A DNA stretch of 64,000 bases, taken from NCBI GenBank assembly GCA_026419785.1, contig JAODTK010003198.1, positions 372,001 to 436,000 of the forward strand. The letters run 5' to 3'. Under the pieces are notes generated by a model, which saw only the letters and a list, made by a program, of their open reading frames with translations, did no database searches and was not told the origin of the DNA. The first letter of the stretch is position 1, and each line of letters opens with the position of its first letter. Positions 1-64,000 of this stretch are shown piece after piece. Origin of the DNA: Sclerodactyla briareus. Lineage: Eukaryota; Echinodermata; Holothuroidea; Dendrochirotida; Sclerodactylidae. A program made the position numbers and the translations under genes.

Positions 1-373
1 ATAACAACGATATTTGGATAGTAGGGAATGGAGAAGGGGCCTTTTTTGTTAGGAATATTATATGGTCGCCTATAGAGTGAAGACAGAGGTAAAGTAGGTA
101 TTTATCCAATTTGCTTTACCTTTGGCATCAGTGATGGTTTTCCCTTGATGCTTTAGTGAGGGGGATCCATGTTGTCTTTTTTTTGGCTCTTAACAACTTA
201 AATAAATTTTCTTGTTTTCGGTATCAGTTGCTGCTCCTATCAAAAGTATTTTGTAGTTCCAGTGAGATTCCTGGATGAGTTTGTCAACAGTAGAGTCATC
301 AGTAGAATGACATTCCCAAATTATAGAGACTGCCTGGAGTCCATGGGCAGCAATCGAGGAGAGGGAAGGCGGT

Positions 374-390
374 GGGGGGGGGGGGGGGGG
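374..390 (+). repeat. Poly-G run
   Basis: Seventeen consecutive G. Similar runs occur at 9266-9279, 13686-13699, 39808-39833 and 60669-60699. Long G homopolymers are a recurrent oddity of this genome, and their lengths are unreliable in any sequencing method. Confidence 0.9.
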
Positions 391-2861
391 CATATCTCCA
401 ACATTGGGAGAATCTAGTCTACCGATAAAGAAAATGAGTCACAGCCTGTACATTGATGACTATGAATGATACTGATATCCGATCCTGTCATGCGGTCTGT
501 GCCAGCATATCAAGTCAAGCGATCCCCAAGCGGGCTGGGTGACTCTGGGCGTGGTTATTCTTGATGAGGTACTGTACGGAAAAGATGAATTTGATTGCAC
601 AAGGCCTCAACAGTGGGAAACACTGTCATTCTGGTTCCTAGCCAGTTTCCATTTGGCATTTTTCATTGCTAGACCTCTTACAATGATTCTGTGACTGGGA
701 TTAAAGTTTTCTCAAATTAATCGAGAGATAATATTCTATCAAGATAGATAGTCTGCACCCTTGGAATGCACCAAAGCACTTGGCTCCCAAGAGTTTGCTT
801 CATGTTGGGTTTTTTCTCCTCGCACTTTTGCTTCACCAGTGCTATAAGTAATACACACTGTATGTAGCCTTACCGGTGTTGTAGTAGACTAGGTGTTGAG
901 TTTATATATATATATAGGCCATTGACCCTTGTCCATTTCTAGTCCACGTGAAAGGCAGGTTTTGCTCCTGGATTCCAACAGGGATCATGCGACTGTCCCA
1001 GTTACCTCTCAACTGCCTGTCACCAGGCGCAAAGTGCTCAGGCGTGCAGATTCTCCCCCTCCCTCGCTGGCATTCAAAACAACTTCCTTCCCCCCTCCTT
1101 GCAGAGGAGAGGTCACATAATGTTTATATCAGGGCTAGCTACAACGTTCGTGCCTAATAAATAACAGGTTTTGAGCTCTGTCATCAAAAGGTAGATTCTT
1201 GTATAAATTTGTCATAGATATGCAAGCACTACAATATGGCAGAATTTTCTGTTTGGTGTCATATGATGGTCACTCTTGATTGGGTGCCTTTCCAAATTGA
1301 TTGCCTTATGTTTCGTCCTATTGTTTCATTTTTCCTGATATTGGGACATACTGTACTTCAAAAGCATTTCTCAAAATAATCTGAAACTTACTGTTTGCAT
1401 GCAATTCGTGCTACTCTACTCATCTATCATAATCTCTCTCTCATCTGTCATGTCCTAACTATCTACTTGTTTGTCTGTCAATTATCGAACACTCTCTGTC
1501 TGTCTCAATCTACGCCATCTGTCTGTCTGTCTGGCTGTCTTTCTTAATTGCTTTTTTGGCTCCAAAATGTTCACTCTTCGATAGCTTCGATAGACTTTGA
1601 CTCAGTTGTTATTGACGGTTTGACAAACCTTGAGACCACTTTGAATGTCAAAGATCATTTAAACGCATAATCGGCCACTTTGTGGAAAATTACAAAATGC
1701 TACCTCAACAAACACTATAAGATGCCTTGACGATCATGTCATGATGTTCTTCTTCTTTCTTGATACATTGACACAGTGTCACACATCAAGAATATGGGAC
1801 ACATTCTGGTGTTCTATTTGGACAATGATTCTTTCAGCTTTTCCATAGATTTTTTTTATTACAGTAGCTTGAACCATCTATGTCTGGTTTATCTTCTCCA
1901 CATCCCCCAACCATCCATTCTGTAACCGTTGCCTCTTGGGCTCGTCAACTGTCCTGTTCCTTGACGGATGTGAGTGTTGGACCAAACTCAGACTCAATGC
2001 TCATTGGCCCATGAGACAGGTCAAGGTCAAAAGTAAATGAAGGGGCGTATTGTCCAAATGTGGAAAACTGTGAATGTTTTCTTTTCTTAGTTCTTACAGA
2101 TAAACTTGAAACTTGCATCGCCATCACACTCTGTCAGTGTTATTAACTTATTATGGACTATAGTGCTACTTCTTACAGTCGAAAGCCATTAAAAAAATGC
2201 ATATTGAGCTATTATTAAAGAAAACAGCAAATAAAAAAAAAACAAATTGGGTTCATGGATAACCATCATAAATCAGTCAGTGTTATCCATGACTAGTTTA
2301 CCTAACCTGTGTTGGGGATTCTGCCCTAAACTGCAAGATGTTCTCTTCCTACAGGTTATGTTAGATTACCATCATACTCATCAATGTTTCATGGCTTGTG
2401 CTTGTGGTATGCCTAGTCTTCCATAAATGTCGACCAAACTGGGGTACTGTGTTCATTGACAGGTGGATCATCGTTGATCTGACAAGAGTAAAATGAGGCA
2501 TCCTAAGCTAATGTGTGCGGGCAAATGTGATTCATTGGTGGTCAAAACAATGCAAATGCAAAGTTTACATATATTTTCCACCTTGAAGGATTTTTGGAGA
2601 AGTTTATGCTCCTCCTGCAGATCACAAAAGATAATTTTATCCTTGATTAATTAATTACATTTGTGTATTTTAGCACCATTGGTGCTCACCATGATCTAGG
2701 TTTTTATTCAAGATCAGTGGAAGTGGAAATTCACATTTTTCAGATGCATTGAATTGTTTTCAATAGAAAAAAAATATCTGTAAAGCGCATGTCTGATAGT
2801 TTAATATACCCTTAAATCTCTCCTTATAGCTCCTTTAGTTTTTATTGTGTCATCACAATAA

Positions 2862-3115
2862 TTGTTGAGTCCAATTACGTCACAAGGGGAGCCAAATGAA
2901 TGTCCCTTTGCGTTTTCACCGCAATTGCTGATTTTTTACTTCTTCATAAGAACAATTTGCCAGTTAATTATTTTCGTTGAATTATCTGACTGCTTGCACA
3001 ACTTTAAAAAATTCTTAAAAATCTTGTGCATCTACATTCAAATCAGGTTATCATCCACAAAGGCATGCTTGTGTAACCAGAGATTTCAAAAAGTAATTTT
3101 GCACTGAGCCAGTAT
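2862..3115 (+). repeat. Dispersed repeat copy 1 (GAGTCCAA-TACGTCAC family)
   Basis: It begins GTTGAGTCCAATTACGTCAC and shares this start with 48168 onward (same strand, TTGAGTCCAATGACGTCAC). A second shared block contains CAAATCAGGTT and then AGAGATTT-AAAAAGTA. Identity is partial but collinear over about 200 bp. No coding content or family was recognised. Confidence 0.6.
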
Positions 3116-3597
3116 TTTCCTGTGCCTCATTATTCATAAAGACATTGCATAATAGGTGTTTGTCTCATTGTCCACTGTTTTATATCAACGAAAGTCCTGG
3201 TGTGGGGAATGGATTGCTTTTTATACTGATCCGAGGTCAGTCACAATTATTTTCAAAGTCATGTTTTGCACTTTTCTGAATTCATATGTAATGTTTGAGC
3301 TACTGTACAGCACCTAGTCTGATGAATTCTGGTACAGAATATTTTGATTTGGAATGTTTCTAATTGTTGCACTCCTCAGAGTTAGATTATTCTGGCCCTT
3401 GGTCACTCTCTCATCCGATGTCCATAATTTTCAATAAGTTTTTTCATTTATATCTGCGGTAATAATCAATGTATATTTTTCGGATCAGGTGACATAGAAG
3501 GTTAGTTCTGTTTCTCCCAGAAACATTTTCTGCAATATCGTGAAGCTCACACAAAAACCTGCATTATTTATGCTTTAGTAATTTTTCCTTTTTCCAG

Positions 3598-3707
3598 TGG
3601 CACAACAGCATGAATATCTGGAGAAGGTCTTGAACATTCAGGCAGTCCTGAATGCCTCAGCAAATGAAGATGAGTTTGTCAAGGATTGCTCATCTCCATG
3701 ATAAAAG
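3598..3707 (+). CDS. zmynd10: ZMYND10 exon, N-terminal region
   Basis: The acceptor is a pyrimidine tract ending in CAG at 3595-3597; the donor is AAAAG/GTGAAT at 3707/3708. The frame reads [19 protein letters not shown] and then NEDEFVKD, matching the conserved QQHE-LEK-N-QAIL-A segment close to the N-terminus of ZMYND10. After EFVKD the frame breaks: the expected continuation (L-I-S, then D-K) is reached only through two single-base gaps near 3688 and 3697, and the uncorrected frame hits TGA at about 3699. A further base seems missing just after the TGG at the exon start. Confidence 0.88.
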
Positions 3708-6700
3708 GTGAATGCAACATGACAGCTACCAGATATGTGTTATTCCTCACAAGGTTTAAACTTCATCACTTTTCATATATACTTGAAAAACCTGAACTGC
3801 TATTGCTTCCCATATGCACTACTGGAGTTTTTCAGTAGGGAAATGAATCAATAATATGATATAGCTAGATTATCTTTTGTCCTAGCACAATTTTCTATTC
3901 ACCATTTGGTGAACCCATAGGATCCTATTGGCTCTAGACGACCTGCACCTCATGCAATGCCACTTGTGAGTTTAATTCATTAACCAAAGGGTCTCATATG
4001 TGCCATCATTCAAGCAGACGTATCCTGTATTTTATGTGTACATATTATCTGTCCATATCATGCACCCACTGTATTTTCTGTGTCCCTCTGCACCCTTGTG
4101 GTGTCCAGATTGCACATCACTCTCTGCAACTGTACGCTCTGTTGATCGGGTCACAAAACTAAGAAAAAAAAAAATCAGACAAGCCATGAAGATTGAAGTG
4201 ACACTCATATTTTCCATATTTTTTCATATTTTTTCCACTCCATCCGATTCCAGTTCTTTGTGACTGACCTCCTACCCGTGAAGTATGGAGAAATAAAGTC
4301 TTCTCAATCATAAAGAGGCTGGATTTCTCTCCAAATACCTACCATTCCTCTATACATGGTCTTTGTACCATGAAGCCACAGTGACCAACTTACTGGAGAC
4401 AGTACTGTTTTACAAGGTGGGCAATTTGAGGAAATTATCCTTGAATGCAATAGGCAACTATGCAATGCAAAATTTATTTCTATAGAGCAAGCAGGGAATC
4501 AGAGCAGTTGCACAGTAGAGAAGTTTTGGTGTGTACAAGATATTCAAAGAGGTGACTGAAAAATTTTTTTTTCGGTATTCATAGAACTCATAGTAAGTAC
4601 ATATAATACAGATGACAGCATGTCATGATAATCAATTTGAGAGCAAAGTGCTTTCGTCTACTTGCTCAAGTTCTGTTTCTACAGAACACTGAGAACAGCT
4701 TGGAGTTTTCATCAAGATTGGTACTGGTACTCCATCAATCATAAAGCTGGCAGTACTCACCTAAACAAAGTAGCAGTCAATTGCATACCTATTCCAGGTA
4801 TGCAATTTCATTCCTCAGAATCTCAAAATGAAAATTAACTAAGTAGTTGCCACTTGACTAATTACAATTAAACCAGCAATTAAAACCTGCAAAATAGAGG
4901 GCAAAGTTATTGCACGAAGAGCCCACTTCAAACTCATCTGGGATTTACGTGGGCGACATGTGTGCCAAGTTTCAGATCAGTTGGATAAAGCGTTGAGACT
5001 ATTACCGTAACGCAAATTCTTCTCTTCTGGTGTGGAGGCAGACCCGGCGGTTTTTGTCACAAGAAAGGCAAAACCATAATTCCTGGAGTGGAGATTTGAT
5101 AATCATGATGTGTGGTGTGAATTATGTTCAGTAGACTGTGTTGGTTTGTTGAAAAGATAGTTGATAGTAACTGGTCAAATGTCCAGGGTGATTCAAGGTG
5201 TCTGATCTGCATGGTGGGGGAAGACCTCTGAAGACTTGGATTGAAGTTTTGTGTAGCGACCTCGCTGCTGAAAGTGTAGACCCATATTTTGGCCCCTAAC
5301 AGGATGAGTGGAAGACTGGAAGGTGTTGATTTTACCCAATTTTCCCAGCTCGCAGGACTCCTGACCGCTGATGTAAAACATTTATGATGATGATAATGAT
5401 ATTGTTAAATGCAAGCAGCTTCTGGAAAATTCAGAAGGGTGGAGTGCTGTTGCTATTCCAACAGAGGCCCGGTCATGTTCATTTTACTCAAATTTTTTCC
5501 TGATAAGAGTCCTGATAGGGTTCTTTTGGAGAGGGCTATTAACAGCACAGAGAACCAAGAAGTATTTTCTGACCTGACACAGCACTACTATGCTATTAGC
5601 GTATTTAATGTTTAAAAATGGTTTTGATGGTTTCAAAACATTGAGGATACAGATAATCATAATACACCCCTCCAACATGTTCAAATCATTGATTTTCACT
5701 TTCACACTGCTTTGGCTTTTGCTATTGAAAGGGGATTTCTCAAGTCGCTCTTTAACATGAACCATGCTATGCTGCTGAGGACTGTTTGATCTGCTGGACT
5801 TCTTGTCATCGTAAAATTTTGGACGCTGATTGAACGTATGTATGTTAATATTCCTCCCAGATCGTGGTTTGTTTTCACTGTTGACAGAACGCAGAATAAG
5901 CACATATCATGACTGCCTTAGTTCAGCTTGGTGAAGAGCAACTCTCTCTTTGATGAAGTGTAAAACATCGGATGTTAGTACATGTCCGTTATTGAGCTAT
6001 TCATTCAATTGATTATTATTCAATGAATTTAACCTGTGTCAAGTGTCAGAAGGTCAGGGAAACCGGTACTTCAATTACAATTCGATGAGATGGATAACAA
6101 TGGCAGTGAGTAAGGTCCTGAACGATATGCCATAATATGATAATGAGAATGTGAAATCTATATATGCTTTACACCGAAGTGCTCAAAGCGCTTTAACCGA
6201 TATTACCCTGTTCATACAGTAGGAAGCCAGTCAACACACTTCGGATAATCCCGGCATCTACAATCAGCGCCATTTGTGTTCTGAAACTCACAGTCAAACC
6301 ATTTGTACACTTGGTTGGAGAGAGCAAGCGGGATAAATACCTTTGCTCAAAGTACACAAGGCGGGCTCAAACCACGACCGTCTGGGTTACAGGCTCGATG
6401 CCTTAGGCCATCTGGCCAAGCCATCATCCATCATAGTTGGAGAAGTAATTCGTTATTGGTGATCCTATCCCTGCCTGGGGGGTGTGATCCAGCTGTGGAA
6501 GGGTGGGGGTGCTGTCACCACTGGCCAACTGTAGTGGTAATCCCATACCCTGCAGTGGCACAGGGGATCTGTAACACCACTTACAACAGTCTGTAATCCC
6601 ATCCCTACAACGGTACAGGAGGTCTGCACCAGCAGCACCACCTGGCCAACAGTAATGGTAATCCCATACTTTACAATAGCACATGGATCTGCACCATTGG

Positions 6701-9700
6701 CCAAAATTTCTGGAATCCCATACCCAAAAACCGAGTTGTTTAGCACATTGGTATAGCAGGGCGGCCTCACATCCCGGTAGACCGGGGTTCGATTCCTGGT
6801 TGGTCAATACAAAGACGTTTAACAAGGTACCTGTTTGCCTTCTTGCTGGTGCTCACACAAGATTTGAGCAGGCCACAAGCGAGGGGTAGGTCAATAGTTT
6901 TTCTTGTTTTGCGGTGATACCCCCCCCCCACATTAGTAATGCTAAAGAGGCACTGGCTTATTCCGTGTACCTGATGCAGAACTTTGCAGCTGACAATAGC
7001 TGCAGTATCTGGTCTGCATCCTGCTGGCTTGAATAGTAGGTGTTTGCATCCTCTGCTCGGCAGTATATACCATAAAAAAACCTACAACAGCACAGGGGAT
7101 CTGCAACACTAGTCGCCGTAGTGGCTAACCCAATAACTCTGAAGTGGCACAGGGGATCTGCACCACTGACCAGAACAATTGTGGAGGACATACCCTTCAG
7201 TGGGAGTGTCACTTGTCTGTTGAAGGAGTTGTTTGAAGGGAAGGTCCTGTTCAACTTCTAACATTGAGGCTATTCGACACTGAAGTGTTCGTTGGGTAAT
7301 TCTAACCATATGCCCTGGGCTGTTTGCAGCTCAGAGCTGAACCTAGATTTCTCATCAGTTCAGTTTTGTATCCAAGTTAGCACCCATTTTGTATCTCCTA
7401 TGTACCGTCTCCATTTCCAAGCTCCAGCCCCAATAGAGGGGAACCTGCATTTTCGACCAACTTTGTGATTTTTCTGTTTCAATAGAAGAACAGCGAGAAT
7501 CAGACTGAATATCCAACAACAGACAACTGTGAAAACCAAATGAGCCCTATGAATACATTGAATGGGGTGTTTTCCATATGTTGTGTAGATGCTGTTCTGC
7601 TCTGATTCTATTTGTGATACAATGCAGCTTGGGTCTATCAGTCCTATGCCTTCTGTGAATCAATATCCTAATATATGCACATGTCGTGTACCTAAGTATA
7701 TGCATTTACCCAGTGCGCTTCGGTTGGATTAAATACGGTAACTGATCTAACAAAAAATTGTTTCCAAATCTAAACTAAGTACATTCTGACAAATTGGAAG
7801 GCTCAGATTTGTTTGAGCATCGATGTGTAATCAGTTCAGTTTTGGAACTTATTTTGAACGGAATTATCTTATCATAATTAGGCAAACTATTATAGCACAG
7901 CTAGTAGTCACTTGGTGTAATAGGTTATCCTGATGATGATGAGATTAGCTCGTGTTAATTTTCATTTTGTTTTATATTTGCAGAAAAGATAAAGGAAATG
8001 TCATGGTGGAGGGCGCCTGCAAATGCCAGCAGCTCAATATGGAGGTATGTACATGACGTATGCATACTCTAGACTCATACCAATAAGTATGCCTCCAATT
8101 TTAAAGCTTTTGAGCCATGAGCTCTAAGGATTGAAGCATAGGTCACTTTGCAAGTACCTGTAGGGGAGCCTTGTAGCCGTCATCCTTTATCGATTATCTT
8201 AATGATTGTTTGTGAAGTTGCAGCAAGTGATACAGTTAAATCCACAGAAAGCATGGAGAATAACCCAGGAAAAAACAATGATTTTGTTTATAGGGTAGCC
8301 TCCCAGCCGGCTGTTTCAGTGAAATATTCATGTGCTGGCATGTCTGTATGCTATTCTATGTGACCTTTGATGCCATATCATAATAATTTATACATTATGA
8401 TAATATTGAACTTTGCCTTGGAACTAGCTTCTTTTGCACTTAGCAGTTCATTATGATTGTCAGTTCCTATTTGTCACTATGTTCGTATGACTGGATGTAT
8501 GACAAACCTACAACTGCATATGCGAAAACCCCACGCTTAACAACATTACAGGGGAGGTATGTGGAGGCTACCCTCAGACCCTACACAACCCACCATGTGG
8601 CACCTCAATCGTTGATAATACAGTGGAGGAATGTGAAGGCTACCCTCTTGATTGTGGGAAGATGGAAAGTAACATTCACAAAGATATAACTTCTTCCGTA
8701 TTTCATGTACAGTTGTGTAAAGTTTTATCCAGATCCCAATCATCACGAAGGACTTGGTTTTAGCAGATTGTGTTTTGTTATTCCGTCATTGTGCCTTTGT
8801 GCTCACTGGGCAAATAATCCCTAGTCAGGTCAAACTGTGGATTTTCGCTTCTCATAATCCCAGGATCTGGCCATGCAGGATGAGAAGTTGCAGTATGAGA
8901 TTGGTATCAAGGCTGTGTCTATCCTCAGATACCTCAACGAATCATTTTGAAAGGAACTGTATTACTATCTTCTATGTAATTGTTTTCTATCATCATTTAG
9001 GGATGACAAGAAGAATCACTCCGCAACCCCAAGGGAGGTGATTTAATGACGCGGGTATTCAAAAATAACATTTTGCCAATGTGAAAATATTGCTTAAGTC
9101 TTAGCATTAGATCTTTTGTAAAGATGAAACAACGTTCAGGGTAAGTGTGGTACAGGAACAGCAATGTGAAGCAGAAATATATGAATATTCCTAGTTCAGT
9201 TTACTCTATTATCTCTGAACTTACAATTCACTGCTGAAAGTGATGAAATGAGGTGGAAGAGGAGGGGGGGGGGGGGGGTCTTCTACCAAGAACACAACCA
9301 TGCATAGTGATTCCGCCAAATAATCCAAATTCTGTAACAAAAGGAGACTTTCAAGATCACCTTAAGATCGGAGTATTCAGCTAAAGGCAGGCAAAGAAGC
9401 AGAATTATAACTCACCACCATACCAAAATGGTCCGCGTTTGTGCGTCTAGTGGAGTTTTAAGTAAACAGTCCCTTCTTTGGTCATTAACTAAATGTAGGG
9501 TTCTAATCTGCTCATGATGGTGAGTTTTAGTGAGCAATCACGATACCACTAGTGGATATTATGCACTATTATAAAAGCTTCACCCAGGATTGAAAACAAT
9601 ATGGGCAAAAGTTGCTGATTGTCAATGTCCAATGCCAAGCCATATAGTAAGTGGTTCCAGTGGTAGCCCCAGACTTTTTCCCTTCATGCTATTCTTCTGA

Positions 9701-12700
9701 AATGTTTCAGTGCAAAGAAGTCAGTGTCTCGAACATGAAATATATAGTGTTTCAAAGCTGTTTCACCCTTACAGAGGACAAACTGGAGATAGCGTGGATA
9801 GGAGGTTTCAGGACATCAGGTAATTGACTATGGTTTCCATGCCACACGACGAGTCTGGTCGTTACTGAAGAAACTGAATCAGAAGGTCACAAGGTCATTA
9901 AGTCAAAATTGGTCTCAAAAGGTCAAAGTAAGTAAAAGTTCATCACGAGATGTAGTTTGGCACCGACTAACAAAATTCTCCATAATGCCAACCCCCAAAA
10001 TATTTTGTTGCGAAGGTATATGAAGATTAAAATTTATCAGTGTTTTAGAGGGCTTTTACCCTTTTTACAGAGAACCCAGCTGGAAATAGCAAGTGATAGC
10101 AGAGTTTTAGTTTGTCAGCTGCAATTGTGGTCTTATGGTTTTTGCCCCAACAAATGAGTTGTCGTCACAAAATATTACCCAAAGGTCACAATGGTTCAAT
10201 GAGGTCGTCGAAGGAGGGTCAAATGGGGTAAAAGTAGGGGCACCAGATGGATTTCACCCTAGACAAACAAAATTCTGTTCATTACAACAGCTCTGAAATG
10301 GTTTTCGTTGCCGAATAGAAGGATTGCGCATGGTGACCTTCACCGACTTAACCCTACACTAAAAACAATTTAGGTTCACCTCACATATGTTGCAACCCAA
10401 TACCGATAATATGAACGTGATAGATACTTGCATTCTATAGATATCATGCTCACAAAGTCTAACTGTGCCGTCGGGACCTTGAAATGACCTTGGAAATGGC
10501 GCTAAAACAAATAGGGTTCATTCCTAACCACAGAGAAGCCCCGTGCAGCTTCATTAGATATCGTGGATGACAAGCGGGGTGTCACACACACACACACACA
10601 TCAACACACACATACATATGCACAGACATGACTGCATAGATCCTTTTGCCATTTAGCCAAAGGAGGCGGAAATAGAATATTTGATTCTAGATTACTTAGT
10701 TTCTTAACCATTGATATCTCTGTTCATAATAAGTTCTTCTGGAGGCCTCACCTGGCCCAAAATTTTGTCAGATTTATGTTATGTGACAAATTGAAAATGC
10801 CAGGAAATTAACATATCCCTCATATGAGCATTATGCCTCCTATGATTGTGTACAGAAATGTGTTATTAGATCCATGGAGAGTAAAGATAGGGAGTAATGA
10901 CATTGATGCAGCCAAGAGTTAGTATCAACATATTTAGCTATGTAGTACAGCAAATCATTTGCTTTTTCTCTACCTAAAATGCCAGCATATTTTTACTTAC
11001 GTCAATATTTTTTATCACCAGCTTACCCATGATGTGGCCCCAGGATGCGGAACACACATGATATACCCTGCCTACTGGTACAGTGATTGATTGACCCGCC
11101 ACTGGTGCTGTATGAAAGATGGTAAGTATCTCCAAGGAACCATATCTGACATGACATACCTTGTCTCCTGGTACATTTGATTGATAACCTGACATGGTGC
11201 AGCATGAAAGATAGTAGGTATCTTCAAGGAACCATCTCTGACATGACATACCGTGTCTCCTGGTACATTTGATTGATAACCTGACATGGTGCAGCATGAA
11301 AGATAGTAGGTATCTTCAAGGAACCATATCTGACATGACATACCTTGTCTCCTGGTACATTTGATTGATAACCTGACATGGTGCAGCATGAAAGATAGTA
11401 GGTATCTTCAAGGAACCATCTCTGACATGACATACTCTGTCTCTTGGTACAGTTGATTGATAACCTGACATGGTGCAGCATGAAAGATGGTAGGTATCTT
11501 CAAGGAATCATATCTGACATGACATACCGTGTCTCCTGGTACATTTGATTGATAACCTGACATGGTGCAGCATGAAAGTTGGTTGGTATCTATAAAGAAC
11601 CATATCTGACATGACCTACCCTGTCTCCTGGTACATTTGATTGATAACCTGCCATGGTGCAGCATGGAAGTTGGTAGGTATCTATAAGGAACCATATCTG
11701 ACATGACATACTCTGTCTCTTGGTACAGTTGATTGATAACCCGCCATGGTGCAGCATGAAAGTTGGTAGGTATCTATAAGGAACCATATCTGACATGACA
11801 TACCGTGTCTCCTGGTACAGTTGATTGATTACTCACCATGGTGCAGCATGGAAGTTGGTAGGTATCTATAAGGAACCATATCTGACATGACATACCGTGT
11901 CTCCTGGTACAGTTGATTGATAACCTGACATGGTGCAGCATGAAAGTTGGTAGGTATCTATAAGGAACCATATCTGACATGACCTACCCTGTCTCTTGGT
12001 ACAGTTGATTGATTACTCACCATGGTGCAGCATGGAAGTTGGTAGGTATCTATAAGGAACCATATCTGACATGACCTACCCTGTCTCTTGGTACAGTTGA
12101 TTGATAACCCGCCATGGTGCAGCATGGAAGTTGGTAGGTATCTTCAAGGAACCATATCTGACATGACATACCGTGTCTCCTGGTACATTTGATTGATAAC
12201 AACGCCATGGTGCTGCAGGAAAGTTGGTTGGTATCTATAAGGAACCATATCTGACATGTTTCTACCCTGTCTCTTGGTACAGTTGATTGATACCGCATGG
12301 TGCCGCATGGAAGTTGGTAGGTATCTATAAGGAACCATATCTGACTGAACGTACCCATGTTTCCTTGGTATCAGTTGATTGATACTCGCCATGGTGCGCA
12401 TGAAAGTTGTAGGTATCTTAAGGAACCATAGTATGACATTACAATACCATGTCTCTTGGTAGCGTTGATTGATTACTCACCATGGTGCATCATGGAATTT
12501 GGTAGGTATCTATAAGGAACCATATCTTGACATGCCTACCCTGTCTCTGGTACAATTGCTGATAACCACCATGGGCAGCATGGAATTTGGTAGTATCTAT
12601 AAGGAACCATATCTGACATGAATACCCTGTCTCTTGGTACAGTTGATTGATACTCCCCATGGTGCTGCATGATAGATGGTAGGTATCTACAAGGCCCATA

Positions 12701-15483
12701 TCGACGAGACTACATGTCTCTTGGTACCAGTTGATGATAACCCGCCATGTGCAGCATGAAGTTGGTAGGTATCTATAAGGCACCATATCTGACATAACGT
12801 AAAGCATGTCTCTTGTACAGTCGATGATAACTTCCATTGTGGCAGCATGAAAGTTTGTATGTTTCTGGAAGGAACCATATCCTGACATACCGTGTCTCCT
12901 GGTACATTTGATTGATAACCTGACATGGTGCAGCATGAAAGTTGGTTGGTACTATAAGGAACGCATATCGAACAGACATACTCTATCTCTTGGTACATTT
13001 GGTTGCTAACCCTCCATGGTGCTGCATGAGAGAGTTTATGATTTATAAGGAATCATATCTGACATAACATACCCTGTCTCTTGGTACAGTTGATTGAAGA
13101 ACTCACCATGGTGCTGCATGAGAAACTTGGTAGATAGCTATAAGGAACCATTCTGGCGATCATGACATACCATGTCTCTTGGTAGCAGTGATTGATAACC
13201 GCCATGGTGCTGCATGCAAGATGGTTGGTATCTACAAGAACCATATCTGGTATAGACATACCCTGTCTCTGGTATCAGTTATTGATACCCCGCCATTGTG
13301 CAGCAGAAGTTGGTAGGTATCTATAAGGAACCATACTGACATGACCTCCCCTGGCTCCCTTGTACATTGATTATTACAAGACCTTCCTGTCCCGTCAGTC
13401 ACAGTACCTGTACCACTAATAGAAATGGTAGTATCCATACTGGACGCACTATCTGACATTGATGTCATCATTATCAAAGTCATGTCATATCTCATGTCAC
13501 ATCCTTGTATTGAGTGATGACCCTTCATACATCCACATGAGAGATGGTAGGGCAGCACATTGGTCTTCATTTTGCTTGGATGTGGACCTGACTGGAAGAT
13601 GTGAAAAGTCATGCAGGATTTCCTCCTGTTGTCATAGTTGGCACTGGATCGAGGGATGGACTTGTGCCATAAATGTCCTCTGATCTGGGGGGGGGGGGGT
13701 TATCAGGATATGAAGGAAATTCAGCTTGACATGGAGTCCAAGCTACATCCTACTAATGAGCTGTCAAACTAACTGTGACATATTTGTGCAATGTATAATG
13801 TTTCTGGGGTAGCTTGTACAGTTGGTGGGTACATTCCTATGTGTTGTCTTCATGAATACACCTTGGCCTGAACCCCTACGAATGACCCATCTGGAGCTGT
13901 CTGGTGTTTGCCTACATCCTAGTTTGGTCCCATTGAGGGGTTATGTGATCCTGCCCCACATCTTCCAAAGTTACTCAGGCTACTCACTGATAGGACCCTG
14001 TATCCATGTTAGGGTTCTCAGAATGGGGCCAAGTAATGGTCACCCTAGACCTGGTCACTTGCTTGAAGAGGCCGGATGTTCAGAATCACTGGGTGCTGCC
14101 ATGAGTAGTGACTCCCATTAAATCCTAATAAAGTCCCAGTTGAACCCTTTATTTGTCCATTCAAATGAACAGGTCTCATTGTAAAATTTGGACAACATCC
14201 ATCCATTTCATTTGGTTCAATATGGAATATTGAAACATTCAAACAAGTTTTCATGTAGGGTAATGGGACTCAATGGGAATGTTCTGCAGTGGGGTGCAGT
14301 AAAAAAAAAAAACAATTCAAAAGGCCATGTCTTTCAAAGATGTCCAATGTAGAAACTGCCAGCAGACCCAGAGGAACTCAATACCATACATTTTGGTATT
14401 TTCTTTAACTCTTCAGGGAAGTTCTTCAGTACATCAATGGCAAGTGGCAGTCGGTGAGTGCAGCTGAGGTCGTAGGCAGTTGAGCAAGTTAGAGGGCCAG
14501 GTCTGGATCGCTCTGTTCAACCTATTGGTGGGATCTCAATGTATCAACCAGATACACTACAACGTCATAACAAAACAAATACTCACGTATGATACTGCAG
14601 TCTGAGGACATTGAAATTAAAATTGCAGTTTCCCATTTCACTTGTCATTGAATAAAACTTGAGAACACCTTAACATGTTCTTGTGTTGTTTTTCACCCAC
14701 TTGAATGGTGATAAGCACTTTGACCTTGCTCTACAGTTAGTGCCAACCTTCTCACGAAATATTTAGGCCGGAATGAAAACATGGGTGCACATTCCCAGCG
14801 GGCTTTCATTTCCTCCACTGAGCATCATTTCAAGTGGTCAGTGCTTCCCAGAAATCCCTTCCAGTTTCAAGCAGCATTAGCAAGTGTCTTGCAGCCACTC
14901 CTTGATATTGTTGTCATCTGTTAAATTCCAGGTGAAGGAGCCCTCCACATACTCTGGCAGTACTCGTGCCTCTTGGCAATCAGACTCATAGACTGGAATT
15001 GATAATGTGCTGTGTGCATGTACATGCAAAGTGGAAATGTCACGTAATGCTCCCCAGAACAGCATTTGACCTGACAGATTGGATTCCTGGTCATAGCCTT
15101 GGGCGAGTTTTAGATAAACCTATCCGCAACGTTAAAGAAGAACTTATCCATTTTTTCTTCATTTTTTGTCCAAATTCAAATCGACAAACAAAAATATTTT
15201 CCTACTGAGCATCCCGCCGTGATGCTTCCAGCAATTTCTGGAAAATTGTTCTGTTCCTGCATCTTGGATATAACTCCAACTGATAGCTTCAATGATATCT
15301 ACCTACAGCTCAAAGATGCTGTATAGCACATACTTGTACAAAGGTAGAACTAACGAGCACCTTACAGAAAAGGACCTGAACTGTTTGACAACATATCTAA
15401 CCTTACAAGTATTACCATCAAACATCACAACAATTATGAAATGATTTTTCATTCCTTGGATGGGAGTCCCAATGTATGATGTG

Positions 15484-15526
<43 letters not shown>

Positions 15527-18500
15527 ATGTGACACCTTGTAATAATGTTACTCCAACATGCTTGCTCCAGTTAAAAAAAACTTGATGAGTGTGTTTCCCA
15601 TGATGAGTACATGAATGCTATTTAGTTTTGTATGGCGATGAGTGGGAAAAAGGTGGGAACTGGTATTTTGGCGAATTCCTTGCGATAAGTATGGATGCTA
15701 TTTTATCTCATTTGAGTATGTAGGGGGTGATTTGAGAGGAGAGTGGTTTTCAGCTCCTCATGAAACATGACCGGTGTATTGATCTCAGTTTGAGCAGAGA
15801 CTTAATGTTAGCAGGACATGACGTTAACTTCATTTTGTTCACTTGCCCGAATGTAAGAATTTGTATGAACAGAGTCTTATTATTTGGTAAATTGCATATG
15901 CATCCACTGTTAATTGAGGGCAATTAATGGACTAAAAGTACTTGCCCTGAACAAAAGTCCACTTGCCGTAGGGCAAGTGTTGGGCAAGTAAAATTTGTTA
16001 GAAATTCCAAAAAATCCCTAGTTAATGAGGAAGAAGTGATTATTTTTTATGTTATCACATGAATATAAGATGTCCTTGTTTGGATGTTCTTGGTTTGTAA
16101 TAATTTCTGGCTCCAAATATAAGATACTGTGATTCCGGTTCGGACCATTGAACTTGAACACATGCAGGTGACAGGGCACTTTGGAATTTTGGCCTTCGCT
16201 AATTGAATATTCACTCGTGAGTAGCACATCTGTAACTGTTAATCGTATCCCCCCTCTTTTTTTCAATCATTCCTATAGCTGAGGGGATTCATCACTGAGG
16301 TTCTTCTTGATCAAATGCCTTGCCTGTGTGACCTCCAGAGATATCTTGAACACCTGGCTATGATGGAGCCCCCGGCCACCAAGACTGCTATACTTCTGGA
16401 GCAGGTGAATAGCTGACTGTCTCTAGTGTTACACAGGGTTCTCTGCTGGTCATCAGTGTCCGGTGCTATTCGGTTGTGGATCAATAATAATAATAATATA
16501 ATAATGTACCGTTTCTTATATAGTGTTAAATACTGTATGTCGTACAGTCTCAAAGTGCTGAAGCCATAACCCCCTGTCATGGTAACTTGTTCGGCCCACA
16601 CCATAGTGCACACCCCTAACTATACAATCCTGACAGCCACCAATAGTTGCCCCACAACATGTCCCCGGAGACATTTCATTACATGGCTGCCGTAATCAGC
16701 GCACTTGTGATTGCGAGTAACCTCTCGAAGGTTCCCAATAACACCAGGGCAGGACAAAGCAACAGAGATCAAGCGCCTTGCCCAAGGACACATCGGAAAG
16801 GCCAACCGGCCAGGATTCAAACTCCTGGCCGGTTGAGTGGTATCAGTGACACTTTACAACCGAAATATTCCGGGTTTTGAATTCCAGCAGTCACCGGACG
16901 ATTTACCCTAGGTGGCTGCACTTGCAATTGCGATGGGCAAGGTCTTGGTCTTCACTTCATGGTTCCACTGTGATGCAGTGGCTTTTCGGAGTTACTGGGT
17001 TTGTTAGGGGATATTTGCAATAAGTGTCGGCTGTGAGCAGTCATGTTGAACTTGAACTTCCTCCGCTCCTTCAGGTTCCGAGAAAGTTGGGATTGGTTAC
17101 ACCCCTACCTCGTTATCATCTGAGCACTAGTTGAGAAGAGAAAGCAGTTATCCCTGGTGCTCATCCACAATCAATACAGCCAGGGTTCCTAGATGAGCCT
17201 TAGTTGGCTTCCTGAACCCGGAGAAATCAAATAAAAAATGAAATCAAGCTAATCTGATCTCCAATAGTGAATGCCGGCTTGATGAGGGATAAAAAAAAAA
17301 AACTATCTATTGATGTGATTATAACTTCTTCTGATGAGTGAGAGTCATACTGTTCATGTCACAACGTTATTATTTGAGTTATTGCACTCTGGTCAATCAA
17401 AAAGCATTCAGGTCATCAATTGCTGCCTGGAAGCTGATTTTCTGTTTGGGTGGTACACTTTTGTCATGGTGACACACTTTGTGTGGGTGCACAACCTGGA
17501 AAGAACAGCACTGGTCACATACTTAAAGCTAATTGAATAACCTTGTAAAAAGTTCATATTTATAACATAATGGGAACATTACTAAAAGGAGCCTGAACCC
17601 TGTATTTTTAGCATTTGAAAGAAAAATCTCAACAACTTTCAATCTCCCATATCCAGAAGTGTCTTTTTGTGGGTATCATATGTAGGGCTTGCCACTAGAA
17701 GTAGCTTTAGCTATATCTGGGCGGCCTATAGTTGATTTCCTCATCTAGGTAGAAGCAGCTCTGCATGCATTTATCAAATGGAATGCGCCTGTAGGCTGTG
17801 TTTTATGCATTTCAGAACAAAACCCTGCTCAGTAACTTCCATCCTCTCATGTCTACATTTGTCCTGGTGTTATATAGCTGGTTAAGAATATTATGCAGCT
17901 CACAGGAATATCATTTCCTCTGTAACCTGTAGGGTGTACACTTATACCCGCGTGGGTTGATGTGTCATCAAACTTGACCTGCCTTGGGATTTCATGCCCT
18001 GCCTGATGGATGGGAATCTTCCGTTTGCTGAGCCAATTTTCCTGGTGCTTGTGAAAGACAGAAACCCGAGAATTGAGGTGGCTGGAGGGTTGGGACACGA
18101 GTGCAATCTTCCAGGAGAGGAGTGCTCTAATAGAGTTTAGCGAGCTACTGTCATAGCTGAAAATGCTCTCCCTAATATCTGGAGGCTGGTTGTAAGGCTT
18201 TCATTGCAACATACTCATATAGGGCTTTCAGGTTATAGTAAGTTACTTTATAGCTTGGATAAGTTGAGGAACATGCTCAGGCTAGTAGGATTACGACTGT
18301 GTTTGAATGGAGACAACTTTGACCTTGGTTCTTCAGTTACCGAGAGGTTTATGAGAAGATTGTCCACTACACCAAGGCAAGTGGGGGGCTATAGCCAAAC
18401 ACCAGTGCTGACTGTAGTTGCCCCTCAAGGATGACATGAGACAACAGGCTAGAGGTTCTTGTTCAATTTCATCAAACATCAATATCTGATTGGATTTGGA

Positions 18501-21078
18501 TTTTGCATTTCCTGTAGTTGCTCAAAAATTTATCTAAAGTTGTTGTGATTAGTGTGCAAAGTTGACCAGCATGGCTGCTGCTGGTACTAGCACAGTTGGT
18601 ATAGCGTCTGTCTACAACCAGGAACTCACGGATCAGTGTTCAAATCTCAGTTGGGTTCCCCCCAAGAAAACACCCCCAAAACTTAAAAAGTTATACCTCT
18701 TGCTCAAGATGATGCCGCATTTGCTGCAATACCTTACCCCCCAAAATATAGGCATTGCCTGAATATTCCTAGCGGACTGTTTGGGGTGGATGAACTGGGT
18801 GTCCACTACTTCAACACTTACACAGGTTGTGTTAATTCATCTTTAAATATATGCAGACAGTGAGTGTTTATGAGTGTTAAATTGTTATTCATAATATTTC
18901 ATGGCTCAAAATATTGAACATTTCACTAAAGTTCAATGATTAGGGTATTATGAACAACTGCACAACATTCATTGGCTGTTTCGTATAACACTAGCGATAA
19001 AGTTTGGAGACTTCTCAATGTTAATGTAAATTTGTGGGAAAAAATTGTGACAAAATTTACGATGCTATATATGTTTGTACAAATACTCCTAGAGCAGTTT
19101 ATGTCAAATTACTAGGAAATAAAACAAAGAAAATTGTCAGGGTAACACTAGCTGTACTGTTGCAGTCGTTTTGCCAACATAATGTTCTATCATTAGAAGA
19201 AAAAATCATAATCTGAATTCACATTATTGTTGGTAACTAAGTTTCCATGAGAACTGTTTGCCAATCATGTAATAGTACTGATTCTTTTCAGTGTCATGTG
19301 ATGACAATTGCCCAATTTATTGACAGGGATATAATGAGGTGTTATGTTATACCTAATTACCTTTATATATTGTACCTAATTACATACCTATGTTCACCTG
19401 TGTTACAGAAAGTCATGCATTGAGGTGTGAAACTGATGATCCTTGTACAGTCATTCCCATTGAGGAATGCATATTCACTGATTATCCTGAACAGTGAACA
19501 GATAGAATCATATGGAATCAAATTCATTGTGTAGGACATGCTTTCTCTTCAAACATCAGCTGTTCTCTATCATGTAGATTTAATTGCCTTTCAAGAATTG
19601 GTCAACTGGAATCACAAAAAAAACAGCCATTGTTTTTAAACATCAACTGTTCCCTAGCTGTTAAAGAGTGGACTCATTTTTTTCAGGTTCGCTGACACAT
19701 ACAATATTGATGTTGTAGAGAACCTGCTCTCTGATCCACCAAAGTGTGCCTTATGTGGAGACACTGCCCCCAAGAGATGCTCAAGATGTAAAAATGAGTG
19801 GTATTGGAAGGTAAAAAAACTATTCAAGTTTGTTCTATGCTGCCTTTCCCTTTTTCTGCTTCAACCTGTCATAAGTGGTGGGTCTTGAAAAAACAATATA
19901 AAGGGTATGGAGTGTCAATTAACCAACCAGAATCTTTGACTGTTTTGTGATTTGTAGTTGCATTTATCTATTAATGTATTAAGGTTTTTTGTCTCGCCTA
20001 AACCGTGGAACCTGTCCTGCTGAAAATTTTGTGGGAGGTGTACAGTGAAAAGTTGTCGATATGCATCCACTTTTCGACCTGGCTTACTAAATAGCATAAA
20101 TTTGCATAATTATTGAAAATTGGCCCGAAAGCTTGCGTACAAGATACCTCTTGATTGATAAATGCATTCATTGGTGATGCAGTTCTTCGTATATCACAAC
20201 TACGAAGTGTACACAAACTGATTGGATTCGCAATTTATGTGAGCTTTAAAAATTGTTGGCATTTTCATGAAACTCGTGGACATGGTTTATTCATATGTCA
20301 TCAAAAGTCATTCAAGGTCACTCATGGAGGGAAACTGCCAGATATTAACATTCTCTAGTGAATATTTTGGGTTAGGGTTTCCATCAGAAGCAATGAAAAC
20401 TTTGCAATGAAAATTTTACATGAAAACCATCATGTCACTCTAGGTCATTTGAGGTCAAACTGAAATAAAATAAAGTTGGAGCCCCTCCGGAACCCTCCAG
20501 CAATGTTTCGTCTGAATTTATCAGCTGGTAACCACTACAGCTCCTAACAACAAGAATACAGCAATATGTGAAAACAATAGGAGGGCTCCTGTTAATATAT
20601 AATGAAATCCAGCACTCTACATTCCCTTGTTGAATAAAACCAAAAATGTGGATGTGGAAACCCCTCTCTTTCTCCTGATTTGTCGTGTTGATAGATATAT
20701 GGTCAAATGGCCAGAAAGTGTCCCCCACCTTCTTGGCCCCTGCACAAGATTGAAGAATGTAAGGTATATGAGCTAGGCAGGTTTTGTGAAACAAGTGTAG
20801 ATTGATTGATCCTACAGAGAAATTATTCCTTGCTTCTGTGATAGTTTTGTTGTCTTGCCTGAACAAGGAGACACAGAGTGATCAGTTTGTTGTGTGTGTG
20901 TCTGTCTGCCTGTGATGATTACATTCCCTTGTGTGAACTAGTCGGTGACAATGCAGGATGGCAACCTAACAGAACATTAATGGTCCTATTTGGTTTTTTT
21001 TTCTATCGCAGGGAGTGTCAAGTTAAACACTGGAAGAAGCATAAACCTGCCTGCAACATCGTAGAAGCAGCATCATAG
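3598..21078 (+). CDS. zmynd10: ZMYND10 (DNAAF7) orthologue, multi-exon locus
   Basis: ZMYND10 is a cytoplasmic dynein axonemal assembly factor. It works with LRRC6/DNAAF11 and HSP90-type chaperones to preassemble outer and inner dynein arms of motile cilia (family knowledge). Ten exons or exon candidates, in family order, are visible: 3598-3707, 4254-4416, 7984-8044, 8864-8958, 11022-11121, 14417-14586, 16279-16404, 18337-18454, 19687-19810 and 21012-21078. Their total (about 1.13 kb) falls short of the usual roughly 1.3 kb by about two exons: the first coding exon and one between 4.4 and 8.0 kb, which I could not find. Nearly all exons need 1-2 small indel corrections to read through, yet the AG acceptors and almost all GT donors are good. 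Introns are retained, so this is not a processed copy. I favour sequencing or assembly indels over true pseudogenisation, but the sequence cannot decide. Confidence 0.9.
4254..4416 (+). CDS. zmynd10: ZMYND10 exon, conserved VW...LYHEA region
   Basis: The acceptor is CAG at 4251-4253; the donor is TACAAG/GTGGGC at 4416/4417. Three reading-frame segments together give the family pattern: VTDLL, then [20 protein letters not shown], then IPLYMV, then [17 protein letters not shown]. This matches the ZMYND10 region in which a conserved Glu-X-Trp is followed by a Pro-(I/L)-Tyr-Met-Val strand and a His-Glu-Ala helix. Moving between segments needs indels near 4276, 4335 and 4362. No single frame is open across the exon. 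Confidence 0.88.
4417..6480. other. ZMYND10 intron, no further exon identified
   Basis: Mostly unique-looking AT-rich DNA. The family predicts an exon for a D-Y-C-x-R-K-L-T helix between here and 7983, but no match was seen. A 139-residue minus-strand frame (5484-5903) has no recognisable domain and is probably chance. The stretch 6145-6240, with AAAGCGCTTTAA, resembles the common invertebrate repeat type that reads 'trinucleotide AAT run, then TATATAGCGCTTT'. Confidence 0.45.
6484..6720 (+). repeat. Short degenerate tandem repeat (about 55-65 bp unit)
   Basis: Three to four degenerate units share the pattern CAGTGGCACAGGGGATCTG with CACC-CTGGCCAAC and TAATCCCATACC. Further copies at 7085-7180 lie on the other side of a SINE, as if the SINE inserted into this array. 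Confidence 0.65.
6735..7083 (+). mobile_element. tRNA-derived SINE, copy 1 of a two-copy family
   Basis: The head has a pol III A box (TAGCACATTGGTATAGC) and a B box (GGGGTTCGATTCC at 6784). The 3' domain (about 6945-7083) has TTATTCCGTGTAC, TTTGCAGCTGACAAT, CAGTATCTGGTCTGCATCC and TCTGCTCGGCAGTATATACC, ending in an A run. The same 3' domain occurs at 37595-37740. The head does not fold as a working tRNA gene, because the 5' acceptor arm is not matched. Confidence 0.75.
7984..8044 (+). CDS. zmynd10: Probable ZMYND10 exon, variable linker
   Basis: A 61-bp segment lies between a good acceptor (TTTGCAG ending 7983) and a consensus donor (GAG/GTATGT at 8044/8045). One frame is fully open ([20 protein letters not shown]). 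It sits where the family has its poorly conserved linker, between the DYC-RKLT helix and the segment that begins with the next exon. Support comes from position and splice signals rather than residue identity. Confidence 0.45.
8045..8863. other. ZMYND10 intron
   Basis: Intronic DNA with one imperfect duplication: the segment around GGAGGTATGTGGAGGCTACC (8552) recurs about 73 bp later as GGAGGAATGTGAAGGCTACC. Nothing else is recognised. Confidence 0.5.
8864..8958 (+). CDS. zmynd10: ZMYND10 exon, central helical region
   Basis: The acceptor is CCCAG ending 8863. The frame reads [19 protein letters not shown] and then ILRYLNESF, matching the family block in which an E-L-x-x-Q-x-E-L-x-F-E-I-A segment leads into KA-(L/V)-S-(V/I)-LRYI. 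The clean frame meets TGA at 8948. One extra T in the TTTT run would account for this and would let the exon end at the weak donor AACT/GTATTA (8958/8959). The 3' boundary is therefore approximate. Confidence 0.88.
9266..9279 (+). repeat. Poly-G run
   Basis: About 14 consecutive G in a purine-rich context within a ZMYND10 intron. Confidence 0.85.
9830..10545. repeat. Degenerate GGTCA-type tandem repeat in a ZMYND10 intron
   Basis: There are recurrent AGGTCA/GGTCAAA/AAGGTCAC words with CAGAGAACCCAGCTGGAAATAG-like segments, spaced roughly 140-300 bp apart and strongly diverged. The same style of repeat occurs at 20230-20460, 23480-25090 and 27420-28330. Such degenerate repeats are widespread in marine invertebrate genomes. 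A short CA microsatellite (10587-10603) follows. Confidence 0.55.
11022..11121 (+). CDS. zmynd10: ZMYND10 exon that founded the adjacent 92-bp array
   Basis: The acceptor is TTTATCACCAG (ends 11021); the donor is GATG/GTAAGT at 11121/11122, an excellent 5' splice site. It reads LTHDVAP, then [13 protein letters not shown], with a one-base gap near 11043 and a frameshift near 11093 in the LIDNPPW segment. This matches the family block ending R-M-x-x-T-H-(N/D)-(L/I)-PCLLV-x-L. The last 65 bp are the part repeated in the array that follows immediately. It is the only copy with an upstream acceptor and the full exon, so it is probably the authentic exon. Confidence 0.82.
11122..13378 (+). repeat. 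zmynd10: 92-bp minisatellite made of a ZMYND10 exon/donor junction
   Basis: There are about 25 tandem copies. The GTAGGT/GTAAGT junction recurs at 11122, 11214 and then every 92 bp. Each unit is about 65 bp of exon plus about 27 bp of intron. The exon part reads [16 protein letters not shown] followed by C-S-M-K in the best copies; others carry NLTW or LCLLV variants. It is followed by the intron start GTAGGTATCT and AAGGAACCATATCTG. A TGA just before the HDIPC codons closes the exon frame in each unit, and no unit has its own acceptor, so the array should be intronic. Because 92 is not a multiple of 3, minus-strand frames are open by accident and are not genes. Copies before about 12,200 are nearly uniform. 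Copies after that carry many 1-2 base deletions and shorter periods. Confidence 0.93.
13379..14416. other. ZMYND10 intron right of the array
   Basis: Unique-looking DNA with a G run at 13686-13699. A 99-residue plus-strand frame (13822-14121) has no family signature. Nothing else is recognised. Confidence 0.45.
14417..14586 (+). CDS. zmynd10: ZMYND10 exon, GQVWIAL region
   Basis: The acceptor is CTTCAG ending 14416; the probable donor is CTCAC/GTATGA at 14586/14587. It reads [18 protein letters not shown] and then [19 protein letters not shown], matching the family block around G-K-(L/V)-Q-x-(F/Y)...W and KL-(D/E)-GQVWIAL-(Y/F)-NLL. A missing G near 14422 and an indel near 14473 are needed for one frame. 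A good donor-like TCG/GTGAGTG occurs inside at 14453/14454. The spacing between W and SKLEGQVW equals the family spacing, so I read through it. Confidence 0.88.
14587..16278. other. ZMYND10 intron
   Basis: It contains a GT dinucleotide microsatellite (15487-15525) and otherwise unique-looking AT-rich DNA. No exon was recognised. Confidence 0.5.
15487..15525 (+). repeat. GT microsatellite
   Basis: About 19 uninterrupted GT dinucleotides. Confidence 0.95.
16279..16404 (+). CDS. zmynd10: ZMYND10 exon, LLDQ helix region
   Basis: This 126-bp exon is fully open and needs no correction. The acceptor is TCCTATAG (ends 16278); the donor is GAGCAG/GTGAAT (16404/16405). It reads [20 protein letters not shown], then [12 protein letters not shown], then ILLEQ, matching the family block L-R-x-(F/Y)-(L/I)-T-(D/E)-x-LLDQ-(L/M)-P...L-A-H-L ending at (V/L)-LEQ. 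It is the cleanest anchor for the orthology call. Confidence 0.95.
16484..16855 (-). mobile_element. SINE-like repeat, minus strand, in a ZMYND10 intron
   Basis: It starts with an AAT trinucleotide run and ACCGTTTCTTATATAGTG, the usual tail of a repeat class common in invertebrates. Further on it has GCGCCTTGCCCAAGGACAC and AGGATTCAAACTCC, which on the minus strand read as the CCTTGGGCAAGG core and a pol III B box (GAGTTTGAATCC). The palindromic GGCC-rich end (CCGGCCAGG...CCTGGCCGG) is unusual. Confidence 0.55.
16857..17033 (+). repeat. Dispersed 175-bp repeat, copy 1
   Basis: It shares CAACC-GAATATTCCGGGTT, GAATTCCA-CAGTCACCGG, CACTTCATGGTTC and GATATTTGCAAT with 52364-52530 in the same order and orientation, at roughly 75-80% identity by eye. 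No coding frame or terminal repeat was recognised. It directly abuts the SINE-like element to its left. Confidence 0.75.
17034..18336. other. ZMYND10 intron
   Basis: Unique-looking. A splice-acceptor-like site at 17069-17074 followed by GTTCCGAGAAAGTTGG was considered as an exon and rejected, because the matching family segment occurs at 18337. Confidence 0.45.
18337..18454 (+). CDS. zmynd10: ZMYND10 exon, GKWxAIAKHQ region
   Basis: The acceptor is TTCTTCAG (ends 18336); the donor is AGAG/GTTCTT (18454/18455). It reads [12 protein letters not shown], then [10 protein letters not shown], then KDDMRQQAR. This matches the invariant GKW-x-AIAKHQ of ZMYND10 and the helix that leads into the R-x-(W/F)-A-(D/E)-TY motif of the next exon. 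One base is missing between the Thr and Gly codons (near 18374). Two compensating indels surround TGA/TAG triplets at about 18410-18417. Confidence 0.88.
18583..18665 (+). mobile_element. tRNA-derived SINE head
   Basis: The A box-like CAGTTGGTATAGCG (18594) and B box-like AGTGTTCAAATCTC (18635) are spaced as in a tRNA. The flanks do not pair as an acceptor stem, so this is a SINE head or tRNA pseudogene inside an intron rather than a functional tRNA gene. Confidence 0.55.
18666..19686. other. ZMYND10 intron
   Basis: AT-rich, no exon or repeat family recognised apart from short internal duplications (for example TACCTAATTAC at about 19350 and 19375). Confidence 0.45.
19687..19810 (+). CDS. 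zmynd10: ZMYND10 exon, first half of MYND zinc finger
   Basis: The acceptor is TTTTTTCAG (ends 19686); the donor is GGAAG/GTAAAA (19810/19811). It reads [19 protein letters not shown], then [20 protein letters not shown]. The MYND ligands C-x2-C and C-x2-C are present. At the next ligand the sequence reads TATTGGAAG where the family has Tyr-Cys; two bases appear to be missing, which removes a zinc-binding cysteine and shifts the frame into the last exon. Confidence 0.95.
19811..21011. other. ZMYND10 last intron
   Basis: It contains a degenerate GGTCA-type segment at 20230-20460 and otherwise unique-looking DNA. A 143-residue minus-strand frame (20435-20866) shows no recognisable domain. Confidence 0.45.
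21012..21078 (+). CDS. zmynd10: ZMYND10 last exon, end of MYND zinc finger
   Basis: The acceptor is TCTATCGCAG (ends 21011). It reads [16 protein letters not shown], then I-V-E-A-A-S and a TAG at 21076-21078. It supplies the second half of the MYND finger (C-Q-x3-W-x2-H-x3-C). In the family this finger binds LRRC6. The protein would end six residues after the last cysteine-asparagine pair, a typical length. A second open frame continues downstream and is reported as a finding. Confidence 0.93.
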
Positions 21079-21866
21079 GGAACTGCTGGTGCCTTGACAC
21101 ACCCCTCCGTTGTGATCTGTCCCTAGAGGACCCCAGAGGATGGCTGGAACTCAGCAGTGACTCTGCAGAACAAATGTACCCCCACCTTGACAGCATCAAG
21201 ATTGAAGAAGCAAGGCAGTATAGCCAGGCTGGGATGTGTGCTAACGTAGCAGGGGTGTCAAGCTGTATGTACTCATACAACCAGCAACTAGCCAGGACTT
21301 AGCAAAACATAGAAGACTTAGCCAGGGATGTGTGCTTGAAATTTTGGCAGGAAAGTTCAAGACTTGGGAGAATCTACCAGTGATGTTTTATTTTTTGAAT
21401 GATACTCCAGCACTAGTCAAGTCCTGCCTATCTCTGGGTATTTGACTGTGTAAGTTCAATTCATCCTATGTTGTTTAGGAAGGATAGCATAGTTTCAAGG
21501 CATAGGGTTGAGTAATTTTTTTCTGTAATGTTTTTGCAGATCAGTTGTTCATTGAAGCCACTAACACTATGCTGTTTTTTGGAGCCACTCCGTCCATGCT
21601 GATATCGTTATTAATATTTATTTCTCACTGCTGATGAGGTTTGAGAGCCATTGTAGAGAGACCATCAGCCAGTGTGCAGAAGTGCATAGTTCCTTGTTCT
21701 ATGTATGATTTTGAATATGTTGTGTGGTTGCACTGCATATCCTTCCGAAGGGCAAGTTGAGCATTGGAGATTGGAGACAACATTGTGTATGTAGGCATTC
21801 ATCGAAGGTTATGCCCCCCCCCCTCGGCGATTCGCCCTTGATCCTTCCATGTTATAGGATTCAGTA
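21079..21866 (+). other. Probable ZMYND10 3' UTR and downstream flank
   Basis: Sequence after the TAG. The first 220 bp contain a shifted open frame that looks coding-like (see findings). I see no clear AATAAA close to the stop. One AATAAA occurs much further down, at 23186-23191. Confidence 0.4.
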
Positions 21867-22353
21867 CAGTTCATACATTTGTGACCATGCACTGGTTGTT
21901 GCATCTCCCAAGGAAACACATATATACCGTATTCATTGTTATAGTAGCATTCTTTGCGAATACAAACACTCAAGGATGTATGTTCACTCACGAACATTGA
22001 TTATGGATGGTGGTTTTTCAGCTCTGCTCCATCCCTTTGGAATCGATTACCTTCACATGTCAAAATTTCTACTAGCCCATCAATTTTCAAGTCTAAGCTT
22101 CTTTCACCTTACTTACTGCATGTAAAGCGCTGCCGAACATGTTGCATGATGGCAGCGGTATATCAAGTTGTTTATTTATTATTATTCATTATACCTTTAC
22201 ATGGTATGTAAATTAGTTCAATCCATGCAATTTGTGACCATACACTGATTGTTGCATTCTCCAAGGAAACACATTCTTTATCCATTGTAATAGTAGCATT
22301 CTTCGCAAAAGCAAACACTCAAGCATGCCTGTTTATTTACAAACATTAATCTG
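21867..22353 (+). mobile_element. LINE 3' end (reverse transcriptase C-terminus) between two direct repeats
   Basis: One plus-strand frame reads F-F-S-S-APSLWNRLPSHVK, then SIFKSKLLS, the classic C-terminal signature of CR1/L2/Rex-type LINE reverse transcriptases. The flanking blocks 21867-22003 and 22215-22353 are direct repeats of about 137 bp, roughly 80% identical by eye. They share TTTGTGACCAT, CCAAGGAAACACAT and AATAGTAGCATTCTT. Confidence 0.72.
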
Positions 22354-23479
22354 TGGAACCGTCCGTCCGTCCGACGGAATTCCATAATCCTCGGGTGAAT
22401 TTCAAGGATTGCTTGTATTCGTGCCCCTTTCTCTGATTGAGAAAAAGAGAAGCCATTCACCAGGTTTTTCCATAATTTCCTGTGATAGCAAAAAATGAAG
22501 AATGACTGAAGAATGGTTCATGTTTTGGATAGTACTGGAAAGCTCGCACTTCAATGTGAAACATTTCTGATCATTCATATATAATGTAATAGTTCCTTTT
22601 TTATAGAGAGAGATGATTGTATCACCTACACTTTCATCTGGGCGACCTATCCTGACTGAAGGAACAGTCACACTGTAACCATACCGATACCCGATACCCG
22701 CAAGGGTAAGAATGTCAATCACGCACAAACCCAATAGCTCCGGTCAGACATGAATGATAGCGATAAGATGCAGATCGAATCCATATGATATGCGATAAAC
22801 TAGATGGATGAAACTGTAGACCAATCAGGAGGATGCGACTTCACAGCCTATTCAACTCCCAGCCGCGCCCAGTCCCTGTTCATATGTGGGCTTATATTGC
22901 TCTTTTGTGACTGCTTCAATTTTATTGAATAACCAGGTACATGCATGGGGAATGTTGCAAGAATTTGGCTGGAATGTCCTCGCTTTGAAAAAGTTCAACT
23001 TTGTTGGTCAGTCAAGTTTGGTGCCCTTAAAAGAGACCCTGTAAGGTCAATGATTCATTCAGGTAACGTCTTTCATGCTGTAGATCATCTGTACTGCAGA
23101 AGTCCATCAGGAAATGGTTTTATATATATTAAAATCAAAACTGTTTTCACAGTTTGTCATTAATAATCATTCCAGACTAGAGTGAAATAAATTTGTGAAT
23201 TGAACGTTTTTTGTATGAATAATTTTTGTAAATAGTCATGAATTGAGACATTAGTATTTATTTTGTGATGACTCAAGTCAGTAACTGACTCAATTCAATG
23301 ACTTGACTCAATGATGAATTCCAGTGACTTGTTCCCACTCTGTTGTTAACATCTTGGGAAATGTTCTCTTCACTGGAACAAATGAAAAAAAAAGAAATTG
23401 GCTAAAATATAAATTTTCTGATTGTTGATTTCTTGACTGAAGTCAGGGATTCCATGAAGTCATGACAGTGTATGTGTGT
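22354..23479. other. Intergenic, nothing recognised
   Basis: AT-rich DNA without a credible coding frame. An AATAAA at 23186 could be a poly(A) signal for a plus-strand transcript, but nothing else supports this. Confidence 0.4.
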
Positions 23480-25090
23480 ACAGGTATGTATGTGACGCCT
23501 GGCTGTGAAGAGCATATAATTTGACTCCACCTGGATGGATTGAAGCTCATACTTGGTATGTGGGTTCCTCATACTGAATACAATATCCTTATTGTTTTGT
23601 GGTCAGGTCAAAGGTCATCTGAGATCATTAGAGGAAAAAGTATGAAAATCTTTTCAACACAATAAGTCTCGAATACCTGGTCTGATCAGGTTGAAATTGG
23701 GTATGCAGCTTTATACGAGGAGTACAATAACCCTATTAATGTTGGTGTAGACTGGGAGTCATTTTTGAGGAGAGTTCAGGAAGTTGTGAAAATTTAGATT
23801 TGGCATACACTACCAATTTTGGCTTAGTAACACAAAAACTCATGCTTGGTATGTGGGTTAATCTCAAAGATTACATGGTCCCTATTGTTTTGAGGTTAGG
23901 TCAGCGGGTCACCTGGCATCAGGAGAGGTCAAAGTCTGATGCTATTCCTTGCTTGAAAGTATCTATAAGTAATTCCGCAGATATTATCAGTCCGTAATCC
24001 ACAATTTCCTTCCAGTCAAAGGTAATCTGAGGTTAGCTAACTTTAAGTGAACGGTTATGAAGGCAGTCAAGGAACCACTAAGCCTCTTGGCTTCCTGGTT
24101 ATCAAAATATTCCTGGCCCACACTCAAAATAATAGGGTTTATGTACTTCCTATTCCTAATAGAAAACTGCATGCTAAAATTCAACTTGACCCGACTCCAT
24201 AACATAGAGGATCATTCACTCATTGTGAACAGCTCACTCATAAGCTTCGTCCAGGTGCTTCGCTGTCTTTCACTGTCCCAAACTAAAATTGGTCAAAATA
24301 TCCATTGTACCCTGGCCTTCTTCCCCCAAACATCGACCCACTGGTATTAGGCTACCTAGATAGCTGCATACCAAATTCAGGCCAAGCTTTCTAAACTTCT
24401 GGAGATTGGATTAGCTCAGTCGGTAGAGCAGATCGAAAGGTTGTGTGTTTGAATCACACAGACTGATTAGCTTTATGGTGTGTCCTTGGGTAAGACACTC
24501 GTCTCCAATGACTCTGAGTACACTCTGAGTACACTTTGCACCTATCAGCCTATGGTAGCAGTGACATACACTCTGGTATTGTCATAAGGCGTACCAGTTC
24601 CAATGATTGGGACAATATATATGTGACAAGTTTTGAGAAAATCTAACGACCTCCGAAGGCGTTATTCAAAGCACACGATATTAATATTATCATAATTTAT
24701 CGAGTAACAATATTGACCTTCGACTTGATCCTGAAAATGTAAGGAAATGATCATGTACACTGTACTCATAGGGACAACTCACGTATGCCTATCGAGTATG
24801 AGCTTCATCCATCCAGGTGGAGTCGAGTTATGCTCTTAAAGAGCCAAAATTGGGCAAAATATCAATTTAAAAACAAATTCTCCCCCACGAAAAGATGGCC
24901 TATTCACACCAGGATCGTTATAAGATTCATGTACTTCCCGCAAGAAAGCTGCATTCAAAGTTCAATTTTCAAACTTCGATCTTAGACGATATTTGACCCG
25001 ACCAGAAAACAATAGGGATCATGCCCTTGTGGTATGTGTGTTCCTTATGATTAATGCTTGAACCATATTGGTTTAGAATTTAGTCAAAGG
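23480..25090. repeat. Degenerate about 146-bp tandem repeat with inverted copies
   Basis: The unit is anchored by CTTGGTATGTGGGTT at 23551 and again at 23843, with a diverged intermediate unit near 23694 (period near 146 bp). The pattern contains TATTGTTTTG-GGT-AGGTCA. From about 24000 the same pattern runs on the opposite strand. For example, 24793-24835 (GAGCTTCATCCATCCAGGTGGAGTC) is the near-exact reverse complement of 23523-23550. A SINE has inserted in the inverted arm at 24408. Confidence 0.7.
24408..24620 (+). mobile_element. tRNA-derived SINE with CCTTGGG-AAGAC core
   Basis: The head GGATTAGCTCAGTCGGTAGAGC is an almost canonical pol III A box. TTGTGTGTTTGAATCACAC at 24440 is the B box. 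It is followed by GTGTCCTTGGGTAAGACACTC, the core found in many invertebrate and fish SINEs, and a tail with a duplicated CTCTGAGTACA. The head lacks an intact anticodon arm and acceptor pairing, so it is not a functional tRNA. Confidence 0.82.
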
Positions 25091-25748
25091 TCCGCAACAG
25101 TCAAAGTAGTACATTCTCGTATATATAATAAGTAAAAAATGCCTAGTCCAACAAATATGACTTTTGGTGTAGTGCTCGTTATGTTATCTACAGGAAGCCT
25201 GTTGTTGTTGGTTGAGATGGTGCTATTGCTAGTGAATGTTTCAACAAATATGTATATTTGTTGCCCAGAATAGGTACATTGGGCCTTGTGCGAGTTAATC
25301 GAACCCAATATGCCTTTCGGCGTTCCGGTCCTTCATCTATTTCTGTGCTCCGTTAATTACTGCTTTCTTCCAGTTTGAACATTCCAATGCACTCTAAAAC
25401 CAAATAGTGAATGTTGGGGTGTGCCGAGTGACTACTTCAATAGAGAGAAATTCACTCTTCTGTTTCTAGCTCTTTAAGTGGTCTGTGTCCATCTGGGTAT
25501 GAGTGTTCCTCGTGATAGTTTCAGCATGAGAGACACTCTCATTAGGAACGCCTGTCTCAGTAAGCTCTTCACATTCCTGTGAATGGTAGTGCATCTGCAC
25601 AGCAATAAAAACTACTTGGGAGTATTGAAATTGAAATATATATTTGGTGTTTGCTAAAATGTTTAATATATACACAGTAGAAAATGGAATCGTATCACAG
25701 CATTATGACTGTGAATTTCGCGGAAATAAACCCATTGAAAAAAAAAAT

Positions 25749-26138
25749 CAGACAGAATGATGGAAAGTGCTGAAACGATTTCCTTTTTTATTCGTAAAAT
25801 CGTGAAAGATAATCGGGCCTTGTTCAATCGATGGCAACAGTATATCACTATTGTTCATTTCTCGCTATTTCCTCTCTTCGGTTGACAAGGTATGTCTCCT
25901 AAATTGGTTCATCACGCTACCCACATGGTAGAAGTGGGGACCTTGTGAGGTGACTTGTGAATAGTAACACTTCATGTGGCTGCTCTATTGGTGAGTCCCC
26001 CGGAGAAACAGACAGAATGATAAAAGTGCTGAAACGATTTCCTTTTTGTACGTAAAATCGTGAAAGATAATCGGGCCTTGTTCAATCGATGGCAACAGTA
26101 TATCACTATTGTTAATTTCTCGCTATTTCCTCTCTTCG
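25749..26138 (+). repeat. Local direct duplication of 132 bp
   Basis: 25749-25880 and 26009-26138 are nearly identical. Both start CAGACAGAATGAT and contain GTGCTGAAACGATTTCC, AATCGTGAAAGATAATCGGG and TTCAATCGATGGCAACAG. They are separated by 128 bp of unrelated sequence and are not coding. Confidence 0.9.
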
Positions 26139-26834
26139 TCTAATTTTTATGAAACAGAAGATTTGAGGTCTCTCAAGATTTAGGATTTTAAAGTTCTTCC
26201 ATATTAAGTCAACAATTTTCAAAACACAAATAGTATAATGCCAAAAATATCATCTTCACATATCGAAACTGTTTGGTGGAGTTACTTTTCTTGATGAATG
26301 CAGTTAAAATGCAGGTTTCCTTGCTAAGTGCAAATGGCTCCCAGGAAATTCAACCAACGCCATTTTGGCATATGTTAAAAGTAAAGGCACTGCAGATGAC
26401 AATCTCCCAATTGCCTACCTTTCTTTTCCCAATCGCCTTTAATGTTAATATAATTATAACAGTAATAATTAATCTATTAGCACTTATACGGCTGAGGGTT
26501 CCTAAGCGCTTCAAAACAACTAGAAATTGATCAATGTCTGGGAAGGAATGCTTCGTGTGAAGTGAAAGTGTGAAGCTTCAAATGGCAAACGGCCTCGTCC
26601 ATTCTCCGATCTGAGTGTTGTACGTGCGACGGTAATGCCTCTTTAAAGTATTCGAGAACTCTGCAGCGGAATCTAAATTGGTGGGGTACTTGGTATCAAG
26701 TCACATCTGGGGTGGAAACGAGTGTTCATCTGGCTATAACCGCTCGAGTAAGTAGTCATTATCACTTTGTTTTTTCTCACCAGTCAGGACGTCACGTGTT
26801 ATGTTATGATAGCGCGTCTTCAGCCCTGTTCCAC

Positions 26835-26975
26835 GTCAGAGGGGCTCATGATGGCCCGCATCCAGCCTTCTCGTTCCTCAGGGGTCGATGCTTGCAGTAC
26901 GTACATCTTGCCCTTCTGTGTACCACGCTGAACAGATTTACTCGGGACTTGTTCTTCACTGTCACTTCTGTTGGT
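26835..26975 (-). CDS. Possible exon encoding the end of a PH domain
   Basis: On the minus strand, after an acceptor-like AACCAACAG (reverse of 26968-26976), the frame reads S-E-E-Q-V-P-S-K-S-V-Q, then KMYVLQASTPEEREGWMRAI. The pattern (Y/F)-VLQA-x-(T/S)-x-EER-x-x-WM-x-AI is the last strand and C-terminal helix of pleckstrin-homology domains, including the near-invariant tryptophan. It is followed by MSPSDVEQG and TGA; no clear donor is seen, so it could be a last exon or a frameshifted internal one. No other exon of such a gene was found, and which PH protein it belongs to is unknown. Confidence 0.5.
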
Positions 26976-27419
26976 TAGGTGATAGATCAATGTATAGTAT
27001 GCTCCATCCGAAACGTATGGAAACATTTGTTCCTTAACACGTTGTATCTATATCTACGCAACGAGTCGAATCTCTATGTTGTCGTGATCATGTTCTGTAG
27101 GGATCAAGTAGGAAATATTCTATCTACGTACATGGTTGAGCCTGAGGCGCCCATGCAGGCACTGCCAGTTCGGGGGAATTGTATTATTTACCCGCACGCT
27201 GCTATAAATGTTTTAAAGAGCATCCCGCGCGGAGCAAAATATGTCATTTTAGTTCACATTAGCCATGCGGGCTGGGGTGAGTTATTGTTGTCCTGCATGT
27301 TCTTTAGGTTATATAGAGTATGATTCCGTAGATCTGCTTGTCACAATACATTCAAATTGATACCCCTGACGGGGCCATCAGGTAGTTCACAATTCATAAT
27401 AGTGAAGAAAAAAGAAAAC

Positions 27420-28335
27420 GGTCCTGAGAGGTCAGGAAGTTGTATCAAATGGGGTGCATTTCAGCCATTTGCGAACAACTGCAGAACGTTTCTTCTCCTA
27501 CAGCTTCAAATCGGATGACAATGAAAATCATTATCTAGTACCCAGTTTGTTAAATTATGGGGTTCAGGAAAAGGGAAGTCAAAGACTCTGTGGGGGTGAA
27601 TTTCGGTCATTTCGTTCAAACGGTCGCTTCTCTCACAAAATAAGATTGGATGTCATGAAGAGAAAGTCTTTATAATCAGTGACCCCAAATGGACACTATG
27701 GTGTGCATTTTGTTCGTGCATTCACATTTTAGGGTCAAATGTCATCAAGGGAACATTTTTGCCAAAAAGGTCCCCGAAGAATCAAATTATCAAAACTTTC
27801 GTGATTACCCAATCTATTTCCTCAACATAAGATAAACCTTGACGCTTGACTATTCAGACCAAATAGTAAAATGAACCCGAAATGACGTTTGTCCTCCCAT
27901 TTCTAAACACCATGTATGTACCATCACCATGGACAAGTGGCGTTTTTGCCTACAAATAGAGCGTATGATCATAAAAGTTGGCCAGTATCAAAGTTGGCTA
28001 ATAATGCATGCATATGGCCATCTGTAGACAAATGGTACAAACAGGGTGTTCAGGGGTTTTTGATCAAAGGCGTTCCCTACAGTTGAATAGAATGATCGTG
28101 AAATTACATATTGATGACGATATCATGTATGTCTGACCAATGATGCATACAGGGTTTCAGGGACTCAAGGTCATAGGTAATCTGGGGGTCAGTTCCGGCC
28201 ATTTTTCAAGAAATTGTCAAATGCTTCTCCTCCTGCAGATTGGATCAGGTGATCATGAATGTGAGTTATTATTATCATGAAGTGTGTTCAGGTAAGCCGA
28301 GAGTCATTTCGGGGTCAAATGAACAAAACTCGTCT
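27420..28335. repeat. Degenerate GGTCA-type tandem repeat
   Basis: Repeated words include GGGGTGAATTTCGGTCATTT or GGGGTCAGTTCCGGCCATTT, TTCTCCTACAGCTTCAAATC or TTCTCCTCCTGCAGATTGG, and ATCATGAATGTGAGTTATTA. The unit is diverged. It resembles the arrays at 9.8-10.5 kb and 23.5-25.1 kb in style but not in exact sequence. Confidence 0.6.
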
Positions 28336-30417
28336 TCTACCAGAAGAGACTGAGCACCATTCAGTGTCAGAGGCGGCGCCAACGGGAGAGGGGGATGAGG
28401 AGGTAAAACATGTTGTTTTTGTCAGGGAGTTAGGGCGAGATCCGCGTGCCGGGGCATCAAATACCCCCACCCCAACCCCAAGGCGGCCCCTGTTTTCAGT
28501 ATACAGGGTATTTTGTTCAATGTTTTCCATAGAGGTTCATGTGTGGCGTTCACTTCTTTGCTACCAATTCCCCTATAATGTTTCTACTGCTACAGTAGCG
28601 TAGCGTTGAGCAATCGGGGAGACATGCCTCACCTTGAGACGTGCCTTCCTCATCAAGATTCAGAAAGGGCTTTATTATGATCCATTTGGGGTAGGCTCTG
28701 TTATTATGATAGCAATATGAGCATTGTCCCACGTAACGAGATTTCAAATGGAAAATGAAAGGCCGGAAACACTCCGGAAATTATATACTGCACCTGCGTC
28801 ACGTGTCTGTTCTACGATGTTCACGTTACACCATCTGATAGGGATTTCCCCCAGGGGTTTTTCCCCGGAGACCTTTGAGAAATGAAGGAAGCAATACAAA
28901 CGTATTTATATGCAAATCAGTGTGGCATGTCAGGTACCGTGTCATGGGAGAAAAGAAACAATCGGTTTCTCAGGCGGATGACAGGGGAAAACCTCCGTCA
29001 AGATGGGCCTATGTTGTTCGGATCGGAGGGAAAGATGATAACAGAGAACACGACGAGTGACGTAGAATCTTGAACGCCCTGTGCAAGCAGGATAAGGTTA
29101 GACTGGTAGCAATCATTGCTTAAGCGCAGTTGGTCCTAGGTGGCCACCTCATCAAAGTTCATTGCTATATTAAGTTATTTGCGCGCTAATTAGAGACCAG
29201 GCATATTTGTTTTCTAACATAATGACGGTACCATTGGTTGATCCAAGCATGTTGCGGTAGAAAATCAAAGGGCCCGAATCACAGAATAATTGATTTCGGG
29301 AATAGACGATGTTGGTTCTTCATTACGGATACTCTCAAGTAATCGGGGAGGAAACAGGTTGCGTACGATTACGTTAGGTACGGCGACCACATTACAGCAA
29401 CGTTCACAGATTCAAATAGGCCGGACGCCCGATATCATGATAATTAATCAATTCGAACATTCTAAGAAGCATAAAGAATTATGTGGAAAACTGCTAGTCT
29501 CTGATATTTGTTCGTGTGGCTCTGTTATACTTAGTGGTTATTCCCTCCTACAATGGGGGGGGGGGGGCAAACCAGTATCTTGTACTAATCTAGCCTACTT
29601 TTTCTTGCCAATTAAGCGCCTAGTTATCTAGGACGTTCCTGGATATTCAAATCTAGTCCTCACGTGAGTGATCACGTTAACAAAATTCGTACCATCGACT
29701 TATGCACTGAGTGGGCTATTGGTAATAAGATATAGGTCTACTACAAAAGAGCATTACCACAAAATCGCATGACACAACAGAAGGAAAAACTTTATTGAGG
29801 AAATGACTGTAATCTGGTTAGACATCGCAATGTCATCGTTACGCGATCTTTCGGGTACCTGAAAGTCCTGCACCGTGCGCTCCAATTGTCCCTTCGGTGG
29901 TGGGAAAAAGTGTAAGAAAAAGTCATGCAGTTGACTGGTCGAAAACTAGACATATAATACATCTATTGCGCAAACACTATATATCCCATGATTGTGGAGA
30001 GGGGGGTGGGGTCACAGTCCACACTGATGGACAGTGGTCTGGTGATAGTGCACCCTCTCTCTTTCAATTTCTACAAATTTATAATATTTGCATGATCTGA
30101 GCTCGAATGACCTCCGATGACCTAAAATAACCCCCACTTTTGTCAGGACTAAACCTTATCCACTTCTCCAAGTTTCGTTCAATGCCGACAATGTTAGAAA
30201 AAAAACAACGCACAGGCAATCAAATGATGACCCGATTGTCTCAAAATTAATTCCCTCATATTAGGACTGAATGTTTATTTAGGATTCGTTACATCTGACA
30301 AACTGCAAAATTATGCAAATCATCGGACCGAGCCGACTTTCGGACCATCCAGCATTCCACTTTGACGGACCTTTTCGCTAAGTTTTGGATAAATCGGACA
30401 ATGCCTTGAACAGTTAG
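28336..30417. other. Intergenic, nothing firmly recognised
   Basis: Mixed DNA with noticeably more CpG than the left part, and a G run at about 29558-29567. Frames at 28277-28603 (both strands) and 29290-29631 lack recognisable domains and consistent splice sites. Confidence 0.4.
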
Positions 30418-31140
30418 CTAGGATTCCATAGATGCGGATGTGTGGTGCGAATGATACACGATAGCTCATCCATGCGAGTGACAAATACTGAGAAGCCTTT
30501 GAATAACCTGCAATTGTAAAACATCGTCCAAATAAATTGGAACGAACACTGAGTAGGCAAATGACCATGTGTACGGATGTAGCATGTGCCGCATCACGGC
30601 GAACTGATTCCGTGGAATATTTCCACAATAAAGCAAGGTAACGCCCTTAGCCATGAGTTGCTATACATTTTAATATCATTATACAGTTTGTTCCCGTCTA
30701 AAATATCGACCTCGAGAGATTATGATTTTCGTATTCATAACGCATATAGGCACACCTAGGCTAAGAATCCATAGACGCGATGTGGTGTGCGGTATGGATT
30801 TAAAACCCAATTCTGCAAGCGAGGATGACTTGTTAAAAGGGATTAACACTGTACGATGAGATGAATGGACTATGAATATCGAGCAACTCGTGAATAAGGA
30901 CGTCAAATTGCTTTATGCAGAGAATATCCATGGGGAAACGGTGCGGCAGAAATACCGCCTGGTTTACAGGCGAACTTTTGCATTATCAGTTGTTGCTCCG
31001 TTTATTAAGATGAATTTTTTGCGTTGTTGCGGAGTTGTCTCTATATCTGCAAACCAGCTCGTTCAGACAGGTTTCATATGTGTACTCGCATGGATCAGCC
31101 GCATACGACATCTACATCTATGGAAATATAGTCGTATTAC
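30418..31140. mobile_element. Degraded relatives of the ATCCATAGATGCG inverted-repeat element
   Basis: The terminus-like GGATTCCATAGATGCGGATG at 30421 and AGAATCCATAGACGCGATG at 30764 match the left end of the element at 35618. GCATACGACATCTACATCTATGG at 31098 resembles its right end. Internal words (ATCACGGCGAACTGATTC-GTGGAATATTTCC) also match the 35.6-kb copy. At least two partial copies seem to lie side by side. Confidence 0.5.
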
Positions 31141-31473
31141 GACTCGGGTTCCTGGTGGCGGTGGTGACCGCTGAGGTGGCGGCTATAAACCTCAAGTGAT
31201 ACCACGATTCATGTCACAAGGATACTTTTATTCCTATTGCAATTACCTATTTGCTGATAAGTTGGGTGTAGGCCTTACCTGTTTCGGCGGGAATCATTTA
31301 GCCGAGTCATAGGTACCAGTATACAGCAAGAAATAAATGTATGAAGGCAGGTCACGACGTCAGGTTTGATTTTATTTTCCGCGATTCCGATCACCCTAAG
31401 TTTCGTTGGTAAATTCACATCTTAATCGACCCGAATCGCATCTGCAGCCTTCCAACTTGCCCTGTATCGGATT

Positions 31474-32430
31474 GGTGACAGCCCGAGGTTCATAAGGGTT
31501 TATCAAAAGGTCGTTTTGTCATAGGATTTTATTTCATAAGGCCTTTTGTTCATAAGGCCCGTTATTCATGATGGCCGAAAAGGTTCTTTATTCATAATGT
31601 CCGATATTCATATCCAACAGAAGGTCCCGATATCATATATAAAAACGGTCCGTTATTCATAATAGTGAAAAAGGTCCGTTATTCATAATGAGAGAAAAGG
31701 TCGATATTCATAATAGGAAAAGGGTCCGTTATTCATAATGAGAGAAAAGGTCCGTATTCATAATAGGAAAAAAGTCCGTTATTCATATTAGGGAAAAGGG
31801 TCCGTTATTCATAATGAGAGAAAAGGTCGATATTCATAATAGGAAAACAAACACCGATCGTGGATCTGCCAGGGATCGCACCTGACAAAAATGTACAGTT
31901 TTAGGGTTTGATTCTTCAGGACCTCGATAGGTAGAACATATGCCTTGGCAAGTATATCATTGAAAAGAAACACATTATGAACGGACCTTTCTCGCGATTA
32001 TGAATGACGGACCTCTTTTGCTATTATGAATAACGGACCCTTTTCACTATTATGAATAACGGACCCTTTTCACTATTATGAATAACGGACCTCTTTTTGC
32101 TACTGTGAATAACGGTCCCCTTTCGCGTTTATGGATTACGGACCCTTTTCGCCAATATGAATATCGGATTTTTTTTACTATTATGAATATCGACCTTGGT
32201 GCTCTGTTATGAATTAGACCCTTTTGATAATTTGAAAAACGGACCTTTTTGGTCATATGAATATCGGACCTTATGAACAAAGACCCCTTTTTTATTAAGA
32301 ATATCGGACCTTTTTGGTCATTATGAATAAACGCGACCCTTTTCCGGAAAAATTTGCCAGTTATGAATAACGGGCGTCATGAACAAAAGGCCTTATGAAT
32401 AAAAGGCCTTAGGAACATCGGGCGGTCCCC
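31474..32430. mobile_element. Foldback element with 8-bp target-site duplication
   Basis: 957 bp. The left arm (to about 31850) is a run of units like TTATTCATAATAGTGAAAAG followed by GGTCCG. The right arm (from about 31976) is the same unit inverted, with a 26-bp period clearly visible at 32045 and 32071. The ends GGTGACAGCCCGAGGTTCAT and (reverse of the right end) GGGGACCGCCCGATGTTCCT match at about 20 of 24 positions. ATCGGATT occurs directly on both sides (31466-31473 and 32431-32438). The central spacer of about 125 bp has no open frame. The element is non-autonomous. Frames within it are translation artefacts of the repeat. Confidence 0.88.
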
Positions 32431-32438
32431 ATCGGATT

Positions 32439-35049
32439 CAGCACATAAACCAGAATAGTTCCTCGACCCACCTCTAGCTGTTTAATAGACACGTACGGTG
32501 TTGGGGTTGCCCTTATTACATGTCGAAACTAGTGCCCATTCGAAATGTTCGTCTGTTAATGTTGACCCGGACACCCTCGAAGTGAATTAGTGTACATTAT
32601 CTATGAAGATGAACCCCTGGCCTAGTACGTACCCACACAGGAATTATGTACTTGTCTTGACGCTACCTCAATCAGTCTATAATGCTGTTCCTCGTATTGG
32701 CCGGTAGTTCTTACCTTCGATCCTTTGTAAATACTGTAATATGTGGTTGCATCTCGGAGCACAAACATCTAGCCTTCACGTGTGCCTCACTGACCCGCTA
32801 AAACATAACACGATTGTGAGGAAGTGAAGGGATTCTTATTCATTGGATCACCCGGACTTGTACTCCGTAACAAGCCATTCCATACCCTCCAACGCAATCC
32901 AAATTAGTTTAGAATCAACTGCACAATTACATGGTCTCTGCAATCAATTTGTCCGTGCGTTGGTCAGAGAGTATGCCACAATATGAAATAATCAATAATA
33001 CGTTTCTTCTACAAAATGCTGTCGGTTCCCTAGTTATATCCTCGCTTGAACACATCTCGTTCGACAACGGATAGCAGACTAACCTCCCCATTAACTAACG
33101 TTCTTCTCTTCACCAGGATGAAGATTTTATCCAATATATAGGTCACCACTAGTCTTTGCAACTGCAAAATGGACTTTCTATAAATTTTGCTTAGTGGTAT
33201 CCCTCCCAACTCATGTAACGTGATGTACAAATCCCACTGCTACATCATACTCTGCCTGCTTAATATGCCCGTTCTTGATTATTTTTCCCATGCATTCTGG
33301 GGTCGTACTGGTGTGGCTGATGCCAGTTTGTTCATCGCATAATTAACTGACTAAATTTGTATGTACAAGACAAAGTGGCTGACGTTCCAATCTGTGGTAC
33401 ATGGAGTGAAAATCCCACCGACACCAACTCACTCCCTTGATGAGGAACCCTGTTTGACTATCTTTCCCAACGTTTCTGGTTTCGGGGTTTGGTTACACTG
33501 GACCTCTTCTCATCACCCGGGCCTCACGTCCCTTCATCACTGGAATGGTCACTGTCACTGCTGTCTGTTGAACGTGATTTAACTCACCTAAGTTATATGC
33601 GGACCATAACAGAAAAAAATTAGATCAATAGCACACATTTTAACTATCTAGGTTTCATATGAAATAGGGGAAAGACGTTGTAATTTGGACCGGTGTGTAA
33701 TTTGAACCCTCGTGTTACGCCATGACTACATGGAGATAGCGATACATCTAGCATCCATTGTATTTTAATCCACTACACTTGTGTTTGACGTGGTACCCGA
33801 AGCAAGCAAAATTTTTCTTAATTTTATACAATTATTTCTGTAATATGTTGAATTTATCTATTTCACCTAAACAATCAGCATTATTTTTCACCTTTCTTAT
33901 TCAATGCTTTCTGAGACAGTTTAATTTTATGAAAACAATCGTTACTTTCCATTTGCTCAGTTGGTAGGCCATGGATTTTTTTTCAGTAGCCTACAACAAC
34001 CAAAGACCGTATAGTCCCAGAGCTTAATATGGAAGGCAATGTCGTGTATTTTGGACCTGCCTATTGTGTGTGATTTAGACATGGTCCAAATTAGCCATCT
34101 GGGATGGTTCAAATCACACACCAGTCATGAATCAATCTGAACATCACACATGCCAGATGTGCTCCTAAAGTTCTTTAATACAGTCTATCGGTTGCCCCAC
34201 ACTCGGGCCACCCACTTGCATAGTAATACCTTCGAAATCTCATTTGAGGAAACGCAATCTTCCTAACACGATTTGTGTTATTCTATGGATATCACCCGAA
34301 CCCCGCACATGCTGTATCTTTATGGAGCAACAATGGTACGCGTCGGGGTTTATGGTAGAAGAAGGGATGGGAAGGGATTCACAATAGAGAAAAAACGTGT
34401 CTCTGACTGAAATTGAAAGGGCACCACAAATAGGCGGTCTGATGCCCTCTCCAGTTGAGATAATAGCTCATGATATCACCCAGACTCTGAAATAATAGGA
34501 GCTCTCAGTAGGGAATGTAATTTTCCAAAAAGATTGTGAACATATTAATAATAATAAAAAATAAAAAAACCTAAGTTTGGCTCCACGCATAGCAATTATA
34601 GTGTTTGTTGTTGTTCGCATCCCGTGAGCCATAGACACACCTGCAACTGTCAGACGGCTCAGGATACTTCCTAAGTCAGTTTTTAGTCAGCATTATTACC
34701 CATAATCTTGAAGTAAGCGTTTCACACTTACCTCATTTATTCTGTCAAAAGGAGGCGTAGTTGCAGAAAATCTTACAAATTGGTAAAGAGCCTTTGGTTG
34801 TCGAAGAAAATTTTGGACTGTTTTCAGCGCCTTATCTTTCGCTAATGTTGCATGTGAGCTTCTTCATATATTTGTTTCCATGGTGACGGCTTCCTCTGCA
34901 TTTTCGGCGATGACGCACTCGATGAGCCAATCACTAAGTCACTGCCTTTTTTGATATAAGAAGGCCATGGAATTGTTATTTCGAAAACTGTATCACGTGG
35001 AAATGACGCTGAAAGCATTCCCCGAACGTCCCTGCCTCCATAAGGTCTA
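32439..35049. other. Intergenic, nothing recognised
   Basis: CpG-containing DNA without repeats or coding frames that I can identify. Short frames at 33361-33582 and 33758-33967 show no domain. Confidence 0.4.
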
Positions 35050-35179
35050 TCAATGCGTCCTGGCGGCGCAATTGGACTTAGAATAGTAAATAATTGTTTT
35101 CCTAATCCTAAACGCTTTCCGGAGGAATTGAAATGAGTGATTTAGAAGCCATTTATTAAAAAGTAGGTTTTGTTCCAGC

Positions 35180-35365
35180 ACTTTCAGGCTGTTAGAAATG
35201 GAACTATGTCGTTCACATTTGCTGTCCATTTTTGCTATGGGTGGGGATATCCCACTGCTCGCTTCAGCATGTTCACCGCTAGAAGGACGCGGTTGAACAA
35301 ACCGGTTCCAAATAGTAGTGCATTCTGATGAGGTGGAGTCGCTTGGGCTGGGTTTTCCTGTCACA
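35180..35365 (-). CDS. Low-confidence candidate exon
   Basis: On the minus strand an acceptor-like TTTGTGACAG (reverse of 35356-35365) opens a frame rich in Ser/Pro/Glu (SPSDSTSSECTTIWNRF, then SGISPPIAKMDSKCERHSS). Its base composition is more balanced than the AT-rich sequence that follows. No family is recognised, no clear donor is present, and the downstream part of the frame looks non-coding. Confidence 0.2.
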
Positions 35366-35617
35366 AATCATTCGACGGAAAGATTTAAAAAATGAATGTC
35401 AGAACAGACTTAGGGAAAACATCATTAAGGATCTGAACGTGAATCAAAAGCAGCTTTTGCTTCGCAACCAATGGAATAACACGAAAAGACGAACACGAAT
35501 ACAGTAACAACTGCATATTCATAAAACCGTTTCCCTCACTTCAATCCTGTCATACAGCTGGAAAATCAGAATGAACCACCATTCCGGTCAGATCGTGGGT
35601 CGCTGCAGTCAGCTGAA

Positions 35618-35993
35618 GGCTGGGAATCCATAGATGCGTATGCGGGTCGCGTACGCATGTGAAAAATCGCTAATTTACGTGAACTGAGCGGGGGCTAGTG
35701 TCTGAATACGTGTCCTGTTTATGTTTGGCAAAAGATAGATATGGTTCCACAGAGGCAGAACAGTTATGAATGAAGGCAAACCACACTGCATGAATGCGTA
35801 TCACAGCGAATGAATTCTATGGAATATCTTCCTTAAAGCCAAGCACCGACAATATGCAGGGGCTTCTGCATTTTCATGATCTTTTTGCATGAACTTACAC
35901 AGTGTATTCTCTTCTAAAACAAACTTTCGTTTTCGTGAAAATGTGATTTTCACATCCAGCCCGAACACGCATACGCATCTATGGAATCCCGGC
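35618..35993. mobile_element. MITE-like element, copy A
   Basis: The left end is GGCTGGGAATCCATAGATGC; the right end reads, reversed, GCCGGGATTCCATAGATGCG, continuing GTATGCG on both sides. TGAA flanks both ends (35614-35617 and 35994-35997) as a probable 4-bp target duplication. About 376 bp, no coding frame. Inside, TGAATGCGTATCACAGCGAA and ATTCTATGGAATATCTTCC recall a second inner inverted repeat. A related full copy is at 60065. Confidence 0.78.
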
Positions 35994-37382
35994 TGAAGTC
36001 TGACATTCTCTAGTCACTGTCATGTCACAACGCTGCCTATCCACATTGCAATTGCGCAATAGCTCCTAGGTGCAGCAGATCTTTTTTGACACCTAAAACA
36101 CAATTCAAGGGTAAATACCGGTATGGCCCATTAACATAATACTTTTCCTATATAAAGGCACAGAAGTGGAACCCCATTGTTTGGGGGGACTAGTTTCGAG
36201 GTTCCTCAAAGGACGCATGGGAAAGTGTTGACTTTGAAAAAGGCAGATATAGTTGAAATATGATAGGACAAACTTAACTTTATAAGGTAAGTTAAGGTTC
36301 TTCAGTACGCAGGAGATGAGTTTTTGGAAATCGTGTTAATACGTACGGTAACACGATATCTGTAGTAATGCACTCAATCAACTTTTGATACATTGATGCA
36401 ACAATGGAGAGGGCCCTATATTATAAACGGCAGTCTGGGGTCGTTCAGGGTGTTGGAAAAGTTAAGGATACATATAGGCAAGGAATCCTATACTTTCTAT
36501 CGTTATATCTCCAACGTTTAACAAGACACAACTTTGAACGTGATTTCAGCACTCTGGAAAATCAACCCAGAGTGGGTACGATATCAATTCACCACATAAA
36601 TCTGAAGCTAATATTTTGACATTTTTAATTCTGGTAAATGGTAGTGGCGACCTAGGCGACGTCTTGGCTCCCAGTAAAAATAAAACACATTGGGTATAGG
36701 CAACATTGGACCAATTCCCCGACTACGCAAAAGGTTGTTTGAAGGGTTCTTTTACAGATTAACATTACAGTTCCCGCCAAGCAGAAGTGCCAAACTTCCT
36801 CGCAACAAATCCGTTTGTTAAAGGAACTTCGGTCCACTCTTGACTGATATTTTTTTGCATACGGTAAAAGAATCAATTTCAGGATACTGCAGTGAGGATT
36901 TTTTTCATAGAGGATTTCTTGTTTTTCATTCCTTGCTGAAGGCGAGAGAGGCTATTAAGTTCGCATGCATGTTTGTTGGCGCAGGTGTAGTGTATATGAG
37001 AACACACAAGTTCAACACGTTCAAATTGGGGATGGAAGGTTGAGGTTGCGGCAAATGGAGACTAGTGGTGCCCGATGTTCGTGTGGTATGCAACGTGGGG
37101 GCAGGTAGGTAAAACTCGTGAGCTGATAGGCAGAGGAAGCAATAAATTAATAGAAAAACAAATAAATGAATGAATATAAATAAGTGAAATAATGGGTCAT
37201 TCAGGCTTCCAAATACGAAGGGCACTAAAACCCCTCTGTTGAGAGCGAGTTTAGGCTATGCTAAGTCAATTCGCATATTCACCAGTAATGTTATGCTATG
37301 TTGCAAAACAGCAAATAAGTGCCGTTACCAGGTGTCTTCCAAAAAAATGGTTATCGTGTGTAAGTACAAATAAGGAGGTAAA
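35994..37382. other. Intergenic, nothing recognised
   Basis: No recognisable genes or repeats. Short opposing frames at 36840-37225 are in AT-rich sequence and have no domain. Confidence 0.4.
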
Positions 37383-37740
37383 CACGGTTGGCAGAGCGTC
37401 GGGCTTTCCAACTGGGAGAACCGGGTTCAAAGTCCCATTAGGGTCTACCCAAAGATCTCAGAAATGGCAACCTGCTGCCTGCACACTGGACGCTCAGCAC
37501 AAGGGAGTGGAGCAGTGACAAACGGGGGTCGGCCAATTTGCAAGTTGCCGGCGGCGCATGATTTTCCCTCCCCCGCGTTAAGGTCCCGCACAAAGGGGCA
37601 TTACCGTTATTCCGTGTGACTGGTGAAGATTTCGCAGCTGACAATTTGGTACAGTATCCAGGTCTGCACCCTTGCTGGTGGGTCTTGAATAGGTCAGATC
37701 TTCTGCTCGGCAAGTATACCATAGTTAAAAGAAAAAAAAA
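37383..37740 (+). mobile_element. tRNA-derived SINE, copy 2 of the 6.7-kb family
   Basis: The head has the A box-like GGTTGGCAGAGCGTCGGGC and the B box GGGTTCAAAGTCCC (37423). The 3' domain has TTATTCCGTGTGAC, TTCGCAGCTGACAAT, GGTACAGTATCCAGGTCTGC and TCTGCTCGGCAAGTATACC, then an A-rich tail (37726-37740). The 3' domain matches 6945-7083. The head and middle differ clearly from copy 1. Confidence 0.78.
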
Positions 37741-38099
37741 CTCAACCGAGTAAATTGAAAGTACGTTTCTCACCGTAAAACAATTGGTATATAATGTATG
37801 AGTCAGTGTGGGTTCCCTGAAAGTTTCATCCGGCTGCGGATATTGTACAGTGTTATCAACTCTCTGTGAGTGGAGAGAAATAGTACAGGTAATCTCTTCG
37901 AAGTTAGTTACATTATGGCAGTATGGTTTACTCCCCTACAGCATGCAGAACTACCTTCAAGAACATGCTAATAATATATTAATAGTAAATATTTATATGG
38001 CGCTCTACAATGAACACAGACCCTAACAATACACAGATAGATAAACCAAGAAAGAGAGAAACGAAAAAGGAATTACAAGGATAAACCAAACAGGTAGGT

Positions 38100-39265
38100 C
38101 TAGAGAGAACGCGTTAAAGGCTGTGATAGTGCAGCATCAACGAATATAACGAGGAAGAGTGTTCCAAATGAGGGGACCAGCGATGAAGAAAGTATCATCA
38201 CCAGACTTTCTGTGGGATCGAGGAACAAAAAGTTGCGTGCGGTCAGCAGAGGAACACAAGCTGTACGGGCTTGGGGGCTGGAAGCACAAGCAACCAGAAA
38301 GGGACAAAGGGCAGTATTCGTCGGGATGCACTTATACACAAAGACAAGGATTTTGAACATATTTTTCTTTTACAGAGAGCCAGTGGAGTGAATTGAAATA
38401 ATTCCCTAGAGGGGCGCTCCCAGCCGCACGCAAAAATTAGGCGGGCAGCTTTGTTTTGCAGTCTCTGAAGCGACAAAGATCAGCTGCCGAACGCTCCACG
38501 CAAGAGGGAGTGGCATTGCTAGGCGAGAAAGAATAAGGCATCTGGTTTATCTCTTTTCTGTCTTCTCTTATCTGCATTCTGTCTCATTTCTGACCCGCAC
38601 AAATGGGTGGCAACCAAGGATCCTGGGTAATGAATTTTCGAATCCGCCACAGATTGCGTATGGGAAATTTATAGTTTTGCATAGGTATCGATATGACTAG
38701 AATATTTCAAACACGTGTCGAACATAACCCCAAATTCTTTATGTTATCGGACAATTCAATGTTAGTATTCCCAAGTTTCAGAGAAACATCGGGGACTAAT
38801 AGCAGGGCATGGGGGTAACCGAGGATGAAAAATTCCGTTTTCCCTTGGTTCAACTTAAGTTTGTTTTTAACATCATTTTACATCGGATACACCACTTACT
38901 TAATCTCACTAGTGCTCTTTCCCGATCACCTGGCGGGTGGGTCAAACTCAGTATTCGCTGTATATCCTCCGCATACATATGAAAAGTAACGCCATGCTGA
39001 CGTATGATGTCGACCTATTCTGGCGTAGTATACATGACAAAACCACATGGACCTACAATAGACCCTGGGGGTGCAAAGAGTATAAAAATGTGTGTCTCAG
39101 ACACTTACCCATTAATTGATGACCTTAGTTGGACCTAGCATCCAAGTCAGAATTGAACCCAGGTAGAGGAGCACCATGTATGTGAAAATAGTTGTCAAGG
39201 CGTTGGATAAGATTGATGGTGACAGTATCAAAGCGCAGGACATGTCCAGAAGAACCAGGAAGCAA
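38100..39265 (-). mobile_element. Degraded LINE reverse transcriptase (CR1/L2/Rex-like)
   Basis: Read on the minus strand from 39265 downward. An RT block A-like VLLDMS leads to LIQRLDNYF. Then come a P-x-GSIVGP-like block, a catalytic box written YAED instead of YADD (near 38970), LNQGKTEFF, NIKNLGVMFD, LQRLQNKAARLIF, and the terminal series YSLCSSADR, VPRSH and WNTLP. Several frameshifts and stops are present, and the 5' endonuclease part is missing. The order and spacing are those of a CR1/L2/Rex-group LINE. It is a dead copy. Confidence 0.87.
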
Positions 39266-41914
39266 GCTTCTATTTTATCCCGATGACCAGAATAAACGCT
39301 TCAGAATGAAGTCCGAATCAAAATTCATCTGCTGACATTATGAGCAAAGTAGACTCTTATAATCTTTTGAAAACATCTCTTGCACCCACCGCGTTCGTTC
39401 ATAATTATATTTACATAAACTACTATTAGCGCCCCTGGAAATCGCTTGTCTGCTCACCCTATATTATTTGGTAGCAAAGTTAGGTATTGAGGCTTCAGCG
39501 TAGCACGATGACCCTCGGCAAAATGTGTCAATACTGTCAATGTCTGCACGTGTTTATTTTTTCCGTCTGCCCGTATTTGATTTGTCTGCCCGTCATTTGA
39601 TATGTCTGTCTGTCATTATCCAGTATTTATGCCTATTGTACTTCATTCTGATATACTTTCGACGTTCGTGGAAGGCAAATAAGAAAACGTCAGACACTTA
39701 AATGGGATATTCCCCTCCTCCAACGACTTACACCTATTAATTTGACTATCACTATTATTCGGTGTGGGGGGGGGCGGGTATAAACAAGCGGTTTAGCTCA
39801 TTAGGGTGGGGGGGGGGGGGGGGGGGGGGGGGGTTGTATCCCGACTTAGGAAAATGAAAAAGAGTGTTGTGACGAATTGATTGTCTTCCCGCTATCACAT
39901 CAGATATGATACATTATTTGTCCCCTGAACTGAACTGCACGCATGCCTATACAGTTAGGTTCCGAGCAACTTTGTAACTTCGAAAAACAAAGCGTGGTAA
40001 TGATCATGCTGTGTACAAGTGGTAGCTATGTCAACAGTATATCTGTACGGACTTGACAAAGCAGGGCGTGGGGCTCGGGCGGTTGGGAGCGACATCCCCC
40101 AGTAAAAAAGTGAGCGGGAAGCATCATCCGCCCGTATCCGAGTCAGCAATTCCCCTTTTCATTTCAAATAAATGATGACATCAAGTTATTACCGGATAAA
40201 AATCATAATCTCTCGTCTGCTGTTCAACGATATATATGGCCCGTTTGTGTTATCGCGATATACGTAGGCCCAATACAGCCGTGGTACATTATCCATATTA
40301 CCGTCCCGATATTACGTACAATTGGCACCTTCATATGTTTTCGGCAAGGACAAAACTGTTGAGCAATGGAGTGGCCAACATTTCGACCTGTGAATTCTTT
40401 TATATGCTGATTTTTTTCGTAACATTTATTGAACAATGCGAGCCGTGGTACGCAGCTTGTTTCAAAAGCCAAGATGTGTAAATTTTAACAGAACATGAGG
40501 CAAATTAAATACACTCATCGTGTGATCGACCCGTCGGAATGACTTTATATATGTGTCAACACATTCATATACTTTTAGACATGTTCAAATAATGTTCCCA
40601 TATGCCTATTTTGTCGGACTGTACAAACAGAATCTGACCCCGCAGCGGATCATATCAAACAAGCCCACATACAAGGCATATAGGAACCTACTTGGTTAAT
40701 GAACAGATCACACGAAGACGCCGTGGATGATCGTTCGGATCTGATTAAAAGTCGTTCTGCGTTCAACCACGGATGAACGAAAACCTCGTACAAATCTGCG
40801 CATTTACCCCGTAGAGTAGGCCGTGAAGCCAACCACCGTGATCCCATGAACCGCCTCCACTTGCCACATCAAAATTCGAACACTATGCAATCGGTTGGTC
40901 TAAAATGACCGGTAGGTAGTAACTTTCCACGAAAGTTTAGTTCACCGATTGAACTATTGCTTAGTCGGTGCATTTACTCACACGACTTAAGGAATGTTAT
41001 TATTTTCGCCATTGCCAATCAGGGAAATTATTCAACATTTAGACTGGGTAGGCGTAGTCACTCAAGAAGCTTGATTTAGGTGGCGTAAGTAATGCATTTT
41101 CCATAGAAATACCGTAACTAACTGTGGTAGTTTCTGCAGAATTACAGCAATCGCTGCCACATTACAATCTGCCAGGCTTAAATGGAGGAAGGCTGCAGTG
41201 GCGGAACCGCTCAATCTTTTCTTGTAGAATGAACTCTGCATTAGCCGAGGAGCTGGCTCAGAAATGGATTCCAAGGTCACAATTGCAGTTATGCTCAAAT
41301 TTAATCATGTTGAGGGGTTATTTTCACGAACACTGTACCTAAAGTCGCTGTTGAAAGTACTATTCCTATCTACATCTACCACACAAAGAAGTTTCACGGG
41401 AAAATAGATGATGATGAGCCGTGAAAATTGGGTCTCCATGTTGGTCAAACCCCATGAAGATTAGATTCTCCCGTCCGAGACGATCGTATAAACTGTCTTT
41501 CGGAACTTACAGGTTTCTGTTTCCAGATAGATTATACATTTCTCAAATGCGTCTCTTCTATCGTTGTTGAGATTTGATCTCTCTACGTCGTTTCCATTCT
41601 CCACTCCTACGCATTAAATATTATTTGTTTGTTCGGAAAACCCTGCCTCAGCATTCATTTGATGTGTGATCATTCCTAGAACACAAACACGACACGAATT
41701 TTATACATACCATTTCCTTCCTCATTGTAATTAGAAGTAAAGTAATATAAATCATGGAACGTATATGGATTGTTTAATTGTTTAGGCCGTCACAAAAATA
41801 AGAAAAGTGATCGTCTGCAAAAGTTAGAGAACGTGTTTGCGAGTAAAAAAATATAACCTTATATAAGTATGTAACGGAGAGGCGGGGTGGTCGGAGATCT
41901 GGAAGTGAAGAGAA
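39266..41914. other. Intergenic, nothing recognised
   Basis: It contains a 26-base G run at 39808-39833 next to GGGGGGGG at about 39767-39774. No credible coding frame. Confidence 0.4.
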
Positions 41915-41975
41915 GCTCGTAACTCCACGGGATTCGAACCGCGGACCTATTGCTTAACGTGCAAGCGCCTTCTAG
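41915..41975 (-). mobile_element. tRNA-derived SINE head or tRNA relic, minus strand
   Basis: Reversed, the segment contains GGTTCGAATCCCGTGGAG, a canonical pol III B box, preceded by GCGCTTGCACGTTAAGCAATAGGTCCGC. The A-box end is weak and there is no clean acceptor stem. It is likely a repeat fragment. Confidence 0.5.
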
Positions 41976-44900
41976 TTTTTGGGGGTCTCGAACCCAAGGG
42001 AGCATGGTACCTGCACCGTGGGATCTGCATCTATACTTGAACGTTTGTTGATGCTCTATCCCCTCCAGAGATCAAATTTGATATATTCCGACTTGGCACC
42101 AATTGGTATCCACTATAGGGAGAAGCGAGGCTACTATTTTGTAAAGTTAATTTCACCTCTCAATGGTAGCCTATAGCCACACTCTCTTATCTTAATCTCT
42201 GATAGACCAGCAACCTTCTGGTACAGCTTTCTGTTGCTAAGTAGAGACGGGTTGCCATGAGCGAAGCGTGAGGGAAGCATATTGAAATCACTACCCCCCC
42301 CCCCCGCCCCGCCACCCCACGTAAGCAAAACCTCGCTCCCCAACCACCGACAAATTTATTTGTCTGATATTATAGCCAGGTCGAATATGCTTACATGTGA
42401 AATATTTGAGGACTTTAAATAGAAACCTTGGGAAGGGAAAATGAGAAGGAAGTGATCTGAATTTCGATAGCAATTACAGACAGAAATGATATCTGGGTCA
42501 ATTACATTTACTCGCATTCTGATTGTTTGAACTTCAAACGCCCAATCCAGCAGTTTCCAGGCAGGTGCACGTTTGGTGCTGTTCTCCATTGTCAATCAAT
42601 CAGTAGCTATAAACCCTCTGCATTCTGTGGGCTGGGGGTTATAGAATTGGCCCATGGTATTATTCAACTGTCATATAGGGTGACTAAAAGAATGCCAGCA
42701 GAGGTAAAACTCTGTGTACGTTGGGCGACACTACACCACACAAAGGTTGAGTTCTGTTGAATTTCCACCTTTGCCACATTGTATTGTTGACATTCTATTG
42801 TTCTAATTGAGTTGTTTTTGTTAGATATTTTGGGGGACTAAAAATAATTTACGGAGATCTGTTGCTCTGATTCTTTCGAAATATTGGATGGGAGTCACTC
42901 AGCAGCAAAATAGCAGAATAGGTACAAATGGTGATATTCAGCACTATGCAAATGCATTGTACAGGACGGCCTACACTAGCTATTAATCAAATAAATCAAT
43001 TTCAGAAGATCACATGAATGGAATCAGAGATGTATTCAATACATATAATTGCATGGTTGCATGAAAACTTTCCCCAATATAAGCTGGTTGTGGACTTTCG
43101 AACGACTGTTAAAATTAATGCGTTTTACTTTCGTATGGTAAGTTTCTTGGAAAGTCTCATTAATGGGGAAATCGTCTGGCGCCCGCTCATTATATGGCTT
43201 GGTCTTGCACATTAACAGTCATTACCTTCTGTCAATATTGTTTTCAATCCTGGTGTAAACCAAGCTTCCGAATAATACGAATAATATCCAACAGTGTTAA
43301 TATGATTGCCTCATTACTTACCAGTACAAACAGAAAGAAACCCCTACCATTAGGGAAAATATAGATTATAGACACAAGGTATTATTTGCATGTAGTTAAT
43401 GACCAAGGAGAGGACGTGTCACTTAAAACTCAACTTGACAGCACAATCCGGATGTGTTGGTGTGTGGTAAGTGATTATTCCGCTACTTGCCTGCTTAGAA
43501 TAAATATTCAGATTTTAGGAGACAATGGAAGTCTCCCCTTGTTACAAAAGTCGGATATTACTCAAAGTTAATGGCAAGGAATCACTATACATATTTGTAC
43601 ATCTCCTACATCATGTTACCGAGTCAAGTGTCGTCGTGAAGGGAATAATGGCGGCAATAGATACGACAACTTACGTCAAATTAACGCCACTGTGACTGGT
43701 GGTCCCTTCTCGGAGTCGGTCACACGCTTTGATGGCCTCGCCTAACGCCGGTGGGCCACTCGTCTCTCTCTGTGTCAGTGGCCTGAAATAAGTAAACTGA
43801 GTGGTGTCGTCGGCTCGTTACCGGAAATAAAATTTACCGACTGAATGGAGAAAAATAAGTCAGTAAATGATACAGCGAGGTGTTCCCCTTATGTCTACGT
43901 TGTAGCACATGCGGAAACGGTGCAGGAGTTTTCCGTCAACATGATGGGTGTGGCGATTAGTTAATTAAGTACCTGACACACTTCATTTTGTTTTCCTCTT
44001 TCTGGTACAACTTGAACTTAGCTAGGTATGCCACGCTCTAATCGCTGTTGGGTATAAATATACCATCTGAGTAATAAATGAAATGCAGAGAATAACTGGA
44101 CTTATAGTTCACCTTTTTCTTATGTATATTTTGGACACGGTGATAAAACAGAAGATCCTTTGAGTGGTACCAACCCCGCCGCCAGTTTATCGCCCTTCTT
44201 CTTGTAATAGAACAGCACGTCATCGTAAAGTTCGAACCATCGCGTTCTCCAATGGGTTCTCACATGCCCCTTGAAAAATCGAAAGACTATTATCAATATA
44301 AATAAACATGAATACTGAATAACTGTAACATTACGAAGTTAAATTTGGTACCCACCAACTGTATCATGCGTGATGCGCGAAAATGCACATCGTTGTATGG
44401 GAGATGGGTTTCAACGATTCTCTGCCAGGAACCTTTATCGAGGATGTTACGTTTCTCGGCCGACTGACTGACGCAACGTTAAGAAGAGAAGCGCCAATGT
44501 TTTCATGTTGGAACTTACTGGATTATTGAACATATTCATTCACAATACAAGGTATCATCCTTTGAAAAGTACATTCAAGTTGATTTTTTTCTCATAAAAT
44601 ATGGAAATGTCCGTATCATTTTCAAACATTCAACAAAAATTTAAGCCTATTCAATGTACCGTTTCCTCGTCTTCAAATTAGTGTTAGAAGTTCAGAAAGG
44701 TCATTTTGAAATATTCAAAGGAACATCAACTGGTATTCAGCGTTCTCGTTCAGTTCGTTATCAATAATTGAATTATTCTCGGAAACGTTTTTACAGATTG
44801 GATAATGGAATAAGAAAATGTTCCAATGCTTCCAATAGGTAATAGACTCCAACACGGTAACGGTTATCAATTTTTAAAAATCGCCAAATGGCCAGAGTAA

Positions 44901-47900
44901 CTTACCCACAGAAGCCACTATAGTAAACGTACTGATGGGGTTGTAACTCTCACTCATTAAATTCCGATTACGCAGGCCTCGAAAACACCTTTTCGCAGGC
45001 CAAACCTGCGGATGGCTATCAGTGGCACTGTCCATATAACGGAAATTAGGGGAAACTGGTTAGTGTTATCGTATGTGTTTTTCAAAGATTCGCCTTGACC
45101 ATACCATAGTGTGGTTACGAATGTAACACTCCGCATCCTTCTGCGAGGTGCAATGCAGGTTATTTGTTAGGCTACAGAAGTGTGCTTGTTGTAAACTCTC
45201 ACATTCTCCATCATAAACACCCCACAGCATCATCCTGAGGTCACGTGTTACCAGAAGATGATCATAGCTGACAAGTATAGTAGTCTGGTAAATAATAGGG
45301 ATAAACTGCTCTCTCGTAAGAAGAAAGAAACAAGAAGAACCAACCCAAGGTGCCGCCAGGCGCTTCAAACGATGCATGGTCAAAATTGGACCTATTACTG
45401 TCATCTGCGTGGTGTTCAGTATCAGGATTTTTTTTCAGGAAAACTACAACAAGTTTCTCACCACTGGGAAAACGTGCGCCACTAGCTCGAATCAGATAGT
45501 TAAACGTTAGACGTGAAATATATCCAGGACCATGAGTATAACACACGGAGTGAAGAATCGATTCATCCATGCACGTGTGGCATAACATGTCAAAGTTCCA
45601 CAAGCTCACACATAGAACACATGGCGTTGTCTGTTTTCTGTTCACTGCTGGATCCTACCTTGGGTTGACCCAACGAACTCTACGAGCCCCAAACCTTGAA
45701 CCCCGTTATCACGGTCAATGATACTTTGCTGCAAACAAATGGTGTGCACATCCCGCATGTTCCCACAGCTGGAAGCATGTAATCAGCACCGATAAACACG
45801 GTGATCTCCTTATTGTTTCTTTTCACACCGACTGTCTATTACATTCATACAATGATATGGCATCGTTGAATCCTCGTCGGAAGTCGAGGAAGTCCCATAA
45901 GATGACAACGGTTTCCCCCTTGTGTGCTTGATATGGATCATAAAAATAAAAACGTACATACACAACCTGCACCATTCATATGACGCGACGATTACGATGG
46001 TCGTGCACGCAGTTTCGATAGGCAAATTGGAAATATGTATTGCTAATTTCATCACAACATTGCCAATTCAGTCTTACCTTCTTGACTAGAAATCCCTCTT
46101 AGTTAACACACGACTTCCCATCATCCAGCAGATTCAAGTTTCTTCCTGAAAAAAAAAATATATACCTAACTGACTGGTACAAATATTACAAATGGCATGT
46201 TATAGAAAACATATGTATAGAATGATGAGAAACATTACCCACGTGATGGCAACATAGGCCACGTCTAACGACGGCGCCTACTTGAATGCAATGTATAATG
46301 AGCCGACTGAATTTCAACAAGTCTGTTCAACTACCGGTATCTGCATGTTGTAGGCTAATTATTTGATTCGATTAGGATCTCGGGTGACAAAACCTCTTGA
46401 TGAAACTGTCGTCGCAAGCAAAACACGAGAGCGGGAATCAGGGACGCACCCACAGGTGGGGGGTCTCACTGACTCACTCACCCCCTCACGGTCACTCATG
46501 GTAGTACATGCCTTGAAGGCCTAGCGTTATCCAGCCGCCGTTTTCAATCGCCCGGCTCCTATGGTCTAGCAAACAGGCCTGGGCCTCCGCGAGTTTCGCC
46601 AACCATTAGCTACATAGCGTCTCAGCGGTCAGCTCCAATGCAAGCCACTGGATGCTGGTCACACAGAACACGATGGGCGAAGTTACACTATCCGACCACC
46701 AAAAAATTCTCTCGACATTAAGCATTTGCACTCAATTAAAAAATGATTTGGTTCACAATGTAGACACATTACGCAACAGCCAGGAATTCCTACAATTCGG
46801 GGGTCTTCAGGGAAATATGAATGGTCAGTTTCGCGCCAACATAGATGGCAAACATCTAGGGTCCGTCAAAGCCTAAATAAATCGCGTCCCTGTAGCCTAT
46901 TAGGCATGTGTGCAATGCATATCATTGCGACCACACATATTATTCTGACCGTTTCCAATGCGGATTCCCGTTCCAATCAGAATGTCGCAATCCCAACGAC
47001 TCAACGACAGGCCCGAGGAAACAGGGTACAGTGAAGGGGCCGACTGAAGGTGCTATACCTTCTTCTGTTCCCGACACAGCTTTTGTTCCGGCCAGGACTC
47101 CTCACGTCTGGTACTGTTTCTGACTGGGTATACGTCGTGCTGCTTTAACGGTTAAATTCCTCCAAACAATCGGAGTGAGTGTTAACGAATGTACTCAATC
47201 ATCCATACTCAACAATAATTTGGCTTCTGCAAACAAAGTAGCCTTCGATCCAATATTACAGCTTCACTCGTCAAATGGTCAAGTCACGCCTCTTGATGTT
47301 CATTTACTCATTTACTCTAGGGAGATTAGAGGGTACTTCACTCACAGAGCTTTTCTACAGCTTATCGCTTCGCAACATTTTTTACTGTTGCACGACATTG
47401 TTCGTACACGCAGCAACTGTTGCATGATTAACACGAAAGGGGAAATGCTGAATCACGGCATGCGGGTAAATTTGTGACAATTATAATCCATTTTTGAAAA
47501 ACAACTCATTATATCAGATGTTGTTCTGGAGAGCTTCTTCACAAGTTCTTGACCAACAAAGGTGGTCTCACAATAGTGGGGCTTCCTATATGCAACCCAC
47601 ATAGCTAGTACTCGATTAATTTCACCAAGTTGATTAATTGATGCGATCTCATGACCTTAAAGTTGGTCGATGCTCGCAATCCGCAGATTCTTGGCCTCTC
47701 CTGGCCTTGATCTGATACCAACGACAATAGGGTTATTCCCCCCCCCTTTTTATCTGCAACCTACATGCCTGCTTCAGAGTTCATTGACACTTGCAATCTC
47801 CCGATATCGGGGACACAAGTTTCCCGTTTTTAACCTCTCTCAACCTTGAACAGCCTTCAACAGGTACCGTGAACGAATGGTTTCTTTTTTCTCATTTATA

Positions 47901-48164
47901 AATCACCTACACCACTAACAAACTCATGGCGGACGGGAGGATGTGGACGTTTGGAGATATTTGTTCACAGCAAACATATACCATACAGATACATGCACAA
48001 TCACATACCCTCTCATCAGCTCAAAGGTCAGTGACGTGAAATTAAAATTTTCAGATTGGTCATCGGTTACTGTCGGGAACTTTGCAAAGATGAAAAAAGC
48101 GTGTTTAATAACCACAATTCTCAGGTTTGGGGTGCCAAACTTCTTCCGTGTCCGTGTTGTTTCT
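41976..48164. other. Intergenic, nothing firmly recognised
   Basis: A long stretch with a C run at 42294-42305 and several frames of 60-130 residues (for example 45066-45645 minus, 47175-47477 plus) that show no domain, motif or splice pattern I can support. Confidence 0.35.
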
Positions 48165-48380
48165 GATGTTTGAGTCCAATGACGTCACGAAGGAAACCAA
48201 ATGGAGTCACCCTTGAGTTTCACAGTTTAACTGTTAGTTCTGTTATCCCTCCATAAGTCAACGAATGCTTACATCTATATCTTCCTATAAATTTTGGTGC
48301 ACCCACAATCAAATCAGGTTCAGGTAACATGCGGAGATTTGAAAAAGTATATTTGCATTGACTTCCTCATTGAGCAGGTA
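48165..48380 (+). repeat. Dispersed repeat copy 2 (GAGTCCAA-GACGTCAC family)
   Basis: TTGAGTCCAATGACGTCACG at 48170 and ATCAAATCAGGTT with GGAGATTTGAAAAAGTA further down are collinear with 2862-3115. Identity is partial. The copy runs into the LINE remnant on its right. Confidence 0.6.
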
Positions 48381-48514
48381 TTTCTCTTCCTGAAAAAAAT
48401 AAAAACAAGATTGTTCTTGAACGCACCCACACTCATTAAACAGCAACAAACATCTTCAGGAAGGCTGTTCCACTCAATAGAACTCTTGCGAGAAAAAGAT
48501 TGCCGAATTTCCAA
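48320..48514 (-). mobile_element. LINE reverse transcriptase C-terminal remnant
   Basis: The minus-strand frame reads SFSRKSSIEWNSLPEDV, then VGAFKNNL, the C-terminal pattern F-x-R-x-(V/I)-x-x-WN-x-LP-x-x-V...A-F-K-x-x-L of LINE reverse transcriptases. Only the last about 60 residues are visible. Confidence 0.75.
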
Positions 48515-48636
48515 TGCTCAGCGTGTACCACGCAGAAGCTGAGGCAATGTCCCTATTGGTGGTAACTTTCGAAACCTCAAAGAAAATAGTGGGAGGGAAG
48601 GCTCTCGAACCCATGAACAATTTTAAAAACCTGAAT

Positions 48637-48684
48637 CTCCTTCAAATTTTAAAATTTAAATTTTAAATTCAAATTTTCAAAATC
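48637..48684. repeat. AT-only palindromic tract
   Basis: About 48 bp built from AAATTT/AATTTTAAA words that can fold on themselves. Confidence 0.7.
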
Positions 48685-49085
48685 TGATTCAGGTTAAAAA
48701 CCGGAATCGACTGACGTTGGTCAGTTGTCACTAGCTTCCTCAGACCTGGGTGGTGTCTCCGTCTGTCGTAGAATGTCACTAAAGGAAGAACATCTGTACT
48801 GGTAAAGGAGCTGGAAAACAGAATGTTCAACACATTTGTGTTAAATCCAGGCGCGTAGCCAGCCTTCCGAGTCAGATCGAGGGGCAAGACGATGTTTCCC
48901 CGATTCGGGCATTTTCTTCCACGCCGGCGTTCCTCTTAGCTCACGGAAGTGATGAGCGAGAGACGGAGAATTTGTAGGTGACCTCTACCTCTGTTGGGGG
49001 CGTCGGAAAAATAGGCTCCCTCGTACCTCACCATGGTCTCATTACACTCGGTGCCATTCTGGGCTCACTTAGTTTCGCGATTATT

Positions 49086-49262
49086 CAATTTATCCCAACT
49101 TTATGGAAAAATTTATTTGTCTCCACATTTTTTTTTCTCATTTTTCCTCTTCCCTCAGCCTTCAGTCCCCGTTTTAGGCTTCGATTTCCCAATTTGCCTC
49201 TCGATATTTTGTCAGGGGTAAACATTTCCCCTGCCCCCGCTCCACTGGTTACGCCACTGTGT
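49086..49262 (-). repeat. Repeat fragment of the GCGTAACCAG type
   Basis: On the minus strand it starts CAGTGGCGTAACCAGTGGAG and continues with GGGGCAGGGGAAATG. The start 'GGCGTA(A/G)CCAG' is typical of many invertebrate mobile-element copies. A similar start, GGCGCGTAGCCAGCC, occurs at 48850. The family is not identified. Confidence 0.4.
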
Positions 49263-49860
49263 AAACATATATAATCGATCAACAATCAATAAACCAATCA
49301 ACGTATGCATATATGACAACTGAAACCGGTGTATAGCTTGCCGTAACTTCATCCGTTCATATATCGTTTGCAAAGGACAAATCGGCAAATAGGACAACCA
49401 GGCCGCGGTAATCCCGTTCCTATTCAGATTCGTTCCACGTTTCAATATAGCCTCTGGCAAGTGATCTGAAGTTATCGTGTTTCAACAGCTTCGGGAGTGT
49501 TTACCCACAGGCTATGGACTTTTGACCAGAAGTGATGTATAGGGTTCACGTAGACCTAATTACAAGGGGAAGGCACATCCGTGCAGCCTAGTTGAGTTAT
49601 CATGTGACGCTCAAAGTGGCGGGAAAATGTCACGTGATAATGATAATGTTTCTCCAGGTCATTGAACGTTTTCGCACTCCTCGCCATGCATCGATTTCAA
49701 CTTGACCAGACCAACCGGTGTGAACTATACTCATGATTACAAGGCGTTGATACATTGAACTCTGACTTCAGATAACCATCCAGGCCGGGTCGAGTTCTCT
49801 CAAGCAAAACACACTTCACACACCATAATATGGATGGCATACGATACTCACCACATTTCA

Positions 49861-49886
49861 TACGCACGCACACACAATTACACACG

Positions 49887-49932
<46 letters not shown>

Positions 49933-49934
49933 CA
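49861..49934 (+). repeat. CA microsatellite with CGCA variants
   Basis: Interrupted CA repeat with CGCACG variants at both ends. Confidence 0.95.
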
Positions 49935-51692
49935 ATCACGAGACAGGACCACATAGGCCTATAGGTTTCTCGACCGAATGCAGTATCAGAAATCGTTTGT
50001 AGTTGGCCTATATACGCAGGTATGTTATCACATCTGTATGTCTGATTGTTACCTTACCTGAACGTTTCCGACGTTGTCTGGTCCAAGCACCTGACGGCTA
50101 CCTGACATATATCACCAGAACCCTATTTGGTCCTTTTCCACCGTGATATCAACCTTGAACCTTACCCTGTCGTAAATTGTCAACTAACTCCTCCCGGGTA
50201 AATACAGAATAACAGAATACAACGATATGAACTCGTGCACATTGATCTGCAGATAGAGGTTCCCATGGTCCATTCATGTGATATTGGTTCTGGAGTACAC
50301 AGACTTCACTATATGGAGAACACAGACTTCACTACTTCATTAGTCAGTTTATTCGGTATATATCGCTGGAATCATTTCAGAAACGCTCAAGTCGAGATAT
50401 AGGCCTACGTACATGACAGTACCTGTAGACGCTGTTACCTTGGTGGCTCTATTTGGATGAACCGATGAACCGTGACTGAAGAAGCAAGTTGCTAACGACA
50501 TGCGCAATATTTCAGAATACCTTAGCGAGGACCTCAGAAATTAGCTCCAAAACGCGACGTTGTCAGGGCTGGTATAGGGAGTTGAACAGTGGCAGTGGAT
50601 CACTTCCTCATGTAGCCCGTGTATATTCCAAATCGTACATGTCTACAACTGGTACCCTCATCACTTCCGTTATTGATCCATTAAATTCGAGAATACCTTA
50701 AACTGAGCTGTGATAGCCGCTCACTTGTACCCGGGTATACACTAGAACAGTCAGTTGTAGAATGAGTCATTTCCCCGGTTACTTCGCTGTTATTGCCTGG
50801 CTTGTCACATAATTGCGCGTGAACTTACAGCTGTGAAAGAAACGAAAGATAAAACTCGAAATAAATTTAGAGCTGTAACAAAGCCGTAGTGAATAGGGCC
50901 AATGTACAAAGCAAAACTCATTGAACCGGTCTATAGTATTCTTGTGATGAATTAGTCGTGTCTATTTTCATTGATCGATGTTTCGCTGCAGACAACTTTG
51001 TTCGATGTGCTAATAACTGCTCGAGGGTTATACAAACATAATCGAATCATGTTTGCGTAGCCAGTAATAACATCTGAACCATCTCTGAGTAGCTGGCGTG
51101 CGACGCGGATTCCGCACCAATGTCCTCCTTTAAGTATTCGGTAGGTAAATATGTGTCACATCTTTTGAGAATCGGCCATAGGATCTGGGGACAGGGTGGC
51201 GGGATGTTCTCCTGACCATCTAACGATACCCCTATTCAAATAGTTAACCCAAGGCTGCTGAACTCAACTGAGATCAGCGTACACATGGTGCAATATAAGG
51301 CCAGTCACACTACAATGACATTGTATCGTGCTTCGAGGGTGCTTTCTTCCTATTCTGAGACCTACGAACAGTGCTAATCCAATACTGTTATCCAGGTTAT
51401 CAGATTCTGGGTGGAACACCCAGCCACAAAAATAATGACAAATTATACCAGAATGCAATGCATTCATATTCGAGATAACGCAGTGAACATAAGGTGTGCA
51501 CTTTTTCGTAATACTCTTGAGCCGGGGTGTCTTTTGATGTAATGACGATGACGATCAGTCCACATACTTTTCTCAAATAAATAGGTTCGTGATTTTTGTG
51601 ATCGGAACCATTTACAATTAAATGTTTAAAAAACAAAAGAAACGATCATCGATTTTAGGAGCAATCACCGTCCCACAATCACTATCGCTATC

Positions 51693-51725
<33 letters not shown>

Positions 51726-52363
51726 CTATCTATCTATCTATCTATCTATTTATCTGTCTATCTAATGCATGGATTATGTTTAGGAGTTCCGACTTTGAGG
51801 TCAGTTGACTTGGTCAGGTCAGGTGGCCTAATGAAATGATAGCGCTCGTCTGTTTGATGTGTTGAACTTGTCTGAGACGCTTTAATTGTTGTTCCTCCTT
51901 CGGCGCGCCCTTCATTTGCTCATCACTCGGCTCGCCACTGCGCTACACACATAGAGTTGTACATCCCGTCATTTGTGTCGATCAAAACGTCTTGTAGACC
52001 TCTTCTGATGGTCAAGGTCAGGGTATAATATGCATAATCTTCACGTGGATGTGTCCAAGGTCCAACTAAATGCAACACAGTGTGAGGCGTGACTGATACG
52101 TACGGCGTCAATCAGAGTAGACTACATTAAAGCATCATTAACATATGGTCCGAACTTTGATGGAATAACTCCATAAATTCAGTCTGATATTCTAGGACGT
52201 CTAAACCATAACGTGATTGGTCGTTATATCATGAAGATATCGATCTGCCCTGGAACAGAATGGAACGACGTTATTGCTGAAGCAATTCACCACTAGTATG
52301 TCCGTAAGGGAACGGGAGGGTATATACTATTAAATTGGGCGTGAGAATGGCAGTATTAACTAT
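49935..52363. other. Intergenic
   Basis: It contains the TATC microsatellite below and an internal duplication of ACACAGACTTCACTA (50296 and 50320). No credible genes. Confidence 0.4.
51688..51763 (+). repeat. TATC tetranucleotide microsatellite
   Basis: Tandem CTAT/TATC units with one interruption (ATCTACTATC at 51721) and degenerate GTCT ends. Confidence 0.95.
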
Positions 52364-52530
52364 GCAACCAGAATATTCCGGGTTAGAATTCCAACAGTCA
52401 CCGGACGTTTTTCTTAGGGATTTACTTGCGGTCACGATGGGCGAGGTCTTGATCATCACTTCATGGTTCTGCTGTAATACAGTGGATTTGTGCGAGGATT
52501 TCTGAAATTGTTTCGGAATATTTGCAATGA
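52364..52530 (+). repeat. Dispersed 175-bp repeat, copy 2
   Basis: Collinear with 16857-17033: CAACCAGAATATTCCGGGTT, AATTCCAACAGTCACCGG, ATCACTTCATGGTTC and GGAATATTTGCAATGAG. Slightly shorter by internal deletions. No frame or terminal repeat. Confidence 0.75.
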
Positions 52531-53159
52531 GCTCAGTCGGTATATTTACTGATACAAGAATTACAATTGAAAAATTCCGTTGAAACGATAGTATTAGGTC
52601 AACATTCGTATTCGGACTACATATATACTCGACAGAAAATATGACATTTGTTGCGAACGGCGGTCTTTTTGGAAAATCCACGAACTGATCATCATTTTCT
52701 CCAATAATATAAATGATTTGAGTGTTGTCATTTTGACTGAAGTTATTCTTGTGGATGAGGTATCGAACGCGGACATTCATTTTCAATATCATGATGCTCA
52801 TTTAAAAAAAAAAAAATTTCAAAGGCTGAATGGGTCAAATTAACATCTTTCCCAGTCCGACTCGTACAAAGGGCTAAACCAGGGGTTTCCCTTAACAATA
52901 TCAATTTGCAAAAATTAGTTTTGGCACAATCATACTCATTGACAGAATAAACTGGTCTAATCCCTGTGTCCGCCTATCTCAGCTTTGTGTGTATGTATGT
53001 GATATAGGTGAATACCAATAAAGGTATCCGTATCAATTTTCTTGAGCATCTGTTTCGAAATTGCTTCACCATATGGTGATTGCATTTAGGTTTATGTCCG
53101 AGCTTCTCATGAGTCCTCCTCTTTCATGAGGTCTTGCTGTGATGCCTTTACGATTTCCG

Positions 53160-54060
53160 CACGCTGTGAAGAAGCTTGAGGGGCCCCTACGTCATGGGCC
53201 CTGCTGACTCAATGGAAAAAAAACGTGTGGCTTGATCGGGTCACTCATCCAGTGCGAAATGGGATCCTAGAGCCGGTATATGAGGCTGCCGAGGGCAGGC
53301 GGGAAAGCTGACCATGACGTCGGATCGAACATGTCCTCGCGATTGTAACAGCGCAAGGCCCGGGCGGGGGACCAACGCTTGTCACTGGTGTATCAGAGAG
53401 CGACGCCGATATAAAAGGGAAACAAATCGCATCGGTGTGGGACGCAACCGACTGGTTGTCGCTAAGGAAGAAAGCGGATCTGGTATGAGATGGATCCCCG
53501 TCGGGACCGTGCCGACGATAACCAGGCTTTAGTAGTGAGGCGCGTGAAGAAAAACTCTGAAGCGCGGAGGCCCTCGCGAGCAGAAAAGAACGTTTTGAGG
53601 GAACGGAGTTGCCAGGTGGCACTGTACCTGGGCTTGACAGAAGCTGTCGTATGGGTCTGTCACCCAAGGGCAGACCCATCGAAAACCGCGATGCGTTCCA
53701 ACAATGGCGAAACGGTATTCCAGGTCGACACCAGCTTCTCCTCATAGGAGAGGGGTCAGCAGTTAGCCGAGGCATCCATGGGATAACAACCGTGATCGGC
53801 GGCTCACACACGGAATTAGGGAAGAAAAAGCAGGAATCGAACGTATCAAGCGTGGACTGCCTGCGGGAAGATGTTGAAACGTCGCAATCAGTACGAAAAC
53901 GGCCAAGCTGCTCGGAAGGGCTGGTAGATAGTCTCCGCGCAGAGAGATGCAGGGCGCGGTGCCGGGGGGTACGATGCTATCCGCCTTCCGAGTGAGCGAA
54001 GGGGGTTTCTTATGTAATGGCACAACCGAGCCATCTAGGTCGCAGGAAAAACCCCCAGTA
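53160..54060. other. GC-rich segment of unknown nature
   Basis: It is sharply richer in G, C and CpG than its surroundings. It contains the longest open frame of the window (188 codons, minus strand, 53245-53811) and overlapping open frames on the plus strand. High GC lowers stop frequency, so these may be chance; none shows a recognisable domain. It begins near a palindrome-like GGGGCCCCTACGTCATGGGCCC. A TATAAAAGGG occurs at 53410. It could be part of a mobile element, possibly the long terminal repeat or leader of the gypsy relic to its right, but I find no matching second copy. Confidence 0.4.
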
Positions 54061-54280
54061 TTTCAGAGATTAGATAAATTCAGTTATAGACGTAAGAGGT
54101 TCTGCACTAACAGAGACTATCTCATTAAGAACTTAGCAGGCAAGTGTGTATGTATGTAACAGAGTAGTGATCTCACTGAGCGGTAGGAAGGCTGGCGTAC
54201 TTCAGCCTTGTGCTCCTCCTTTCAGCAAGCAGTTAATTGCACATGTGGGCATTGCGCTTGCCCTGATTAAAGTTCTCAAG

Positions 54281-56700
54281 CTACTGGAACTTCTGGACAG
54301 CTGAGAAAAAGCAGTACCTGTGGGCACTGTGATGGTGGGGGGGTTGCCCACCCATCCTGAAGTGAACGAGTGGCTTGTACCTTTCGACTACCACTTTCAT
54401 TGGAGGCCCAAACCTAGTTTGCCCCTTCAAGAAATGTTTGTTCACGCACCCGTACCACATCTCCAATGGCAATATTCGGAGATCTGGCACTACTCTAGCA
54501 TCAGTGTATGTTTGGAATGCTCTTCTTTCTCACCTGTCCTGATTCATGGTCCAATCGACCATTACTATGTGTGTAGGTACCCTTTAATGTCCAACTTTGT
54601 ATGCATTTTCTTCCATGCAGCAACTCGGAAGGGGACTTGCCTGTGGTTGCTTGCGGAGTGCACCTGTAAGCTAACAGCATGTCCAAGGCGGCAATCAAGT
54701 CAATACCATATCGGGACTTCAGTAGGTCGTTCGTGATATCATGGTCGATAGTATCGAAGGCAGCTGAGAAATCAAGCAGCACCAAAATAACCTCTTGGTA
54801 CCGTCAACAGCCTCCAGAACATCGTTATGAATACGTAGCATCGCTGTCTCTGTGCTATGCAATTTCCGGTAGACAGGTTGATATCTGGAGCGAAGACAGT
54901 TCCGATGGAGATAAAGATTCAGCTGGTGCAGCTGCAGGCTCGAGGACTTTGAAGATGGAACTTCAGGTTGTTGGATATTGGGACGTAAGGTTGGAGGTCA
55001 TTGCGGTTCAGGCTGGTGTCTTAGAGGAATCGCCTGCGACGTCTCAGTGAATCAGGATTAACTCCAGTTGACAACGAATAATTGATGTACCAGTCAGATG
55101 AGGGAGCAGATGATCAAGCATGACTTGAGGAGGACGGTAGGGATAGGATCGAGTGCACAGGATGACGTAGTCGATTGGCTGATGAGTTTCCGAACAAGAT
55201 CATTGTCGAATTTCTCGAACGATGTAAAGGTGCTCGCACAGGTATTGCGAATATCCACAGACAAATCGGGAGGGGTGATATTGTCAAGCTTTTTACGGAG
55301 GTTCCGAACCTTGTTGGAGAAGAGCGTGGCGAAATCATCGGCACGATCCTCTGATTCGTAATCAGGAACGATACGAGACTCATGAGGATTGCACATACGG
55401 TCGATGAAGCGTAAACAGTGCCGATCGTCGCGTGTTTAATCTGATTCCTGGTGGAAAGGTGCGTTGTCGTAGATGTCGGTCGTAGCTTGTCTGCCCTTGA
55501 ACTTGACTCTGGTCAAACCATGTGAATGGCACAATAGTCACTTCGGCACCAGTATCAACGGTTTCAGTTACGCAACTGGACACTATCGCAAATTATACAG
55601 TGCCCTTGAGTTTCTTAGGACTTGTTCCACTTTTGACATGTACAGTAAATCGGCATCTACATCCGCATCAGTAGACTCTACTGATAGAACATGAATTGTA
55701 CTCCCACTGACAGTGGACTCATCTGAATCGGATCCATCAATTTGAGCAACAGTATCAGCAGCTCACTTCTGCACACCGTAGGGTAATGTCCTACCTTTGA
55801 CATTTGTGACAGGTCGCAGTCTTGGCTTTGCATGCGGGATTATTTGCAAGATGCTTCGGTGATCCACAACGAAAACAGTGTTTGGTTGACTCACCTCCTC
55901 CCCCTGCTTTTAGCATTTGTTAAATATGGAGCGTTTCCTTGTCTTTCGAGAAGCAGGTGGGTACTTGGTGGAGTAGCACCCGAGCGTAACGCCAAATTGA
56001 CATTAGAATTAAAAGTCCCTGTAAGCAGCACAACTCTCTCAGTGCTCCTTCGATTTGACGGCCAATTTCAACCGTTTTCCGAGGGTCAAATTGGGTTCAA
56101 GCAGTAGCCTCTCTCGAATTTGTGAATTTGTAAACTTCTACACGATCTGGTCCCGGATCATTTCGTTCCGTAATCCCTAGAAGAGCAATGTGCCACCAGC
56201 TCCATGCAGTTGCCTGGGCAATATTGTTCCAGTCTCATCGGAACGTTGTGCCCTTTGGTGAATTTGTACTTATGAGAGACATTGACAGCTGACGAAGTAT
56301 GCTGTCAAATTTGTTACAGCTCTATCATACTCTGAAATTGGTGTGGACACAGGCCCATGTATAGGGATGTGGTACTCGTGATGAGTGTATCAGCATTAGT
56401 AACAGGCCTATCGGCAGTTTGGGACTCACCCGTCGTAGTATTGGGTTTGCATCGTCTGGTAATGATGGCAAAGGATGAAAAAATTGTTGTCCCTCAGAAC
56501 CAAAGCAATGGAGCAGAAGGGCCTTTCCGTAGCGGGTTCGTACAAATCGCATTTCACCGAAGCAATCAAGTAATTGTCGAATGACTGTTTCCACAGTGAC
56601 CAAGGTATTGTAGGCGTACACGGATGTGGAAGGAAAAAATTGGGGCGGTGGAATCGATGCCATCGTTCATAGAATGTAGAAATAGAAGCGTTCAGGTGAG
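54281..56700 (-). mobile_element. Ty3/gypsy (Mag/SURL-like) retrotransposon relic with LINE segment inside
   Basis: Read on the minus strand. A gag region (56680 to about 56050) carries WSLWKQSFDNYLIA and KALLLHCFGSEGQ in shifted frames. A zinc knuckle near 55800-55880 reads CFRCGSPKHLANNPAC, then C-H-K-C. The aspartic protease has DTGAEVTIVP at about 55556-55527. After a LINE-derived block (55396-54700), the integrase end shows LLAYRCTPQATTGKSPSELL and then the C-terminal KGQTRFGPPMKVV (54440-54400). RT and RNase H of the gypsy element are absent. Several frameshifts are present and long terminal repeats were not identified. It is a dead copy. Confidence 0.85.
54700..55396 (-). mobile_element. 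LINE reverse transcriptase fragment inside the gypsy relic
   Basis: The minus strand reads ADDFATLFSNKVRNLRKKL, then RKLISQSTTSSCALDPIPT and LLKSCL, and further down VLLDFSAAFDTIDHDI. These are the N-terminal and block A regions of a CR1/L2-group LINE reverse transcriptase. It begins after the gypsy protease and ends within one open frame that continues directly into the gypsy integrase (about 54700). Confidence 0.88.
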
Positions 56701-56739
56701 TAAAGATCCAAATGTTTTTTTTTTTTCTCGTCGCCATTG

Positions 56740-57755
56740 GTATTGACTATGTAACGAGTATGAAGGCAGGATGAGAAATCACCGTCAAAGCAGCCAAGAG
56801 AGTACTGTATTCTTGCAGGTCCCCAAATGAAGGGACGCCAACCGCCCTCGTACACAACAGCAAGTCATCTATATAATCAAGTTGCCTTACTGACACTTAT
56901 GCTTTCCAAAACAGATTGTAATTCATATACAGAGGTCTCAGACAAACTGAAACATGCCATCATAGATATTTCTAGAACGGTAATATTGACCAACATGTCC
57001 AAAACGACCCGAAGGTGGTGGCAACTGTTTTAAAAAATGCATTGAAGTGATCAACAACAGTTACTTTATTAACACAGTGAACATTGTTTGTAGATAATCC
57101 AACACAGCTAGATTTAGCTGTGCCTTTCGAATTTGTTCCAAGGGAATTAGAATTGGTTACAGCTTCTTGTGTTACTGTAAGTTTAGACTCATGGCATTAC
57201 TTAAAATAGGAAGCTTTTTGCCTTATCTCTTGCCTGTCTTACATTATTTCAGTGATATATATATATTTATTGTCTTCAATCATCACTTTTATTACCGGTA
57301 TGTTTAAATCTAGATAAATGTTTGTTCCACAGCCTAAACATAATTCCAAAATCTCAGATGTGATCCAAGGACTTGACCTTTGTTCTATCCATACTTCCTT
57401 GATCGGTGCACCTGTTCAAAACTGAAAGTTGTTTAGCTTTGAAAAGAGCCCAAGCTTCATATAGATTACAGCGCTCATACATCGGACCAATCTACTGACT
57501 GAAGATTAACAATTGCTCACCATCATAATGCTTTCCCACTTTCCTCGTACAAAATACCAATATACGATCACTAAAACCAATATTTATCACAGCTGATTGA
57601 CATATTTCATCAGAATCAGATACTAAGATCAAGTCCAGAATGAGGCCAGCTACACCCAACACTGAGTCCAGTGGGTTCTGCTATGAGCTGAACATAGCCC
57701 GAACATATTGTTGAAAATTTTGCAGTTTGGACAAAAGAGTAAAATCCAAAAGTCC
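56740..57755. other. Intergenic, nothing recognised
   Basis: AT-rich DNA right of the gypsy relic. I looked for a 5' long terminal repeat and primer binding site and saw none. Confidence 0.4.
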
Positions 57756-59135
57756 TGTTTTGCGACGGGACAGAAAATGATGAACCGTTAACCCTCTCGA
57801 CTGCATATATTTCAACAATGGAAACTACCTTATATTACTATGAACTACTTACTCCTGGACTACCCTTTAATATAAGAAAAATAATATTTTTGAAAGCATG
57901 TTGCAATGCTAACTTTTATTCACTGCGACGGGACGAAAATGAAGGAATAAGCGCATTTTAAAATTCAATTTATTTAATTCCTTCAAAATTCAGGAGAAAT
58001 GAATCAAATTGTGATCATTTAAATATGATGTATGTAACAACTGTCCTTCAGAATGCATGAAAGCCAATCTGAGTTTTGATGCTTCATATAGAATAAGCGT
58101 TTAAACTGTGTTACCTGCGACGGGACGGATTTGCGACGGGACGGAATTTTGTCCATTGCTTTAGTGTTGCAGGTAGATTAAATGTCTAGCATTTTCTACA
58201 ATGTCTATGAGAATTTTCTAAAAATGAGTTACTACAACATTTAAAAACAAATTAGAAACAATATTCTACAGCTGAACAAATTGCAGAGTAGCCAAGTAGA
58301 GTATTTTGCAATTTAAGATAATCACCCAGCACAATAACACTAACAAACTATGAAATTTACTTTCAATAAATAATAGGACAGTTCAATTCAAATGCATGCT
58401 GTAGTACGGACCATAGGCTATAGTGTTGACAATTCTTGGTTTGAGGTCTCAGCGTCTTTAAGTACTAAGCTTCACTGTGAGGCAATAAAGAATTATCCAG
58501 CTGGTTCTCATTCTGTGTAATTAGCATACAAAGGTTCATAATAATCCATGGGGCCGTTAGTTGGAACATTTGAGCGGGGTTAGTTGGAACGTCTGCATGG
58601 AATCCATGCACACTATTTGCTCAGATTCAACTCTGATCTGAAACAACTGTAAAATGAAACTGAGAAGAGCAGTTCTGGTATTTGAACTTTTCCAAACAAA
58701 TCCAGTCAATTGAAACTGTAAATCCACTGAATGCAAATTCGGACTCAAAGTAATAAGTAATTCCAAATTAACCGGGCAGTCATGGAATGCTTCCATTCCG
58801 AAAGTAGGGCATTTGGTTATTACACTGGAAGAAGTGATTGAACTCCCGATAGCCATTTCCCAAAATATTTTGGCACAATTTCCATCCCGTCACACAGGAA
58901 TTCCATCATTGGCACAAGGATTCCTAGCCGTCGCAAAGAATTCCGTCCCGTCGCAAGGGAATTCCGTCCCGTCGTGAAAAATTCAAATTTCACATAAAAC
59001 AAGAATAATGAAAACAATGATGATAAATGGTGTTCGTACATGTATTAATGATAGTTCATGACAATTTTTCAAATCAGTCACATTTTTCCACAACCTGATG
59101 CAAAAAGTTAAAAAATGCGACGGGACGGAAATTTT
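57756..59135. repeat. Motif TGCGACGGGACGGAA repeated in both orientations
   Basis: Plus-strand copies start at 57761, 57924, 58116, 58132 and 59115. Minus-strand copies (TTCCGTCCCGTCGCA) lie at about 58878 (degenerate), 58921 (degenerate), 58940 and 58961. The motif is far more GC-rich than the AT-rich matrix around it. Pairs such as 58116/58132 and 58940/58961 are close tandem copies, so the segment can fold as an inverted repeat with arms about 0.8 kb apart. No coding frame accompanies it. Confidence 0.8.
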
Positions 59136-59435
59136 GGGTTGAAAATGATTTTTTTTTTGCCATTAAAAAGTGGGGATGAAAATTTAATTTCCTCTCTGGA
59201 AAAATCCTGACCCATAACTCCCAACTTATCAATGAAAAAAGAAAAGTTGGAATTGTCTAAATCATTGAATGTATGAGAAGAATGGCAATTCCTTCCTCTT
59301 CGCATGAAAATAGAAAATCAACACGTTTTAATCAAGGAATTCTTTCCTCCTTTTAAAATGTTATTTTTTAGAAAAAAAATCTCGAAAAGTAAAAACCAGG
59401 GTGTGCCTCACCCATCCCTACTTACTATGGGCTGC

Positions 59436-59874
59436 CTAGGGAAGGGCCTCAATAACAGATTTAGGTGACCACTTTTGGATTTGACCCTGAGCGGATTCCT
59501 TGATCCTGCTGTGTTTGTATTTAAATCTCCAGCAAGCTCCGTAGTGCATTTCCTTCCGAGCAGGAGTGTTCCAAGAGTTCATGAAAGTTATTCTGCCTTC
59601 AGTTGGACGATAACAAACTCCATTTAATATAGGACGGGTTTTGGGTAATAGGACTTCAACCGCAATGTTTTCCATGTCTTCATGAGAGAGATTCCGAGTG
59701 AAGGTTGGAGGCCAAGTCACTCGCGGGTATTATCCATAACGCCCCCTCCATATCGTGGTTCGATCCCGGCGTTGAATGGTAAGCCAGGAATTTCGTTCGG
59801 CACCTCAGATGTTCGGTAAAAGATTCATCTAAGCCATGTTTCATCACTCCCAATGCAGCTGCTTCCGTGCGCAT
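59436..59874 (-). mobile_element. LINE endonuclease (APE-type) fragment
   Basis: The minus-strand frames read LASNLHSESLSHEDMENIAV, then EVLLPKTRPILNGVCYRPT, the (I/V)-(E/W)-(V/I)-x-L-P-K-x-x-P-I-L-x-G-V-CYRPP strand of LINE AP endonucleases, followed by a remnant of the G-D-F-N region (RFKYKHSRIKESAQGQ). Two or more frames are needed. No RT follows. Confidence 0.78.
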
Positions 59875-60064
59875 GGTAGCCAGCAGTAACTCGTCACGTT
59901 TGTGGAAGCACTGACGCTACGAGCAGTTATATGGATGAAATGCAGTCCCTTGCTTTGGAAGACCTCGAATTGGTCTAAATCATTCTAGTGATGTTTCACC
60001 ACTTCAACGGGTGATGCTGAACCTGATTCCAAATCGTGTGGGTACACCGTAACTCTTTCGTTAG

Positions 60065-60471
60065 GGCTGGATTCCATTGTTGCGTAAGCGGGTCTGGATG
60101 GATGTTAAAACACATATTTACTAAAACCAACATGTGTTTTCAGAAGAGAACAACTGTAAGTTCGGTAAGAGCATACAAATGCAGTATCCTATGCATAGTC
60201 GTCGTTGATTGGCGTTTTTTTTTAGGAAGATGTTCCACAACTTTTTCGGCGGGATAACGCATCCTCGTACTCCATTGGTACATGCCTATTTTGCCGTTTC
60301 AGTGTTGGTTGCTTTCATTTTAATTTTGTTATCCCTCTGTAGAGTAAATATCTAACATCTTCAAACTGAATAGGATATATTCAGCCACGGTTCCATCTCA
60401 GCTCACGTGTATTCGCGCTTTTTCACATGCGTACCGGACTCTGCAATAACGCATCTATGAAATCCCAGCCT
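60065..60471. mobile_element. MITE-like element, copy B
   Basis: The left end is GGCTGGATTCCATTGTTGCG with TAAGCGGGTC; the right end reads, reversed, GGCTGGGATTTCATAGATGC. TTAG flanks both sides (60061-60064 and 60472-60475). It has the same termini and size class as 35618-35993. The interior has no coding frame, and its right part contains CTCACGTGTATTCGCGC. Confidence 0.75.
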
Positions 60472-60666
60472 TAGATATCACGGGATTATCAGGATCCACT
60501 GCGTTGTAGTTTTCGACGGCATTCAATGGCACATTGTTTTTCAGCCACACAAAGGAACAGTTTCTCGGTCCGCCTCGCGTCGTCGTAGACGGCAGATGGG
60601 TAATCATAAAATCTAAAATTGAGCCCTTTTTCTCACAGAGATCGCATTCTACCATGGCGTCGATCC

Positions 60667-60668
<2 letters not shown>

Positions 60669-60700
<32 letters not shown>

Positions 60701-60776
60701 GAGGGGTACACGTCCCCCCACTTTTCTAAGTGGGGGGGGGAACAATCATATCAAATGTCCCCCCCCCCCCCCACTT
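60669..60776. repeat. G run, then short G and C runs
   Basis: 31 consecutive G at 60669-60699, then CCCCCCACTTTTCTAAGTGGGGGGGG and a C run at 60759-60772 followed by ACTTTTT. The AAAAGTGGGGGGG and CCCCCACTTTT words are complementary and can form a hairpin. A minus-strand proline-rich frame here is an artefact. Confidence 0.85.
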
Positions 60777-63700
60777 TTTGAATCCTCGATGAAGACGAAA
60801 GTACACGTCTGTTTACACGTATCCGTTAGTGGCTGTGTGGGCTGAACAATAATTGAGAAAGCCGCCTCACAAAGAACCACCGTGGCCTTCATTCGAACCT
60901 ATGGTCCAAAATTTTTTCCGCGCGCTGCGCGCGCAGCGCCCGTAACTGTGCTTCTATATTGTCGGGACATGCATTTTGAAGGCATATTCTGGCGATTTGA
61001 AGCTTTTATGCAAGTTTTCTCACTCAGAAACCTAAGTAAAACGACAATTCTATTTGTTGTTTCAACAAAGGTAATTCACATAAAATGTTCATTGATTATA
61101 ACACGAATGGGCGCTGGCATAAGTGGCGGATGAGGAGTCAGACTGCTCCAACCCATTAACAAGTACAATCAAGTTTGCATATGAGGAAAACCACCGCTTG
61201 GGCAGAGATGGCCAATTCCATCATACAAACCTGCCAAAGTGGATGAACGTCCACACTGTCACAATGTCGGCCGATTTCTCTTGTCGAAAGCCCATAATGG
61301 AGGCAAAAATTTGTCAATCTTGTCAAGTTTGGACGTTTGTGATTTTATTTATCGATGTCCCAAGTAAATATGCAAAAACTTCGTCCGTTTCGGTATCCTG
61401 ATGGAATTGTTTCGCTGTCAGTACTGTAGACCGTGCACGATAGCTATGAGATCCGTGCAATTTTGAGTGCAATTTTGTAATTGGTGGGACTTATTTTTTA
61501 CAAATTGCTCCTAGACATCCGCAGTTCTCGCCAGCTGAATGCATCGATAGACGATGCACTCCATTTTAAAAAATATCTGCCAATTTCAAATTTCCATCAA
61601 ACAAACAGTCCGGGGCCCATGATCCGAAACGAGACAGCAAACAATTGTGTAGCGCGTCGAGATATTCCCTACATAGTAATGCGCTATAGAGGAATGAATA
61701 TGGTATGTTACCAAAACCCGGGCAAGAACATGTAATATTCTAGCAATATGAGACGCATTTTTTTTAAAAATCATACTATACCCTGAAACCGTGCGAAATT
61801 GGAACCTTTCGACTTTTGTGTGTTCTCCCTCGGAATTGCCAAAAATTCGAACAACTTTTTATATTCAGTCAAATTCCCGTCGTAAGGGAACGGGTACGAG
61901 CCTACTAGGAAAACGAAAAATTATAACCTGTGTTCTCTAGGCTTTTCCCACTAAACCCAACTAAGGTGGTCCCATTGGAAGGTAGGATTCAGGCAACCGA
62001 AAGCCCAAAAACGTACTGCCCTTGGTTGACCGCACCTTTCGCACAAAAAATAAATCACATTTCAGAGCATGAAAAAAAAAATTTTTTGCAACTAAGCCAA
62101 AACCTTTTCAACAGGGACGGTACCCTGACTGTCCTGAGACCCTCATCACAGGGCCCTAATAAGTGTTAGACCCTCGCCTAGTCAGAAATGTCTCATGTCA
62201 CTGCTGCCGACTAGAAAGACCATGAATCTAGACCTCAGTGACGGATTCGAAAGTTTCCTTTACTCTTTTTGGAACATGAAATCACATGTCACTTACTACT
62301 CTCGCATGGCGAAATACCTTCACAAACTAATCAATTTGAGCTAACTCCAAGTTCTGGACAGAGTAACTAGCTACTCGTTTGTTTCACATGCAGTAATTGT
62401 AAATCCAAACTGCTTTGTCTTCTGCTCAGACTTACCAAATTGCGTCTCCCTTTGAAGAGCGCAAAGTTTTCTGAATGAAAGTCGGGCACAAATTGACAAT
62501 ACTTCTGAGGAAAATCTGGACAGAAAAAGGCAAAAGTCAAGGAAATGCCCAAAATGTCTCCTGACTGTCTATCACTGCAATGAATCTCACAAACCTTTTT
62601 TGTCTGGGTAGGGGGGAGTTTGTTCTGCCCCAATTTACTGAACCTGTGGACGTGTACCGTGCACCTGTCTTTTATTATAGTGGGTGTTGTCGGGGTGGTT
62701 CACAGTGATAAACATAATTTGATGCGTCTACAATGATCAATTATTGCTAACCGAACTACTCGCGTTGGAAAGTCTTAGTCCCCTAACTCCAGGTGCGGAC
62801 CCCAGATAAAGAGCTGGACCCCACTAGGGCCTAAGTCGAAGATTCCCATGTTTCATACCGGGGTCTCGAATTTTAAATTCGAATGGGCCAAAGTGCATAA
62901 TGTTCAATGGCGGTTTTTTTTTCCCACCCGGCGTTGTGAATATGCGAAGTAATGGTTCGAATAATTTTGGTCCCTCGCATAATTTCAGAAGCTTGGGGGC
63001 AGCTGCCCCCCCCCCACATTTGTCTGAGATAAAAATTCGGGCGAAAATTCGTGAAAATTGGAAGCAAAGGCTAATGAAAAATTGGCTGAATTTTGCTGCT
63101 GACTTTCGATAAACTGCCCGAAACATGCAAAAAATTCCGCGTGCTCCGCGCGCGCTGGTATTCTTCGATGACGACTTGTAATTTCTGCTAAATCTTTACT
63201 GCTCCCCCAATTGGAATGGTCCCCGTACGTCCTATGGCTTTTCCCTCGATCCCACCATAGACCGTTTGGGGCAGACCCTTCTGATCCCACGCAAACGAAG
63301 CCGAGTAGAAAAGGTAATAAAATACCATGTGTGACATTCGATAAATCATCTTGTATGCCCATACAATTTTTTGTCTGTCTCTTACTCAAAATCACACAAT
63401 TAAATGGGTGCTATCGAGTCTGGCAAGTGCCGTTCCGGCGATCTGGAGGCATGACAAGCTAAAATTTTTCTTTGTAACGCTTCGCGCCAACCAATTGTGG
63501 CGCTCCGCTTGCTTGGATGGTCATTTGCATTCGATGAGTCCCCACGTTTCGAAAACGGATCGACGCAATGATTATACATAGCCTTGCTGATTGCCGTATA
63601 CCCGTACGCAAATTCAGACAAGGTATAGGGCTCTATAGTCAGTGGGCCAGACATGGGTGAACAGCAACATAGTAACAAGCTTAAACAAGATAAGTTCTTC

Positions 63701-64000
63701 GCACAACCGGTTTTTCTCTCCCCCTCGAGTCCCCATACCATCGTTTCCTGGCATTCAGCAGAACGGATCGTATACGATGCAAAATCCCATGGACAGAAGT
63801 AATCGTCGCGATGAAGGTTGACTCAAACTGTAGCCCCAATGTCTCCAGAATACATCGTGCTGAAAAAGTCTAGCCAAATTAATACTCCTCTTGTTGTTAT
63901 GATGTTAAAGAGAATAAAAATCAGGCAAATATCACTTTGTTCCAGGTTTATAGCATGTTCGGGTGGGAAGAATGGGCTGCCTCAAATTTCATATAATTTG
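60777..64000. other. Repeat-rich intergenic DNA, unclassified
   Basis: It contains CG-palindromic words (GCGCGCTGCGCGCGCAGCGC at 60919; GCGTGCTCCGCGCGCGCTGG at 63139; CGCTTCGCGCC at 63478) of a kind often found in old invertebrate mobile elements. Around 62830-63130 there is a stretch with CGGTTTTTTTTTCCCACCCGGC, GGGGGCAGCTGCCCCCC and AAATTCGGGCGAAAATTCG. No coding frame has a recognisable domain. Confidence 0.4.

Follow-up and report, generated by a model that had tools for sequence, protein, structure and literature searches.

A minisatellite of the mirage type at an exon-intron boundary of the ZMYND10 gene in the sea cucumber Sclerodactyla briareus

The human gene IFI6 (6-16, G1P3) is said to contain a minisatellite with multiple splice donors, reportedly described by Turri et al. 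in 1995. In this gene 2 downstream repeat units are reported to serve as donors, with 3 mRNAs produced (PMC4526556). Internal tandem repeats at exon-intron boundaries have also been described in human segmental duplications, where they have been linked to cryptic splice sites and to the appearance of introns (PMC2812944). In amphioxus, tandem repeats that span such boundaries have been named mirages, and examples have been reported in Adh3, the globin genes BflGb6 and BflGb9, TnC, and PGBD5 (PMC3087553, PMC3902484), of which TnC and PGBD5 were added in the PGBD5 paper. According to the globin paper, the data on Adh3 and the globins suggest that regular splicing is undisturbed although many of the repeats hold splice signals. 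The same paper reports length instability and somatic instability of the mirages, proposes intron gain, and suggests that cephalochordates in general may have mirages. Models for intron gain from boundary repeats have already been published.

We analyzed a minisatellite in the cilium gene ZMYND10 of S. briareus, located in a 64-kb stretch of DNA (372001-436000) that we refer to as the window; genome searches covered the 319-Mb assembly of 3171 contigs. Like the amphioxus mirages, it is a minisatellite-like duplication of an exon-intron boundary that lies beside a real exon and has splice signals in many of its units. Unlike them, it occurs in an echinoderm and has about 25 units of 92 bp, as compared with 3 and 6 units in BflGb6, each 150-160 bp long, and a unit length of 10-72 bp in Adh3. 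The units contain putative splice donors. Those of IFI6 are described as used in the transcript, whereas use of the ZMYND10 copies would, in the predicted products tested, lead to an early stop. The position at an exon-intron boundary is shared with the repeats in human segmental duplications, which differ in being variable, in being located in human paralogues and in mostly altering the coding sequence. No report of an echinoderm mirage was found in searches of an open-licence library. An earlier note on this DNA had called an intronic minisatellite founded on a coding exon and its 5' splice site unusual, which was too strong a word since the papers on amphioxus already name the class; the present work adds an example from an echinoderm, the size of that array, and more examples from the same genome.

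The exons of ZMYND10 were located on the + strand between about 3.6 and 21.1 kb with tblastn, using human, mammalian, and echinoderm ZMYND10 sequences; the start of the protein was not among them. A conceptual exon translation, joined by hand across frameshifts, was then used as the query for orthologues, and among the best 120 of 275 matches listed the closest were those of Apostichopus japonicus (58%) and Holothuria leucospilota (56%), followed by those of a brittle star and a starfish. The assignment of the exon at 11022-11121 to ZMYND10 was confirmed, both by tblastn and by the sea-cucumber orthologues. The MYND exon had one match in the whole assembly, and the gene is an echinoderm ZMYND10 found as a single copy by the genome search. 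The other tandem repeats seen in the ZMYND10 introns were short and none was seen to cross an exon, and no RNA families or tRNAs were found within the window.

The exon whose 3' end forms part of the founder unit (11022..11121, + strand), identified from the sequence and tblastn and frameshifted in the assembly, is preceded by an AG acceptor at 11020-11021 and followed by a GTAAGT donor at 11122, and the first repeat unit is continuous with the full exon and its acceptor, as had been claimed. The exon ends in GATG before GTAAGT, which, judged from the orthologues, would be phase 1. The H. leucospilota ZMYND10 protein (P0122) reads RMLNTHDVPCLLVQLVEDRPWCCLRDGK over this exon, where the window gives 19 residues at 11042-11101 and, in another frame, 10 residues at 11097-11126. 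The next exon was placed at 14417..14586 (+ strand), with its start taken from the acceptor and the orthologue reading and with an approximate 3' end, and it is frameshifted in the assembly as well. In Apostichopus and Holothuria, the annotated ZMYND10 protein continues past DGK with no insert there.

Tandem Repeats Finder reported one array at 11056-13372 with a period of 92, 25.4 copies and 83% matches, and our own segmentation yielded 25 full units, the founder counted, followed by a truncated last unit (13339..13380, + strand) at which the array ends. Of the 92-bp unit, about 65 bp correspond to the end of the exon (66 bp in the founder, which has indels) and 27 bp to the intron, in agreement with the composition and the approximate copy number proposed before. 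The unit spans the exon-intron boundary, and the founder lies in the real ZMYND10 exon. The founder unit (11056..11148, + strand) comprises the exon 3' end at 11056-11121 and the intron start at 11122-11148, and contained 6 private substitutions and 3 indels. The eleven units 2-12 (11149..12160, + strand) were exactly 92 bp long and free of indels, with 1 private substitution in 1012 bases, whereas units 13-25 (12161..13338, + strand; 1178 bases) were irregular, with 41 private substitutions and with 26 bases inserted and 44 deleted. The 92-bp step that had been described for all copies was free of indels in units 2-12 but not in the remaining ones.

Splice signals were retained in many but not all units. 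The exact motif GTAGGT, which the earlier note had placed in every copy, was identified in 16 of the 25 units, and GTN[AG]GT in 21 of 25, including the founder with its GTAAGT. A 16-residue peptide that the copies were said to still read was found exactly in none of the 25 units in any of the three forward frames; the closest versions, with 15 of 16 residues, were in units 8 and 12. The identity was 13 to 15 residues of 16 in units 2-12 and 2 to 12 of 16 in units 13-25. The exon part of the copies drifts, from PPW to LTW or SPW and from Q to H.

The founding of the array on an exon and its 5' splice site was borne out by the alignments. The local score between founder and unit was 173, as compared with 32 for the next best place in the window and 24 for the best of 1000 shuffled units. 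Furthermore, the Holothuria ZMYND10 protein was matched at 30 bits or more by 14 stretches of the sense strand of the array and by 0 of the opposite strand, and 25.8 bits was the highest score among 200 shuffled arrays. A search of the assembly that scores the best candidates only and skips very common words gave 24 matches to the unit, all at the ZMYND10 locus; the check for a satellite at many loci thus favored the exon origin. The founder differed from the unit consensus at ten sites, and 6 of the 10 founder alleles were private to it. The founder allele was shared by units 13, 18, and 22-24 at site 53, by units 2-5, 18, and 24 at site 63, and by units 2-5, 12, 18, and 24 at site 77, and the alleles at these 3 sites were missing from units 6-11 and 14-17, with sequence error clouding the distal half. 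Such patchy sharing is as exchange inside the array would give.

Splice sites were scored with a human-type matrix applied to echinoderm sequence; of eight acceptors placed in the gene, the two printed at 4245 and 19688 fell on wrong bases and were left out. On this scale the founder donor reached 9.87 bits, a score attained by 2 of the 993 GT sites that the gene has beyond the array. In the other 24 units, the highest-scoring GT close to the junction reached -5.1 to 7.75 bits (the value for unit 15 being that of a neighboring GT). The donors are therefore not equivalent, in contrast to the earlier suggestion of one acceptor facing about 25 equivalent donors. The ATGGTAGGT donor of units 5 and 18 scored 7.75 bits and the TTGGTAGGT donor of eleven units 6.26 bits, and thirteen unit donors outscored the inferred donor of the gene at 19811 (6.06). 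Nor was there a single acceptor, since an acceptor-like AG was present in 16 of the 25 units, at 8.9 bits or more in 7 of them and at up to 9.02 bits for the acceptor-like CTCTGTCTCTTGGTACAG. The acceptor of the exon at 11022-11121 was itself weak (3.15 bits): of 928 other AG sites in the gene, 141 scored as high. Given the strong unit donors, the acceptor-like sites and the weak exon acceptor, some mis-splicing could therefore occur.

Since the assembly has frameshifts in the founder exon as well as in the exon after it, the reading frame was inferred from the orthologues; a naive join of the two exons reads 15 residues and then a stop. Skipping the founder donor for a later one would bring a TGA at 11178..11180 (+ strand) into frame, and all 13 donor extensions tested, from 24 possible, stopped there. 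It had been argued that such extensions would include TGA, as was indeed found, and that they would shift the frame unless the number of added units were a multiple of three; such multiples offer no escape, however, since the TGA already lies in the first added unit. The 7 microexons tested, from the 16 acceptor-like sites, stopped at the third codon, and the alternative products thus ended early in 20 of 20 cases.

We consider it likely that the array is a donor-side mirage that is tolerated, with the founder donor kept and the array spliced out with the intron. We infer the following course of mutation and outcome of splicing. A tandem duplication of the exon end and the 5' splice site would have seeded the array where the next intron begins, and the array would later have multiplied and been partly homogenized by unequal exchange or slippage. 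The spliceosome would most likely keep the founder donor, as expected from its being the strongest by the matrix and joined to the full exon; the array would then be removed along with the intron, and a transcript spliced now and then from one of the copies would contain a premature stop. By analogy with the amphioxus genes, splicing is probably undisturbed and the array silent, with IFI6 as a counterpoint that shows repeat donors can be used. The ZMYND10 proteins of Apostichopus and Holothuria, which lack an insert, and 2 more exon-donor arrays in the genome support a tolerated mirage. If the gene is spliced normally, one strong donor followed by up to 24 weaker copies would constitute a natural test of 5' splice-site choice.

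There is an appreciable chance, although short of even, that the size of the array and its distal half are largely an assembly artefact, in which the true array is shorter or longer and was badly rendered or stacked by noisy long reads. We noted an abrupt change at about position 12161, from 0 indels in 1012 bases to 70 inserted or deleted bases in 1178, and an excess of indels over substitutions is typical of raw long-read error rather than of decay. Several ZMYND10 exons were frameshifted, and the controls were affected too: an alpha-tubulin gene (L010) contained five frame changes inside its exons and a second locus (L011) contained more, and stops were present in 11 of 39 kinase matches and in 1 of 7 tubulin-family matches. 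Against an artefact stand the shared diagnostic variants by which the units differ and the joining of the founder to unique exon sequence, and a real array is therefore very likely. The existence of the array, the founder, and the first dozen units are trustworthy, whereas the distal detail, the distal donors, and the copy number are uncertain, and much of the irregularity of units 13-25 is probably sequencing or assembly error. The clean core fits both recent homogenization and a pile-up of reads. A ZMYND10 pseudogene was rejected as a candidate, given that the MYND exon matches one place and that a conserved control gene is frameshifted too, which makes error likelier than decay, if short of proof. 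It was also noted that, with the indel errors of the assembly, family searches returned few or broken matches.

The earlier note had proposed that the array could tune ZMYND10 output, with decoy donors and acceptor-like sites competing and the array length setting the share of ZMYND10 mRNA that escapes nonsense-mediated decay. We regard this as unlikely. The units that keep GTAGGT, the several unit sites with scores comparable to those of inferred genuine sites in the gene, the 7 units with high-scoring acceptor-like sites, the early stops in every alternative product tested and the reported use of repeat donors in human IFI6 (PMC4526556) are all in line with competition. The founder donor is, however, clearly stronger by the human-type matrix, the published mirages are reported as regularly spliced, and there is no sign of selection keeping the copies, the exon part of which drifts. 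More improbable still is that the array is on the way to becoming a gained intron or new exons, in which case an acceptor-like site and a donor within a unit would delimit microexons of about 37 nt. The high scores of CTCTGTCTCTTGGTACAG, the lengths of the microexons tested (six of 37 nt and one of 34 nt) and the published repeat-based models of intron gain are compatible with such a step, but all 7 microexons add a stop, and neighboring 37-nt microexons would be separated by an intron of 55 nt, which is short. That the unit is a dispersed satellite resembling the exon by chance was rejected, at the sensitivity of a genome search that skips very common words, on the basis of the single locus and of sense-strand ZMYND10 matches above anything in the shuffled arrays.

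A tolerated mirage may have counterparts in the same genome. We surveyed 36 loci that were picked by exon match (30 kinase, 2 tubulin, and 4 ABC loci, several of which overlap) with a search of the Tandem Repeats Finder type, at a cut-off of period at least 25 and at least 2.5 copies; ZMYND10, which was chosen for its array, is outside the 36. Arrays that overlapped the matched exon were identified at 2 of the 36 loci, L030 and L017, and the tested stretches of both exons matched kinase families in Pfam. The L030 array (L030:1713-2146; G000:C3080) consists of 5.7 copies of a 77-bp unit and starts inside a kinase exon that ends ...LMITEYLDW before GTAAGG, with units that repeat the last bases and a GTATGT-type donor. 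The L017 array (L017:1510-2287; G000:C144) consists of 4.4 copies of a 171-bp unit and starts inside a kinase exon that ends ...FTQAING before GTAAGTT, with units that carry about 150 bp of exon and the donor. It was also observed that an in-frame TAG is common to the founder exon and units 2-3 at L017:1510-2287, while unit 4 has TATGAG instead, a difference that error, collapse or exchange between units could explain. A further candidate, L015, was rejected as its arrays flank a kinase exon on both sides with no overlap.

We therefore raise, tentatively, the idea that donor-side mirages are recurrent in this genome, with exon ends seeding minisatellites that are tolerated via a preference for the founder donor and that provide a standing supply of decoy splice sites, from which animals other than lancelets could gain introns or exons. 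Three mirages in one echinoderm assembly would widen the phenomenon in the deuterostomes and tie the birth of minisatellites to intron gain. Some overlap between arrays and exon ends is expected by chance, since minisatellites are common in the genome. Moreover, no enrichment of donors was seen across the genome minisatellites, with 4 strong donors as compared with 3.0 expected in 14 array rows, among which one array was counted twice and the three exon-donor arrays were included; this argues against a general rule of donor seeding.

Elsewhere in the window, 2 short tandem arrays at 31599-31847 and 31980-32270 have units that by eye look mutually reverse-complementary, as in an inverted pair of minisatellites. 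An open frame at 54501-54803 (- strand) contains DFSAAFDTIDHD, a putative motif like that of LINE reverse transcriptases, followed by a piece that presumably resembles a retroelement integrase. Long runs of G were also noted in the window, for example at 13688-13699, 39804-39833, and 60669-60699.
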